A stretch of DNA of 64,000 nucleotides, from assembly GCA_022385755.1 (NCBI GenBank), contig MU278350.1:1444486-1508485 (forward strand), in the 5' to 3' direction. Of this stretch, positions 1 through 64,000 are shown piece after piece; the stretch's first letter is position 1; every line of letters begins with the position of its first letter. This DNA is from Trametopsis cervina (taxonomy: Eukaryota; Basidiomycota; Agaricomycetes; Polyporales; Irpicaceae). Both the position numbers and the translations under genes were made by a program. The notes beneath the pieces were generated by a model. It had not been told where the DNA came from, ran no database searches, and saw only the letters and a list, made by a program, of their open reading frames with translations.

Positions 1-208
1 TACAGCTCGGAATATTAGCGCCCAGCCACTTATCGCTTGGTCGTGTTTGGACTACCACACGACCGCCCCGACCTTCAAGACATCCCCGACGTCGCTGCCG
101 CCGACGAGGACAGGCCCAAAGACGAAAAAGGTCATTATTTCGCGTCTCTTCCGAACCCCATCACAATTATCCTGACGGCTTCTTGACCACTTCTCTTCCA
201 ACTTCAGC

Positions 209-1193
209 ATGAAGATCAATATCGCTAGTGAGTAACACCGTGTACTATATGAAAGATGATTCTTAATGCGATGAAACGACAGACCCCGCAACAGGGGCCC
301 AAAAGCTCATTGACTTTGACCAGGAGAGACAATAGTGCGTTCAATGTGCATGATCAACTGGGATGCAGTCTGACCGCAAGATCCTAGTCGTGTCTTCTAC
401 GACAAGAAGATCGCAGCTGAGGTCCCGGCTGACAGTCTCGGGGACGAATGGAAGGGCTACATTTTCCGCATCACTGGCGGTAACGACAAGCAGGGATTCC
501 CGATGAAGCAGGGTGTCCTTGTACCATACCGTGTCCGTCTGCTTTTGGCCGACGGCCACTCTTGCTACCGTACCCGCCGCACCGGTGAGCGCAAGCGCAA
601 GTCCGTTCGTGGCTGCATAGTCGGCCCCGATATTGCTGTCCTCTCCGTGGTTATCGTCAAGCAGGGCGACAACGACATCCCCGGGCTGACGGATACCGTT
701 CTCCCCAAGCGTCTCGGTCCCAAGCGGGCCTCCAAGATCAGACGCTTCTTCAACTTGACCAAGGATGACGATGTCAGGAAATACGTTGTCCGACGAGAGG
801 TTAAGAGCGCGAAGAAGGAGGACGCGAAGCCTTACACCAAGGCGTATGTGTATTCTTCCCTACTGTGTATCTGTGTGACTTATGTTGTGGTTAGTCCCAA
901 AATCCAGAGACTGGTCACCCCCCTCCGTCTCCAGCGCCGCCGTCACCTTCGTTCCCTCAAGCGCCGCCGGATCGACCACCAGAAGGAGCAGAAGGCCGAG
1001 TACGAGTACGTATCGCCAGTTTATGACTGGGATTACGGATACTTACTGTCTAATTCGCTACAGGACTCTGCTTGCCAAGCGTGTCGCAGAGAAGAAGGAG
1101 AAGGCTGCGACAATCAAGGCGGCACACAAGAAGTGAGTGACGCGTATCATGTTTTTTTTGCCGGCATTCTAACTCGTCTCCAGGACCGCATAA
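209..1193 (+). CDS. RPS6: 40S ribosomal protein S6 (eS6)
   Basis: Structural protein of the small ribosomal subunit. The spliced product is about 240 residues and collinear with fungal eS6: [15 protein letters not shown] start, the [15 protein letters not shown] block, the [14 protein letters not shown] block, then [17 protein letters not shown] and [10 protein letters not shown] see five introns: after ATCGCTA near 227, after the ERQ(Y) codon (acceptor TCCTAG near 389), at about 846-894, at about 1007-1062 and at about 1133-1183. The last exon adds only three residues. The start ATG opens the conserved MKxNI motif, so it is secure. Oddity: the C terminus reads [13 protein letters not shown] and lacks the RRxSS phospho-site tail of yeast and animal S6. 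Function is certain; the small last exon is inferred from frame. Confidence 0.96.
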
Positions 1194-1766
1194 AATTCCT
1201 GTTGGGTCTTTGTTGTCTGCCTTGCTGTGTATGGTTTACATATAGTCATGTCACCTGTCCCTCCATCTACTCTGACGCTCTTCGCAATTCTATGCATTGA
1301 CTATGATCATGTTGCGATAGCTGTGCAGTCCATTGAGAGATATCCGGTAGTTATATGCGTATGAGCTCCATTGGACACAGCCTACTATTATCTCACGGAG
1401 AATTTAGCTGACCCATTCCCTCATCTAGCACACCCGATCTCGAGCATCTAATCATTCTCATCAAGTTCGGAGAGTGCTTGTTCAGCCATGGGGAACTCTG
1501 TCCGTGTGAGCGTTCTAGTTCCGTGGAGTGCCGGAGCGTTCACCGCCTCAGCACCCACTGCGCCGCTTGATCTGTGGTTTTCCCCCCTCGGTTACTGGAG
1601 CACTGGAGTCGCATGCATCACACGGCATCCTTCGTGAATATGTGGGCAATCTGGTGCTGACAACGCGATATTCTGGTGGCAGTGCCCAGTGTTCGTTATA
1701 AGGGAGGTGACCGCTCGTATTGTATGCTACTTACGAGCCGTGTAGCAAGAACAACACACAGAAGAT
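1194..1766 (+). other. Intergenic, RPS6 to Gly-rich gene 1
   Basis: No gene seen. It holds the RPS6 3' UTR and the promoter of the glycine-rich gene. A TATA-like TATAAGG lies at about 1697-1703, some 65 bases before the next start codon. Confidence 0.6.
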
Positions 1767-3166
1767 ATGCGCGTTACGCTCACGAATAACAAGAGTACCT
1801 ATCGCAGAGCCGGTGCCGTCGGCGGCGGTGGTGGCGGAGGAGGTGGTGGTGGAGGGGGTGGCGGTAGTCGGGGTGGAGGAAGCGGCGGCGGAGGAGGAGC
1901 AGGAGCAGGAGGAGGAGCAGGAGGTGGTGGTGGTGGTAGCAAGGGTGGTGGAAGCAGTGGAAGTGGGACTGGAAGTAGTGGAAGTGGTAGTGGAGGATCA
2001 GGTAGTAAAGGTGGTAGTGGAAGTCCCGGAAGTGGCAGTGGTGGGTCGGGTAGTAAAGGTGGTAGTGGACCAGGCAGTAAAGGCGGTGCCGGAGGTGGTG
2101 GAGGAGGTAGTGGCACTGGGGGGAGTAGTAGTAGTGGAGGAGGGGGAGGTCAAGGTAGCACTGGAGGAGGAGGCCAAGGTAGCCCCGGAGGAGGCAGAGG
2201 TAGTACAGGAGGCAGCGGTGCGAGCGGGAATGGTGCGAGCGTCCCCAGAGGACCAAGCATACCTCTCGTCGGATCCACAGGCGGCCATAGCCAGACCGTG
2301 TCAGCATACGGAGGCGGCGGTGGCAGGATATCTACCATTCCTACCGGACAAGCGTTCGCTGGTCGCTCCGTTGGAGGGGGAACGCGCGATCAGGTGTATG
2401 GCACACGGTGAGCCTGCTCTCTAGTTATCTGTGCCTTGGTGTAATTCTGACCTATGAGCACAGGACGTATGGCAGCGGATATCCCGGCGTGAGTGGCCGT
2501 CGTGGCGTGTCGGGCTTAGGTTTCCCTTTCACGTTTTGGCCCGTCGTCTGGGGAGGGTCAGCTGGGATTGGTGCAGCATACTTACTTGATCCCGAGGTAA
2601 GGCTATCCTACACGGTTCTCGAATACCCTATTCATTAACACCGCCTCCAGTTTGGCAATCCGAGTAATTCCAGTCGACCGGGCGGGCCGATGGTGGAGGG
2701 CACCTTCAAGAACACCGACTCGAATAACACCTTTCACGTCATTGCAGACAGCACCACCGTGAACTCTCTTATCAACTCAGTCACGAACAACTGCTCCGCC
2801 TTGAACACAAATGTAGCGAGTCCTGTTCTTGTGAACAACTCCGATCCCTCATCTCCCCGTCCTGAACAAGCTGTCCAATATTACCGCGCAAGCAGTGTGG
2901 TCCTGACGCTAGACGGGTACAACAACACCGCTGCGCTATCCGACAACGCGTCCCTGCCAGATACGCCGCTTCCGACGTGGGTGAATCAGCCGTTCCTTGA
3001 CTGTCTGAACCAGACCATTGGTGCGGCCGTACCGCTCGTTGACAATGACTTCTCCGGCCCCGCTGCTAACGGTGCACATTCTCTCGCGGGGACATATTTG
3101 GACACTCCAGGCGTAGCCCTCTTCACACTGCTTTGGATTGTGCTATTCTGCCATCTCGTGAAGTGA
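1767..3166 (+). CDS. Gly-rich membrane glycoprotein, copy 1
   Basis: Unknown function; basidiomycete-type hypothetical protein. Three exons (1767-2407, 2464-2596, 2651-3166). The N-terminal ~150 residues are almost pure Gly/Ser with scattered Lys. Next comes a conserved block ending in GxRDQVYGTRTYGSGYPG, then a hydrophobic aromatic stretch (GLGFPFTFWPVVWGG), and then a region with at least seven N-glycosylation sequons (NSS, NNT, NCS, NNS, NNT, NAS, NQT) and two cysteines. The product ends in a hydrophobic tail (VALFTLLWIVLF) followed by CHLVK. There is no N-terminal signal peptide. My inference is a cytosolic Gly-rich arm, an internal anchor, a glycosylated outer or luminal domain and a C-terminal anchor; a GPI signal is the alternative reading of the tail. 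The paralogue at 3880-4909 starts at the matching YRR-Gly position, which supports this start. Confidence 0.85.
1824..2230 (+). repeat. Low-complexity (GGN)n Gly/Ser coding tract
   Basis: Compositionally biased GGT/GGA/GGC/AGT codon run encoding the Gly/Ser arm of copy 1. It opens long shadow reading frames in the other phases (Val/Glu-rich in one, Pro-rich on the minus strand), which are not genes. Such tracts are prone to length change by slippage. Confidence 0.85.
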
Positions 3167-3879
3167 GGTTGGGAGCGGTCTATTATCCATGTATGTTCCT
3201 ATCTACTCTTCGACGTTCTCTGCTCTTTACCAAATACATTGAAAGGACAGCATCGCCGAACGTGTGTGGACAGCTGACAGCTGGTAAACATATCTGCAGG
3301 TGGGCGGTCCCAGGGCGTGTACAGCCTTGTTTGCCTCGGCAGAACGGCATTCTAACTTTCTATAAATCCTACTTTCCGCCCAGGTCATTGTGGTGCACTT
3401 CGTAGCATTTTGTAGCCACTTATGTGGGCGTTTCTGCCAATGCTATACTACGTAATGATCAGCTATGTTTGGAATGCAGTATAGATGGCAAGCTCGACTG
3501 GGTTCGATGTATCCTACAATCCTTAAAGTGCCACTATATTGTACACAGCCTCGCCCGGTGTTAGTTTGGTTTTGTGGTTTCTCCGTTCCCGACTCGCCGT
3601 TCAATACAGTAGAGGTCCTTCGTCACGCTGGCCAGAGCGCTAACTCTGAGGGGGCGGTGCGTATCTCTTTCCAGACTTTCCACATTACGGTAGTACAAAC
3701 CATGGCCATAGGTAGAATGCCGTGGCCTAATCCTACGCCTTACGGCAATTCACAGCCTTCAGGGCTGGGAATGAATGGACAATCACGGTATTAAAGAAGG
3801 AAGGAGGAAGCAACACTCGTGTTAGCGCTCACACTAAATCCCCGCGAGTGAACACACAAACGGACTCTCTCGACACGAC
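3167..3879 (+). other. Intergenic between Gly-rich paralogues
   Basis: No gene recognised. The downstream end carries an AT-rich TATTAAAG at about 3789-3796, roughly 90 bases before the copy 2 start, which may be its core promoter. Confidence 0.55.
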
Positions 3880-4909
3880 ATGTACGTTCCATTCTTCACA
3901 CCAAGCAGGAAAACACTCTATCGCCGGAAAGGCGGAGGCGGTAAAGGCGGCGGTAAAAGTGGTGGTGGTGGTGGTGGTGGCGGAGGGGATGTCGGGGGAG
4001 GGAGCGGTTCTATTGGCTCAAGAGGATCAAGCGTACCACTGAGTGGCTCAACTGGAGGTCGTAGCTCGACCGTGACAGCATATGGAGGCGGCGGGGGCAG
4101 AGCATCTACCATTCCGTCCGGTCAAGCGTTTGCAGGCCGTTCTGCTGGAGGAGGGACGCGCGACCAGGTGTATGGCACGAGGTGAGACTGGCCCCTAACT
4201 GTGCACGATTACTTTTCTCTGACTGCATGAGCGCAGCACGTATGGGAGCGGCTACCCTGGTGTGGCCAGTCGAGGCGTGTCAGGCTTAGGCTTCCCCTTT
4301 TTCTTCTGGCCAGTCGTCTGGGGCGGCGGGTTTGGGTACGGGGCTGCTTACTTGCACACCCACGAGGTAATGATGAAAAGACCTATGATTGCTACATTCG
4401 TTGACATATTGCTTGCGTCACAGTATGGTGATGCGAATAATTCAAGTCGACCGGGCGGACCAATGATGGAAACGACATTCCAAGATCGCAACTCGAATAA
4501 CACATTTCATCTTCTCGCCGATAACACGACCGTACTCTCCCTCATCGGATCAGTTACTAACAACTGCTCACTCGGAAATGCAACTGCCCTGACGACTATA
4601 CCCGTAAACAGCTCCGACCCGTCATCACCACGGCCTGAGCAAGCGGTCGAGTATTACCGCGCAAGCAGCGTTGTGCTGACGCTCGACGGATACAACAACA
4701 CCGCTGCGCTCACGAACGACACATCAGTACCTAACACACCTCTGCCTCCGTGGATAGATCAGTCCTTCCTCAACTGTCTCAATCAGACTATCGGCGCAGC
4801 CGTGCCACTGGTTGACGGAGCCCTCCCATTCGGTCTACATTTGAACACGCCAGGAGTCGGCCTCTTGGGTCTGATATGGATAGCTGTATTCTCACATCTC
4901 GTATCATAA
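3880..4909 (+). CDS. Gly-rich membrane glycoprotein, copy 2
   Basis: Tandem paralogue of the preceding gene with the same three-exon plan and identical intron phases (introns after GGCACGAG near 4182 and after CACGAG near 4366). The Gly-rich arm is much shorter here (about 30 residues) and Lys-containing. The aromatic stretch GLGFPFFFWPVVWGGG, the SSRPGGPMME motif, the PRPEQAVEYYRASSVVLTL motif, the LDGYNNTAAL motif and the NCLNQTIGAAVPLVD motif are all kept. So are the two cysteines, most of the sequons and the hydrophobic C-terminal tail (GLLGLIWIAVFSHLVS). Function is unknown. Conservation of the sequon-rich domain with free drift in arm length suggests the outer domain is what is selected. 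Confidence 0.85.
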
Positions 4910-6123
4910 ACCCTTGGGGTGTTCTATCTTTTGGGCTCTTTTCCGACTTTTCTTTACCCTCGAACCTTCCACCACTATGATGATAATGCCTGTTCACGAT
5001 ACACGTACCAATCCTGGGTTAGTTGAGTTGTTTCATTCCTAGCGGCCTCGAGGTGCGTGTCAATCCTTCTTAATGCCTCGATCGACATTCTAACTTCCTC
5101 CGTGGCCCTCAGCTAATGTTGCCGGGTTACCTTAATCTCTCAAGTACTTGTATGTAGTCCCAAGTGAATAACCCGCCAGAACTTTCTCCGGCGAGAGTTT
5201 ATCGATCGCGTCTGATCACTGCGGGACACGCCTCGGGGCGCACGAAGACAGCAGCGTCGATCACCCGAAACAGGTGCATGGCTGTCTCTGGTTCTCGTGC
5301 TTTTCTGGCTGTGAGTGGCCCCTACGAGCTTGTTGATACGTTCCGCAGCATGGCTCGGGAAGAAAAAACTCTTCAACGACTTCGTCCAGGAGTCCAGTCA
5401 CTCAAGGTGCATCAAACCATTCAGATAGACTGATGCGGTGCTGATATATACCGCCCGAAGCATACGAGGTTTCTGGTTTGATGATGCGCAATCAAGGTTC
5501 GTCAGAGATAAGTCCTGCCCACGTCTCGGAGCTAATGAAAGCAAGGGTGTGCGCAGAACTCGTTTGCTACTCGTGTTCTGGCTACCGCGAGTGAACGTTC
5601 AATGAACGCATCAAGTTAAGTTCTATCTCAGTATATTGAGATAGCTGTGCAGGTGTGATACAGATGCAGGGTCTCATAACAGAGGCCTTTGGTTCGAGGG
5701 TCTGCCTGCATGTGCGTTCTGTCCGGAATACTGACGCATCTGGCAGCGTACAACGTGCAGGGGCCAAGTATAGCACCTCTGCCAGTAATTTCAGGTAACG
5801 TCTGCAGAGAAACGCCTACCAAGTTCCGCAACTAGCTCAGAGCTGGCAGTGCTATCGGCGCCGCACTTGTCAGAGTGTCGCCAAGCTAGTATGGCCGCAC
5901 TTGTGCGGAGTTGGTCTGGTATGTAACCAGAGTACACCGATGATATCAGTACCGCAATGTCTACGATCCTAACAGCGCATAGCTCTCACAAGCAAATTCC
6001 AAGCTGAGGTCCTACCAACCCACGCATCGCAATCGCACGTTTGCAGAAATACACGCGTCAGTGCGGTCTGAGAGTCTCGACATTGGGACAATGTGAAAGT
6101 TACGAGCTCCTCAACCGACCGGA

Positions 6124-6150
6124 TCTGATCAAAAAAGCGTTTTGATCAGA
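6124..6150. repeat. Perfect 11-bp inverted repeat
   Basis: TCTGATCAAAA (6124-6134), a 5-base spacer, then TTTTGATCAGA (6140-6150). It sits about 400 bases before the MIOX start. It could be a dimeric regulator site or a hairpin; nothing decides between them. Confidence 0.7.
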
Positions 6151-6455
6151 GCCAAATCGTTGGAATTTGGAAATGAAAGCAGGGATCTGGCGATTTCATG
6201 GGCGACTTTGCAGCGAGAACAGCCGCCAATCCGGTTCAGATTTCCTCATCCACCCACACGCAGCCGAGACTGCATAAGCATGTCATGTTTCGATGGAGCG
6301 ACAATGCGGCGTAGCCAACCCAACCCTACAACAATCCCCCCTCTTCTTCGCCGGCTCGTGCAAACATCATCACCGAGCTAAGTAGCCGAGCGGCTGGATC
6401 ATCTCAAATCTTCCACTGCAGTAAACGATTTTTCCAATAATTCGACGGTACCTGC

Positions 6456-6462
6456 TATATAA
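6456..6462 (+). promoter_or_regulatory. TATA box of MIOX
   Basis: TATATAA lies about 85 bases before the ATG at 6546, at a usual distance for a fungal TATA-driven gene. Confidence 0.6.
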
Positions 6463-6545
6463 CCCGCCACCTCTCGGTGTTCCACTTTCCTCACCAACAA
6501 CTACATTCACCCAACTACCCCACCTACCAGCGAACCACTGCAAAC

Positions 6546-7994
6546 ATGATATTCACTGAATCCAACGCTGCCTTCGAGGTTGTCTCCGACGCCATCGACG
6601 AAGGTGAGTGTAACCCTTGTCCGCATATGACTCCAGTCGCTCACCATTCTCTTATCGTGCTAGTAAACAAGCTCAAGGGCACTACCAGCAAAGCATGGGA
6701 CGAAGAATCTGCTTTCGACGCCAACAAGGACAAGGCCAAGTTCCGCCAGTACGAAGAGGCATGTGATCGCGTTAAGCAATTCTACAAGGAGCAGCACGGT
6801 TCGTACACTGCATCCTGCCCGCTCATACCCATGTTGATAACCTTTGTTCATATACAGAGAAGCAAACTGTAGAGTTCAACCTGAAGATCCGTGCCAACTT
6901 CAAGAAAACAGTCCACGCGAGAATGGGTACGCTTCATCTCGTGATCCTCATCGTTTACTTTCCCTCACCGTGCGGTCCGGGTTCTTAGGCATCTGGGAGG
7001 CGATGGAAATGCTGAACACACTTGTGGACGACTCTGACCCAGACGTGCGTGTCTACCATGATTTGCCTCTCGCCACACGATCGCTGAAACATTCACGGAT
7101 CTTCACAGACGAGTGTATCTCAGATTGAGCACCTGCTTCAGACAGCCGAAGCTATCCGCAGAGACGGCAAACCGGAGTGGATGCAGGTCAGTCGGCTCTG
7201 ATTGCCGGAGTTGCGAGCCCCTCGCTGATCCCTCGTGTTGCGAAACCCTTCCAGGTTGCCGGTTTGGTTCACGATCTCGGAAAGCTGTTGTACCTGTTCG
7301 GCTCAGAGTGAGTCCATAATCCCTCTTTCCTGAGCGTTATTGAATGCTGACTGCGCGTTGCAGAGGGCAATGGGACGTCGTAGGGGTATGTCTCGAATCG
7401 GTTCAAACCATTGGTTTGCGTTGTACTAATGGGACATCGCAGGACACTTTCGTCGTCGGATGCAAGTTCTCAGACAAGATTATCTACCCCGACACGTTCG
7501 AAGGCAACCCTGATTCAAAGGACCCGGTCTACTCCACTGAGTACGGCGTGTATCAGCCACACTGCGGCCTGGAAAACGTGATGCTCTCGTGGGGTCACGA
7601 CGAGGTGAGGAGGCTGCGATCACATCTCGATTCCCCGTATTAACTCCAGCTCGATCGTATAGTACCTGTACCATGTCCTCAAGAACCAGAGCAGCCTTCC
7701 CGAAGATGCCCTTCACATGATACGCTACCACAGCTTCTACCCGTGCGTACTTTCGTCTTTTCCTCGGCTTGTTTGTCCCTTGCTCATCCGGCCTGGGCTC
7801 TGTACAGATGGCATCGCGAGAATGCATACCAGCACCTGACGAATGCGAGTGATCAGCGCGCTCTGGACGCCGTCCGTGCATTCAACCCATATGACCTGTA
7901 CAGCAAGAGCGATGAACCCGTCCAACCGGAGAAGCTGCGGCCTTACTACCAGGGCCTCATATCGAAGTTCTTCCCGGACGTTCTCGAGTGGTGA
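6546..7994 (+). CDS. MIOX: Inositol oxygenase (myo-inositol to D-glucuronate)
   Basis: Non-heme di-iron enzyme that cleaves myo-inositol with O2 to glucuronate, the entry step of inositol catabolism; cytosolic. Spliced from about eight exons. The HD-domain ligands are visible: [16 protein letters not shown], the [19 protein letters not shown] motif, [13 protein letters not shown] and the C-terminal [13 protein letters not shown] with the [11 protein letters not shown] ending typical of the family. The N terminus ([19 protein letters not shown]) is followed by the family block beginning [15 protein letters not shown]. Length is about 310 residues, normal for MIOX. A TATA box precedes it. No other inositol or uronate gene is adjacent. 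Confidence 0.95.
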
Positions 7995-8748
7995 ACTCCG
8001 TTCCGCTGCAGGGGATTATTCCCACATAGCACAGATACTTGCATTTTCCCTTTTCTTCCTAATTTAAGTTTCGGATTTCTCTTTACCAGCATAACATGTA
8101 TTTCTAGCCATTATCAATCCTTTTCTCGGTTACATTATCCTTACCATCTCTTCACCGGTCGGACAGAGAGTTGACCAGCTCCAATCTCGTCCGCTCACGA
8201 GTGAACTTAAGGATCCCGTCAATCCCGACTGCCGGCCCGCGGACGAACATACATAAATGCTGTAAACAAAGGTAAATAACGCGTACATATTCCTCGACGG
8301 ACACCACATCGAAGACACGATGAATGATTGGCTGTAACTGGCAGCGACTAGCTCAACCACCTAGCAGCCATCAGCGCGCTGATGTAGGTTAACAGTTGAG
8401 TGAACCTGTCTAAAGTCGAAGCGCGGGAGCCAAGCTCATAACTTTGAATGATCAACGTTTAGTGGGTCGGTAGATGCATAGCACCTACGACAGGTGAGAT
8501 TTTCTCTTGCTTCATGTTTACCGTCCCTAATACTGATGTGCCGCAGAGGCCGGGAGAGCGGAGGGCCACAGGCCGCTGGCTGTCGTGCATCCCGGCATCA
8601 TGTTCTTGGCAAAGGATGGGTCGTACGTGAAAGGCGCTCAATCCACTCTACCTCGAATGGCTCGTGCTATAAATACGATGCACCAAAATCGAGTTCAGCA
8701 TAGTCTTCACATTCCAGCTCTCTTTCTACTCTATTTGATCTGTTTATC
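7995..8748. other. Intergenic, MIOX to crystallin-like gene A
   Basis: No gene seen. It includes the MIOX 3' UTR and the promoter of the secreted protein at 8749, with a TATA box at 8668-8675. Confidence 0.55.
8668..8675 (+). promoter_or_regulatory. TATA box of crystallin-like gene A
   Basis: TATAAATA lies about 75 bases before the ATG at 8749. Confidence 0.6.
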
Positions 8749-9438
8749 ATGCGCTCCTTCAGTATCGTCGCCGTTGCTACCACGCTCATTAATTTGGTTT
8801 CTGCTTCAGCCATCTTGGCCCGCGAAGAAAAGGCTTTGGACTGGAAGCACAGTATTGGATGGCACGGTAGCGTTCTTCCTGCTGACGCCATTGGCACCGT
8901 GACCAGTGTCTCCTCGAACGAGACTCACATTGAGGTACATATAATATTTTTATTGTTATTTCTGCATCTCATTACTTCGGTCCTATCTTGCAGAAGCGCA
9001 CCATTGGCGGCGTATACATCTGCACTGATATCCACTGGGGAGGTCGCTGTGGATACGCCGTGCAGCAGCTCGGGGCGTGCATCAGCCTTGGTAGCGACTG
9101 GAATCACCAGATATCGAGCTTCGGCCCAGACGACTGCACTACTTGCCAGACCTTCGCGTAAGCCGTCTGGAAATGTCACTCTTTGATGTGTGATCTCATA
9201 ACCATGCCCTCGTGTAGGTCGTCTGACTGCAGTGCTCACGAGTCGTTGACTAGCGGGAATAACTGGTGGATCAGTTACCCCGGTGATGCTACTGGTGGGT
9301 CGTGGAATGACAAGATTTCTAGCTTCAGGTGCACCGCTTAGTGAGTCTATTGCTCACCGTACGCGATCACGCCATGTTGATTTTAACTGTGCGTTTGATA
9401 GCTGCAATACTTTCGGTCAGGCCAAGCGCGGCCACTAG
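8749..9438 (+). CDS. Secreted beta/gamma-crystallin-like protein A
   Basis: Prepro-protein of 169 residues from four exons (8749-8934, 8994-9157, 9218-9340, 9402-9438). It has a signal peptide (residues 1 to about 20, ending SASA), then a short propeptide with the family motif DWKHSIGWHGSVLPADAIG. A Lys-Arg at about residues 63-64 looks like a Kex2 site and opens exon 2. The mature part begins TIGGVYICTDIHWGGRCGYAVQ. It has two Greek-key-like halves, each ending in a W-N-x-x-I-S-S-F motif (WNHQISSF, WNDKISSF). NDKISS fits the (N/D)(N/D)xx(S/T)S calcium-binding consensus of beta/gamma-crystallins. About ten cysteines suggest disulfides. Two paralogues lie at 15599-16291 and 16953-17639. Fold assignment is inference; biological role is unknown. 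Confidence 0.85.
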
Positions 9439-10160
9439 TGTGAGATCATTATTCCTTCCACACCAGATGTCTTTCCTCCAGTTACGTATCGCGAATATTT
9501 ACACTCTCCGTGGTGGGAATACTACGTTATTTCTGCTATATACGTGTGTTATGTGACTACGTCAGCAAAATATGGGAGGTGCGTATGCGAACCACCTACA
9601 GCCGTGCGATGCTACAGGGTGTTGATGATAAAGTATTCTGCATTTCTTGATACCAACGGATGACTGTAAGATATGTATTAAGATACAGATGCCTCAATCG
9701 GCGAAAGTTGAGTCATAATGAAACGAGTGTACCAAACATGTGATGTGCGTATTGCCGATTCAGATTGTTGCCAGTAAGGAGTATGCGCCGATAATGGTCT
9801 CTTCTCAGTTGCGTGTGGGGCCACGACATTCCGCGGGCAATTCAACTGATTTTTGAGCGCAAAATACCTTGATGTGACTCATGTCTTCTGCATTGATTCC
9901 TTTACTCACAGAACAAGCCTTGAGCGGCTACCAACTTTCTCACTTGCCTTATGTGTATCGTCGCTTCTTGCCGAAGAGAAGCTCTGTAGATTATGGGCGT
10001 CTGTCCTGCATCGATTGGATCCCCCCGAGTCAGACATACAAATAAAATATTCGCACTGGCTTCTCCTCTCATCCTCACTCTTCGACGCCTCCGTCCCCCT
10101 GGTCGTGCGCTCTACTATAAGACACCAACACAAGTTGCGCACTCGTATAAGCTTCGACGA
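9439..10160. other. Intergenic before arginyl-tRNA synthetase
   Basis: No gene supported; the open frames overlapping 9853-10212 have no motif and run into the tRNA-synthetase promoter and start. Confidence 0.55.
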
Positions 10161-12158
10161 ATGGCGACGACATCCTCCTTCATTAACAACCTACCGCCTC
10201 TACCAAAGGTAGAAGGCACAGAGCCTGACCGATCCGTCCTAGACTTGTTTCGGATAGCGATCGCGAAACGTGTCGCGGATGCGCTGCCACCTCTCACTGT
10301 AGAGCAAGTATACTCCGGTGTAGACTATGGAAAGAAGGGCGTCGACTTCACGGTGGCGTTGCCTCGGTTCAGGCTGCCGGGGAAGGTGGATGAGCTCGCA
10401 AAGAAGGTCCTGAGTGGGGTGAGTCATATACATTGTTGTGCTATAGCAGCTGGTTGAGACTGCCTGCTGATGATGCAGACGCCTGACACTTACACCGCCT
10501 CATTCTAGTTTGAAGCCGACCAATGGATTGAAAATGTTGTCCATGACAAGGCCTTCCTACACTTCACATGCCGTACCTCTACACTCACCCGATTAATCCT
10601 CACACAAGTACACGACCTCACCCACAACACCGAATCGAAACAACCAGAGTACGGTACCAACTCATCTGGCAAGGGCAAGAAGGTCGTCATCGAGTACTCT
10701 TCGCCGAACATCGCGAAATCATTCCACGTCGGTCACTTACGAAGTACAATTATCGGGGCGTTCTTGGCAAATCTCTACAAGGCGTCTGGCTGGGACGTAG
10801 TCTCACTGAACTACCTCGGAGACTGGGGCACCCAGTTTGGACTCATTGCTGTCGGCTTCGAAAAATATGGCTCCCAAGAGGAGCTCGAAAAGGATGCCAT
10901 CAAGCACCTACTAGACATCTACATTAAAGTCAACGCCGACGCTGAAAAAGACCCTGAGGTCAAGGTTGAGGCTGCGAAGTTCTTCAAGCGGATGGAAGAC
11001 GGAGACGAGTCCGCACTCGGCAACTGGCGACAGTGGCGAGAGTTGTCCGTGAAGAAGTACGCGGAGGAGTACGATCGTTTGAACGTGCATTTCGACGAGT
11101 ATGTCGGTGAATCGCTAGTTGGGAAGGAATGGCAAGATAAGGCGATTGAGAGGTTGACGGAGATGGACCTCATAGAAGACCATGACGGAGCAAAACTCGT
11201 CAACCTCGAGAAATGGAAAATGGGTCGCGCCGTTTTAAGGAAGAAAGGCAAGTGCAGTTCTACTAGGCCCCGCTTTCCTTTCTCATATTGTTTCCAGATG
11301 GTACTTCAATATACCTCACCCGAGATATCGGCGGTGCAATCGAGCGTTATGAGAAGTACAAGTTCGACAAGATGATCTACGTTGTCTCGTCGCAACAAGA
11401 CCTTCACCTTTCCCAATTCTTCAAAATCCTTAAGCTCATGGAGTTCCCGTGGGCGGACAAACTCGAGCATGTGAACTACGGTCTGGTGCTTGGCATGAGC
11501 ACGCGTAGGGGAACAGTCGTCTTCCTCGACCAAATCATCAAGGAGGCGTCATCTGTGATGCACGAGCAGATGAAGAAGAATGAGGACAAGTACAACGCGA
11601 TTGAAGACCCCGAGATGGTCTCCCAGGAGGTCGGTATCTCTGGTGTCAAGGTCCAGGACATGGCTGCCAAGCGGTGAGCTTGATTATTTTCATGCGCGAT
11701 AAACCGGATTCTAAGCCATATACTGCAGTATCAACAACTACACGTTCAACTGGGATCGAATGTTGTCCTTCGAAGGAGACACCGGCCCATACCTGCAATA
11801 CGCACACGTCCGACTCGCCTCGATAGGACGCAAGAACCCCGAACTCCTCCCCCTCCCCAACCCCGCCGCTATCAACACCGACCTCCTCGTTGAACCCTCA
11901 GCGCGAGACATCGCCTTCCTCCTTGGCTCATATCCCGACGTCGTCAAGACGGCCTTGCGAACGCATGAGCCTAGCGGTGTAGTCACATTCGCCTTCCGCC
12001 TCAGCCATGCTATCTCAAGTGCCTGGGAGACAGTCATCGTCAAAGGTGAAGCCGATCGGGAGAAGGCGCGGGCGCGGTTGTGGCTGTATACTTCTGCACA
12101 GGAGGTTCTCGGCGCAGCGATGCGCTTGCTCAGTCTCCGACCCTTAGAGCGCATGTAA
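10161..12158 (+). CDS. Arginyl-tRNA synthetase (class I)
   Basis: Charges tRNA-Arg. Four exons (10161-10418, 10509-11247, 11298-11673, 11729-12158) give about 600 residues, the usual size of fungal ArgRS. Visible in order: N-terminal add-on region; the SPNIAKSFHVGHLRST signature (HIGH box); LGDWGTQFG; the KKDGTSIYLTRDIGGA block; the GMSTRRG loop in the KMSK position; the SFEGDTGPYLQYAHVR motif; and a C-terminal anticodon-binding (DALR) domain ending LRPLERM. Intron 2 (11248-11297) uses a GC donor (AAAG|GCAAGT). One gene may serve both cytosol and mitochondria; the N terminus shows no clear presequence. Confidence 0.96.
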
Positions 12159-12359
12159 TCACGCGCGATTAGATTCTCACTACTTTGTATCATGTCGTAT
12201 ATTCCAATAATAACCATACAGCAGAAGATCTCGCCGCTACATTTTCGCTGTCCAGAACAAGACTAATTACAAGAAACACATTTTAAAACGAGAACAATAG
12301 CACTGGCAACATAACTGACAAAGAAAGTAAGCCACTAGGTGGGCTCAAACGTTTTCCTT

Positions 12360-14635
12360 TCAGCTGGCGATGCGGCGTTTCATCAGTATCGCTGACGCGA
12401 GGCCTGCAAGGGTGAAGATGAGCCAGAGCCCCCACCTCTTCCGGATCCCTGAAGCGGCGTTACCAGCACGGGGCGGCAACGACACTTTCATAGCCGCTCT
12501 CAGTATACGTGTACTGGCCGCCTATAGCGGGGAGGATAAATTGGTTAACACACGATCAATCTGGTAGGCGGGCGAAGGGATAACATACGGTGTATGGCGG
12601 GTATCTGCCCTTCATGATGAGCTTGTCGATCCTAGAAAGGAGGCGCGTGGGTTATAAGGATGCTTTCGAGAAATAAGCAGGGAAAGAGAACGCACCATCC
12701 TGCACTTTCGAGTGTACATCGCTGGTGGGTGAGCACGTCGAAGCCGTATTTGCCCGTGAGGTATCCAGCTGAGAAAAGTTGTTTCATTTAGTTACTTCGC
12801 AGCGTGGTCAATGCTGGAGGACTCACATCCACTGGGCCCGATACCGCCGAATGGCAGACCGGTAGCTGGTGAAGTGGTTTCAGTACTGAGTTACATCGGG
12901 CGAGCGGTGTCAACTCACTGCCTACGTGGATGACCACTTCATTTACGAAGGCTCCTCCGCTTTGCGTGCTGTCGAAGACTAAAGTGTGCTCATCAGTATA
13001 AGTTCTATTGTGCACCAGGTATGTTCTTGAAATACCTTTGGTCTTGAACTTGTTGTCCTTCGTGAACACGTACAAAGCCAGAGCATGTTCTCTGAAATAA
13101 CATCCAATGGGTCAACATACAAAACAAGGGCGAGGGACGAAAGCACGTACTTGCTGTTGACGATGTCAATTGCTTCGTCTACGTCCTTGATAGGTATAAT
13201 CGGAAGGAGAGGCCCGAAGATCTCACTAAAGACGCATCCGTCAGCAACACAGAGCATGCCCGCCCACAGACCTGGACGTACTCAACCATAGTCGAATCAT
13301 CCAACGGCACATCCCTCAACACCGTCGGCGCAACATAGCGCTTCTCCACGTCCGTCGCGCCCCCAAGCACTACTGTGCCCTTCGACGCGTCGAGGTATCC
13401 CTTCACTCTCTCCGCATGCGCCTGCGACACCAGACGCGAGAACGAGTCCGATTTGGCGGGATCGCCCTCGGGGAAGAACTCTGCATACGCCTTCTTGAGC
13501 TCATCAACGAAGCGGTCCTGCGCCTCGCGCGGGACGAGCACGTAGTCGGGCGCGACACATATTTGGCCGGCATTCGCTATTTTGCTCCAGAGGATGCGTC
13601 TGGCCGCAAGCTCCATGTCGCATCCTGGGTCGATGAACACCGGGGATTTGCCTAGATGGTGGAGTGGTGGGGTTGAGTCTGTATGCGGGGACTGAGAAGC
13701 TCGTGTGCGTACCTCCGAGTTCCAAAGTAACAGGTGTGAGGTGCTTAGCTGCTGCTGCTGATATGATCTTGGCTACTCGACCGCTTCCCACATAGACCAC
13801 TGGTGCATTTGAGTCAGTGTATGGCAGATGTGAATGTCTGACAATACCTACCGTGGTCCCATGGCAGCTCAAGCAACTACCGCACTTGAATGTCAGTTCG
13901 GAGCTCGAAGCGTACATTCAGCTGCTCTGCTAACCTTAGTCACTACCGGGATATCCCCGTTGACCACTCGGCATACACCAGGGTCCAAGTATTTTGGTAT
14001 CAGTTCTGCGTATAGGGAACAAATATTCGGGCACAGCTCCGATGGCTTGATCACTACAGTGTTTCCTGCTGCAATGGCGGACGTCTGTGTGTTCAGGTTA
14101 GCTTCGTGCACTGTCAGTAGAGTGAATGCGCAGACATACGAGGTGAGTGATTGTGAGATGAATCGGGTAGTTGAAAGGTGTGATGATTAACACAACGCCC
14201 TTCGGTTCCTTGCGAATTTGAGGCTTCATGGCGGACCAGACTAGGGACCAGCGACTGTCTGCCGATTTGAGGGAAATTCTCAGCACAGAAAGGCTGAATA
14301 CGTACGCATTCTCTGTCTTTGCCCACTTCGCGACATTCTTGTACGCGTCCACCGCTTCTCCTGTGGCTGGGTTGATCTCAAGGCTGGCTCATCGTCAACA
14401 CCCACCTCGGTGAAAGTCATACGATAGAGACTCACAGATGCGACTCCCATTCTGGCCTCCCAAGGTCAGCCTTCAGGGCCGCTGCCCAGCGTTCGTGGTT
14501 GTCGCGTAACATCCATGCCAACTGGGAAAGCTGCTCCTTGCGGTACGCAATGTCCTTGGTCTTGCCTGTCCTGAAGGATGCGCGCAGTTCCTCAAAGATT
14601 TTCGGGACATCCTCGACGGGTGTGAAATCGACCAT
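12360..14635 (-). CDS. ALDH3-type fatty aldehyde dehydrogenase, membrane-anchored
   Basis: NAD(P)-dependent aldehyde to acid oxidation, probably of long-chain aldehydes at a membrane. The gene is split by many short introns. Recognisable in order: MVDFTPVEDVPKIFEELRASF start; WESHL and LEINPATGEAVDAYKNVAKWA segments; the FNYPIHL and AAGNTVVIKPSELCPN blocks; TLELGGKSPVFIDPG (catalytic-Glu region); NAGQICVAPDYVLVP with the catalytic Cys; EIFGPLLPIIPIKDVDEAI; and GRYPPYT. The last exon ends in a hydrophobic stretch (WGLWLIFTLAGLASAIL) followed by MKRRIAS, which is the tail-anchor plan of fatty aldehyde dehydrogenases. It is convergent with the arginyl-tRNA synthetase, with 201 bases between the stop codons. 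The exact count and borders of internal introns are not fully resolved. Confidence 0.9.
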
Positions 14636-15598
14636 TCTTGTGTTGTGGGCGTGCTAGAGAGAGGACGTTATTGCACTGTCCTGAGAGAGTTGCACGGGAA
14701 CAGCGCCCGTGCAACTCTCAATGCATTCATGAAACACGAGCTTCGGCCGCGCATAAGAGCTAGCCAGCTGACAACCGGTGTTGGAGAACTGGAATTGTCG
14801 TTTCTTGCAATATCTTATCAACTTGTTTGACAAAGGTTATCGCAACGCATACTTGAACGCGGTTTGAAGATTCTCGGACGTGATGTTTCAACGAGCCGGG
14901 GATATTCCAGTGATGTCAGTGCAAGGTTAATCTCTTCGGCTGCCACCCCATACCCCTCACACGTTGCAACCTGTTCAACTACCTCACACACGGAAAGGTT
15001 TATTGATACAATGACAAGGGCTCATAGTAAGTATGGCCTGATTGTCTCTATCCAGTCGCAACAGTGTGAGTGAGACAAGGGTATCTCCAGATATTGACCG
15101 TCACTGACCTACATGAAAACAGCGCTGCTGTCACGATGTTCATAGAGATACAGTAACCTCTCCTATCTGTGCAAAACAACAGACATTCGAGTAAGGGTAC
15201 GTGTACTCTTATACTGATACATCGTTTCTCGTTCCAGGACCCTGTCTTTCAGTCTGGATCACTTTCCAGTCGATGAAGCGAGCAGGGACGGAGCGCCCTC
15301 TCATCTGCAAACAGTGCTATACTCTGTGGGATACTTATACTGCAGCAGGGTACCACAGCCTCTCGCCTAGTCAGTCCTTCTTTAAGCTCTTTGTCCTCCC
15401 TACCCATATGTCACAGTCGTCGTCAGACATATATACCCTACTTTGCCTTCCACCGTCACCTCATGACACTTTTTCAAAGGATGTCCCTACCTGACAGTAA
15501 CCACTCATATTCATTGACGCCGTTTACGGCACATACAATGACTATACAAATACTGAAAGCGAGACAGCATTTTCACGGGTAGCAAGAACGTCTCCCAA
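14636..15598. other. Intergenic, ALDH promoter and 3' side of crystallin gene B
   Basis: No gene supported. It contains a perfect 14-base inverted repeat at 14685-14719, about 50 bases upstream of the ALDH start. Confidence 0.55.
14685..14719. repeat. Perfect 14-bp inverted repeat upstream of ALDH
   Basis: GAGAGTTGCACGGG (14685-14698), a 7-base spacer, then CCCGTGCAACTCTC (14706-14719). It lies 50-84 bases before the ALDH start codon, so it is in the 5' UTR or core promoter. It could fold as an mRNA hairpin or bind a dimeric regulator. Confidence 0.75.
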
Positions 15599-16291
15599 TC
15601 ACGGATTTGCCGGCCCTGCAGGTGCGCATCTGAGGGTACAGCAGAGTTAGTTCTCACATTTCTCTCAGAAATATACCACACCCACGTTTGCGAGCAGCTA
15701 AAGCTCGAAATCTTGTCATTCCACGGAGTGTACGGTGACTGAGCGCCTGCTCCTCCACTTGGGTCACCAGGATAATTGAAGGTCCAGCTGTCTCCGGTTG
15801 TAGGGCTGATATTTGCGCCGCAGTTGGAATACCTGCAACCAAATTCAACATGGGTATGTGGCCAGGTATACGGAATACTGCAATACGTACGAGGAGGCGA
15901 AGCACCGGGTGCAAGGGTCAGGTCCGAAGCTCGAGATCTGCTTGTTCCAGTCGCTGCCCAGCACGATGCAGGTATTCAAGGGCTGCACCGCGTACCCGCA
16001 CCTGCCACCCCAGTTGATGTCTACGCATATGTACACGCCGCCGACGGTGCGTTTCTGAGCAACAACAGGTTAAAAAATCTGAGCCAACTTGAATGAACGA
16101 ACGAAGCTTACTTGGAGGTGCGTCGCATTGGCCGGTGTCCCGATAGCTTCTGAGGGCAGAATGGTTCCATCCCAGCCAACGGCATACTTCCAGTCAGAAG
16201 GATCCGCATCACGAGCAGCAGGAAGAGATGGCACTGCGGCTGCAGCGGTGGCGAGAGCGAGCAAAGAGAGCAGTGTCTTGAAGCTGTACAT
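15599..16291 (-). CDS. Secreted beta/gamma-crystallin-like protein B
   Basis: Paralogue of the gene at 8749 with the same four-exon plan. It has a signal peptide (MYSFKTLLSLLALATAAAA), a propeptide with DWKYAVGWDGTILPSEAIG, and a Lys-Arg opening exon 2. The mature domain starts TVGGVYICVDINWGGRCGYAV, with DWNKQISSFGPD closing the first half and PWNDKISSFSC closing the second. The second half carries an insert relative to A (the YPGDPSGGAGAQSPYTP segment). The last exon adds CAPAGPANP after an intron with donor GTGGGT and acceptor CCTCAG. NDKISS again matches the crystallin calcium motif. It is transcribed away from copy C. Secretion is well supported; the function is unknown. Confidence 0.85.
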
Positions 16292-16343
16292 CTCGTGAGG
16301 ACGAAGACGCTGGGTTGTCTAGCAGTCCAGCTCAAGTTCATGA

Positions 16344-16351
16344 TACTTATA
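16344..16351 (-). promoter_or_regulatory. TATA-like element of crystallin-like gene B
   Basis: TATAAGTA read on the minus strand, about 53 bases before the ATG at 16291. Confidence 0.45.
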
Positions 16352-16581
16352 CGAGCGCGAACCGAGCCTGAGACTGCCCAGCTGGCCATAGACGAGGCGA
16401 AGCCACTGTTCCGGACTTATTGACCAAGACTTTGCCAGCAGAGTATGCATGACAGCGGGGCATCGCATTGCTCGCCTCCCGAGTCGTCCTAGAGGCGATG
16501 TCAGCGTCAGACACTCGGCGCTGGCGTCGGACAGAGGCACCAGAGAGTACCGTCCACAGAGCAACCACGACGCATCCCACT

Positions 16582-16604
16582 ATCCCATCAAACGTTGATG
16601 GGAT
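16582..16604. repeat. 10-bp inverted repeat in divergent promoter
   Basis: ATCCCATCAA (16582-16591), spacer ACG, then TTGATGGGAT (16595-16604). It lies between two divergently transcribed secreted paralogues, about 290 bases from one start and 350 from the other. It is a candidate shared operator. Confidence 0.65.
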
Positions 16605-16952
16605 TGAATGTGTACCAAATGCAATGAGCGCACTGCGGGACGCCCAGATACTTGACAGGACAATCAGTCGGAAGCGGCCGCACGGTTCCGAGGTTTAGGT
16701 CCCTCCTCCGGAGGCGGGAACGACAACAGCACCGACAAGCCATCCAGCCCGAACTGCGCGTCTGGGCGTTCTTGGCACACTGCGACCGACGACGCCACTG
16801 TGTGAAGGGCCCGCTGGCTGTCCCTCGTCCCGGCCTGGTCTTGGCAGCTTTAACTTGACTATGGCGATGGTATGCAGAAATTCGCCAGATAAAAGGGGAT
16901 TGAGATATGCAGAAGTTGCAGTAGAGAAAGCACCACGCACCCCATCGTCAGC

Positions 16953-17639
16953 ATGCACTTCATTCGATTCATTGCCAGTGCCGCAGCCTTTGTAGCCGTT
17001 GTTGGTGCCTCAGCGGTAGCCGTTCGCGAGGAGCCCGACTGGAAGTACTCAGTCGGATGGGACGGCACTACGCTACCTGCGGGAGCCATCGGTGTTCCAG
17101 CATCGGGAGTAAATGCCACTCACCTCGAAGTACTTTCCCTCTCTTCTATAGAGCTCGAATTATGACTGACATGGTCTCTTCGTTGTCCACAGAAACGCGC
17201 AGTCGGCGGCGTGTACATCTGCTCAGATGTGAACTGGAAAGGCCAGTGCGGATACGCCGTGCAGCAGATCGGACAGTGCATCCGGCTCGGCAGCGATTGG
17301 AACAAGAAGATCTCGAGTTTCGGTCCTGACGCCTGCACGAGCTGTTTCGCCACCATGTGAGTTAACTTGCATGCTTTTTTGATATACGGAGGAAATAGAC
17401 TTACGGTTATGTTACGCAGATATGCGGACTGCGGTGTCGCTGAAGAGAACTCGCTGAACGACGACAATAGCTGGCAGTTCTTGAACCCTGGTTCGGGGAC
17501 GGGCGGTCTGGAGACTGCACATCCGTGGAACGACAAGATTTCTAGTTTCGTGTGTGTCCCAGCGTGAGTGTCTGCTTTCTTTTAACGGGTGATTCGTATT
17601 CGTGATGTTGATTGCACACATTCATCGTTTAGCTGCTAG
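16953..17639 (+). CDS. Secreted beta/gamma-crystallin-like protein C
   Basis: Third paralogue, 163 residues from exons 16953-17129, 17193-17356, 17420-17563 and 17633-17639; the last coding exon is only 7 bases (final Cys and stop). It has a signal peptide (MHFIRFIASAAAFVAVVGASA), a propeptide with DWKYSVGWDGTTLPAGAIG and a Lys-Arg at residues 60-61. The mature domain begins AVGGVYICSDVNWKGQCGYAV, with DWNKKISSFGPD and PWNDKISSFVC. The cysteine pattern and exon 2 length (164 bases) equal those of copy A. The role could be cell-wall or antagonist-related by analogy with other secreted proteins of this fold, but the sequence does not show which. Confidence 0.86.
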
Positions 17640-17982
17640 GCGAGAATGACTTGAGCAGAGAATCGTTAGCGAGAGAGACCCACATCCCGGGTCTCGCGTC
17701 GGGTTCTTGCAATCATACATTCTATACCGTAGAATATGTTGCTATGCACTTAGTATTTGATGCTTCGGGGTAAGCATGCCTCAGTATTCACTGCAAAGGA
17801 TCTCGAGTGTTCCGCATTCCGACAAGAAGTGCAAAATTAGTGTTGAAAATTAATTGAATTTGATACAGAGAGTACGTCACTTCCAATAGTCCAGTTTACG
17901 ATCTAAAGAATATGTCCTTGGTGATAACATGCGATGATATGCGGTAGTGCAGAGAGAGAGATGTTTTGAGAGGTTGGGAATT
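17640..17982. other. Intergenic, 3' ends of crystallin C and MFS
   Basis: Convergent 3' regions. A small hairpin (GAGACCC at 17675-17681, GGGTCTC at 17689-17695) lies about 36 bases after the crystallin C stop. It may mark the transcript end but is short. Nothing else seen. Confidence 0.5.
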
Positions 17983-19680
17983 CTATTGAGGTCTGGCATC
18001 GAGCAACTCAAACTCCGTACGTTCATCTAATCCCCGAACGATGACGAGACCTGAAGATAGGAACAGTTGAGTGCAGATGCAGAAAGAAATAGATGTCGAC
18101 CGGCTCACCAGTCATGACAGATGATATGCCCAGCATTATCGCGCTTGCCGTGAGGACCTTATCCCTCGCGGAGGAGACGCCAGTAAGGAGGGAGACAACC
18201 ACGAAGATATTCAGTGGAACTCGGAAGAGCGAGGATAGCTGGAAGAAGTAACAATGAATAATGCGTAAAAGAAGGATCATTGTGTAAATGGTGCTTACGG
18301 TAGCACGGTGCTCATTAGAGATGAGAGTCCCACGCAGCATACCCTGGACAGGGTAATACATACCCACGCATGCCTCAAACACGCAAAACGCCCAGAACCG
18401 CATATGTTCGTTCTCTCTGAACGTAATCGCAGCCGCGAACGTCGTAGCGCTGACCGCACACACGAGCGAGCTCAGCTTGCCGTTGAGCATGAGCAGCTCT
18501 TCTTGTGCCGAGGCGTCAGCGATACGCTTCTTGTGGTGATAGGATATGACGGTGGTGTAGAGAAGGGAGCCGAGCATCATGGAGACCATGAAGCAGGAGA
18601 AGATGTAGCCGAGAGGGAGAGGCTCAGAGGATTTTGAGGCTTCCTGCAGGGATGGGACCCATAGGAATACGAAGAGGTACATGGATCCTTCGAAGCACGT
18701 CTGAGTGAGTCCGATGACGAGGAGTTGCGGATCTATATTTCGGTAAGCTTCAATGTATACGACACCCATACAGATGTAACTTGCCATCTCGGACGATGCT
18801 CAAAGCTTGCAAGAGCCTCTTCGTTTGGAAAAGCGACGCACCACCAGGCGATGTGTCAGGCGCTCCGTAGTTCTCTGTCCACAGGCCGCCTATGACGAAC
18901 AGCGCGAGCGCGAGTAGTACGCCACTCGCGAGAAAGGGAGATGAGAAGGAGTCTGTGACGGATACAAGCTGGTTGCTGAAAACGCCGGCAGCAGTAGCGA
19001 CAAACCCATTGAGGAGTGTAGCCCGCCCAAGTACAGAAGATAGATCTGACTCGGAGAGTGCAAGGTTGTTCGAAGAGGAGATTACCCAGGATTCGAATGC
19101 AGAATAGAGGATGGAGGTTGAGATTCCGCCCAGCAGACGTCCGAATAGCAGTACCGGAAGAGAAGGGACCATGATGCAGACGCATGCGAAGAGATATGTG
19201 ACGCAGAATACCTGACACAGTCGCTTTCTTCCACTGAGTTGCGTGAGATGTACGTGAGAGACTCCTTCAAGTATCTAAACTGGCGACTTACTATTTGTCA
19301 GCCCATGCACCAACCAAGGGCGCTGCCATGCCTGCGGAGACAAATCCGGTGACGAATAGTATGGCCACCAGCCTCTCCGGGAACGCATACTGTTCTCTGT
19401 AGAGCGAATAAACATACGGCCCCTGCAACCAGTCCGCGCCTGAGCCATTCCAATAAGCTTTTAGTCTCAATCTACGCATCAACGCTTAGTGCAGCGTACC
19501 CATCACTATCGCGTAGACCGTCAGATACTGTCTCATCAGTTGCGACCGCAACTGTCCTTTGCTCCTCTGCGAGCCATCTTCACCTCCTGTCGCTCGTTTG
19601 CCCATGCGATGGTCCACAATTGTCCATATTGCGCATATACTCGCCAACAAGACGAGCTGGCCTTCGTAGAACGCCAGCAT
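17983..19680 (-). CDS. MFSD5-type molybdate-anion transporter (MFS)
   Basis: Multi-pass membrane transporter. Start chosen at the ATG opening MLAFYEGQLVLLASICAIW; the frame runs further upstream but without an ATG. Family signatures in order: VMGADWLQGPYVYSLY; GAWADKYGRKRLCQVFCV; LLGGISTSILYSAFESWVIS; LTQTCFEGSMYLFVFLWVP; and EHRATLSSLFRVPLNIFVVV. The C terminus is spliced to end VIVRGLDERTEFELLDARPQ. The intron at 18733-18784 uses a GC donor (GATG|GCAAGT). Known MFSD5 relatives import molybdate, needed for molybdenum cofactor; the substrate here is inferred from family only. Confidence 0.9.
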
Positions 19681-20285
19681 CCTTTTGGAGCTGTGAAACG
19701 GTCGTAAGTTATACCAAATGCGAGTAGAATAACCACTCGTTAGCCACACTATTTAAGATATCAACACACAGTACAATTATGGACTTATGGTTCGGTTGCG
19801 AGAAGACAGGACAGAGTTTTGAGTCGTTGTGGACTCGCCTGCTGGGACTGAAGGTACTCCTAACAGAGGAGGTGGTAACAGCACTGAACCGGCATGTTTT
19901 CCAAAGTCTCGGAGATCATGACCGCAGTACGGGCGCCGTTTGTTTTCTGCCACGACGCCGGCGCTAAGCAGTTCTAGTATTCACCGTGGCGTTGGTCAAG
20001 GAGTACGAATTCATCCTCGTGGATATTACTTGCACTCAAAGAGCACACTCGTTTATACAAATCGATAAGGGAGCTTTGTGATAGCCAGGAATACCCAGTG
20101 CCGTTAATGCTACCTCATTACACAGTTCTACCGCGTTGGTAACACAAGATCGAGTTCATACATCGCAGCGATATACATAGTCACTATAAATATGACTTGG
20201 TATGGCTGCCTATAACGGCACAACCAACCCTTTACAACAGTTCAGCCCAGACAATAAATTAACCCATATTAGTGCATAACACACA
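19681..20285. other. Intergenic, MFS promoter to SET gene 3' end
   Basis: No gene seen. Confidence 0.55.
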
Positions 20286-21389
20286 TCACAGCGATAGTCC
20301 CAAGAAAGCCCATGCCTGTGCATCTGGCGCGGCCAGAGTCATCTTTCCCAGACGTCCCGCGTCCTCGTATGTTGTCGGATCGTCGACAAGCCGCCTCCAT
20401 CGCTCTGCCGCCTGCTCGCCGAATGCCACGCGCGATGCCCTCTGGGCGAAGGCGGCCCAGACCACTGCGCTTTTGAAATCAGAGACGGCAGCGCAGAAGT
20501 GGAAGCCAGAGAAGTAGAACGCGGATGAATAAACTGGTAGCCTTTCCAACCGGAGGTATTGAAGGGCGAGCATGGCCTGTAAGTGTGATACGGTTATGTC
20601 AATTCGATGCATATGTCGGACGGAAGGTTCAACAGGGGCATGGCAGACGCCAGCGCCGTTACGTAGCACGTACCTGGCCAATCCCTTCTATTGGGTCCTC
20701 GCACAACCCCTGAGTATGCGCCGCATACAGTTGATTCAACACTCTGCGTCTCTCATCACTCTCCTCTAATTCTTGTCCTTCTAGGGCACACGCGTCGCAT
20801 GCGCATTTGAACCCAAACTTCCTTCTCAATTCTTCCCTCCGTGAGGCTCGGCTGGCAAGCAGGTTTCCATATCCGATACATAGCTCTTCTCCCGGCGCGA
20901 TATCTCGCAGAGCGCGGAGGACCACGACTCCGCGGTCGGCATCCCACCGGTTGGTAAGATTCGGGGCGCAGGACGAATTGAACCGCGCAGCGAAGAGGAA
21001 CAAGCCGCCTTGGGCCGCGACGTGGCCATGCGAATCGTTACTCCCACAGGGTAGCACGTTCGTCTCGAATATGCCAAGCTCGCGAGGATACCGCGCGCCG
21101 TGGCAGTTGTGCAGTTGGTAGAACAGAGACTGTTCCAACGGCGTACATGATGCAAGGGCCGATAGAACGGTTGAATTGTTGCGCGCAAGAGATTGTGTCA
21201 GCAGAGGACGTTCGGTGTGAACGATGTCCCCTTTGGAGAAGTATTGACGGCTAATGACACCCTTCCCCTTCCCGGGGATGTCCTGGATGAGGATTTTGGA
21301 GCCGGATGCTATCAGATACATGACTTGAGTCAATGGAAGAGTAGTGATATATGAGATAAGACTCATTACGCACCCTGAGTCGCAACCAT
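20286..21389 (-). CDS. SET-domain protein, copy 1
   Basis: Putative protein-lysine methyltransferase of the SMYD-like class without a MYND zinc finger. Three exons. The start is the ATG of MVATQ, spliced into ASGSKILIQDIPGKGKG. SET motifs: GKGKGVISRQYFSKGDIV; FAARFNSSCAPNLTNRWD (NHxC-position motif, with Ser for His); GEELCIGYG. A post-SET-like CACDAC follows. The C-terminal helical part (AMLALQYLRLERLPVY... ending in the shared KMTLAAPDAQ motif) matches the neighbouring paralogue. The intron before AMLAL uses GTACGT..TTACAG. Substrate unknown. Confidence 0.85.
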
Positions 21390-21886
21390 AGTGTGTAGAG
21401 GGTCAGAGAGCGTTGGAAGATGATAGAGGTTGGAATGGAAGAGGATGTTTTTGAAGCTTATATCGATGATTAGCACGGGGTGAAAACATGGTATGTGTTC
21501 CGCTCTTCTTCTCCAGCAATGTGGAAGCCTGCAAGTATTACATGCATGAGTAGTAGCAGACACACGCGCAGCCTTGCACGATGTAGCATGGAGGCATATC
21601 TGCTGCGAAGCAGTGCCGTGGATGCGAAAAGTGCAGCAGGATTAGCCACTGATCCACGTTGGCGATACACGTGTTACTTCCCGGTAAACACCCCGAGGCA
21701 CGACCCATGTCAATCGAAGTGTCAGAATTCGTACAACATTGGCGAGGAATGATTATTTGATACAAGGTAGACCCGAAGCGGCGTGTACGTCTGGACAAAA
21801 GTTCGAGGGAAATGGAGACGTACAGACTGAGCGAAGTTGGGATACTGGTAAGATAACAAGGAATAGGGTCTAGCGATAGCCGTGAA
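21390..21886. other. Intergenic between tandem SET genes
   Basis: Promoter of copy 1 and 3' UTR of copy 2; no gene supported. Confidence 0.55.
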
Positions 21887-23033
21887 TTATGCCGCTTGGA
21901 ATACCCCATCGGGGCCGGAGAGTGTCATCTTTGGAAGAAGGGCCGCGAGTTGGTGTGATCGAGGGTTCGCGTAGTATATCTTGAACATTCGAGCGGCATT
22001 ACTATCTTGTCCGGATGTTATACATGAGACTTCCCACGCGCGGCGTATCCACTTTTTCGCATTCTGGAAGTCAGAAACCTGTATGTAGACTATGTCAGCA
22101 CCCGTGTGTCAGAAACTAACGGTGTACTCACGGAGACACAGAACTGGTAGGCGTCATAACAGAATGATGCTTCGTGATGCACAAGAGATTCTTCTTTCAG
22201 CATGCACAACGCCAATTGTATCTGTGAGAGAGGCACACCGTTCTATGTCAGCGGAACTTAAGAAATGATGGACAACCTACCTTTCTAATGCCCAATGTCG
22301 GCTCTTTCCAGCATTGTCCGATTTCGTCGAACAGTCGGGCAATAGAGGACCGCCTCCTGTCGCTATCCAAAGCGGCCTCTCCCTCCAAGCAGCAGGCTTC
22401 GCATATACAGTCAAAGCCAAACTCTGTCGATAGCTCCCTCGTCCTCTGTTCCCTCGTTGCAAGGACGTCGCAGTAATTGAAACATAATTCCTCCCCCTCC
22501 ACTACGTCGCGCAGAGTGCGGAAGACCATAACGCCGTGCAGGTCGTCCCAGATCTTGTTAACGTTAGGTGTGCATGAAGAGTTAAATCGTGATGCTTGCA
22601 AGAAGATGCCTGCGGATTCGGCCGCCTGCGGGTCTGCCTTAAGGAGACCGCGACCGAGGAGCAAAAAGTTCGTCTCAAAGATGGCGAGAGCAGGAAGGAG
22701 CTTCTTTCTGTACGAGTTTGCAAGTGTGAAGTATTCGCACTGTTGTTCCCGAGTGCATTTCGCCAAGGCGCCGAGGACCATCGAGTTCGTTGGCGAGGGA
22801 GGGAGTGTGAACAGAGGGGTCTCTGAGAACAAGAACTCCCCCCGCCTAATGGGTCGGGCGGCGACGAGACCTTTGCCTTTGTTCGGTACATCCTGAATAT
22901 GGAACGTCTCCTCTTGTTCTTCTATGTTGACCTCGAACTTCACTACGTGTGGAACATAGTCCAGAGTATTTGTGAACGCACCAGGACGCATGGTGGGCTG
23001 TTGCAGAGACGCAGCCATGCTTGAGGCAGCCAT
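21887..23033 (-). CDS. SET-domain protein, copy 2
   Basis: Paralogue of the previous gene, same orientation. The start MAASSMAASLQQPTMRPGAF was preferred over an in-frame ATG 81 bases upstream because it gives a compact leader; the longer form is possible. SET motifs: VPNKGKGLVAARPIRRGEF; FLQASRFNSSCTPNVNKIWD; GEELCFNYCD; post-SET-like CICEAC. C-terminal exons read IQLALCMLKEESLVHHEASF, then VSDFQNAKKWIRRAWEV, and end KMTLSGPDGVFQAA, parallel to copy 1. Conserved FNSSCxPN and GEELC motifs indicate a folded SET core in both copies. Function unknown. Confidence 0.85.
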
Positions 23034-23796
23034 TATGAGAGAGAGCGATGCATGGGGCGTGAGCGAAGATGGTATATGGAAAAGAACATCGCGAACTTCA
23101 TTTCGTAAATGCACTTATCCCACGTTGCAGACAGCTGCAGCACAATGAAAAGCCGGGACTGGATAAGGCACAGACAGATTGGCTCCGGGTTGATCAGAAC
23201 GCCCAGATAGTGGGAAGGACAAGTCACGGAACGGCATTGGGCTGGGCTCTTCGGGCAGGACGTTTACAGCATGGTCCGCACGGCGAAACGCAAGCGTGGC
23301 AGCAGGCAGTTGACGAGCTGTCGGTTTGGCAGATGTGGAACGGGTCATACATGACGGAAGCCGACAAGAACCCAGGTTTGAGCGGCACTGGCAGCGACAA
23401 CGACTGAAGGGGTTTCGCTCGAGGCTGGTTTCATCTGCGTGCTGCCGCCTTCCATAGACCTGAGCGACCGTCAGGCTTAGGTTCCCTGCCGGTCTGAGGT
23501 TTCAGGAGGTTAGGGGGCGAGGATTTGGAGGTTGATACGCTCGATAGGACAAAACTGACATTTAGGAACATTCCTGCCAGGATCTGACAAGAGAATGGCA
23601 TGGCTTCAAGTCGAAGAACGATTGCGACGCTTGGTAGAGGAATGAGTGCGTAGCGTTTCTTTTTGCCCTGGTCCAAAACATTGCTCGCTCAGATTTCCCA
23701 CGGCTCAGCACTTGACGCTTGCGCTGCTGTTGCCGGCCTCAATCTTCCTCTCACCTTCATCGCGTATCGACTACTCTCTGGATACAGCCTTAAAAT
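23034..23796. other. Intergenic, divergent promoter of SET copy 2 and SRRM1
   Basis: Open frames on both strands (for example plus 23069-23407, with an ATG) lack recognisable motifs and strong third-base bias. I leave them unannotated; a small unknown gene cannot be excluded. Confidence 0.4.
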
Positions 23797-25314
23797 ATGG
23801 CTGATGCAGGCGCGTTTTGTATCCGTGGCTGGATAGACGCAAGTTTCTTATGAGTAAACTGCAGGTTTCTTCAAGGGCACATCTGCCGACCAAGATCGTC
23901 GTTTCTCTGACAAGGAGCTCAAGCTTCTCAAATCCATGAAGTTTCCGCCTGAGTTTGACAAGAAAGTGAATGTCATATGCGCATACACACGCGCATTTTA
24001 CTGACTATCTTCTCACAGGTTGACATGAGGAAGGTAAACATGAGTGTCATCCGAGCTTGGGTCGTCACCAAAATCAGTGAGCTCATCGGCATTGAAGATG
24101 AAGTACTAGTAGAGTATGCCATGGGAATGCTTGAAAACGACTCAGACCCAGTGCGCACCTCTTTTATAGTTTGGCTGCCGTATGTCTGACGAGATACTCA
24201 TAGACTCCTGACCCTAGAAAGATGCTAATCAACCTCACCGGGTTTCTTACAAAAGACACGCCACAGTTCATGACCGCACTGTGGAAACTTCTCATCGAAG
24301 CGCAAGAAAGCGCTGCAGGTGTGCCAATATCCATGGTAGAGGCTAAGAAGCAGGAAATGCGTCAAGCGAGAGCTGGCGATACCCGGGCCATTGAGGAGCG
24401 AGACAGACGTGTTCGCCTTGACGAAATTCGCGCCAGCGAGCGTGAAGGACGTGGCGGTGGACGTGGTGGCAGAGGACGAGGGCGTGGCAGAGGTAGAGGT
24501 GGCCCGCCTGAGTCTAACCGGCCCAGAGACGGCGGATGGGGCAACCGTGGTGGAGGTGTGAGTGACCACCCTCTTTCTTAGGGAGAAGAGGTTTCATTCA
24601 AATAACTTATTACAGCGCCCTCAACGTGCTCGTTCTATCTCACGCTCACCAAGACGTTCTCGTTCGCGCTCACCCCGTAGTGTACGGAGTTCAGTTTCAC
24701 GATCGCCACCACCTCGTCGTCAGCGCTCACGTACGCCTCCTGCTCGACCTCGTTCAATATCGCGCACCCCACCAAAACGTCGCGAACGCGGCAACGACTC
24801 TCGCTCACCCCCACGACGCAGAGTACGCTCTCCGTCTTATTCGCCGCGCCGTAGAGGCAGTCGGAGCCCTCCTCCTCCTCCTCCTAGAAGACGCCGGCAA
24901 TCCCGCAGTATATCGCGCTCGCGTTCACCGGCGTACCGCGGGTACGGTAGGAGAAGAAGTCCCAGCCGTAGCAGATCGCCTCCTAGACGACGAAGGCGCG
25001 TAAGCTATAGCCGTAGCCGAACTCCGCCTCGAAGGCGAGAACCTGAAAGGCGTCGTGGCGGCAGAAGTACGAGTCGGAGCAGTGTCCGGAGCCGGACGCT
25101 GAGCGATGCACCTGCGCGCGGCTCACATCCCTCGGGCTCAGGGCCGCGACGTGACAGGGATGGGGACGTCAAGATGGACGGCGATAACGACCCACGAGAT
25201 AAGGGGAAAGGGCCTGAACTGAAGATCCGAGGCCAGGCTGAAGTCGGCAAACAGAGGGGGAGGGACGATGATGAACAGGATGAGGTACCGCGGAGTCGCT
25301 TGCTGCGCATATGA
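23797..25314 (+). CDS. SRRM1: PWI-domain RS-rich splicing factor (SRRM1/SRm160-like)
   Basis: Nuclear pre-mRNA splicing coactivator. The N terminus (MADAGFFKGTSADQDRRFS) matches the SRRM1 start. The PWI domain follows (roughly residues 25-110: VDMRKVNMSVIRAWVVTKI, MLINLTGFLTKDTPQFM, LWKLLIEAQESAAGVP). Next are a charged helix, an RGG-like GGRGGRGRGRGRG tract, and a long RS domain with dozens of SR/RS/SP repeats from about 24616. It ends in an acidic-basic tail (DGDVKMDGDNDPRDKGKGPE). Exon 1 is tiny: the SRRM1-like N terminus needs a GC donor at 23810 (intron 23810-23864). A GT donor at 23819 would instead insert three residues (GAFCFFK). Confidence 0.9.
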
Positions 25315-26227
25315 TCAGTGCGCTGATATTTTTCGGTGTAGCGTATGCGAAGTCCTTTGGAGCGACGGGAAAGTGAACTCAAAGAGCAAGCTTTGCGGAA
25401 TAAAGTCGTTAGGACAAGAAAAGCTAGTGCTAATCCTGTCTCTTCCGGCAGTTCTTGAACGGAGCCAGTGCGAGAGCCGTCTGCTCTGCCGGGCAAGTGT
25501 ATCTTGTTGCGAGCCTCTCTACACGTCCTGGCGTTTTACTCAGTACCTCTTTCCCTCCTGCAGCTTTCCATCTATTTCATCCGAACCAGCGGTCCTATGA
25601 ATGTCGTACGCCGCGATTCGTCTGTGCTTCATGCATACATTGAGTTGTGGATTGTTCTAATAATAAACCTAGCTCAAATCTAATAGAGTGTCTGTTCAGA
25701 CTGATGACATGACTCAATCATATTCAACGGAACGTGCAGAACGACCGAAACCGGTAAAACGACCCTGCCAAAAGCCACATTGTGAGCTGGTCACTGACGT
25801 TGGAGCGTCAGCCTTAAATTACAACGGTTGTAAGTCGGTTAATATACGGCATGCGTTATTCCGACAATCTCTATGTGTGGCCCCAGTGCACCCTAGAGAA
25901 AACAAACAAAGGTACCGCATGTCTCACGATCAATGTTAGGGAATAGGATCGGTTCTGATCTGCCGTACCCCATGAACGACTCGGACTATTCAGTTTCCCC
26001 ACACATTTTCCCGTACACAAGGACCAACAGTGGAAGAAGCACGGATAATATTCATCTGCGTCACTGGGCTTTCCCTTCGGCAGGCCAGCCACGGGTTAGG
26101 ACTCTGCGGGCCAGCAGTGCCTTGCTCCGTGACCGGCCTCCCGACTAGTATAAAACCGCTAGCTAAACTGCCTCGTCGTTCACCCACCAGGTCTTAGGTC
26201 TGCACACCCCTCGGCCGTTACACCACG
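25315..26227. other. Intergenic before AA9-CBM1
   Basis: No gene supported; short open frames only. The promoter of the AA9 gene is at the right end. Confidence 0.55.
26149..26155 (+). promoter_or_regulatory. TATA box of AA9-CBM1
   Basis: TATAAAA about 75 bases before the ATG at 26228. Confidence 0.6.
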
Positions 26228-27963
26228 ATGATTTTCTCGCTAGCATTCGCCGCGTCTTTGATCGCGTCTGTCTCTGCCCATGCCACATTCCAGGCAATGT
26301 GGGTGAACGGCGTCGACCAGGGTATGTCTTTATAACTGCGTTTTTGGGAAATGTCAACTCAGCCGTACTCGCTCGATAGGAAGCTACTGTGTTCGTCTTC
26401 CCCAGTCTAACTCTCCCGTGACGAGTGTCACCACCAACGTAGGTTGCCTCTGTGTTAGTCAATAAAAGTACATGGACTCATGAGATTAAATGCAGGACAT
26501 TGCTTGCAATGCCAACGCCCACGCCGCATCTGGGCTTTGCTCTGTCAACCGTACGTCCATCATAATATGATTGTGGGACCCTTTACTCATACTTGAAAAA
26601 TAGCCGGCGACTCCGTCACCGTTGAGATGCACCAGCAGCCTGGTGACCGCTCGTGCGCCAACCAGGCTATCGGTGTAAGTTAAGCTTGCAGCCGGAGCTC
26701 GGTAGTCATGCTCATGCGTCATACAGGGAGATCACTTCGGTCCCATCAATATCTACCTCGCCAAGGTTCCTGATGCTACCAGCGCTGTCGGCTACCAGCA
26801 AAGCTGGTTCAAGATCAACGAGATGGGTCTTCCGTCCAGCAACCCCGACTACTGGGCCACTGGTGCGTCTTTCTCATGCAGTGCACGTGAGGGACAGTTT
26901 CTGATACGTCCTATGCAGAGGTCTTGAACGACAACTGCGGTCACTACACCTTCACCATCCCTTCGGGAATTGCTCCTGGTAACTACCTCCTCCGTGCTGA
27001 AGTCATTGGTACGTGCAGCAGTCACTTTTCAAAAATCATTAGCAAAGGCTGAACTGTACACCTTTAGCTCTCCACGTCGCCAGCAGCCCCGGTGGTGCAC
27101 AGTACGCATTATCCGTTACCGCTGCAAGATCTTTTCTTCTGACAAAACCTGTCTCCCTGCAGATTCTACATGTCCTGCTTCCAGCTCAGCGTCGGCGGAT
27201 CTGGCTCTGTTTCCCCGGCTGGCGTCAAGTTCCCGGGTGCTTACAGCGCGTCCGACCCCGTACGTCTGCACACAGGCGTGAAATAATCAATCGACTGACT
27301 TTCTTTTGCTTTTAGGGCATCCTGATCAACATCTACACCCAGCTCAACTCCTACCCCAGTGAGTACTTCACCATTTATCATGCATAAAGCATTATCTGAC
27401 AACGCTTTTACAGTCCCCGGACCTTCTCCCTACAACGCTCCCTCCCCCGCCGTTGCCACCACCGCATGGCCAACAACCGCGACCTGGAACACCAAGAGCC
27501 AGCCTGCTACCGTTCCGACGACCCCGCCGCCAGGTGCCGGTGCGCCCCCGCCGGTAAGCTCAGATAGATCTTGTGCAATTTCTACAGCATAACTGACTAG
27601 CTCCCCACAGACCAGTGCTCCTGCCGTATGTTTCAGTATCTTTCGGCGAAACAGAAACATGTGTACTAATCCCGTTCTTCTTATAGAGCCCGACGTCTGT
27701 CCCAACCTCCGTGCACACATCTTCCCCCACCTCTGTGCACTCATCCGCTCCCACCTCCGCCCCCACCTCCGCTCCCCCATCGACGCCTTCCGCGGGCACC
27801 GTTGCTCAGTACGGTCAGTGCGGTGGCCAAGGCTGGACTGGCGCTACTGCTTGTGTCTCACCTTACACTTGCAAGGTTCTCAACCGTAAGTCTCCTACTT
27901 CTACTTCTGAATGTTTCCCACAACTCACTCCGCTTCGTAGCATACTACTCGCAATGCACGTGA
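26228..27963 (+). CDS. AA9 lytic polysaccharide monooxygenase with CBM1
   Basis: Secreted copper enzyme that oxidatively cleaves cellulose or related glucans. The signal peptide ends at SVSA, so the mature N terminus is His ([11 protein letters not shown]), the first copper ligand. The second His is in [14 protein letters not shown], and the axial aromatic lies in [12 protein letters not shown]. The catalytic domain is followed by a Pro/Thr/Ser linker (about 27540-27800). A complete C-terminal CBM1 follows ([17 protein letters not shown]... ending NPYYSQCT), with four cysteines and the flat-face aromatics. The last intron (donor CC|GTAAGT, acceptor CGTAG) separates the final residues. Many short introns of 50-60 bases. 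The CBM1 implies binding to crystalline cellulose. Confidence 0.94.
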
Positions 27964-28380
27964 TCCTTGGATTGTTTCTCTGCTGGCCATGGAGGGTCAG
28001 ATCTTGTCAAAAATGCCAATGGCGCGTAAGCATTGTACATATGTATCAAGATGTCTGTTGCAGTTTCTGTAGCGACAGTTATATCCCGAGTACTCGCTCC
28101 CATACGCCTGATCTGCAAGGCGCACCGTCCACCGTCTAGCAGCATGTGAACGAATGCCTGAATCACGAAGATGCTCACGATTGTACATGCTGACTAACCA
28201 AGTCACGGGTCGTGAACGATTATACGAAATCAGCATAAGTGGCCCCAGAAGCGCGACTGCTTCATAAGTTTGTGTCTTGTTCATGTGGAATTATACTCTC
28301 ATTTCATATTACTGTGGGTAGGAAATACATAATGTAAATATTTAGGCAGCTGGGATACAATAAGGATTGTGGAAGTGTCA
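27964..28380. other. Intergenic, convergent 3' regions
   Basis: 3' UTRs of the AA9-CBM1 and SNT1-like genes; nothing else recognised. Confidence 0.5.
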
Positions 28381-31300
28381 CTATTGCTGTTGAGCGAGCC
28401 TAGTCCGATGTTCAAGATATGCGACAAGGTCGTCCGTAGTCTGGAGCGGAGCATGCGGCCATGTCTGCGGAGGAGGTACAAATGCTGGCAATGCATCGAA
28501 GGCCATGCTCGCGCTCGATGTACCTACATCCACTGGCCTTCGATCATCTGTTACACCTTCGCCCAATTTCGGCTCCGTGAGGTGTGTAACCTCATTATCA
28601 TAACGTGAGAGGTTACTATACGTACGCGGAGCGAATGCTAACGGGTTTGTGAAGGGCGATGGGTTGGCGATGTGCTCTGCTGAGCTGATTATGGCAAGGC
28701 GAGATCGACCGGTGTTTGAAGTGTATGACGGTGGGTGAGGTACGGAGGGATAAGGCGCTTCGAGAGCGTCGCGAGGTAAAATGGGGACGTATGATCGTGG
28801 GGCACCGTAGGGCGTGTGGATGGGTTCAAGAGGTGACTGTCGATTAGAAAAAGGAGTTGCAGATATCGGGACGATGGGAGTAGAGCTACCCGATGTTTCT
28901 CTCGATGAAGGCCTATTGCTACAAGAGGAATTAACATTCTCGGTGCCACTGTCAAAAGGGTCGATACGTACCGATAGGCTCCATAAGTCGGGTTATGCTC
29001 AGTAAACGAAGGGACTGCCTGCGAAGAGAAGTCGAACGGGCTCGTTCCCCAGGTGGGCGGCCCGTTAGATGCAGATGGTATTGTAACACCACTCGACAGG
29101 CTTGGCACAATCCTGGCCGGTAGGGAGCTTCCGTTCATAGACCTGTAAAACCGGGCTACTTGAGCCGCAGTCTGTTCGGAATGAGGTAAGTCGAAATATG
29201 CCAGTTGAAGGACGCTCACCTTGTTTGGCATGGAGGCAGCAATCCGATCATAATCCTCGCCGAATTGTGACAGCAGATGGGAAAGTAGAGCTATACGTTT
29301 TCGTTGTAGTGACTCACATTGCGTATAGGGAAAGAAACTTACCCTTATCTGAGTCCGACCAGACAGCGCTAGCGACTGCGTTTTCAGTGCTCGATACACC
29401 TCTTCCGTCGTCGAATCCAGCGCCTGCAAAGGGAGGGATGTCCTCCGTTATTGACGGGGTGGAAAGGGGAGTGGGGGAAAGCTGCTTCGGTTTGCGAGCC
29501 CGTCTGGCGCGCTTCGCAGGTTTGGGTTCGGCATCCTATGAATAAAACAGTGAGTACAACTCATACGGCAGACGCGATATCACCAACCTGGTCTTCGTTG
29601 TTATTCTCCTCTTCATTAGGAAACGCGACCCGTGCGGACGCACGTTTGCGGCGCTTTCGATCGGGTTCGGGTTCAGGCGTGGGTGTAGCAGTCGGCGTAT
29701 GCTCGGACTGAAGTGCAGAACGACGTGCAGAAGGTCTCCTGGGTTCCGGTAGAGGCAATAGCACTGTCCTTCGTCGGCGGGGAGGCACAGTGGCTTCGTC
29801 GTCTTTTTGCCTGATGTCGGCGAGCAAGGCATTACTCTTCTGTTTCCTACTGCCTCGTTTTCTCTTGATAGCCCGGCGAGCCACCACTTTCCGAAAATCG
29901 ATGTGCTTGTTCTTGTGCAGATAGTAGAACGTCACACATTGCGCTGGAGTCTTGTATGGGAGGAAGTCAGAGATGACACCAAACTGCTTGGGGAACTCTG
30001 CAAACTTCTCCACAAATATGGAGACTTCCTCTTCAGTCCAATCATCGATGCCAGTCTTGGGGGCGTAGTACTGGGCAGGGTTCAGGACCTCGTTGTTCGT
30101 GTCGTCAAATGTGTAGTCCACGCTATTAGCTTCTACAGATATCATATCAGGGATGACAGCTGCATTGCGGGCGCCGAGATGAGTAGCATCCGTAAGTTCT
30201 TCGTTGCCAAGGCTGGCGATGATCTGCTCCATTTCCAAGTCGGACCTAACGGCGTCACCCATAGTTGCCAGTGACCGCCGAGTAGTTCGACCTGCAGTTG
30301 CAGCTGCCTCTTGAAGAGCAAGGTTCTTCGCAACTTCATCAAGCTTTGCACAGTGAGCAACCCACTGCGTGTTCAACGCCGTATATTCAGCCCGTAGTTG
30401 CTCAATCTTGCGAGTTATGTCGACTTGTCTCTGTGCGAACCGGAGCTTTAACGAAGACTCTGTAGACTTGAACGCAGACGCTCGTGCATGAAGTCGTTCG
30501 CCACCGGTGATCTCACGCACAAGTGCAGTAGGCGTGGCGACGGAAGGCGTGATGGGTTCTGCTTTCGAAAGGTTGGTCATAAGAACGTTCTCAACGCTTT
30601 CAGCCCGCGACGTATCCTGCTGCTGCAGTCTGACCATGACAATCACCCGCAAAGCTTCATACATTGGCATGGGCTCGATATCGGGAACACTGGGTTTGTC
30701 AGGCGTAGATATTGCTGGCCGTTCGTCCGGTTCGGGTTCATGGCCATCTCGAGTGGGTAGAGCCGAAGGTATCGATGTACTATTTGATAGGCTTGTTTGC
30801 AAGGAAAGGGGGATATCTGGTTCCGGGGTTTCTTCTGCACGAACTGTCGGAGAGGGGAGACGATCCCCTTCCCCTTTGGGCGTCGCGTGCGCTGAAACCT
30901 GAACCGGAGAAGGAATTGCTGTATCGCTCGTTGCCACAGCAGCTCTTGTGTCCAACGCTGCTCTTACGTCAGCTCCTTGTACTGGCAAATTATCGATCTG
31001 CTCATGTCTGTTGGGATGGACAGTCTTCGATGGGGGGTCAGACCATTCTATAAATATTTGTCAGATACTATCATTGAGAATGGTAAGTTCCCGAACCGTA
31101 ATCCGCAATTTTCTCGAGATCCGATCCTCGTCTTTCTGGAGGAGGAGAGGGATGGGAAGCCGAAAGGCCCTCCACGGACATACGTTTGGGCGGCAATGCT
31201 ACTTCTTGACGAGTGTTAAGATGGTGTTGCTTCGAGGCTATCTCTGAAGAGGTGAGATGGCGTCCATCGACAGTATCGGGGCCACTGTGTGTAGTTGTTC

Positions 31301-32561
31301 GCCCAAGGACAGCGGCCTTCCGGGAGGATCCAGACGAGGACCGCGAGCGCGAACGAATACGGGACGGGGCAGGGTAGGAATTGACTGAAAAGCGTGACCG
31401 AGGTGTTCGTGACGCCAAAAGACCAGGGCTTTCTGAACGTGGATTCCATGTAGACGGTGTCGAGCCAACAGCTTCGCGCGCATATTCTTGAAGAGAACTG
31501 CGAGAACCATACGTGGTTGGGCCGACTTCATCACGCATAAAGCCAGGACTGGCAGAATGCTCACGTCTGAGCTGGAACTTGCCAGGATTAGTATTATTAT
31601 CGTAGTTGTACTCGTGCCTGGTGGGATGGACTACGCGCTGTTCCCATTGGGTCGGTCGAGGAGATTCACGTATAGGAACATCCCACGCACTCCCATAGCC
31701 ATCGCCTGGATGATATGGAGACGCAGGCAAAGGTGGAGAGTTGCTGTGTCGCAGTCGATAGCTATCCGTCCTAGGCCCGTAAGGATGTGCATCGCGAATA
31801 TCAGGCCCGTGAGAAGTATTGCGATACCTATCATTCGGTACGAGAACAGGGGAATAATGCTCGCGCATTGGCAGCACTCTCTCAGGCGTTCGCTCTCTTT
31901 CTCTGAACAGACCCTCTGGCACACGACCGTCATACGACCGTCTTCTGCCAAATTAGAGGACAAGCAGATACAGCATATTAGAGAAGTATGATAGAAGCGT
32001 CAAGCGCAGTCCAGGCTCACCTCTCATGATGTTCTGGGACAAAACTGTGGTTCTGTTTCCAGCTGTCCGATGGCTCCAGCATGGAATGCACTGTTATTTC
32101 TCGTCTCGGCGGAAGCACCGGAGGAGGAAGAGTTGCAGGTGACTGCCTGTCCCAAGGTACAGGCTCAATCAAACTTGTTGAGGGTCTCCGATCCGGCCAT
32201 GTGGGTGTTCGCCATGATGAAGACGATTGGCGGCCACTCCATTGGGCTTCTTCGAACGGCCTGTGATAGGGATGGCGTTCAGCCGGAGGTGGCCCTACTG
32301 AGTAAGGGCGGTCGTATGACTCTGCTACTCGAGGAGAGAGTTGGTGGTATGGCTGCGATGCACGTACAGGTGAAGGGTATCGGTCGTAGTAACCTTGTAA
32401 GGGGGGAGAAGGGGTGCGCCTACGATCGAAGACCGGTTGTGTGGAGTAAGGATACTGCAGATAACGTCTTTTACTGATACCAAAAGGAATTTAAGCATAG
32501 GGCTTACCTCGTAACCTATTGGTCCACCACCAAAATGCCTGACATCGTTCTGACCGGGCAT
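28381..32561 (-). CDS. SNT1: Double-SANT corepressor subunit (SNT1/NCoR-like)
   Basis: Probable scaffold of a Set3C/NCoR-type histone deacetylase complex; nuclear. The start MPGQNDVRHFGGGPIGYE is spliced to YPYSTQPVFDRRRTPSPPY, then comes a long disordered Ser/Pro/Arg/Tyr-rich N-terminal third. A central Pro/Glu-rich region and a helix (VDITRKIEQLRAEYTALNTQ) precede SANT1 (WTEEEVSIFVEKFAEFPKQF, CVTFYYLHKN; about 29930-30060). Basic nuclear-localisation stretches follow. A second, more divergent SANT spans an intron (VWSDSDK, LLSHLLSQFGEDYDRIAASM, QVARFYRSMNG; about 29130-29370). The C terminus ends LVAYLEHRTRLAQQQ. The donor joining the N-terminal third to the rest (GATTACG|GTTCGG near 31097) is weak, so that junction is less sure. 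Confidence 0.82.
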
Positions 32562-33196
32562 AAATCTTGTCCCTTCCTTAGGATTTGGCAGGACAAGTAA
32601 GTGAAGCCCGTAAGGTTGTAGTGTATGATAAGTGGTGCGTTCTTCAACACATCAATATGGCCGTCGACTTGCGGCACGATGATAAAATAGCGGGTATAGT
32701 CGAGATGTTTATGGTTCAGCGCGAGTGGTTGAGCGTGTCAAGGACATTTGCATAGCTGTAAGCGCCGGTGTGGCTGAATGTGGCGTGAAGCCCCGAAAGT
32801 TCAATACCCGACGCTCCGACCAAATCTACGGACCCGGCACGTAACAGCATCTTGGAATCTTGAACTTCGGTAACAACTTGGACCCACTTTGCCAACCCTT
32901 ACAACATCGCGACTCGGGTTCATATTGAAGCTAGCGGCTACAATGATATCGATACAATCGTATAGCGTGTACTTCAAACCTTGCCCACTCTTCGTTGTCT
33001 CCATCTTGCGCCTATGTCCTTGGGTGCCCGCGTACAGCTAAAAATACAGCCATACACCAAGCATATTACAGATCGTACATCACCAACCTCCTTCATCCTA
33101 CACCGCGGGGACCCAAGTCGATGCCCATTAATAAGAGCAATTTTAGCCTGTTAATACGAGGCCTGTCGATGATAGCGATGCCTATAGCGGAGACTT
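32562..33196. other. Intergenic, SNT1 promoter to RLI1 3' end
   Basis: No gene supported on either strand. Confidence 0.5.
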
Positions 33197-35456
33197 TCAT
33201 GACGATTCTTCCATGAAGAAGTAATTACCAGACGCTGTTAAGACCATACAGCATGAGCATCGGGCTGTGACAACAGAATGCGATACGTACCCTTCTGCTC
33301 ACGGTCCTTGATACTGTTGCGCTTGTTGACACGCGGGCGGAAGTTCGTAGGGTCACGCCTGAAAGTGATCTCCAGCGATGCCAAGAACTTGTTCATCCCG
33401 GTCAAAAGCGACTGCGGTGGAGTGGCTGTGGCAGATACTGCTGGTTGACCTCCGAATACAATGACACGGTCGGCAAGATAAGTGGCCATAATGAAATCGT
33501 GCTCGATGACGAAAGCGGTCTTCTTAGCATGAAGGATGAAACTGTACGATGAGGTGAAATAGTGAGTATTGAGGTACGTGACATAGGGCTACGACTTACC
33601 GTTTGATGACCTTGCTAGCAATAATACGTTGCTCAGAGTCAAGGAAACTGTGCAGAGCTATCAGTATGCGGCATGGTAAAATGAAAAGGGGCTACGTACG
33701 AGGATGGTTCATCCAACAGATACACCGCTACGTTGGGCTTACCCAGCGCCAACACAATGGCAACTCTCTGCAGTTCACCGCCAGACAGCGTCTTCACTTC
33801 CTGATCAATGATATTTTCCAAGTTCATTGGCTTGACCACATCAGTCTGGAACTGTGGGTGCATGAAGGCCTGCTTGATCTGCTTCAATAACAGCATCCGG
33901 ACGGTACCCGCGAACTTGGGGGAGATAGTTTGGGGCTTCAACGATACCGCCAACGTCTGCTTGTCCGTCTCGTTGTCGGGCGTGTCACCTGCGAGTAAAC
34001 GGACGAAGGTCGTCTTTCCAGTACCGTTCTCGCCTAACATGACAATAATCTCGGAGTCGGTGAAGCTACCAGACTCGACGGTAAGCTTGAAGTTGCCGAG
34101 GGTCTTGGTCATGGAGGGGTACGAGTAGTGGCGAGTCTTGTCAATGACGAGTTCCTCCGCGGTTTCGACCATCTTGAAGGAGAGCGAGTCCTCGCGGAAC
34201 CGAAGGTTTTCTGTTGGGATGAAACCGTCCAGGAATATATTGATACCTATCCGGACACAAGCCTATGTCAGGTTATATCCTTGATGTGGAATTGGAGCTG
34301 ACTGACCTTCACGAACGGAGTAAGGCATAGTGACGACACCGTACATCGACGGTTTGCCATAGAGACAGCAGATGAAGTCGGAAAGATAATCGAGCACTGA
34401 CAAATCGTGCTCTACGGCAATAACGTAGTTGTTCGACGTCAACAACCCGCGAATAACTTCAGCAGCGACCAAGCGCTGTCGAATGTCCAGATAACTGGAG
34501 GGTTCGTCAAACATGTATCTGTTCACACAAGAATCAGTATCGAGGAAGGTATTCGTGAGCACTCGACTCACACGTCGGCCCTCTGAATACAAGTCATAGC
34601 AATGGCAAAGCGCTGCAGCTCTCCACCAGACAGCTGGCTCACATCGCGGGTGAGGACCTTGTTGAGCTCGAGATCATCGCAAAGCTTCTGCTTATTATCC
34701 AACTCGAGCTTCGAGTCAAGCATTGCGGTGACGGTCATGCTACCCTTGATCGCGCGAGGGATATGATCGACATATTGCGGCTTGATCAGTGCTTTGAGAT
34801 TATCCTCCAACACCTTGGTGAAATAGTTTTGCAACTCTGAACCACGGAAATATTTGAGAATTTCCTGCCAGTCGGGAGGGTCGTCGTAACGGCCCAGATT
34901 AGGCTTCAGTTTACCAGCGAGGATCTTGAGAGCCGTGCTCTTGCCAATACCGTTGGTACCGACGAGCCCAAGAACTTGACCAGGACGAGGAGTAGGGAGA
35001 CGATGGAGCTTGAATGCGTTAGCTGTGTATCGATGCGTAACTTGAGATTCCAAGTTCGTAGGCAGGTTGATGATAGCGATAGCTTCAAAGGGACATCTGG
35101 GCGTTGGCAATAGCCGTCAGCAGGATTGACGCCACGACGCTACTTGTGCACATACTTCTTGACACAAATACCACAACCGATGCAAAGGAATTCTGAGATG
35201 AAAGCGATCTTGTCCGTAGGCTTCACTTCAATGCAGAGCTTGCCTGATCAGCCACATCAGCTTTCCTCCCTCCTCTTTGTCCAATAACCTACGTACCCAT
35301 CTTGACCACGGGACATGACTAAGGACGGTTCGCGTTCAGCGTCGTCGATACCAGTGATCAGATGGAGCCACATACCTTTTTACATTCTTGTGCGCACCGC
35401 TTGGGTTTGCAGCGATTAGCGTCGACAATAGCGATACGCGTGATTTTGTCGGCCAT
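33197..35456 (-). CDS. RLI1: ABCE1/Rli1 ribosome recycling ATPase
   Basis: Essential Fe-S ABC ATPase that splits ribosomes after termination and acts in initiation and ribosome export. [21 protein letters not shown] opens the first ferredoxin-like cluster; the second is [21 protein letters not shown]1 has a Walker A of GTNGIGKST, signature [12 protein letters not shown] and Walker [14 protein letters not shown]2 has [44 protein letters not shown] and [17 protein letters not shown]. The last coding exon is short: after KDREQK the frame resumes as [12 protein letters not shown]. It is transcribed divergently from the isoaspartyl methyltransferase, 439 bases away. About eight introns. Confidence 0.97.
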
Positions 35457-35895
35457 GATTGGATTGGGGATAGTGCTCCGAGGAACAGAGGTGTACGGTC
35501 GTGTTCAGTAAGCTGCCTGCAGAGACCGTCATTTTGTCGAGTCGATCTACAAATCTTTTGCGCCCGTGGTCGGCTCCGGTGCCACGTGCCGCTCCGCTCG
35601 TCCACTGAGATTCTCTGCATTTGACGTTGCCCGCCAGGTGCTCCTCCACCTTGAGAGTCTCAACGACCACCCTCTCAGTCCTCTGGAGTTTTTGCTACGT
35701 GATACACTCGTTCTGAACTCATCGCTCTGCCTTTACCTGAGAGAATTGTTTGATATCCAACGGTGAGTGCATGGTACATATATGGTGCTCTGACGTCAGG
35801 TTTTACTCGTTGGCAATCCATTTGTACTCCCAATTATTTATCTCTCTTTGACCGCCTCCAGCAAGACATACGTTTCCCCCTGCGTACACACGAGG
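35457..35895. other. Divergent promoter, RLI1 and isoaspartyl methyltransferase
   Basis: 439 bases shared by two housekeeping genes. No TATA consensus is obvious. The plus open frame 35566-35766 has no motif and is not called. Confidence 0.5.
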
Positions 35896-36958
35896 ATGGC
35901 CTGGAGGTCAAGTGGAAGGACTAACGCAGCACTCATTGCAAACCTCGCACAGAATGGAATCATCCATTCTGAGCTTGTCTCGACTGTACGTTCGCTGTAC
36001 CAGTTCCGGCATCTCTCCGTTGGATAATGACCCTTCCTGATGGTACCAGGCCATGAGCAAAGTGGATCGCGCTCATTACGTCCGAGACAAGCTACATGCG
36101 TATGAGGACTCGCCTCAGTATGCGGAGCTCCTTACAACACGCACAAGTCGCTGACTCTCGCGCAGACATATAGGCTACGATGCAACGATATCTGCTCCTC
36201 ATATGGTTGTGCCATACGCATTTTTGCTCACAAGAGCATCCTAATCGGTCTCCCCTCTAGCATGCTTACGCCATTGAACATCTGCTTCCCTATCTCAAGC
36301 CCGGTGCAAAAGTACTCGACGTCGGGTCTGGGTCTGGATATCTATCCGCGGTCCTGTATCATCTTGTTGTGAGCCCCTCTGGAACAGAAGGCAAGGTGGT
36401 TGCTATCGAACACATTCCCGAACTTGTTGATTGGGCAGTCGACAACTTGAAGAAGGATGGGCTCGGAAATGCTCTGAGCGACAGGAGGTTGATCATGATG
36501 GCAGGGGATGGACGAAAGGGCTACGTGCAGGAAGGTCCGTACGACATATTACAGCGGTAGCAGCACTTACTTACCGGCTTGATTATTACTATAGCCCCGT
36601 ACGATGCTATACATGTCGGTGCTGCTGCCCCGACCATGCCACAAGCACTGGTAGATCAGCTCGCCAGCCCAGGACGAATGTTTATTCCCGTTGGAACGGA
36701 TCGACAAGTGATTATTCTAGTTGATAAGGATGCATCTGGGAATGTGCGCGAGGAAGAGATCATGAATGTCATGGTGCGTGTGTCGTTTGGTGGGCAGGGC
36801 TTAGGCTCATATTCAAGCATGTGTCAAGTATGTTCCTCTTACTGACAGGAAGACGGTGAGTCGCTTGCTTCGTCCATTCCCGAAAAGTACGACGGTGAGT
36901 CGCTTGCTTCGTCCATTCCCGAAAAGTACGACGGACTCACGCGTATTTCCAGACGTAG
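35896..36958 (+). CDS. Protein-L-isoaspartate O-methyltransferase (PIMT)
   Basis: SAM-dependent repair of isoaspartyl residues in aged proteins. The start MAWRSSGRTNAALIANLAQ is typical. Motifs in order: VDRAHYV; SPQHIGYDATISAPHMHAYA (the substrate loop, split by two introns); LDVGSGSGYLSAVL (SAM-binding motif I); KVVAIEHIPELV; APYDAIHVGAAAPTMP; PGRMFIPVGT; and VMYVPLTDRKT. The 3' end is odd: a 39-base unit is duplicated at 36852-36929 and contains a splice donor. Joined to the acceptor ending at 36952, the first donor (36856) gives a stop right after DRKT-T, as in normal PIMT length. The second donor (36895) adds 13 residues with the same stop. Coordinates use the shared stop. Confidence 0.92.
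36852..36929 (+). repeat. 39-bp tandem duplication at PIMT 3' end
   Basis: Two identical copies (36852-36890 and 36891-36929) of a unit beginning GACGGTGAGTCGC. The next bases (36930-36934) repeat the first five bases, GACGG. Each copy carries a GTGAGT donor. Perfect identity indicates a recent event. Confidence 0.92.
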
Positions 36959-37369
36959 CTTGCATGCTGTACAACTTTGTGGATACTTTTGGAAATCCCG
37001 CTTCGAGATTATATGCACCCTATTCCCCCACAAGACGGGCTCTTAGGCTCGCTATATTACTCATGCCGTTCGCTATGCTAAGAAAGTTCAAGCTCTATCT
37101 GGTCATCGGCAAGGCGCATTGATACTTCCACAATCTTCGTAAGCGCCATTGCTGGCTGATCGGATTGCTATTTGAACTGGCGGGATGTGGGATGGATTCA
37201 GTATTGCGGCTGACTTTGTATATGCATACCGATCGCATATACATTTTCGGTCAGCCAGTCTGGCAGCCGATTGCAGTATATAAACCCGCTCGCAAGGTCA
37301 CAGTACAGTATCCGCCTCTTGCTTTCGTTCCTCCATCTCTCTTACTTGCTTTCACTTCTTTCACACACG
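36959..37369. other. Intergenic, PIMT to aspartic protease
   Basis: PIMT 3' UTR and protease promoter. If the last PIMT intron is retained, the PIMT frame continues open to about 37122 as unconserved-looking sequence; I do not treat this as coding. Confidence 0.5.
37277..37284 (+). promoter_or_regulatory. TATA box of aspartic protease
   Basis: TATATAAA about 90 bases before the ATG at 37370. Confidence 0.65.
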
Positions 37370-38779
37370 ATGTTGACCATCGCATTTGTTCTCTTTGCTG
37401 TGCAAGCTGTTATTATGGCTACGCCTGTTGCTCAGGAGCAACGTAGGATCGACATTCCCTTGTCCAGGCGGAGTGGGCTCACCACCGATGAGGTGAACCC
37501 CGAGGTACTGCAGAACATCCTCGCCTCCACATTATTGTAAGCTTCCCTTTCATTCATCTCCTACATGACACTCATACATTCTCAGGAAATACGCCAACGG
37601 CCTCACAGCATACAAGAGGAATACTGGCGAAGACCACCCTCTGGCCGGTGGCTTCGACTTCCCCGATCCCCTTGACTTGAACAATCGTGCCACAGGCGCT
37701 GAACCTCTCCAGGATGACAGTGGTGTCTTGTGGCAAGGTGCGATTAGCGTGGGCACGCCAGCGAAGACGTACACCGTTCAGCTCGACACCGGAAGCAGTG
37801 ATCTATTCCTTCCAGGACCACAATGTCAGGCGAACTGTCAAGGCCACAAGGTGTATGATCCATCCAAGAGCAGCACTGCGACTGACCGTCACAAAAGCTA
37901 CTCGCTTGCTTATGGTGATGGCTCCACTGTTCAGGGTGAACAGTATACCGACACTGTGACGATAGCTGGTCTTACAGTAAGTATTATATCCCTTTACACC
38001 TATATCTATCCTCATCTTATCTCGTAGGCGCAAACTCAAACCCTAGGAGCAGCGACACAGTATTCCCAAGGCTTCTCCCCTTCGTACTTCCCGCCAGATG
38101 GACTACTAGGAATGGGATACCAGTCAATATCTGAATACAACGTTCCTGCCGTATTTCAGACCCTTTTTACACAGAACCAAGTATCAGACCCTATATTCGC
38201 CTTCAAGCTCACGAGTTCGGGAGCAGTGCTGACACTAGGCGGTGTCGACAACACCAAGTACACTGGCTCATTTACATACGCTCCTGTCACCACCAAGGTA
38301 AGCCTTGTGTCTTATGGGCAAATACCTTTGCGGCTGACCATTGTCAACCTCCACTATAGGGCTATTGGCAAGTCACCCTCGACGGCGTGGCTGTCAATGG
38401 GAACTCCGCCGTCAGCTCCGTGCAATCTATCATCGATACCGGGACCACGCTCATTGTCGGCGATGCGAAGCGCGTCAAGGCTTTCTATGCCAAAATCCCT
38501 GGGAGCAAAGACGCGTCGGCTACTGTGGGGTCTGGTTACTACTCATTCCCCTGTTCTTCCACGCCTCAAGTCAGCTTCACGTACGCCGGACGCTCCTTCG
38601 CTATCGCACCACAGTACTTCAACCTTGGTCGGGTCAGCAGAGGGTCCAGCTACTGTGTTGGGGGAATTGTGGCCTCTGGTTCCCTTCCGTTCTGGATCGT
38701 CGGTGACGTGTTTTTGCAGAACGTCTACAGCTCGTTCGACATGGGACGCAATAGGGTCGGTTTCGCCACTTTGCAGTAG
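37370..38779 (+). CDS. Secreted A1 aspartic protease (polyporopepsin-like)
   Basis: Pepsin-family endopeptidase, extracellular or vacuolar. Four exons encode a signal peptide (MLTIAFVLFAVQAVIMATPV) and a propeptide with RIDIPLSRRSGLT. The mature bilobal enzyme carries both catalytic motifs: VQLDTGSSDLFLPG and IIDTGTTLIVGDA. The flap is AYGDGSTVQGEQYTDTV. Other landmarks are DGLLGMGYQSISEY, GGVDNTKYTGSFTYAPV and the C-terminal FWIVGDVFLQNVYSSFDMG with NRVGFATLQ. Two C-lobe cysteines (FPCSS, SYCVGG) are present. Length about 400 residues with prepro-region, as in basidiomycete homologues. Strong TATA box upstream, no protease neighbours. Confidence 0.94.
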
Positions 38780-39095
38780 TTACAGATTTTCTTTGTTATT
38801 GTTCTTTTTGCGGAAATATACCCGAAGCTGGCACTTCAAATATGGTGTGAATGAGTCTTCAAGGTCTACAGTGTGCACTTAGTGTAAGCAGTGTGACGTG
38901 TCTTATCGTTGCAGCGCGTCTATGTTAGGCGCATCAAACGAGGCGCATCAAATTCCCAAAGGTTGCACTGGCATCCGTGAAAGGAACATGTTACCAGTAC
39001 GAGCCAACCACTGACATGTTTTCATAGGACCCCCACATAACTTGAATCTAATAAGCACCTTACCGCACATACCGTCACTCTTCGTCCATTCGAAC
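38780..39095. other. Intergenic, protease to PIG-S
   Basis: 3' UTR and promoter only; nothing else seen. Confidence 0.5.
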
Positions 39096-40984
39096 ATGGA
39101 AACAGCGCGCCGGCCGCCAGTGGACCCCTCCACGCTGTTCTTCGAATCGCCTCTCACCCGAAGGCGCATCATCGCGTCATACTGGATCGTCTTTCTTCTG
39201 GCTATACCTATATGGTGGAAGATAACTAGCATAGACCGGCTTTCCCTTCCAGAGTCCAGAGTCTCTGCATTGGACTCACATGACGTGGGTACATAACATC
39301 GCGTGGCGCGGGTATAATGGACTAATAACGACTACAGCTGAGGTTTCCAGTAAGGATCGGAGTTAAATCCGATTTGCCTTCACTTCCATCGCACGAGGTA
39401 GAAGCAAGCGTCGTACGAGCCCTGGGAACGTATGCCGACAGCCATCGGCTGTCTGTTGACAGTGTCCGTTCACAATCCGGCGTGAGCGTCGCCCAGTCGC
39501 TATGTGCAGACATTTATTGACGCTACGTACAGACGGAGCCTGTACCAGGAACCTATGAGGTTGTTATTAAAGAAGGTTCCGGGAGTATGTCGCTGGAAGG
39601 TAGACGGCTTGTCGTTCATAGCCCAAGAGACGCAGGTAAAGACTTCATCGTATGACCGATGTTCCGAGGTTGAAATTGCTTTTCAGGTGTAAGGCAGAAA
39701 GATGTGGTTGAGACTGTGACAAGGCTTATAGTACCTAGCTCAAATAACGCTGAGGCGTTGCGAGTAGTGAAATACTCCCCACGGTTTAGATTGGCCTTCT
39801 CTCTACTCAACGAGGATGCTGCGACGGGCCGAGCCGTCTTCTCATGGGATATCCGAAATGCCATAACTAGTTAGTAAATTTCACCCATTGCCTCTCTTAG
39901 TGCTTATCGTCGTATGCAGAATACCTTGCGCCAACACTACAGAAGTTATCCATCCTCCATAACTTCACAATCGAGAGTCAAGTGCAATATCATGCCCCTC
40001 TGGCCTTCCGCCCACAAGAGTTGCGCTACGGGGAGGACATTTCTCATGGTCTGACACAGGAAGATCTCACAGTCTTCATCAACTCAGCGGAGTGGACACT
40101 ATGTGAGTTGCGCGGAGCATCCTTGTCGAGTGAAGCTGAGCATCCCCCCTTAGCGTCCAGTGTTTCAAACGATCCCGTCATCCACTTTGTGCTTTTTGTC
40201 CCATCATCTGAGAACAGCCCGTTATACATACTCAACGCTGACGGTATGTTTAGACATGGGCAGTATTTTGACATACTGACCTTTCATAGGATCCCCGTCC
40301 TCGTCCGATGCATTCATTCTGCCACAATGGGGTGGGATCACGATATCGAACAAGGCACCTCCGCATATGACCGCAGAAAATCTTGAACACATCTTCCTCA
40401 CTTTCCGCCGCCAGCTTATGTCCCTTCTGGGGCTGCCTTCTCTACCACCTCATGTTGATTATGACCAGTCGCTCCCGTTTACTGACTGGCAACTCGATGC
40501 GCTGGTACGGCTGAGGACGAAGCAGAACGTTGAGAACAGCAAAGAGACGTTGAAGAGCATCGTGGCTCTCGTCAACCAGATTGAGAATATGCCTGTTGGT
40601 CAAGATGTAAAAGGCGACGTGCTCGGCGCACTGGACGCTCTGGAGACGGTTCGTTGTAAATTCGTGCCGCCATGTTTGTCATTGCTGACTGCCATCTCAT
40701 CGCAGGTCTTCGCTGAAGGTTCAACGTCCTTGATGTCGGCACTCCGTCATTCGAGCGATGCCCTGACGCGTGCCTCGCGCGCCTTCTTCAATCCCGGGAT
40801 GCTTGCTTTGCTCTATTTTCCTGCGGAACACAAGTACGCGGTGTACTCTCCTCTATTTGCGTCTGTCGCCGCACCATTGCTGGCTACTCTCTTGCGAGAG
40901 GTTGCTGCATGGCGCAAAGCTCGGAAGGAGAGGGCGAAAGCTCTCAAGGAACAGACAGACAAGAAAGAAGACAGGAAGGATTAG
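39096..40984 (+). CDS. PIGS: GPI transamidase component PIG-S
   Basis: ER membrane subunit of the GPI-anchor transamidase (yeast Gpi17). METARRPPVDPSTLFFESPLT leads into TM1 (IIASYWIVFLLAIPIWW). A luminal domain follows with LRFPVRIGVKSDLPSLPSHE, FSLLNEDAATGRAVFSWDI, TIESQVQYHAPLAF, LILPQWGG-type ILPQWGGITISN and VGQDVKGDVLGALDALE. The C-terminal TM is YSPLFASVAAPLLATLL, followed by a basic cytosolic tail rich in K/R/E. About eight short introns. After the exon ending RSQSG the frame most likely resumes at TEPVPGTYEVVIKEGS, using the acceptor ending ACGTACAG. It is convergent with the CUE3-like gene (199 bases apart). Confidence 0.92.
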
Positions 40985-41183
40985 ATACTCATTTGGACTT
41001 GGTACATTTATTGTCCGGTGTAATGAAAAGCGTCTTCAGGATAAACCAAAGGAGTCTCGCTGCCACTCGGCGAACATGCTTATTACCTTACAGGTGCTTG
41101 TTGCTCCGCTGAGTTTCAACCAACATGGTCCCATGACGGTAGATCCAGGTCCAGTTTCATTATGCATAACCGAGATAACATGT

Positions 41184-43654
41184 TCAGCTTGGTCCGCCTG
41201 CCCTAGCCATCTTCTTGTCATGACCGCCTTTGCGATTGTGGTTAGCTCGGCTGGCCTTGTTCTTGTCCTTCCATGCTCTATCACGAGCAGTCTGTCCATC
41301 CCCACCACCACCACCACCTTGGCTTGATCCACCTCGCCCACGTCCGCGCCCGCCGCCTCGGCCACCACTGCCTCTTCCCCCTCCTCTTCCTCCTCCACGG
41401 CCTGGGTGACCCTGGGGTGCATGACCTACTTCGAGGAGGGGGCCGCGCCTGTTTCCAGAGAACTCGTGCTTCTGAAGTATCTTATCCTTGTTCGGCTGAA
41501 AGCGATCCAAGCTAAGTCGTCGTGGTAACAATAAACGCGTAGGCGACCTACATTTCGCTCAAGCATGATCCTCCATCCTTCAATTTGCTCATCAGACCAG
41601 CCTACGATGATGCTCAGCCTCGAGTGTCACATAGCGATAGATGGATGACTGACCAGTTTGTGCGCGTAGATTTTCCCTCGCTTTACTCCTCCTTGTTTGA
41701 GCATCGCGCTCAAAGAGTTTAATATCAGCGATGTATGCAAGCTCCAAAATGGTTTCTGGATTCCTCGGGGTGTTCACCTAAAGGAGATATATGTGAAACA
41801 AGACTCCTCCTGATAAAGTGGTCTGACTCACCGCTCCTGTCTGGCCCTCTGTTTCATCTCCGCTCTCCCCTTCCTCACTCTCCTCTCCGTCGCGGACCTT
41901 CAGTCCGCCTTCATCCAGCTCGTCTTCAAACGCTACATCGATTCCTTTGGGTTTCTGATCCGTTTCATCCTCTTCATCCTCGTCGTCTACCATTGCTTCG
42001 GCACGGCGGAGAATATCTGCTTTCATCTCTTCAATGTACGCACGGTCGTTGAGATTAACCTGAGCATCCTCACTAGAAGGGCTCGGAAAATTAGTATGAG
42101 GTCAAAAATGATTTTTTGTGTGAATACTGACGGCTTCTTGCCCACCCGGAGATGAGAGATATCCATGATCTCCTCGTCAAACACATTTCGCCTCTCTTTC
42201 GTGTAAACGAAGTCATCTTTCACAGCCGGCCGTACATCGGCGATTGTGTCATGAGCCACTCCAGCACCTTGGTGAGTGTGCGCGAGCTGGTTCTCATATT
42301 CCTCCAACGTCGGTGCCGTCCCTTCAAGCAACGCCTCGATCAACCTTTCCGCGTTCCCTCTATACGGGTAGTCTTGATGTGCCAGCAGGAATCGCAGATA
42401 TTCCGGCGGCTGGTCTGGAAGGATATCGAGCACCTGAGAGACTGCGGCGTCCAACGCTGGGTCATGTTGCGGTGCGGGAGATGCCACCGCGACTTCTTTC
42501 CCCTTCCCTTTTGCGTCGGTACGGGAGGGACCCTTGCCAAGACGATCAATACCTGGCTGGATACCAGAGGACCTGATGAGAAGCTTGAGAGCTCCTGGTC
42601 TTGTGGAGGCATTCTGATCTGGAGAGCTGGAGTCGAGCGATCGGAGCGACGCCTCCAGCACTTCTGCTCGCGGATCGTTGGTGCGTCGTCCTGCATTGGA
42701 GATCAGTTTCGATAGACCATACGTGTGTTGATAGTCAGCCAAAAGTGACTGATTCAGGAAGGGAATAGGTGTTGTCTCCGTTCCCTGTGTCGATGAAGAT
42801 GAAGGGAGGTCAAGTAGTGAGGACACGACCTCGAATGCAATTTCCGTGCGCGCCGCCAATGCAGGTCCGGGAGTGGACAGCTCTTCCACATCCTTCAGCA
42901 GAGTACGTAGAAGGATATGGAAGCTGTCTATCAGTGAGACCTTGGTGTCGAGGAAGATGCGTTCCCAGTCATCCAAAGGGACGTTGGACGAATTGATCCT
43001 CTCAGCACGCATACCACCGTAGGATCGAGCACAGGTAGCCAGCCCGTCATCGTACGCCTTCGCCAGTGCCACGACGAACTCCTTGTTACGCGCAAACGGG
43101 CGTATGACCTCCGGCGATGCGCTATGCATGAGCGCCCAAAGAATGTACGATATCTTACGTAACCCATAAAGACCCTGCGCATTACTAGAAAGAAGCGTCG
43201 CGAACGCAGGCGCCGCCTCGGTCTCGATGGCTTTGATGAGCTGCGAGTTATTGCTGATAGAGACCAGAAGAACGCGGAAGCGCTTCGGGTTCGTGGCGCC
43301 GTAAACGACGGCGAGGTCTATGAGAGTCTGGACATCGAGCTCGTTCGCGATGCGTTCTGAGAGACGGAAGGCGCGCTCGTGGATCGTGCGTTCGACGGGG
43401 GAGAGCTTGGAGAGGTGTCTGACGCGTTTGGATGTGTCTTCCCAGATGAGAGCGTGTAGGATCCGCTGGGCGTGGTCTTTGGCGTAGGATGAGATGAACG
43501 AGACTGCTGCTGCTTTGTCGCTCTTGTCTTGGGGAAGAGTTAGCACTTGGGAGAGCGTTGCGGCGATGGCGGTGTTCAACGTGGCAATTTGGGAGGGGGA
43601 GAGCGTATCCCGGGCTTTGAGTCCTGGGTAGAGAGGGAGCTTTAGAATGGCCAT
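41184..43654 (-). CDS. CUE3: CUE-domain protein, ASCC2/Cue3-like
   Basis: Ubiquitin-binding subunit of the ribosome-collision (RQT/ASC-1) complex by homology. Exon 1 is long (about 530 residues) and starts MAILKLPLYPGLKARDTLSP, with the ASCC2-like helical region (WALMHSASPEVIRPFARNKE, RTLLKDVEELSTPGP). A CUE domain follows at about residues 410-455 (DAAVSQVLDILPDQPPEYLR, LLAHQDYPYRGNAERLIEAL). Then come DDFVYTKERRNVFDEEIMDI, an acidic segment (DDEDEEDETDQKPKGIDVAF) and VNTPRNPETILELAYIADIK. An RGG-type tail (GRGGGRGGGRGSGGRGGG) precedes the KMARAGGPS end. Four introns in the C-terminal third. The RGG tail hints at RNA or ribosome contact. Confidence 0.9.
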
Positions 43655-44292
43655 CGTCTGCGTAGAAGTTTAGATGCAAGACTCCTGTAAAGGGTGTGGT
43701 GACTAATATTCGCTGTAAGACAGAGTCAAGCTCTCGTCGGTACCGAGAAATTTGCTAGACGGAGCCACTTTAGCAACTCTTATACGCAGAATCATGTAAG
43801 GCGTTATAGGGCAGACCTAGACTTGTTCACAGCTTCTACTGTACGACACACCGCTTAGAGATTTGGCTTGGGCTGTCACGGTTCCACACAACCTCACAAG
43901 CGCCCACCTGGAGATGATCTGCACATGATCGATCAAGCGTCCGTCGGGATTACCCTATCGGGAAGAACGGGCGGGCTCTACTGTATAGGGCCCCAGACAT
44001 CACTGGAGTGGTATGAAGCTCTACGGGGACCCACACAGTTACACGATCAACCCCGTGGCAGGCAGCCCAGTAAGAAGGAAAAGATAATTATTTGACTTCT
44101 ATTACACCTGTGCACACCTTTTTACAATTGGAATGGAGAATACGAAGGCGGAATGAGGAGGAATCGCTATTCTAAGAAGGCGTACAGTAGAGAAGAGCTG
44201 GTGTTACAACGAGGATTTATATTTTGTACACTTCCTGGGTTCCATGGTCGTTTAAGTCATGTCATTGAGCTGAGAGGCGTTTGGTCGGATGT
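43655..44292. other. Intergenic, CUE3 promoter to ADH 3' end
   Basis: No gene supported; the plus open frame 43868-44095 has no motif. Confidence 0.5.
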
Positions 44293-45695
44293 TTACTCCT
44301 TCATGTTGAGGACGATACGGCCGACGACTTTGCCTTGCTGGAGACCTTCATATGTCCTGTAGAGGGATATATAATAAGGATATGCAAGGCGAAAGAGTGT
44401 AAGAATGAACGTACTCCTTGAGGTTGGACAGCTCCTTCAGCTGGTAGAAGCACTTGACTTTGCCGCGAGCAGCGATCTCGATAGCTTCACGAGCATCTTG
44501 TCGGTTACTAAAAGGACGCCTGTGAGCATATCATATGAGGGCAAAAAAGAACCACATACCCGACGTATGAACCAATGATGTTGATGCTCTTCGTGACAGT
44601 GTAGTATATATCCGCGTTGATAGAAGCACGAGCGGGGAGACCGACGACCATGAGGTTTCCTCCAGGACGGAGGTAGTCAATTGCCTGCTCGTAAGCCGTG
44701 CTTGTCGCAGCGGTGATGACAGCGGTATGAGGACCGAGCCCGTCAGTCGCATCCTTGATGTCCTGAACAAGGTCTTTGGTCTCCTTAAAGTCGATCCACT
44801 TCTCTGCGCCGAGCTTCAGGACCAAGTCACGCTTGTCAGCGCCGGTATCTGAGATAGAGAATTAGAACCTGCAGAGTTAAAACAAGATTAAACGCTTTAC
44901 CGATAGCAAGAACTCGAAGACCCATAGCTGCGGCATACTGAACAGCCAGATGGCCGAGACCTCCACCGGCACCGGGGAGGACGATCCAGTCACCGATGTT
45001 GGACTTGCTGTACTTTATCGCGCGGTATACGGTAACGCCCTATTAACCGAGAATGAGTACCACTACAGTAGCACTGCGCCAAGCAAGACTTACAGCGCAA
45101 AGAATTGAGGCAGCCTCAGCACTGTCGAGGCCCTCGGGGATAGGGGTGACGTGCCTGGTCCATGACAAGACGTATTGAGAGAAGGTACCGTCCACGCTGA
45201 AGCCGCTATACCGGGCCTTGAGGCAAACTGGTGTATATGGTGGTCAACAAGGGTGCACAAGTGCAGATACTGGGTTACATACCTTGTTCGAGGCCTTTAC
45301 GGCAAGACTCGCAGTCTAAACAAGAGTCTGCGAGCCATTTGATTCCGACACGGTCGCCGAGCTTGATAGATGCGTCTTGGGTATGTGCGCCAATGGCGAC
45401 TACGATACCGACACCCTGTTCAATGTGTGAGTCGTGTTACGAATTCGGTCTGTGTATGAATGCATACCTCGTGCCCGCCGATCAAAGGAGTCTTCGCGGG
45501 GACTGGCCAATCGCCTTTGGCTGCGTGCAGATCGGTGTGGCACACGCCGGTGCAGTCGAGCTTGACGAGACACTCTCCCGGCTTGAGGTCTTCAGGACGA
45601 GGGACGGGATAGTCGTCTCTGACTTCAAGAGCAGCACCGGCAGAAGGGATGACAGCAGCCTTCTGTGTCTTTGGAATGACGAACTGAGTAGACAT
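44293..45695 (-). CDS. Zinc-dependent alcohol dehydrogenase (Adh1 type)
   Basis: Medium-chain ADH converting primary alcohols and aldehydes with NAD(H). [18 protein letters not shown] start; [19 protein letters not shown] (first catalytic Zn Cys, proton relay); LIGGHEGVGIV (Zn His); structural Zn cysteines in [31 protein letters not shown]; the Rossmann glycines [19 protein letters not shown]; and [10 protein letters not shown]. It ends [18 protein letters not shown], as in fungal Adh1. About 350 residues, six to seven introns. A TATATATA core promoter lies about 95 bases upstream. Confidence 0.95.
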
Positions 45696-47758
45696 TGCTA
45701 CTTGAGGTGGTAGTGGTTGTTATAGATGAGGATAGGAGGTTGGAAGCAACTGTAAGTTGGAGGATGAGGATATGTGGCTTCTGAGCCCGGTATATATACC
45801 CCTCCGCAGAAGGAGCATACCGGCCAATAGCCTGTGCAGAAGCGTGCCGACACGGAGGGCATTCGAGTTGCTCCATCGGATTCTGAGCATCCTTGCAGCA
45901 TTCCGACTCCGTAGCTTCTCGAGCACGGCCTCGATTTAGGGGGTGCTGCCTAGCTGTGTCGCTCTGGATCTGCCTCGTCCTCCAGTTGAAGATATCAGGT
46001 GTGATTTACTATCTTTCAGGCTTGTGGCAGGGTAAGTGCAACCTGGCTTCGTCCAGACTGCGGGATCTGAGGTTCTGGAGAAGACGGCTGGGCTATACAA
46101 ATTGTTATCCACCGTGTGCGACGTTTTACTGACAGCGCAGGTGGCGTCTATTTTGCCGAGAACCGATCTGGAACGAGCCACGGCTCTGGCGCTGCACCTC
46201 CGGGACCCGACCACCATCTTACAGTATCTCTCCTGCGCAGTGCATTCCGTGTATGGTCTCAAGAATATCGCCACCGTGGTAGGAAGAGGAGCATGCACTT
46301 TACTTACTTACACCAGAAACAGCGACAAAAATCCCTCCCAACTTTCCTCGTCATGAGGCGGTCATAGCTTGGGAATCGTGTTACTCACGCTCGCACCCCT
46401 ATCCGTATGCGGGCAAATTTTAATACGGTAATATCATGTCTGCGTCCCTTGAGTGGCTTTCGAGTGGGATCTTTCACGTGTTGGTGTCACCCGACTCCTC
46501 CAGTAGCCACAAAGTGCGGAGAACGGCAGTCGACACTCCTACATCGCTACTTACCGCATGCTTGAATTTATTCTAGGAATCTGCAGCATCAGGATGCGGG
46601 GTTCCGCTACCACAGTAGGCCATATTGAACTCCATGTTGCCTTGAAATGGGCAACATCAGGACCACGAAGAGGTGAATTTGGTAAGAAGATCAGTGCATG
46701 AATTTGACTGAGGACTTCTCCGATTGTGATATGTCACTCATGACTTCGTAATGACGCCTGGATTGGCTAACTTCTTGCCCGTTCTCCGACGCACAAAGTC
46801 GCCTATCTTCGCCGTGGCCCTCGTACTGCCCGTCCTTGGATTTGACGGCGCTCCTCAAAATGAAGCGATGAAGGTCATATGCTACGGGCTTGTGTCTGCT
46901 TTGTGTTATGGGGTCATATAACGCAGTGATGAACCGGAACAGTACCATTGGCTGGAATCATCACAATTGAGACTATGTTCTTCGTGTTGGTGACATATCT
47001 GACAGAAAGGCGCAGAGAATGAAAAAGAGGAAGGACATGTGATGGAGTTATGAGGCGTTGAAGTTCAAGTTCTCCTAATAAAGCTGATAAAGTAGATGTT
47101 ATCGCAACGCATCGCTCTCACAGTAATATCTAATTGGTCCGTATGTCAACGGAGGAACATAGAACTGGGTAATCAGGGTAGAAAGTGGAATATCGGAGGT
47201 TCCAACATATGGAAGACATATCCGAGTTGCCGGTCACTGACTGATGACATGTCGCAGTACAAGTTGTTGCGTACCCTACAATTAGATCAACAGCCAGCCT
47301 TGACTCTTGGTCAGGCTTGATACTACACTCTACCGCGAGTAGAGGCTCAAATTTAGCAGGAAGCATGTGGAAAATTCGCCACTCACAATGAATACGTTGT
47401 CGAAATCCCGTTCATAGCCGCTTTGATTTCACCAACTTGATGCTAAAAAAACTGTAGCTCTCATACATCTATCTGTATGAAAGCCGCTCCAGGAGCGTAA
47501 ACATCCAACTCGCAGACACCTTGGTGGCCAACGTTTAGCAGCACGTTCTTCAGCTGTTGCCATTTCAGGCCGAGGTGTCCGATTACACGTGATGGGAAAG
47601 TAATAGACGCGGGATAGCACCCTCCTACATAGAGACGCCAACGTTCACTTCGACCACATCTTCGACGACTCTGACGACCTTGACGGCGTCCCCAGCTATT
47701 TTCCGGCACACTATTCTATTCTCCTCTATTCTACTTTACACATACTAATCTCTCTATT
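45696..47758. other. 2.1 kb intergenic, ADH promoter and kinase promoter
   Basis: Divergent promoter region. TATATATA at 45791-45798 serves ADH. A plus open frame at 46036-46356 shows fairly protein-like composition but no ATG or family motif and is left uncalled. Nothing else recognised. Confidence 0.5.
45791..45798 (-). promoter_or_regulatory. TATA box of alcohol dehydrogenase
   Basis: TATATATA about 95 bases before the ADH start at 45695; self-complementary, assigned to ADH by distance. Confidence 0.6.
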
Positions 47759-50696
47759 ATGCCTTCCGTTCTCGACAGTCCCCCTCGTGCCCCTCCTGTT
47801 CAGTACAAAGCCCCGCTCGGTACGCGTTGGGAGAAAGAGAAAGCCGCCGCGGGATCTGGTGCATTCGACTATCCCGACGACGCCAAATTCGTCGGCCCAT
47901 GGGTTATCGGCGAGTGTGTCGGTAAAGGCGCGAGCGGACACGTGAAGATAGCAAAACACCGACGCACCGGTCAACTTGCTGCCGTCAAGATCCTGCCCCT
48001 CCAACCATTCGTAAGCTCTCGTGCTTCTCAGGCCGCGCAGGCGAAGACCGAGAAACAACGCCTGGGCGTCGACAGAGAAATCACCATGATGAAGCTCATG
48101 AACCATCCGAACATCATGCGGATCTACGACGTGTACGAGGGCGAACGGGAGCTCTACTTGATTCTCGAATACGTCGAGGGCGGAGAACTGTTCGACTTCC
48201 TAGTCAACCGCGGCAAACTTGCTCCTCTGGAGGCTCTGAGCTACTTCAAACAGATCGTCTATGGCTTGAACTATGCGCACACGTTTTCGATTATACACAG
48301 GGACTTGAAGCCCGAGAACATCTTGATACACTCGCTGGACCCTCCTCTGGTCAAGATTGCTGACTGGGGTATGGCTGCGTTTGCGCCGCCGACTTTGCAA
48401 CTGGAAACTAGCTGTGGCAGTCCTCACTATGCAAGCCCTGAGATCGTCAATGGTCACCGCTATACTGGAACTGCGACGGATATCTGGAGCTGTGGAGTGA
48501 TCTTATATGCTTTGCTTACTGGACGTCTACCCTTCGATGACAAGAACGTCAGGGTCCTTCTTGGCAAGGTCAAGACAGGAAGATACGAGATGCCTAGTTT
48601 CATCGACCCTATTGCAAGGGACCTCCTTAGCCGTATGCTAGTCGTAGATGTGAAGAAGAGGATCACGGTGAGTTCGCTATAGTTTTACAGTGCATTCACA
48701 CGCTCAACTATGGATAGATGGCCGAGGTGTTGGCCCACCCGTGGCTCGAAGGTTACACGCCTGGTATCACCTATGTCCCCGCGCCTCCGGTGTCAGAACT
48801 CGCCCGACCGCTACAGTCTGCTCTGCATATAGACCGTGATCTCTTCCAATCCCTTTGCGTCATCTGGGGCCGACACGCGGACATAGAAAGTATCCGAACC
48901 GATTTATTGAGTCCACAGGGAGAAGGAACCCTCGCCAAGGCTTTCTATTTCCTCCTGCAGAAACATCGTGAGCGCGCGATGGAAGAGCACGGTATTCTCA
49001 TGGACGATATCCTCAAGTCGCCGGGCAAAGTGGTCATCAAGCAGTACTCTGCGCCGAAGTCGCGTATACGCCAGGCTCCGCCCGCTCCTTCTGCTCCTGT
49101 GATTCCTGTGCAAGCTCCCGCTAGAACCGAGCCGTCTCCACCTTCTTCAACGCCGTCGCCCAACCCTCCGCTCCAGATACTCGTGCGACCTATGCCAATA
49201 GAGCGTGCTTCAAGCCGTGATCACCCTCCTTCACCCATTGGGCCGAGACCGCAACGACCCCGTCCGACGTCTTCTCCTGTTGGGGACACTCGTCTCACTG
49301 GTTCGTCTCATAACCGTGCCTCGGACGCTAGGAGAGAAACTCGCTCCAGCATCCGGCCGATGTCCTCTGATTCTGTTGATACATCACGCGCTATGGAAGT
49401 GTCTGAAATGCTTGCCGGTCTTCCTCAACAAATGCAGTCACCTCACGTCTACCGCAGAGCTTCTACGATCAAAAGTGGAAGCGGCCGCGCTTCTCTGGGT
49501 GCTTCCTCTGGCCAACGCTCTCGTGCTGAGTCTGCGTCTGCATACATACATGCTCCAAGGCCGAGACCTGCTACGCAACCTCAGATCTTACCGATGATTA
49601 CTGCTCCTCGCGTTCAGGATGCGGAACTGCAGAGGACGTTCGACGAGTACGCGAATATGGTCAACACGCAAGCCCTCACCTGGAATACGACAAGAGCACA
49701 GATGTCTTCAGCCCCTCGGACTGCTCAGCCGACTACTCAAGCGGACCTCGATCGCCCTCGAAGGCCCACTGTAGATGTATTCCCTGTGAATGAGCGGCAT
49801 GAACCTAGCGGGCATCGTTCCGAAGGCAAGGTGTCCAATGACAAGGAGAACATCGAGCAGGATCAAGTGTCTAAGAAGTATTCCCATACGGCTTCTACTG
49901 CAGCACAAGGCGGCCTAGGATTTGGGGCATCCGTTCCTCTTCCCAACGCGCCGTTGAGCAAAGAGATGACCAACGTGATGTATTTACATGGTCCCGAGAA
50001 GAAGGACAAGAAACATCGCTGTGAGTAACCGTTTCGTCGCTCAATGAACGGTTGTTAACATCGAGAACAGCTTCAGGTATGGATATCATCGGCTCTCCTG
50101 CTCAGCACAAACGTGCAACATTCTCGATGATCGGTTCTCCAACGCCTATGTCACCGCCCTCGTTGCTCCTTGGTTCTCCTGCGGTCGGCGAGTTCAAAGG
50201 ATGGTTCTCGAATCTGTTTCACTGGAAGGTCCAATCCTTCCTCCTGTACTCTGTCGACGACGTGACAGCCACCCGAAACGAAATCATCCGGCTCTTCGAC
50301 ACCCTCGGCATCGTCATACTCGAGGACCACCAGTGGGGCGTCCTGAAGTGTCGCGTAGAAGACGCTTACGACGGCAACTCGCAGGTTCAGAAGCACATGC
50401 GCTTCCGTGTGGAAATCTCTTCGACCTCAAGCTATATCCAGCAATGTACCCCGCGACTCCCCCAGAACCCGATGTCTCCCCCGATGAACCCGGTGGCCTC
50501 TATCCGCAGCCGTTCGCACTTCGAGCGCATCCACGGCTTCGAGACTGTCGCGGCGCTCATCCTGGAGAAGGGCTCCCTCACGACATTTAAGAACGTATAC
50601 CAGCGCGTGAAGAGCGACTGGTCTCTTGATGGCGCGCAATCTCCGATTATCACTGGTGGTCCGACTACCAGCTTGGACCAGCGCATCATGGCCTGA
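47759..50696 (+). CDS. Ser/Thr kinase, GIN4/HSL1 (NIM1) type
   Basis: CAMKL-family kinase probably linking morphogenesis or septation to the cell cycle. Three exons. The kinase domain spans about residues 45-325: P-loop GECVGKGASGHVKIAKH, AAVKILPL lysine, IIHRDLKPENIL catalytic loop, KIADWGMAAFAPP (DWG in place of DFG), CGSPHYASPEIVNGHRYTG, and subdomain XI then AHPWLEGYTPGITYVP. A UBA-like region (RDLFQSLCVIWGRHADIE) follows, then a long disordered Ser/Pro/Arg tail. A C-terminal KA1-like domain runs from about 50170 (EFKGWFSNLFHWKVQSFLLY, TLGIVILEDHQWGVLKCRVE, KHMRFRVEISS). KA1 implies acidic-phospholipid membrane targeting. The first ATG in the track of good codons was taken. Confidence 0.93.
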
Positions 50697-51846
50697 ACGA
50701 CGCCCTCACTCAATCGTACCTTACAGATTCACTTACACGCTCTTTAGAACATCACTATACCTCTGTTAGATTTGTATACCACTTATCAGCCTATCTTTGT
50801 ATACCACATACCAGCCTACCTCTCAGTAATGTACGATTATATCGATTCTTACATCCGACGATCGCCCCTTGTTTGCCTCTGGTCATAGTAAACGCCACAA
50901 AGTCTCGGGGTAACTAGACGCGCGCGGATAGGTTCGCGGAATGACCGTGGGAACTGGATTTTCTCCGTCTTAGACTTGAACTTGAATCGTGCACTTACGG
51001 CACTTACGCTGTATTGCGTAGCGTGTCGACATTGTACCCAGTTTCCCCTTGCCCAACATTTATCTGCGGTGGTGTGCACACTCTGTCTCCCTGATATCAG
51101 TGGTACTCTTCAAAACCCAATACCTAAACAACACGGTACGATGTAAGCAGGTTCTCTGCAGGAGCTACTGGTCCAATTGCAAAATCGACTTTGCGATCAT
51201 ATTTCGCTACAATTCAAGAGATGCACAGGAACAGCTGTTCAACTCAAGTCCTCATTCAAAGCCTTGCAGTTTCGACCGTCGCTCCCCCACCCCCACGGGG
51301 CCTCGTAATTCAACACATAGATGACGCTACCATAATGCTTGCAAGTCACTCTCAATCATCATGTGAGGCATTTTGGCACGTACGTCAATCAGAACTTTGC
51401 AACAGCCGAAGTTGAGGGATATTCTCGGGCCCGAAATGAATCGCTCTCACTAGAACCGACGTCGTTCTCCGTCTCATTTTCTCCGGAATGGTATGGGCCA
51501 GACTGCTTCCTTGCGGTCCGACGGATGTTCTGCGGTCTTGCGAGCAGTTCGTTGTTCACTCCACATCACGCGCAATGGCTCGATGGACCGGACAAATTCA
51601 TCAAAAACAGCTGCTTCCTCGAATACTTGGCTTTGTACTGAATGATGAGGCATTTTCCAGGTCACCTTCCACCCGCAGGAGTAATTCAACGGAATAAACT
51701 GACTTTACTGGCTTGCAGTGCAATGCCAAGACTATGCGCTAGTATGCCCTCAGAGATCGTTACTGACGTCGATAGGTATAAAAGGAGAGGGACTCACCTC
51801 CGTGCACAGACCAGACTCGAAACGTTTTTGGGCCAACCTTTCCGCC
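50697..51846. other. Intergenic before tandem AA9 pair
   Basis: Kinase 3' UTR and AA9 promoter. Short open frames only, no gene supported. Confidence 0.5.
51777..51785 (+). promoter_or_regulatory. TATA box of AA9 gene 1 of pair
   Basis: TATAAAAGG about 65 bases before the ATG at 51847. Confidence 0.65.
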
Positions 51847-53185
51847 ATGAAGTCCTTCCTCGCTCTTCTCGCCGCTGTGGCTGCTCCCCTTATCTCCGCA
51901 CACTGTGAGTAGCGATTCGTCCAAAGGAGAGCCTGTACTGATTTTCCGCATGAACTCGCAGACACATTCCCCGACTTTGTCAATGGCGGTGAGCTATGTT
52001 TAGTTTTGAAGCATCCGAACCCGAACTGAACCGTAAATACTCAGGCTCCGTATCAGCTGTAAGCGTGCCCATGCTGCGTTCGTAGTTGGGCCTCCTAAAA
52101 ATACTCTGTAGGACTGGCAATACATCCGTGTAACAGCCAACCATTACTCCAACGGGCCGGTAAGTCAGCATATGGTCTTGTACTGCCTCGACCAAGTCAT
52201 TTACGTCTTTGTTTGAAGGTGACTAATGTGAACGACCCCGAGTTCCGCTGCTACGAATTGGACTTGCAAAACAGCGCCGGTGCAACTTCCACTGCTTCCG
52301 TCTCTGCTGGTAGCACCATAGGATTCAAAGGTAGGCATCTTGACGCGCCGCCTTATCCGATTTCTGACCTCTTTGACCTTCGACAGCCGTCAGTATTATC
52401 TCTGACCTATCGTATGTTATGCACTGACAATAGTTCCGTGTAGAACCAAGCACTCTACCACCCTGGCGTAAGTTCTCAGTAAGAAGTGTGAGAAAGCATC
52501 AATTGACCCATTGTATCGCAGTACTTCGCTGTCTACCTTTCTAAAGCCAGCCCGGCTGCAAACTCTCCCCAGGCCGGAACTGGCCAATCCTGGTTCAAGG
52601 TCTATGAAATACCGCCAGTCCTCCAAAACGGGGCATTGACCTTCCCATCTGAGAGTGAGTCGACCAGGATGAACTCCCTAGATCCGTTTCTGATCTTTCC
52701 TATTAGACCAGCAGCAGTTCACATTCACTCTTCCCAAGAGCCTTCCGAGCGGCCAATACCTCGCCCGCGTCGAGCACGTACGTATTCAATCGTAGTTTCC
52801 CCACGCCCATACAATCCTTAAAACCTCCGCAGATCGCTTTGCACTCCGCGAGCACCTACGGTGGTGCACAGTTCTATATCAGCTGCGCCCAACTCAACGT
52901 CGTCAACGGCGGAAGCGGCACGCCCGGTCCTCTCGTTTCGATTCCTGGTGTTTACACTGGTGTACGTCTGTCATCATTTTTGGCTCCACAGCCCATGCGT
53001 GTTTCAACCCTAACATATTCCGATGTTCTCGCAGTACGAGCCCGGTATCCTCATCAACATCTACAGCCTCCCGAAGAACTTCACAAGCTACCCGTCGCGT
53101 GAGTGCTTGATTCACATGCTGCTTTTCGACTCTTGCTTATCGATGCGCCCGCTCCGTAGCCGGTCCTGCTGTCTGGCACGGATAG
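51847..53185 (+). CDS. AA9 LPMO, no CBM (tandem copy 1)
   Basis: Secreted copper monooxygenase. The signal peptide MKSFLALLAAVAAPLISA is followed by mature HYTFPDFVNGG, with His1 as copper ligand. The second His is in ALYHPGYFAVYLSKASPAAN, and the axial Tyr region is GGAQFYISCAQLNVV. It ends YPSPGPAVWHG with no CBM. The exon pattern is extreme. A 14-base exon (52045-52058) encodes the end of GGSVSA. The in-frame join FKA-NQALYHPG requires a 2-base exon CC at 52387-52388 between two introns of 56 and 55 bases. Further introns follow PSE(N), EH and YTG and precede the last 9 residues. Exon plan and phases are the same as in the neighbour at 54174, so the pair is a recent tandem duplication. Confidence 0.92.
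52387..52388 (+). other. Inferred 2-base microexon of AA9 copy 1
   Basis: CC flanked by an acceptor CGACAG and donor GTCAGT. It is required to keep frame between ...TTCAAAG and AACCAAGCA..., giving an Ala codon G-CC. The same feature is at 54662-54663 in the paralogue. Confidence 0.7.
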
Positions 53186-54173
53186 AGAAAATACTTTTCA
53201 CATTGTATGATAACGTAGCTATCGAATACACGACTTACGAGACAATGAATCACCTTGATGATATCCGTGTCATGAGCATAGAGTCCAGTTCGAGTTGCGA
53301 ATGGCATGAATCAGTGACGTGCTTGGACGCGCAACAGACAACGAAGTAACGGACGATAAGCGAAGCATCGTGCAACCCGGAGAAACCTCCTCTAGTGGCT
53401 ATACGTCGGGACAGATGGCACCGCATGATATCTTCCGAGTGTTGTACGCGATGCGAATTGCGTGGTGACGCACTTCGATGTCCATTGATATTCTACCAAT
53501 GCACCGCCACGGAATGGCGATGAAAATCTATTGCGCGGACAAATGGTCGCCCGGCATGGGTGAATGACACAATAAAATATATTGAGACCGTATGTTCTCC
53601 AACATGACCGTGATGAGCACGCGGTTAGCACATTGTCAATAATCAAAATGAAGCCACCTGGGTGGAGTCGGATTCATTGACGTGTGACATGCACAGAAAA
53701 GCAGCGGATCTTCTTGTTTTACCGTGAAAGACGTTTGTTTCGTTCCGATGCACAGCACCGCCGGCGGGGTAAGCACAACGGGCACCCTCGGTGAGGCGAA
53801 TATCGGCTCATGCTCGGTTGAAGAGTGGTTCTCGCTTCTCCGACCCATGCTAGAGATTGATTGGCTTCGTACTGGCGTGCTTTGCGGGGTAAGGTCCGCT
53901 AAATTGTCTCACAAAGGTAGCGGTTCCAAAATTACATCCACCAGTCAGGTTCGTGTTGCGAGTGCTGATGTTGAGGTTGTCGTCTTCGCGCGCTGGTCAC
54001 GCAATGCTAGCTCGGAAGATCTCGCTGGGCGCGGTGCGGCAATCCTCCCAAGCAACCACGAATTGATTACGTAGGGTCTGCGGCATCTTGAGGGTTATAA
54101 AAGCAACCAGCAAGACACTCTGAATTCCTCACCTCTGGTCTACACAGCTGTTCTCCACAAGCGAACTCGGAAA
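53186..54173. other. Intergenic between tandem AA9 genes
   Basis: No gene supported; an open frame at 53724-54074 lacks an ATG and motifs. It holds the promoter of AA9 copy 2 at the right end. Confidence 0.5.
54096..54103 (+). promoter_or_regulatory. TATA box of AA9 gene 2 of pair
   Basis: TATAAAAG about 75 bases before the ATG at 54174, at nearly the same place as in copy 1. Confidence 0.65.
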
Positions 54174-55451
54174 ATGAAGGCCTTCTTCGCTGTCCTTGCT
54201 GTTGTCTCCGCGCCCTTCGTGGCTGCTCACTGTAATGAGTTTCATCTTCATCTCCCGCTTCATGCTGTGTTGACCATACATCCTCTTCTAGACACCTTCC
54301 CGGATTTCATCACCGGCAGTATGTTGATTAGAGCCGCCTGAAAATTGAAATGACTAACCTATGCTCGCTCGCTTCCTAGGCACCGTCGCCGCTGTAAGTC
54401 TGCTTCGTACTTTCTTAGTTATAAGTCCAGTACTCACTCGACGCTCAGGACTGGCAATACATCCGTGAGACTGCCAACCACTACTCCAACGGTCCAGTCA
54501 CCAGCGTCACCGATCCCGAGTTCCGTTGCTACGAGCTCGACCTCCAAAACACTGCAGGCCAGACTAGCACTGCTACCGTCTCGGCTGGCTCAACCGTCGG
54601 ATTCAAAGGTACGTTTCCATAGTGAATCCTGATCTGATAGCTCCTGACGAATATTTTACAGCCGTAAGCAGCGCTTTACAAAGTCATGTAACGTCATATA
54701 CTAACCTTCATTTGCTAGAACGGTGCCATCTACCACCCAGGGGTGAGTAAATTCGATGGTATGACATATGAGAAAATGCGCTGACTAATTTCTTGTTTTA
54801 TAGTACCTCAGCGTTTACCTGTCCAAGGCCAGCCCCGCCGCCAACTCTCCTCAGGCGGGTACAGGACAGACCTGGTTCAAGGTCTACGAGCAGAAGCCCA
54901 CCTATGCTAACGGCCAGCTGACCTTCCCGTCAACCAGTTAGTCCGATTCTATTGTATCAATTCAAATAGCGATCTCACGCACCACTTGACATTTAGGCCA
55001 GCAGCAGTTCACCTTCACCCTCCCCAAGAGCTTGCCCAGCGGCCAATACCTCGCCCGTGTTGAGCAGGTACGTCAACTGAGGCGCAATATCAGCCGCTTG
55101 CTCACCTAAAACCGCCTCTAGATTGCTCTCCACGTTGCATCCACCTACGGTGGTGCCCAGTTCTACATTGGCTGCGCTCAAGTCAATGTTGTGAACGGAG
55201 GTAGCGGCAACCCCGGCCCCCTCGTTTCTATTCCCGGAGTGTACACTGGCGTAAGTGGAGCCTTACGTTGTTAGGATGTATGCTGATGAACTTCGTCGAA
55301 ATTCAGTACGAGCCCGGTATCCTCATCAACATCTACAACCTGCCCGCCAACTTCACCGGCTACCAGGCCCGTGAGTGTCTTTCTTAGCTCATAAAAAGTA
55401 ATGATACTTACCTTGAATACTATAGCCGGTCCGGCCGTCTGGCAGGGATGA
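54174..55451 (+). CDS. AA9 LPMO, no CBM (tandem copy 2)
   Basis: Secreted copper monooxygenase closely related to copy 1. Signal peptide MKAFFAVLAVVSAPFVAA, then mature HYTFPDFITGG. His2 is in AIYHPGYLSVYLSKASPAAN; GGAQFYIGCAQVNVV follows, and it ends YQAPGPAVWQG. Exons at the 5' end: 54174-54231, 54292-54318, a 14-base exon 54380-54393, 54449-54608, the 2-base exon 54662-54663, and 54719-54742. The introns around the 2-base exon are 53 and 55 bases long, with CTGAC and CTAAC branch-site matches. No linker or CBM, so it relies on the catalytic domain for substrate binding. Cysteines FRCYEL and YIGC are kept. Confidence 0.93.
54662..54663 (+). other. Inferred 2-base microexon of AA9 copy 2
   Basis: CC between acceptor TTTTACAG and donor GTAAGC. 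It completes the Ala codon in FKA-NGAIYHPG; a single intron across the region would break the frame. Confidence 0.75.
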
Positions 55452-55768
55452 GAGCTTCGCGATGGAAAATGTGCGCACTGAACGTAGTTCCAGCAGTTGG
55501 CATCGCACGTGTATCATAAAATGTTCCAGAAATAGCTTTCGCGAAGAATGTATCACTTCACACACCTTGGATGACTGAACCATATCAGCTGTAATCGAAC
55601 TCCGGGAATAAAGAAGTATTACAACGATACATTACCCGGCATAGTATACTACTATTGCTAGTCCGTGAGAAAATCAGCTATTATCCTAAACTCAAGAGTA
55701 GAATGAGGGTATAAAGGGGATATTTGAGAATGCTCTACTTCTCTTTACCTGATTGGGTTGGTTAACGT
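55452..55768. other. Convergent 3' regions, AA9 and SNARE
   Basis: 3' UTRs; nothing else seen. Confidence 0.5.
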
Positions 55769-56885
55769 TTATACGAGGACAACAGCGAGAAGCAGTGCCA
55801 TGAGTATGACGATAAGAATTCCTATACACCAGCTTGACTTGGTCTCTATAGTTCATACCGAGTGTCAGAATACCTCATCTACCGTAATATCAACTGAGTC
55901 TGATGACTTGCCTTCAGTCTGTCTTATGAACCACTTCATCCTTCGAAACGCATCACTTAGTTTACTGTCAGTCCTGTCTACATTCCGTTCCAGATCCGTG
56001 AGCATCCTATCCAGGCAGACGTGTCAGAGAGCTGTCACACGGAGGTTAAATGCAAAGGGTGAACACATACTCGTTATGTTCACCAATCTCTCTTCCCATC
56101 AAGCCTGCCTGTTCGGTTATCGTGTTAAGGGTGCCCGCGATAGAATCAATAGTTTCATCTTGCTGTCGAATCATCATCTAAAAACCAGTTCAGAGTACAT
56201 CTTGGGACAACGACAGATGATTCCACCTGTTGTTCCTGCTTCGCCCACTGAGCTTGGTCATCATCTGGCTCCACCGGAACAGAAGCACCTGCCGGTCGCC
56301 CATTGCCACTTGCGTTAGGCACGCCTATACGTGAATGCGGTCTTGACCTTGTACCAGAGCCAGGGTCTGACTCAAGTTCAGCACGCGTGTTCTATCTTTC
56401 CAGGAGAAGATACATGAGCCCAAGATACAGACATGAGCCATAGAAGGATATGCGGTAGTAGGCTGGGGGCTTACGTCTATTTCCCGCCGAACAAACTCGA
56501 CATATCGTCGTCGTTCCATAACTTCCTGCTCTTCGAGGCCAAACATTCGTGCGCCGGTCGTTTCTACTATCCTGACAAGTCCATGTTAGGATCGTGAGCA
56601 GGGAGACTGAGAAGCTGAACTCACTTCACACTCTCTTCCAGATCTTCCAAGTCCGCTTCTAGAGCAGCAAGAGTAGCCTTGAGCTACACACATACTCTGT
56701 TCAATACCTGCGGTGGTTTCACAGAACAGAACATCTCAGCGTACCTCATTCCGCGCCCAAACCAGTTCCTCGCTCTCTCCCCTTGCTGTACTGCGTATCC
56801 GCAGGTAGGACGCGCGGAGGGTTGAAGCGGTCTGCAGCGATGATTGTACCTCCTCCTGTACTGCATGATATGGGTCGGTGGACAT
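55769..56885 (-). CDS. TLG1: Qc-SNARE, syntaxin-6/Tlg1-like
   Basis: Tail-anchored SNARE of the endosome/trans-Golgi route. MSTDPYHAVQEEVQSSLQTA resembles the syntaxin-6 N terminus, followed by a helical N-terminal domain (LKATLAALEADLEDLEESV, MFGLEEQEVMERRRYVEFV). A Pro/Ser linker (SRPHSRIGVPNASGNGRPAG) follows. The SNARE motif is IRQQDETIDSIAGTLNTITE, with Gln at the Qc zero-layer region (EQAGLMGREIGEHNE), then MLTDLERNVDRTDSKLSDAF. The TM tail is WCIGILIVILMALLLAVVLV. The final intron (55856-55921) uses a GC donor (GAAG|GCAAGT). The terminal TM is only reached by splicing this intron, which supports the model. Confidence 0.92.
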
Positions 56886-57388
56886 CTTTGAGAGTTGGAA
56901 GTGTGTTGGCGGTGTTCACTGCTTGTTATTCGTTGAGACGGGTAATGCCTTGCGCAGGCCGAAAGCGCCTTGTTAATGTGAACGCGTGGAGGATAGTAGT
57001 GTATATTGTTCGAGACGCTTTCTGCAATCAAAAGGTGGTAACATGAAAAGCGTAGCGGTAAGGGACCGCAGTAATCTGTGACGGCTTTATGGGCGCCTGC
57101 TGACCATGATCGTGATTCACACCGTGTTCACGCTGACATTCGGGATGACGAAACAACAACATAGTTAGGCTTTTGTTAAGAGGTACGTTTACAACTAATA
57201 CATATGACATCCAAGCTAATCGACACAGATCTTTATACGAGCGAGCACGGATGTGTAGGCTAGTGGAGTACATAGCACAAATACAGAAGGAAATAACACA
57301 GGGTGGGGAGAAATAACCGGGAGACGCACGAGTGGTAGGGTGTATCCAAGGTTTCTTATAGAATAGATCCATACTATGGCGGATTAAC
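56886..57388. other. Intergenic, SNARE promoter
   Basis: Also holds the 3' UTR of the RING gene. The RING frame runs on into this region if its last intron is unspliced; I do not call that coding. Confidence 0.5.
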
Positions 57389-59005
57389 TCACGCCGAGGC
57401 TGCAGGAACAACTGTGCCGCGTTCCAAGTCGGGAGCTTGCTGTCGCGAGAAGGTCCTAAGGAATCCGGGGCGCACGAACGATGCAATTCCACCCCTGCTA
57501 GCGGGAGGAGCTGCTGCAGGAGGAGGTACAGCGGGGGGCGGAGCAGATGCAAGAGGCTCATCGGTGATATCCACGGAATCATTGTGCTCGTCGTCAGTGA
57601 TATCCTTCGATGGAGGCGTAGTGGTGATGCGGAGGCATGAAGTGTACGCTGAATACGCAAAGAAATTAGACAGATGGCACATATAGCGGTGGCGCACTCA
57701 CGTTGTCTGCAGACTGGGCAGAACCAGCCCTTGGCTTTCCTCTTCCTCCTTGTGGCAGTGGTGGGTTGGACGGTGGGGGTGGTAGGAGTGGGTGCGGCAG
57801 CGGCTGCAGCGGCAGTTTCAGCGCCTTCCGTTCCAGTTTCACCGGGAGTAGCAGCCGGAGTCTCGTTCGGGGTCTCCGCAGCCTCGCCGTCGGCGCCGCT
57901 GGCCGTCGTGGGTTCATTCGCCTGGACAATCTGGCCGCCAGCACCGAACTCGATCATATTGAGAGCACAGTCGCGGCAGGCAACCAGATGCCTACAAGGC
58001 AGGAGGACAACTTCACGGGGAGCGGAAAGACAAAGTAAACATTCCGATGAGGGCTCTTCCTCGTACGTGTTGCCAGGGGCAGCCGTCGGAGGGTAGGTGG
58101 TGGGAAGCGGTTGGGAGGCATTGTTGGAGCTGGAACTGGAGCTTGACAAGCCGTATATTTCGTGTAATTGGAATGTGTGCGCGCCGATCTTCAACAAACA
58201 CTGTCAGGACTCGCTTCAACGATGAACGGATGCAACTCACAGTGGCTTCACGCTTCACTACCTTCACTACCCAGGGTCGCTTGTCCTCCTCGTCAGCAGG
58301 GGGTGGTGCACCGAAGCGGACAATGTGAAGATATGTGGTTTGTTCGTTGACACAAGCCAAGGGTTTGCCGTTCTCATCGAGAGCAGAGAGCTTGATCATG
58401 GCCTTCACGCCAACGTTATCGCTGTCCTCTTTCTCTTCCTCTTTGTTCTCCTTTGCCTCGGCGTCGACCACTGCCAACGCCGGTCCCGCAACAGCGCGCT
58501 CCTGAGTGGCACGCTTACGGAAGTGGAATGCGGTGAATCTTTTTTTGCGGTGTGAATCAGTGGGTCCGCTCCCCTCCTCGACTGCGGCGGGAGTAGGCGT
58601 GGGAGAAGTGGACGCATTTGAAGGACCTTCCTTCTCCGCCTGAACATCGGGAGCAGAAGTCTGGATGTGGGGGTGGTGTTCGAAACGTCCGAGCTCGAGG
58701 GTCGCACCCTCTTCGAGCTTGAGCATCTTCGCGAACCCTCCTTCCGTGACAGTCTCGAAAACTAGTATCTTGGAGTGTGCGCTGCCACATGCCTTGTCTG
58801 CGAGGTGGTGGGAGGGGGACACTAAGACATGCACGGCGACACTACATTTCGGTGCGTCGCAATCATATTCAAACTCCAGACCGTGGTGGTGCTGGGAGTC
58901 AACGTGCTCCGGGTCATCTGCAGCGGCAACTTCCAAGGGGGTGAGACGCAAAGTTGGTCGCTTGAGATTGACGAGTGCTTGCAGCGTCGTTGTAGACTGG
59001 TTTGC
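57389..59005 (-). CDS. MGRN1/RNF157-like RING E3 ligase, 5' end unresolved
   Basis: Probable E3 ubiquitin ligase. The first confident exon begins ANQSTTTLQALVNLKRPTLR, matching the MGRN1 region before the RING. It continues LEFEYDCDAPKCSVAVHVLV and VNEQTTYLHIVRFGAPPPAD, then an intron, then IGAHTFQLHEIYGLSSSS. The RING ligands are CLLC, LPCRHLVACRDC and FCPVC, but about 80 low-complexity residues separate the last two pairs. The C terminus is spliced (CRQ-PYTSCLRITTTPPS) and ends ERGTVVPAASA. No ATG fits exon 1. An upstream exon is needed, possibly the KAWIAKSKQ exon near 59200 (phase 0, giving a ~190-base intron that would skip the coding-like end of the next gene). Confidence 0.78.
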
Positions 59006-59092
59006 CTGAGAATGCAGAAATACAATCAGACCGACTATCTGAATACGGTAGACGCCGGGTTGCTGTTTCAAGTAGTCCCGTCTCACAGCTAA

Positions 59093-59631
59093 TTATGTCT
59101 GCTGCGGGAACATGACAAAAGACTTGACGCGCTGGTAACGGAAGCGGAGCTTGCGCAGCAACGACTGGGAAGGGGAGTAGGGGGACAGCGACAACACACC
59201 TGCTTGCTCTTCGCAATCCAAGCTTTAACAATCTCCGGGGTAAGCTCATCGATGACCTTCTCATTCGACTCCGTCCACTCAGGGCCTCGAGCTACAATGC
59301 CGATGTTAGGGCCAAATAGAGTATCCTGTTTCTTCTTGGGAGCTGAAGTTGAGCTCTGTTCGTTCTGAGGGTTGTTCAAGTCGCCCATGTTAAGGACAAC
59401 GGCATCTTGCTGCTGCTGAGCCATGGTTGCCGCACGTCTGGCGATGGGGGTATCGACACGAGCGAGATAAGGCGTGCTATGCAGCCTGCGGGTCCTATTC
59501 CAAGTAGAGTACGAGTTTGCGCCGACTGACGGAGGCCGTCGAAGGAAGGAGAGGAGTAAGGAGAGAGGGGTAAGTGAGATGGTGGTGAGCAAGCAAGAAG
59601 CGAACTTACACCAAGAGGTAATACTGGTCAT
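59093..59631 (-). CDS. Small hypothetical protein, possible mitochondrial presequence
   Basis: Not recognised. The model starts at MTSITSW and is spliced (donor GTAAGTTC, acceptor CCGTCAG) to an Arg/Ser-rich leader (RTRRLHSTPYLARVDTPIAR) resembling a fungal mitochondrial presequence. It continues MAQQQQDAVVLNMGDLNN, DTLFGPNIGIVARGPEWTES and DELTPEIVKAWIAKSKQ. The last exon is strongly GC3-biased (LLRKLRFRYQRVKSFVMFPQQT then TAA). The intron before it is either a very short 35 bases (donor GTGTGT) or 65 bases (donor GTTAAA). Alternatively the KAWIAKSKQ exon is the 5' exon of the RING gene downstream. The two genes may overlap or be one locus with alternative 3' ends. Confidence 0.5.
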
Positions 59632-60146
59632 ATGCTAGCCGTCGCGTACGGGCGATGAGCAGTGTGGTGGTAGTCAACCGATAGACTGTGGGAGAAATAA
59701 CAGGCACGGGTCAGATTGTGGTCGTCGACTTGTCGGACGCTGTACTGCGCTCGATAGGCGCCTCGTTCGGGGCCAGCCACGATCTGGCCCACAAAAGGCA
59801 ACTCTCGCCGTGACTTCCCACTGAGTGTTTCGCCCACACAGAGATATAAACAAACAGGAAAATATGTGGGCCGCTAGACAGATCCTCTTGTACTGGCGTA
59901 GCACGGCTGTGAGCGCATGAGAGCAATCACACTGTCTGGGACTCGCGCACACGACTCGGCGGAGCATCCGTGCGACATAGAGAATTTGAGTACAATCTTA
60001 GCGGTCACACCCATGTGAGCTAACAGTAAGGCTTGCGTAGGAGGAACAATAATAAGGATTAATATCCGGCTGTTGCAACATGAGTACAGAATATTCCCTA
60101 CAAACACGCATATTTACAACAGAACCGCGACCGTCGGGCATGTAAA
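59632..60146. other. Intergenic
   Basis: Promoter of the small protein and 3' UTR of the four-TM gene; nothing else seen. Confidence 0.5.
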
Positions 60147-60839
60147 TTACTGCGCCTTCATCATCTGGTTGCGCATCGCGGCAGTAAGATACACTGTCGC
60201 CTGCCACCATGCTCCAAAGCCGAGCCCGACAAGACCATGCAATACTCCCCAAACGTTCTCCGGAGTAGCCTTGAATCTGTAAGATGGGCCAGGCATCAGT
60301 TATGCGTCCGATGGTATGCGAAATAATCACGTACGACTCTGCAAGAGGTCCGAAGGTGTGCGGGATGAAACGCGGGGCATTGAAAAGCACCGTAGAACAG
60401 GTGACGTGATAGAGAGACAGCCCTATCGCCAACGCACGCTTGCCCGGTAAGAATTCTATAGGTGGAAGTCTATGAGCACTCCGGGTCGTATAGAATGCGT
60501 AATGAAAGCAGCTCACCAGGCAAACCAAAGCAGAGCAATGCGGCCGCACACATGCCACCTGCCAGCGCAGCATAAAGCTGATGGCGCAAAACGCTGTCAG
60601 TTAAAGCCTATTTATGCAGTTTGAAGACGGTCAGACGCACCTTGATGAAGACAGCTGCGGTGTTGTTTAGCTCCAAGAACGGTAGGCTGGTAGGTGCCCA
60701 CAGTCCCTGAATGACCACCGGGATATCAAGCGCAATGTGCAGCAAGAAAATCACAGAGCTGAGACTATGGCGTCAGGAGCCGGAACTATCTGCTGCGCTG
60801 AACAACTTACAAGGGGTGTCTGAGCTGAGCTTGAGACAT
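60147..60839 (-). CDS. Four-TM membrane protein, unknown function
   Basis: About 150 residues from five exons with clean splice joins: MSQAQLRHPFSVIFLLHIAL; a segment with LWAPTSLPFLELNNTAAVFI; LYAALAGGMCAAALLCFGLP; PGKRALAIGLSLYHVTCSTV; and FKATPENVWGVLHGLVGLGF. It ends AAMRNQMMKAQ. Four hydrophobic segments are evident. The conserved-looking NAPRFIPHTFGPLAES loop lies between TM3 and TM4. No family recognised and no signal peptide cleavage site obvious. Consistent phases across four introns and a short clean C terminus argue for a real gene. Confidence 0.78.
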
Positions 60840-62770
60840 GGTTCCTGTGTGGTGAATGCGCTGTAGAAAGTGGCGGGATGGTGATGGTAATGTTTCGCAA
60901 GAGAGCTGCAGTAATATGCAGAGTTGGCGAAATATTGAGCGCCGAGATAGTGTGGTCCTGTCACGTGAAGGCGGAATCCACCACGCTGACAGGCACAGTC
61001 GATCAGATCTCTATCTCAGTCCCGCTTGTTTCCGCTTAGGTGACAGGGGTCGGGATGTGACCGCATTTGGAAGACGTCAACCACTCACGGCCAGGATGGG
61101 CAACACTATGAGCAGCAGAGTGTAGCAGCAGTGTAGGCTGTAGGTGGCGTTGTTATTTCGTTTGTGTTCTTGGGGCCTGAAACGTCAGAGAGACCGTCGG
61201 TGACATCAATTGCGCCGTGGATTGGTTCACAGGGATATGCCTCCCGTGGCGTTCGACCGGACAACCGACAATGTTCGAACCTTACGTATATAGACAAGGG
61301 CTGGCACAGACACGCGGAGACATCCAACGATTCTACACCCATATCACACCGGTTTGAACCCGGCCCCCTCCCTACTGACAAGGGGACATCCACGGTGATG
61401 GCCAACACTCAATCAAATCCAGGGGTCTTAGCATTCCCTGGTAGCCGATATAGGGCGATTACCACGGCGAGAGGGCACGAAAAATAGCAGGTTTCATACA
61501 GGAACGGTTGACCGGGAACTGAATAAGGCTGGTACTGATATCCCCGGCCAAATGTGGGACCAGCTGGCGACAGGAAGATTGGTGCAGAGCGCCGAGGGTA
61601 TATCTAAAACATGGTGAGCACTTCAACATTCGTCTCTGCAATATAGAGAACACCAGTATTATGCTTCTGTAATGACTACCTTTGAAGCATAACGACCTTG
61701 GCCAAAGTCAGGAGCATGACTCTCTGTGCCAGACCTTGTGCCGTGGTCGTCATATGGTGGAGGAAGAGAACATTTAAGAACCTCCCCAGTTTACATACCC
61801 CGCCGATGTTTCTGCGGTGTCAAAGTGCAGCAACTATATCTGATGTAGGACTCACATCAGTAGCCAGCTTTATGTGAGACGGCTATTTCCAGTCGACTAG
61901 AACGCGAGCGTGGATATAACAGTGTGAAAACACTCCCAGAACTGTCTTCACTCGAGTTCTAGTCACGCTGATTGCATATTTGAAGCGGATACCATAGATG
62001 GCTCCGTTGGGGCAGCTAGCGGTGAGAATTCCGCACGTTCACGTCGAAGTCCACATGTTAGTTACTGGGATAGCTATGCTGTGCAATAGTGTTTGATGAT
62101 ACGTAGCGCGGCAAGCTGCTTCCTTGTGCTAATGGTATACTGAACTGCAGCCGATATGAGGACAGGGAGGAAAGCTGATGGTCTTGGAATGCAGACTCCG
62201 TAACGGCCAACCTGTGGTCAGAGGAACTTCGGAGCAGTTGACAGGCCTGTTCTGTTGCAGGGCTTCCGTTACAATCTGACGTGATCGGTGTCTTGCACTG
62301 AGTTCTCCAGTGCTGGCAAACTATGGGACGTGAACGCTGCAAAGAACGTAGCCAGCCGTTACCAACCAACGAGAAGTATATCATGAATAGACTTACGTGG
62401 CGTTGTCCGACGGACTGATAAGTAGCTATGTATCGCGTATGGCCGTATTTGACAGCACTGCCTACTTCGCCTCTTACCTTGATCTGCGCTCTACCTCTTG
62501 TATCCACACATAACCGACCTCTGAGTTCATTGAACCTGGACAGGGCATCGTCAGCACACAGAGACCAACCGCACATAGACTGTGGTCATCTTCCAGCGCG
62601 ACGTGTGTATGATGTAAAGCACGGGTTCATATATCCCCTTATTTGCAGCCAAGATAGTCGTACGTTCTACAGTCAGTCGCATACACATTCAGCAATCTAG
62701 CCAGTAAAAGAAGCACTCCGCATCCAAACCTCCCATGAAAGAACACAAAAAATCCACGTATCAATAGGGC
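60840..62770. other. 1.9 kb intergenic
   Basis: Only short open frames without motifs (for example plus 61164-61487, minus 62058-62576). I support no gene. A CCGG-GTTCAAA-CCGG palindrome near 61349 looks like a tRNA T-arm at first sight, but no cloverleaf surrounds it. Confidence 0.5.
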
Positions 62771-64000
62771 CTATTCGCCATCGTCATCTCCATCGTCGTC
62801 GCCCATGCCAGTAGAGCTTCTACCAAGTGGCCCAAGGGTAGCTTCCACTGCGTCCAAGTCCGCAGTCAGGTCAATGGGGTCTGCCTCCTCCATCTCATCG
62901 TGTGTTCCAACCGCGATACGTAGTCGCTCAATTTCTTTTCTTAGGCGATCTATCTCGACGTCTCTCCGCTCAACGCGCCCCTTCAGCCGCCTGATATAGT
63001 CGTTTCCGCATCTGAGTAGCTGCAGCTTACTGACGCCTCTATTTGGGCCGTCAGCGTTGCCTTTCGGAGGGCCGCGAGGTGGCATAGCGCCGGGTAAAAT
63101 CGGTTCGTCGGGGAAACCTTCCTCCGACGGTAAGGGTATAGGTGGGAGGAGAACGCGGAGGTCGTCGAAGGACGTCTTGAGAGAATCACGGCGCTTCTGC
63201 TCTGCGGCCTTGTGGGAGGTTTTGCGAACCTGCAATGGGGGCTGTTGACCCTGCATGGAAGTCATGGAGGGACCAGAAGGAGACATGGAACCTTGTAGAC
63301 CCGAGACGTTGCTGGCTGTATGCGCCGTAAGAGAAGGGACATAGTATGCAATAGGTGAAATCAAACATACCAGGTCGTATTGGCTTCAACGCCGGGCTTA
63401 CCAGGGGCGTTCTGTCGCCACTCATGCTCGCAGCGGAAGTCGCACTTCTAGGCCGTGTGGATCCCTTCCTTGTCGACTTTTGTGCAGGGGGCGCCAAAGA
63501 GCTATGCGTGCCCAGTCTGCCCAAATTCATGATGCTGGAAGGTGTGACCGGGAGCAACGGTTGCTCCGTTCCTTCAGGATGTTGGTCATTTCTGACGGAA
63601 CCTGACGCTTGTGTATTGTTGATCAGGAACTCGACCGAGTTCAGAGGCGCAGGCGTAGCCGGGGGAGGCATCGACAGGTCGACCGGGGATGGGCTGTCGC
63701 CGGGGACATCGCCGCTTGTACCAGCAGTGTTACGACGTGTGTTGGGTCTGTTTCCTCCAAGAGGTCCTGAACCATGGGTAGGCGGAAATACTGGTGTGGA
63801 GTTAGCGCTCTTGGTACCGCCGCGAAGACTGTTCGTTGACTTTTTCGTTGAAGACTGAACAGTAGGCGGGGGAAGGCGCGGAAGAGCAGCCTGTCTCTTT
63901 CTGGCTGTTCTCCCGCGGCTGGTAGCGGTATCGTCACTTCCAGGAGAGGATGTACGCGTCCTTCTCTTCAAAGTCGAGGAGGCGCCAGAAGGTAGAATAT
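62771..64000 (-). CDS. bHLH transcription factor, N terminus beyond window
   Basis: Partial: the frame is open to the right edge (upstream SGASSTLKRRTRTSSPGSDD). At least two exons, joined near 63310-63370. A disordered Ser/Pro/Thr N-terminal part (NTRRNTAGTSGDVPGDSPSP) precedes the DNA-binding domain. The basic region/helix 1 is HKAAEQKRRDSLKTSFDDLR, with the E and RR contacts. A long Pro/Gly loop of about 30 residues follows, then helix 2 GVSKLQLLRCGNDYIRRLKG. A leucine-zipper-like extension (VEIDRLRKEIERLRIAV) comes next, then an acidic tail (DDDGDDDGE). The His/Glu/Arg pattern suggests E-box binding. Target genes unknown. Confidence 0.88.

What the first reader, a model, noticed from the sequence alone, without database searches (positions are those of the whole stretch)
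52331..52443. 2-base exon conserved in two tandem AA9 genes
In AA9 copy 1 the frame between TTCAAAG and AACCAAGCACTC can only be kept by an exon of two bases (CC, 52387-52388) between introns 52331-52386 (56 nt) and 52389-52443 (55 nt). The paralogue has the identical arrangement (54609-54661, 53 nt; CC at 54662-54663; 54664-54718, 55 nt). Both introns of copy 2 carry their own branch-site-like CTGAC or CTAAC before the AG. The joined protein, FKA-N-(Q/G)A-(L/I)YHPG, includes the copper-binding His. A single intron of 110-113 bases would shift frame and lose that His. Exons this small are rarely annotated and gene finders would miss them, so LPMO models in related species may be wrong here. 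It could also reflect recursive splicing.
Basis: partly seen in the sequence, partly recalled or inferred. Interest (0 to 1): 0.8.

Follow-up and report, generated by a model that had tools for sequence, protein, structure and literature searches.

The report
Two-base exon in fungal LPMO genes
Two neighbouring wood-decay enzyme genes of the white-rot fungus Trametopsis cervina each seem to contain an exon only two bases long, probably shared with related fungi; it is a striking new example of a kind of ultra-small exon already known in plants and fungi.

Summary
Both tandem AA9 genes (51847-53185; 54174-55451) need the exon CC (52387-52388; 54662-54663) between two ordinary introns to keep the family-conserved FKANxA-(L/I)YHPG. 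A spliced aligner given only the Phanerochaete chrysosporium PcGH61D protein placed CC in copy 2 unprompted. The copy 2 protein equals a public Trametopsis cervina model over 235 aa, and the public copy 1 model is right at this spot, so this annotation did not miss it. 'Only CC keeps frame' is too strong for copy 1, where a weak 120-nt single intron is also in frame. PcGH61D, cDNA-verified in 2011, has a 708-bp CDS and 10 introns, as copy 2 has, so the exon is probably shared. In relatives the site is an annotation trap: 13 of 72 non-GHPG models show read-through signatures of one of the two introns; the nearest paralogue outside the pair has neither intron. Strict recursive splicing is not supported; sequential removal of two introns is most likely. 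One-nucleotide exons are published for Arabidopsis and Fusarium: a new member of a known kind. No RNA was available here.

The parts
51847..53185 (+). AA9 copy 1 (12 exons, 11 introns, 235 aa)
   Evidence: public model P0015 agrees up to the last intron
52219..52330 (+). exon before the microexon, copy 1 (ends TTCAAAG)
52331..52386 (+). intron before CC, copy 1, 56 nt, weak donor GTAGGC, CTGAC branch motif, phase 1
52387..52388 (+). 2-nt exon CC, copy 1 (completes the Ala codon GCC)
52389..52443 (+). intron after CC, copy 1, 55 nt, GTCAGT...CTGAC...GTAG, phase 0
52444..52467 (+). 24-nt exon NQALYHPG with the copper-ligand His, copy 1
54174..55451 (+). AA9 copy 2 (11 exons, 10 introns, 235 aa), identical to public model P0001
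54609..54661 (+). intron before CC, copy 2, 53 nt, phase 1
54662..54663 (+). 2-nt exon CC, copy 2
54664..54718 (+). intron after CC, copy 2, 55 nt, phase 0
54719..54742 (+). 24-nt exon NGAIYHPG with the copper-ligand His, copy 2

Best explanation
Each gene has a constitutive 2-nucleotide coding exon, CC, that completes the conserved Ala codon (AAA G^CC^AAC). It is flanked by two ordinary short GT-AG introns, each with its own branch motif. The introns are recognised one at a time by intron definition and removed in sequence, because a 2-nt exon cannot hold two spliceosomes at once (inferred). Skipping CC or keeping either intron breaks the frame and ends the protein early, so accurate inclusion is needed for a working LPMO. 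The arrangement is in both tandem copies, most simply because it predates their duplication, and is probably shared with Phanerochaete chrysosporium and other Polyporales. It most simply arose when two introns were gained 2 nt apart in a gene that, like the nearest paralogue outside the pair, read through this codon without a break (loss of both in the other lineage is not excluded). Shown here: sequence, frame, sites, conservation of the protein and agreement with public models. Inferred: splicing itself, its order, age, and sharing of exact intron positions.
For: Frame and residues. Template-independent recovery of CC in copy 2 with the P. chrysosporium 4B5Q protein. 100% identity over 235 aa of copy 2 to a public T. 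cervina model, and ANQA in the public copy 1 model. Chance controls. All 4 flanking introns have CTRAC against 5 of 25 reference introns, Fisher p 0.005. Exon sizes are the same in both copies apart from one extra intron in copy 1, while the corresponding flanking introns are not clearly more alike than shuffles (28 and 311 of 500 shuffles reach the score), so the arrangement looks old. PcGH61D: cDNA cloned and sequenced, gene model with 10 introns confirmed, 708 bp (passages of PMC3223205), matching copy 2 in both numbers; its solved protein reads FKANSAIYHPG. Relatives: 7 models have Val straight after the Ala, as read-through of a GTN donor after GCC would give (6 by pattern, P0047 by eye), against 0 of 96 unaffected rows that the pattern could read (of 112); 6 have Gly for Ala with an insertion, as read-through of AAAG^GT would give.
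Against: No RNA from T. cervina could be searched. No genomic DNA of any other species was available, so that both introns sit in one gene elsewhere is inferred from protein models and an intron count. Weak sites: donor GTAGGC and acceptor CGACAG of the first intron of copy 1 rank 1/25 and 0/25 against the reference introns, and the acceptor of the second intron of copy 2 ranks 1/25. Copy 1 offers an in-frame 120-nt alternative. Gly for Ala also occurs in 6 of 96 unaffected rows, so Gly alone is not a clean signature. Indels near the C-terminal junction (19 of 66) are as common as at CC (16 of 66), so the site is not the only weak place in these models.
Confidence: 0.92

Rival explanations
1. 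Copy 1 is spliced with one 120-nt intron (52331-52450, acceptor CCAAG), giving FKA-LYHPG without Asn-Gln-Ala's first two residues; no microexon is needed there.
For: In frame, keeps the copper-ligand His.
Against: 120 nt against 51-73 nt for 25 reference introns; acceptor ranks 1/25; removes an Asn invariant in the nine-sequence alignment; not used by the public model; no counterpart in copy 2.
Confidence: 0.03
2. Recursive splicing or a spliceosomal twin intron: the stretch is one complex intron removed in two steps with no true exon left behind.
For: Two introns with separate branch motifs lie almost back to back; sequential removal is likely.
Against: Leaving no bases shifts the frame and gives stops at residues 102 and 130; CC separates AG from GT; the public proteins contain the Ala.
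Confidence: 0.02
3. The exon is real but also a switch (an addition to the best explanation, not a replacement): a share of transcripts skips CC or keeps an intron, giving unproductive mRNA that tunes LPMO output.
For: Skipping and either retention give early stops in both copies: residues 102, 153, 100 in copy 1 and 130, 91, 149 in copy 2. A regulated 20-nt microexon exists in Trichoderma Xlr2 (PMC11121469, passages).
Against: No expression data; early stops after mis-splicing are common for any intron.
Confidence: 0.1
4. Copy 2 uses a different 2-nt exon, CA (54669-54670), with a GC donor for the second intron, giving the same protein.
For: Listed by the enumeration; same protein.
Against: Acceptor CGTAAG and donor GCGCTT look poor (not scored); the public protein cannot tell GCC from GCA; no such reading in copy 1.
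Confidence: 0.02

Closest known systems
1-nt exon of CYP621A genes in Fusarium (PMC12940212; abstract, Introduction and Discussion seen)
   Same: Ultra-small exon in a conserved enzyme motif of a fungus, needed to join out-of-phase exons, conserved across species
   Different: 1 nt, Ascomycota, P450, backed by RNA reads; the authors propose rescue of a lost base by a cryptic exon, whereas here a paralogue has the same Ala codon unbroken
1-nt exons of APC11 and VPS55 in plants (PMC4674806 and PMC8831610; passages seen)
   Same: Constitutive exon below 3 nt, missed in annotation; removal of the two introns one after another proposed
   Different: Plants; 1 nt; RNA-verified
Exons of 3 nt in lipS of Dactylellina haptotyla (PMC5639578, passage) and of 6 bp in P. 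chrysosporium P450s (PMC1184071, passages)
   Same: Tiny exons in intron-rich fungal genes
   Different: Longer, and whole multiples of 3
Near intron pairs (PMC2891723, passages)
   Same: Two intron positions a few nt apart in one gene family
   Different: Such pairs are held very unlikely to have coexisted within a single gene; here both are present together
PcGH61D gene of P. chrysosporium (PMC3223205, passages)
   Same: 708-bp CDS, 10 introns, FKANSAIYHPG
   Different: Exon sizes not remarked on in the passages seen ('exon' occurs 0 times in the main text); intron positions not seen here

Membership tests
AA9 lytic polysaccharide monooxygenase | Pfam PF03443 above its cut-off | tested here: met
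   174.3 and 179 bits against a cut-off of 27.8
AA9 lytic polysaccharide monooxygenase | His at the mature N-terminus and second copper-ligand His (roles recalled) | tested here: met
   His19 and His93 invariant in alignment A1 of nine sequences; His19 aligns with residue 1 of 4B5Q; leader cleavage itself not tested
AA9 lytic polysaccharide monooxygenase | Metal-dependent oxidative cleavage of polysaccharide | not testable with these tools
   Reported for PcGH61D (PMC3223205, title and passages)
Ultra-small constitutive microexon | Exon below 3 nt flanked by two canonical introns, needed for frame | tested here: met
Ultra-small constitutive microexon | Inclusion seen in RNA | not testable with these tools
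   No T. cervina RNA at hand; indirect support from the PcGH61D cDNA
Ultra-small constitutive microexon | Conservation across species | tested here: inconclusive
   Read-through signatures in 13 of 72 models and the PcGH61D intron count, but no other species' genomic DNA
Recursive splice site (zero-nt exon) | AG directly followed by GT, donor re-formed by the first splice (definition recalled) | tested here: not met
   AG-CC-GT in both copies
Spliceosomal twin intron (stwintron) | One intron interrupts a splice element of another and the whole stretch is removed (abstracts) | tested here: not met
   Whole removal (113, 110 nt) breaks the frame

The most novel reading that the evidence does not exclude
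An obligatory 2-nt exon has been kept in one LPMO lineage across Polyporales, with both introns of a near intron pair coexisting for that time, and its skipping is used as an off-switch for enzyme output.
Probability: 0.08. Interest if true: 0.75.

Novelty: new member of a known kind. Interest (0 to 1): 0.42.

Why it matters
Exons below 3 nt are rare and test how spliceosomes handle two introns with almost nothing between them. This one sits beside a copper ligand of an industrially relevant enzyme, occurs in two tandem genes with diverged introns (a natural replicate), and seems to spoil public models in relatives: three of the models with an error here (P0024, P0031, P0037) lack the HPG motif altogether. 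It also gives a case in which both introns of a near pair coexist.

Tried and rejected
Search for relatives' DNA: genome contigs and viral contigs gave no AA9 relative (29 and 31 pattern matches, none confirmed). These collections are of prokaryotes and viruses, and no metagenome scan was allowed, so this says nothing about fungi. Internal duplication of one intron into two: no similarity above shuffles (c1i5 against c1i6, 359 of 500 shuffles reach the score; c2i4 against c2i5, 146 of 500).

Limits of the misannotation count: 21 of 72 with an indel near the site is an upper figure. It includes P0130 (GHPG type, cut after MG), P0118 (a longer deletion), and P0020, P0039, P0121, P0123, P0124, whose cause is unclear; P0037 is a clean skip without the Val/Gly sign; 13 carry the sign. 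P0122, also without HPG, has no indel at the site. Gly for Ala occurs in 6 of 96 unaffected rows, Val after Ala in 0 of 96. Indels at the other eight junctions in the same 66 models were 9, 7, 6, 3, 7, 1, 1 and 19. The tree holds 69 of the 133 proteins and 17 rows that I labelled by eye; the label is only weakly clustered (12 changes, shuffled mean 15.2, 18 of 500 shuffles as low). The aligner's results for L041-L051 are too distant or ragged for a sure homologous site.

Papers opened that gave nothing on fungal exon size: PMC3990503, PMC8022950, PMC4014442 (mapping settings only), PMC12514121.

Full report
What is there. The window lies in contig C3 (1444486-1508485) of a 29.4-Mb genome. The copy 2 protein is 100% identical over 235 aa to BDW22DRAFT_1462603 of Trametopsis cervina, on a contig of the same length as C3, 1624618 bases, so the organism is taken to be that white-rot fungus. 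Two tandem AA9 genes were rebuilt: copy 1, 51847-53185, exons of 58, 27, 14, 48, 112, 2, 24, 133, 71, 129, 64 and 26 nt; copy 2, 54174-55451, exons of 58, 27, 14, 160, 2, 24, 133, 71, 129, 64 and 26 nt. Both CDS are 708 nt; the proteins agree in 192 of 236 columns, the stop counted as one. Both score far above the Pfam AA9 cut-off.

Is the 2-nt exon needed? I listed the in-frame, stop-free readings with up to two introns (GT or GC donor, AG acceptor, 35 nt or more) between fixed flanking codons: 23 per copy. Restricting by hand to GT donors and introns of 45 nt or more leaves 7 in copy 1 and 2 in copy 2. In each copy one of these alone keeps the family length and conserved residues: AAAG^CC^AAC. 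With GC donors allowed, copy 2 has a second 2-nt reading, CA, with the same protein. A spliced protein-to-DNA aligner of my own, with donor and acceptor scores from 17 other introns of the two genes, chose the CC exon in copy 2 with only the P. chrysosporium protein as template, and in copy 1 with the copy 2 protein as template.

Is it more than chance? CC with usable introns arose in 108 and 124 of 20000 shuffles; any 2-nt exon in 991 and 1039; any 2-nt exon with branch motifs on both sides in 16 and 9. In the window, both strands, exon lengths 0 to 12, only these two places fit one expression that I wrote after seeing them. All four introns have CTRAC against 5 of 25 reference introns (17 from these genes, 8 from L039), Fisher p 0.005. 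Site strength is mixed: the first intron of copy 1 has a weak donor and acceptor (ranks 1/25 and 0/25), the last acceptor of the pair in copy 2 is weak (1/25), and the other five sites rank 10/25 to 19/25.

Agreement with public data. The public T. cervina models read FKANGA (P0001) and FKANQA (P0015). I cannot see their exon coordinates, nor whether RNA was used. PcGH61D of P. chrysosporium is 82% identical over 92% of the copy 2 query (P0022). Its cDNA was cloned and sequenced, confirming a gene model with 10 introns and 708 bp (PMC3223205, passages). Copy 2 has exactly 10 introns and 708 nt. The model span given there, 1254 bases, leaves 546 nt for 10 introns if it covers the coding part only. 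This makes a shared, cDNA-verified microexon likely, not proven.

Relatives. Two searches listed 133 distinct proteins (the best 120 of 540 and of 895). I split them by hand into 30 from jgi/lgn contigs under 3.4 kb and 103 others. An indel within 6 residues of the CC junction occurs in 21 of 72 others without GHPG (16 of 66 plus 5 of 6; they include records without a contig such as 4B5Q), in 0 of 31 others with GHPG, and in 0 of 30 short-contig proteins (0 of 20 and 0 of 10), which I take to be mostly cDNA because their frames are unbroken (inference). Fisher p is 0.0003 against the 31 and 0.005 against the 20. In 7 the Ala is followed by Val (P0003 Cytidiella melzeri, P0016 listed as Pleurotus ostreatoroseus, P0024 Irpex rosettiformis, P0027 Panus rudis, P0028 Meripilus lineatus, P0031 Hermanssonia centrifuga, P0047 Phanerochaete sordida), as expected if GCC runs into a GTN donor. 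In 6 it is replaced by Gly (P0014, P0017, P0030, P0041, P0045, P0106), as expected if AAAG runs into GT. P0017 of Irpex lacteus inserts 22 residues, the last a Thr before the Ala, fitting a retained 66-nt intron ending ACAG before CC (back-translation by hand). P0037 of P. carnosa jumps from GF to YL, losing the copper-ligand His. These are annotation errors in my reading; their DNA was not seen.

Origin. The nearest paralogue outside the pair, L039 (public P0049, GHPG type), reads GGC TTC CGA GCT GAT AAC without a break and has neither intron, though it shares the intron after HPG. L040 has neither by the aligner. On the tree (69 of the 133 proteins, midpoint root) copy 1 groups with P0013 of C. 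melzeri, P0017 of I. lacteus and P0024 of I. rosettiformis (98/87), and copy 2 lies outside that group. I. lacteus and C. melzeri each have a second protein nearer to copy 2 (P0002 93%, P0003 88%) whose contig has the same listed length as that of the first. So the duplication looks older than these genera and the exon, found in both copies, older still unless gene conversion spread it. Because the codon is whole in L039, CC is most simply old coding sequence cut out by two intron gains, rather than a cryptic exon recruited to mend a frame as proposed for Fusarium CYP621A (PMC12940212, abstract, Introduction and Discussion). Loss of both introns in the other lineage is not excluded.

Mechanism. 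Intron definition with one intron removed after the other is the model proposed for the Arabidopsis 1-nt exon (PMC4674806, passages); competition between the two flanking introns is proposed for plant microexons (PMC8831610, passage). It fits here: each intron has its own donor, branch motif and acceptor. Order is not decidable from sequence. Skipping CC, keeping the first or keeping the second intron stops translation at residues 102, 153 and 100 (copy 1) and 130, 91 and 149 (copy 2), so inclusion must be efficient if the enzyme is made.

Novelty. Exons of 1 nt are published for Arabidopsis and Fusarium; 2-5 bp exons are mentioned for Arabidopsis, Drosophila and humans (PMC12940212, Introduction), 3-nt exons for Dactylellina (PMC5639578, passage), and 6-bp exons for P. 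chrysosporium P450s (PMC1184071, passages). Phrase searches for 2-nt exons gave two papers, on rare-disease genotypes and primate HLA-F by title and not opened. Searches pairing microexon with LPMO terms (20 of 189 papers listed) or with basidiomycete (6 of 6 listed) showed no such exon by title and abstract. The library lacks most subscription papers. So: a new member of a known kind, with real annotation value.

Noticed in passing
window 53099-53468: The public T. cervina model of copy 1 (P0015, 270 aa) appears to skip the last 26-nt exon (53160-53185, PGPAVWHG-stop) and instead uses an acceptor ending at 53337, giving a family-foreign tail.
   Followed up: partly
window 26622-27262 (within L051): Another AA9-type gene with a YHFGP motif lies in the same window, distant from the tandem pair.
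   Followed up: partly
window 52045-52058 and 54380-54393: Both copies also have a 14-nt exon, and a 24-nt exon right after the microexon; small exons are a general trait of these two genes.
   Followed up: partly
window 52160-52218: Copy 1 has one intron (after NGP) that copy 2 lacks, while the paralogue L039 has one at the same place, which suggests loss in copy 2.
   Followed up: no
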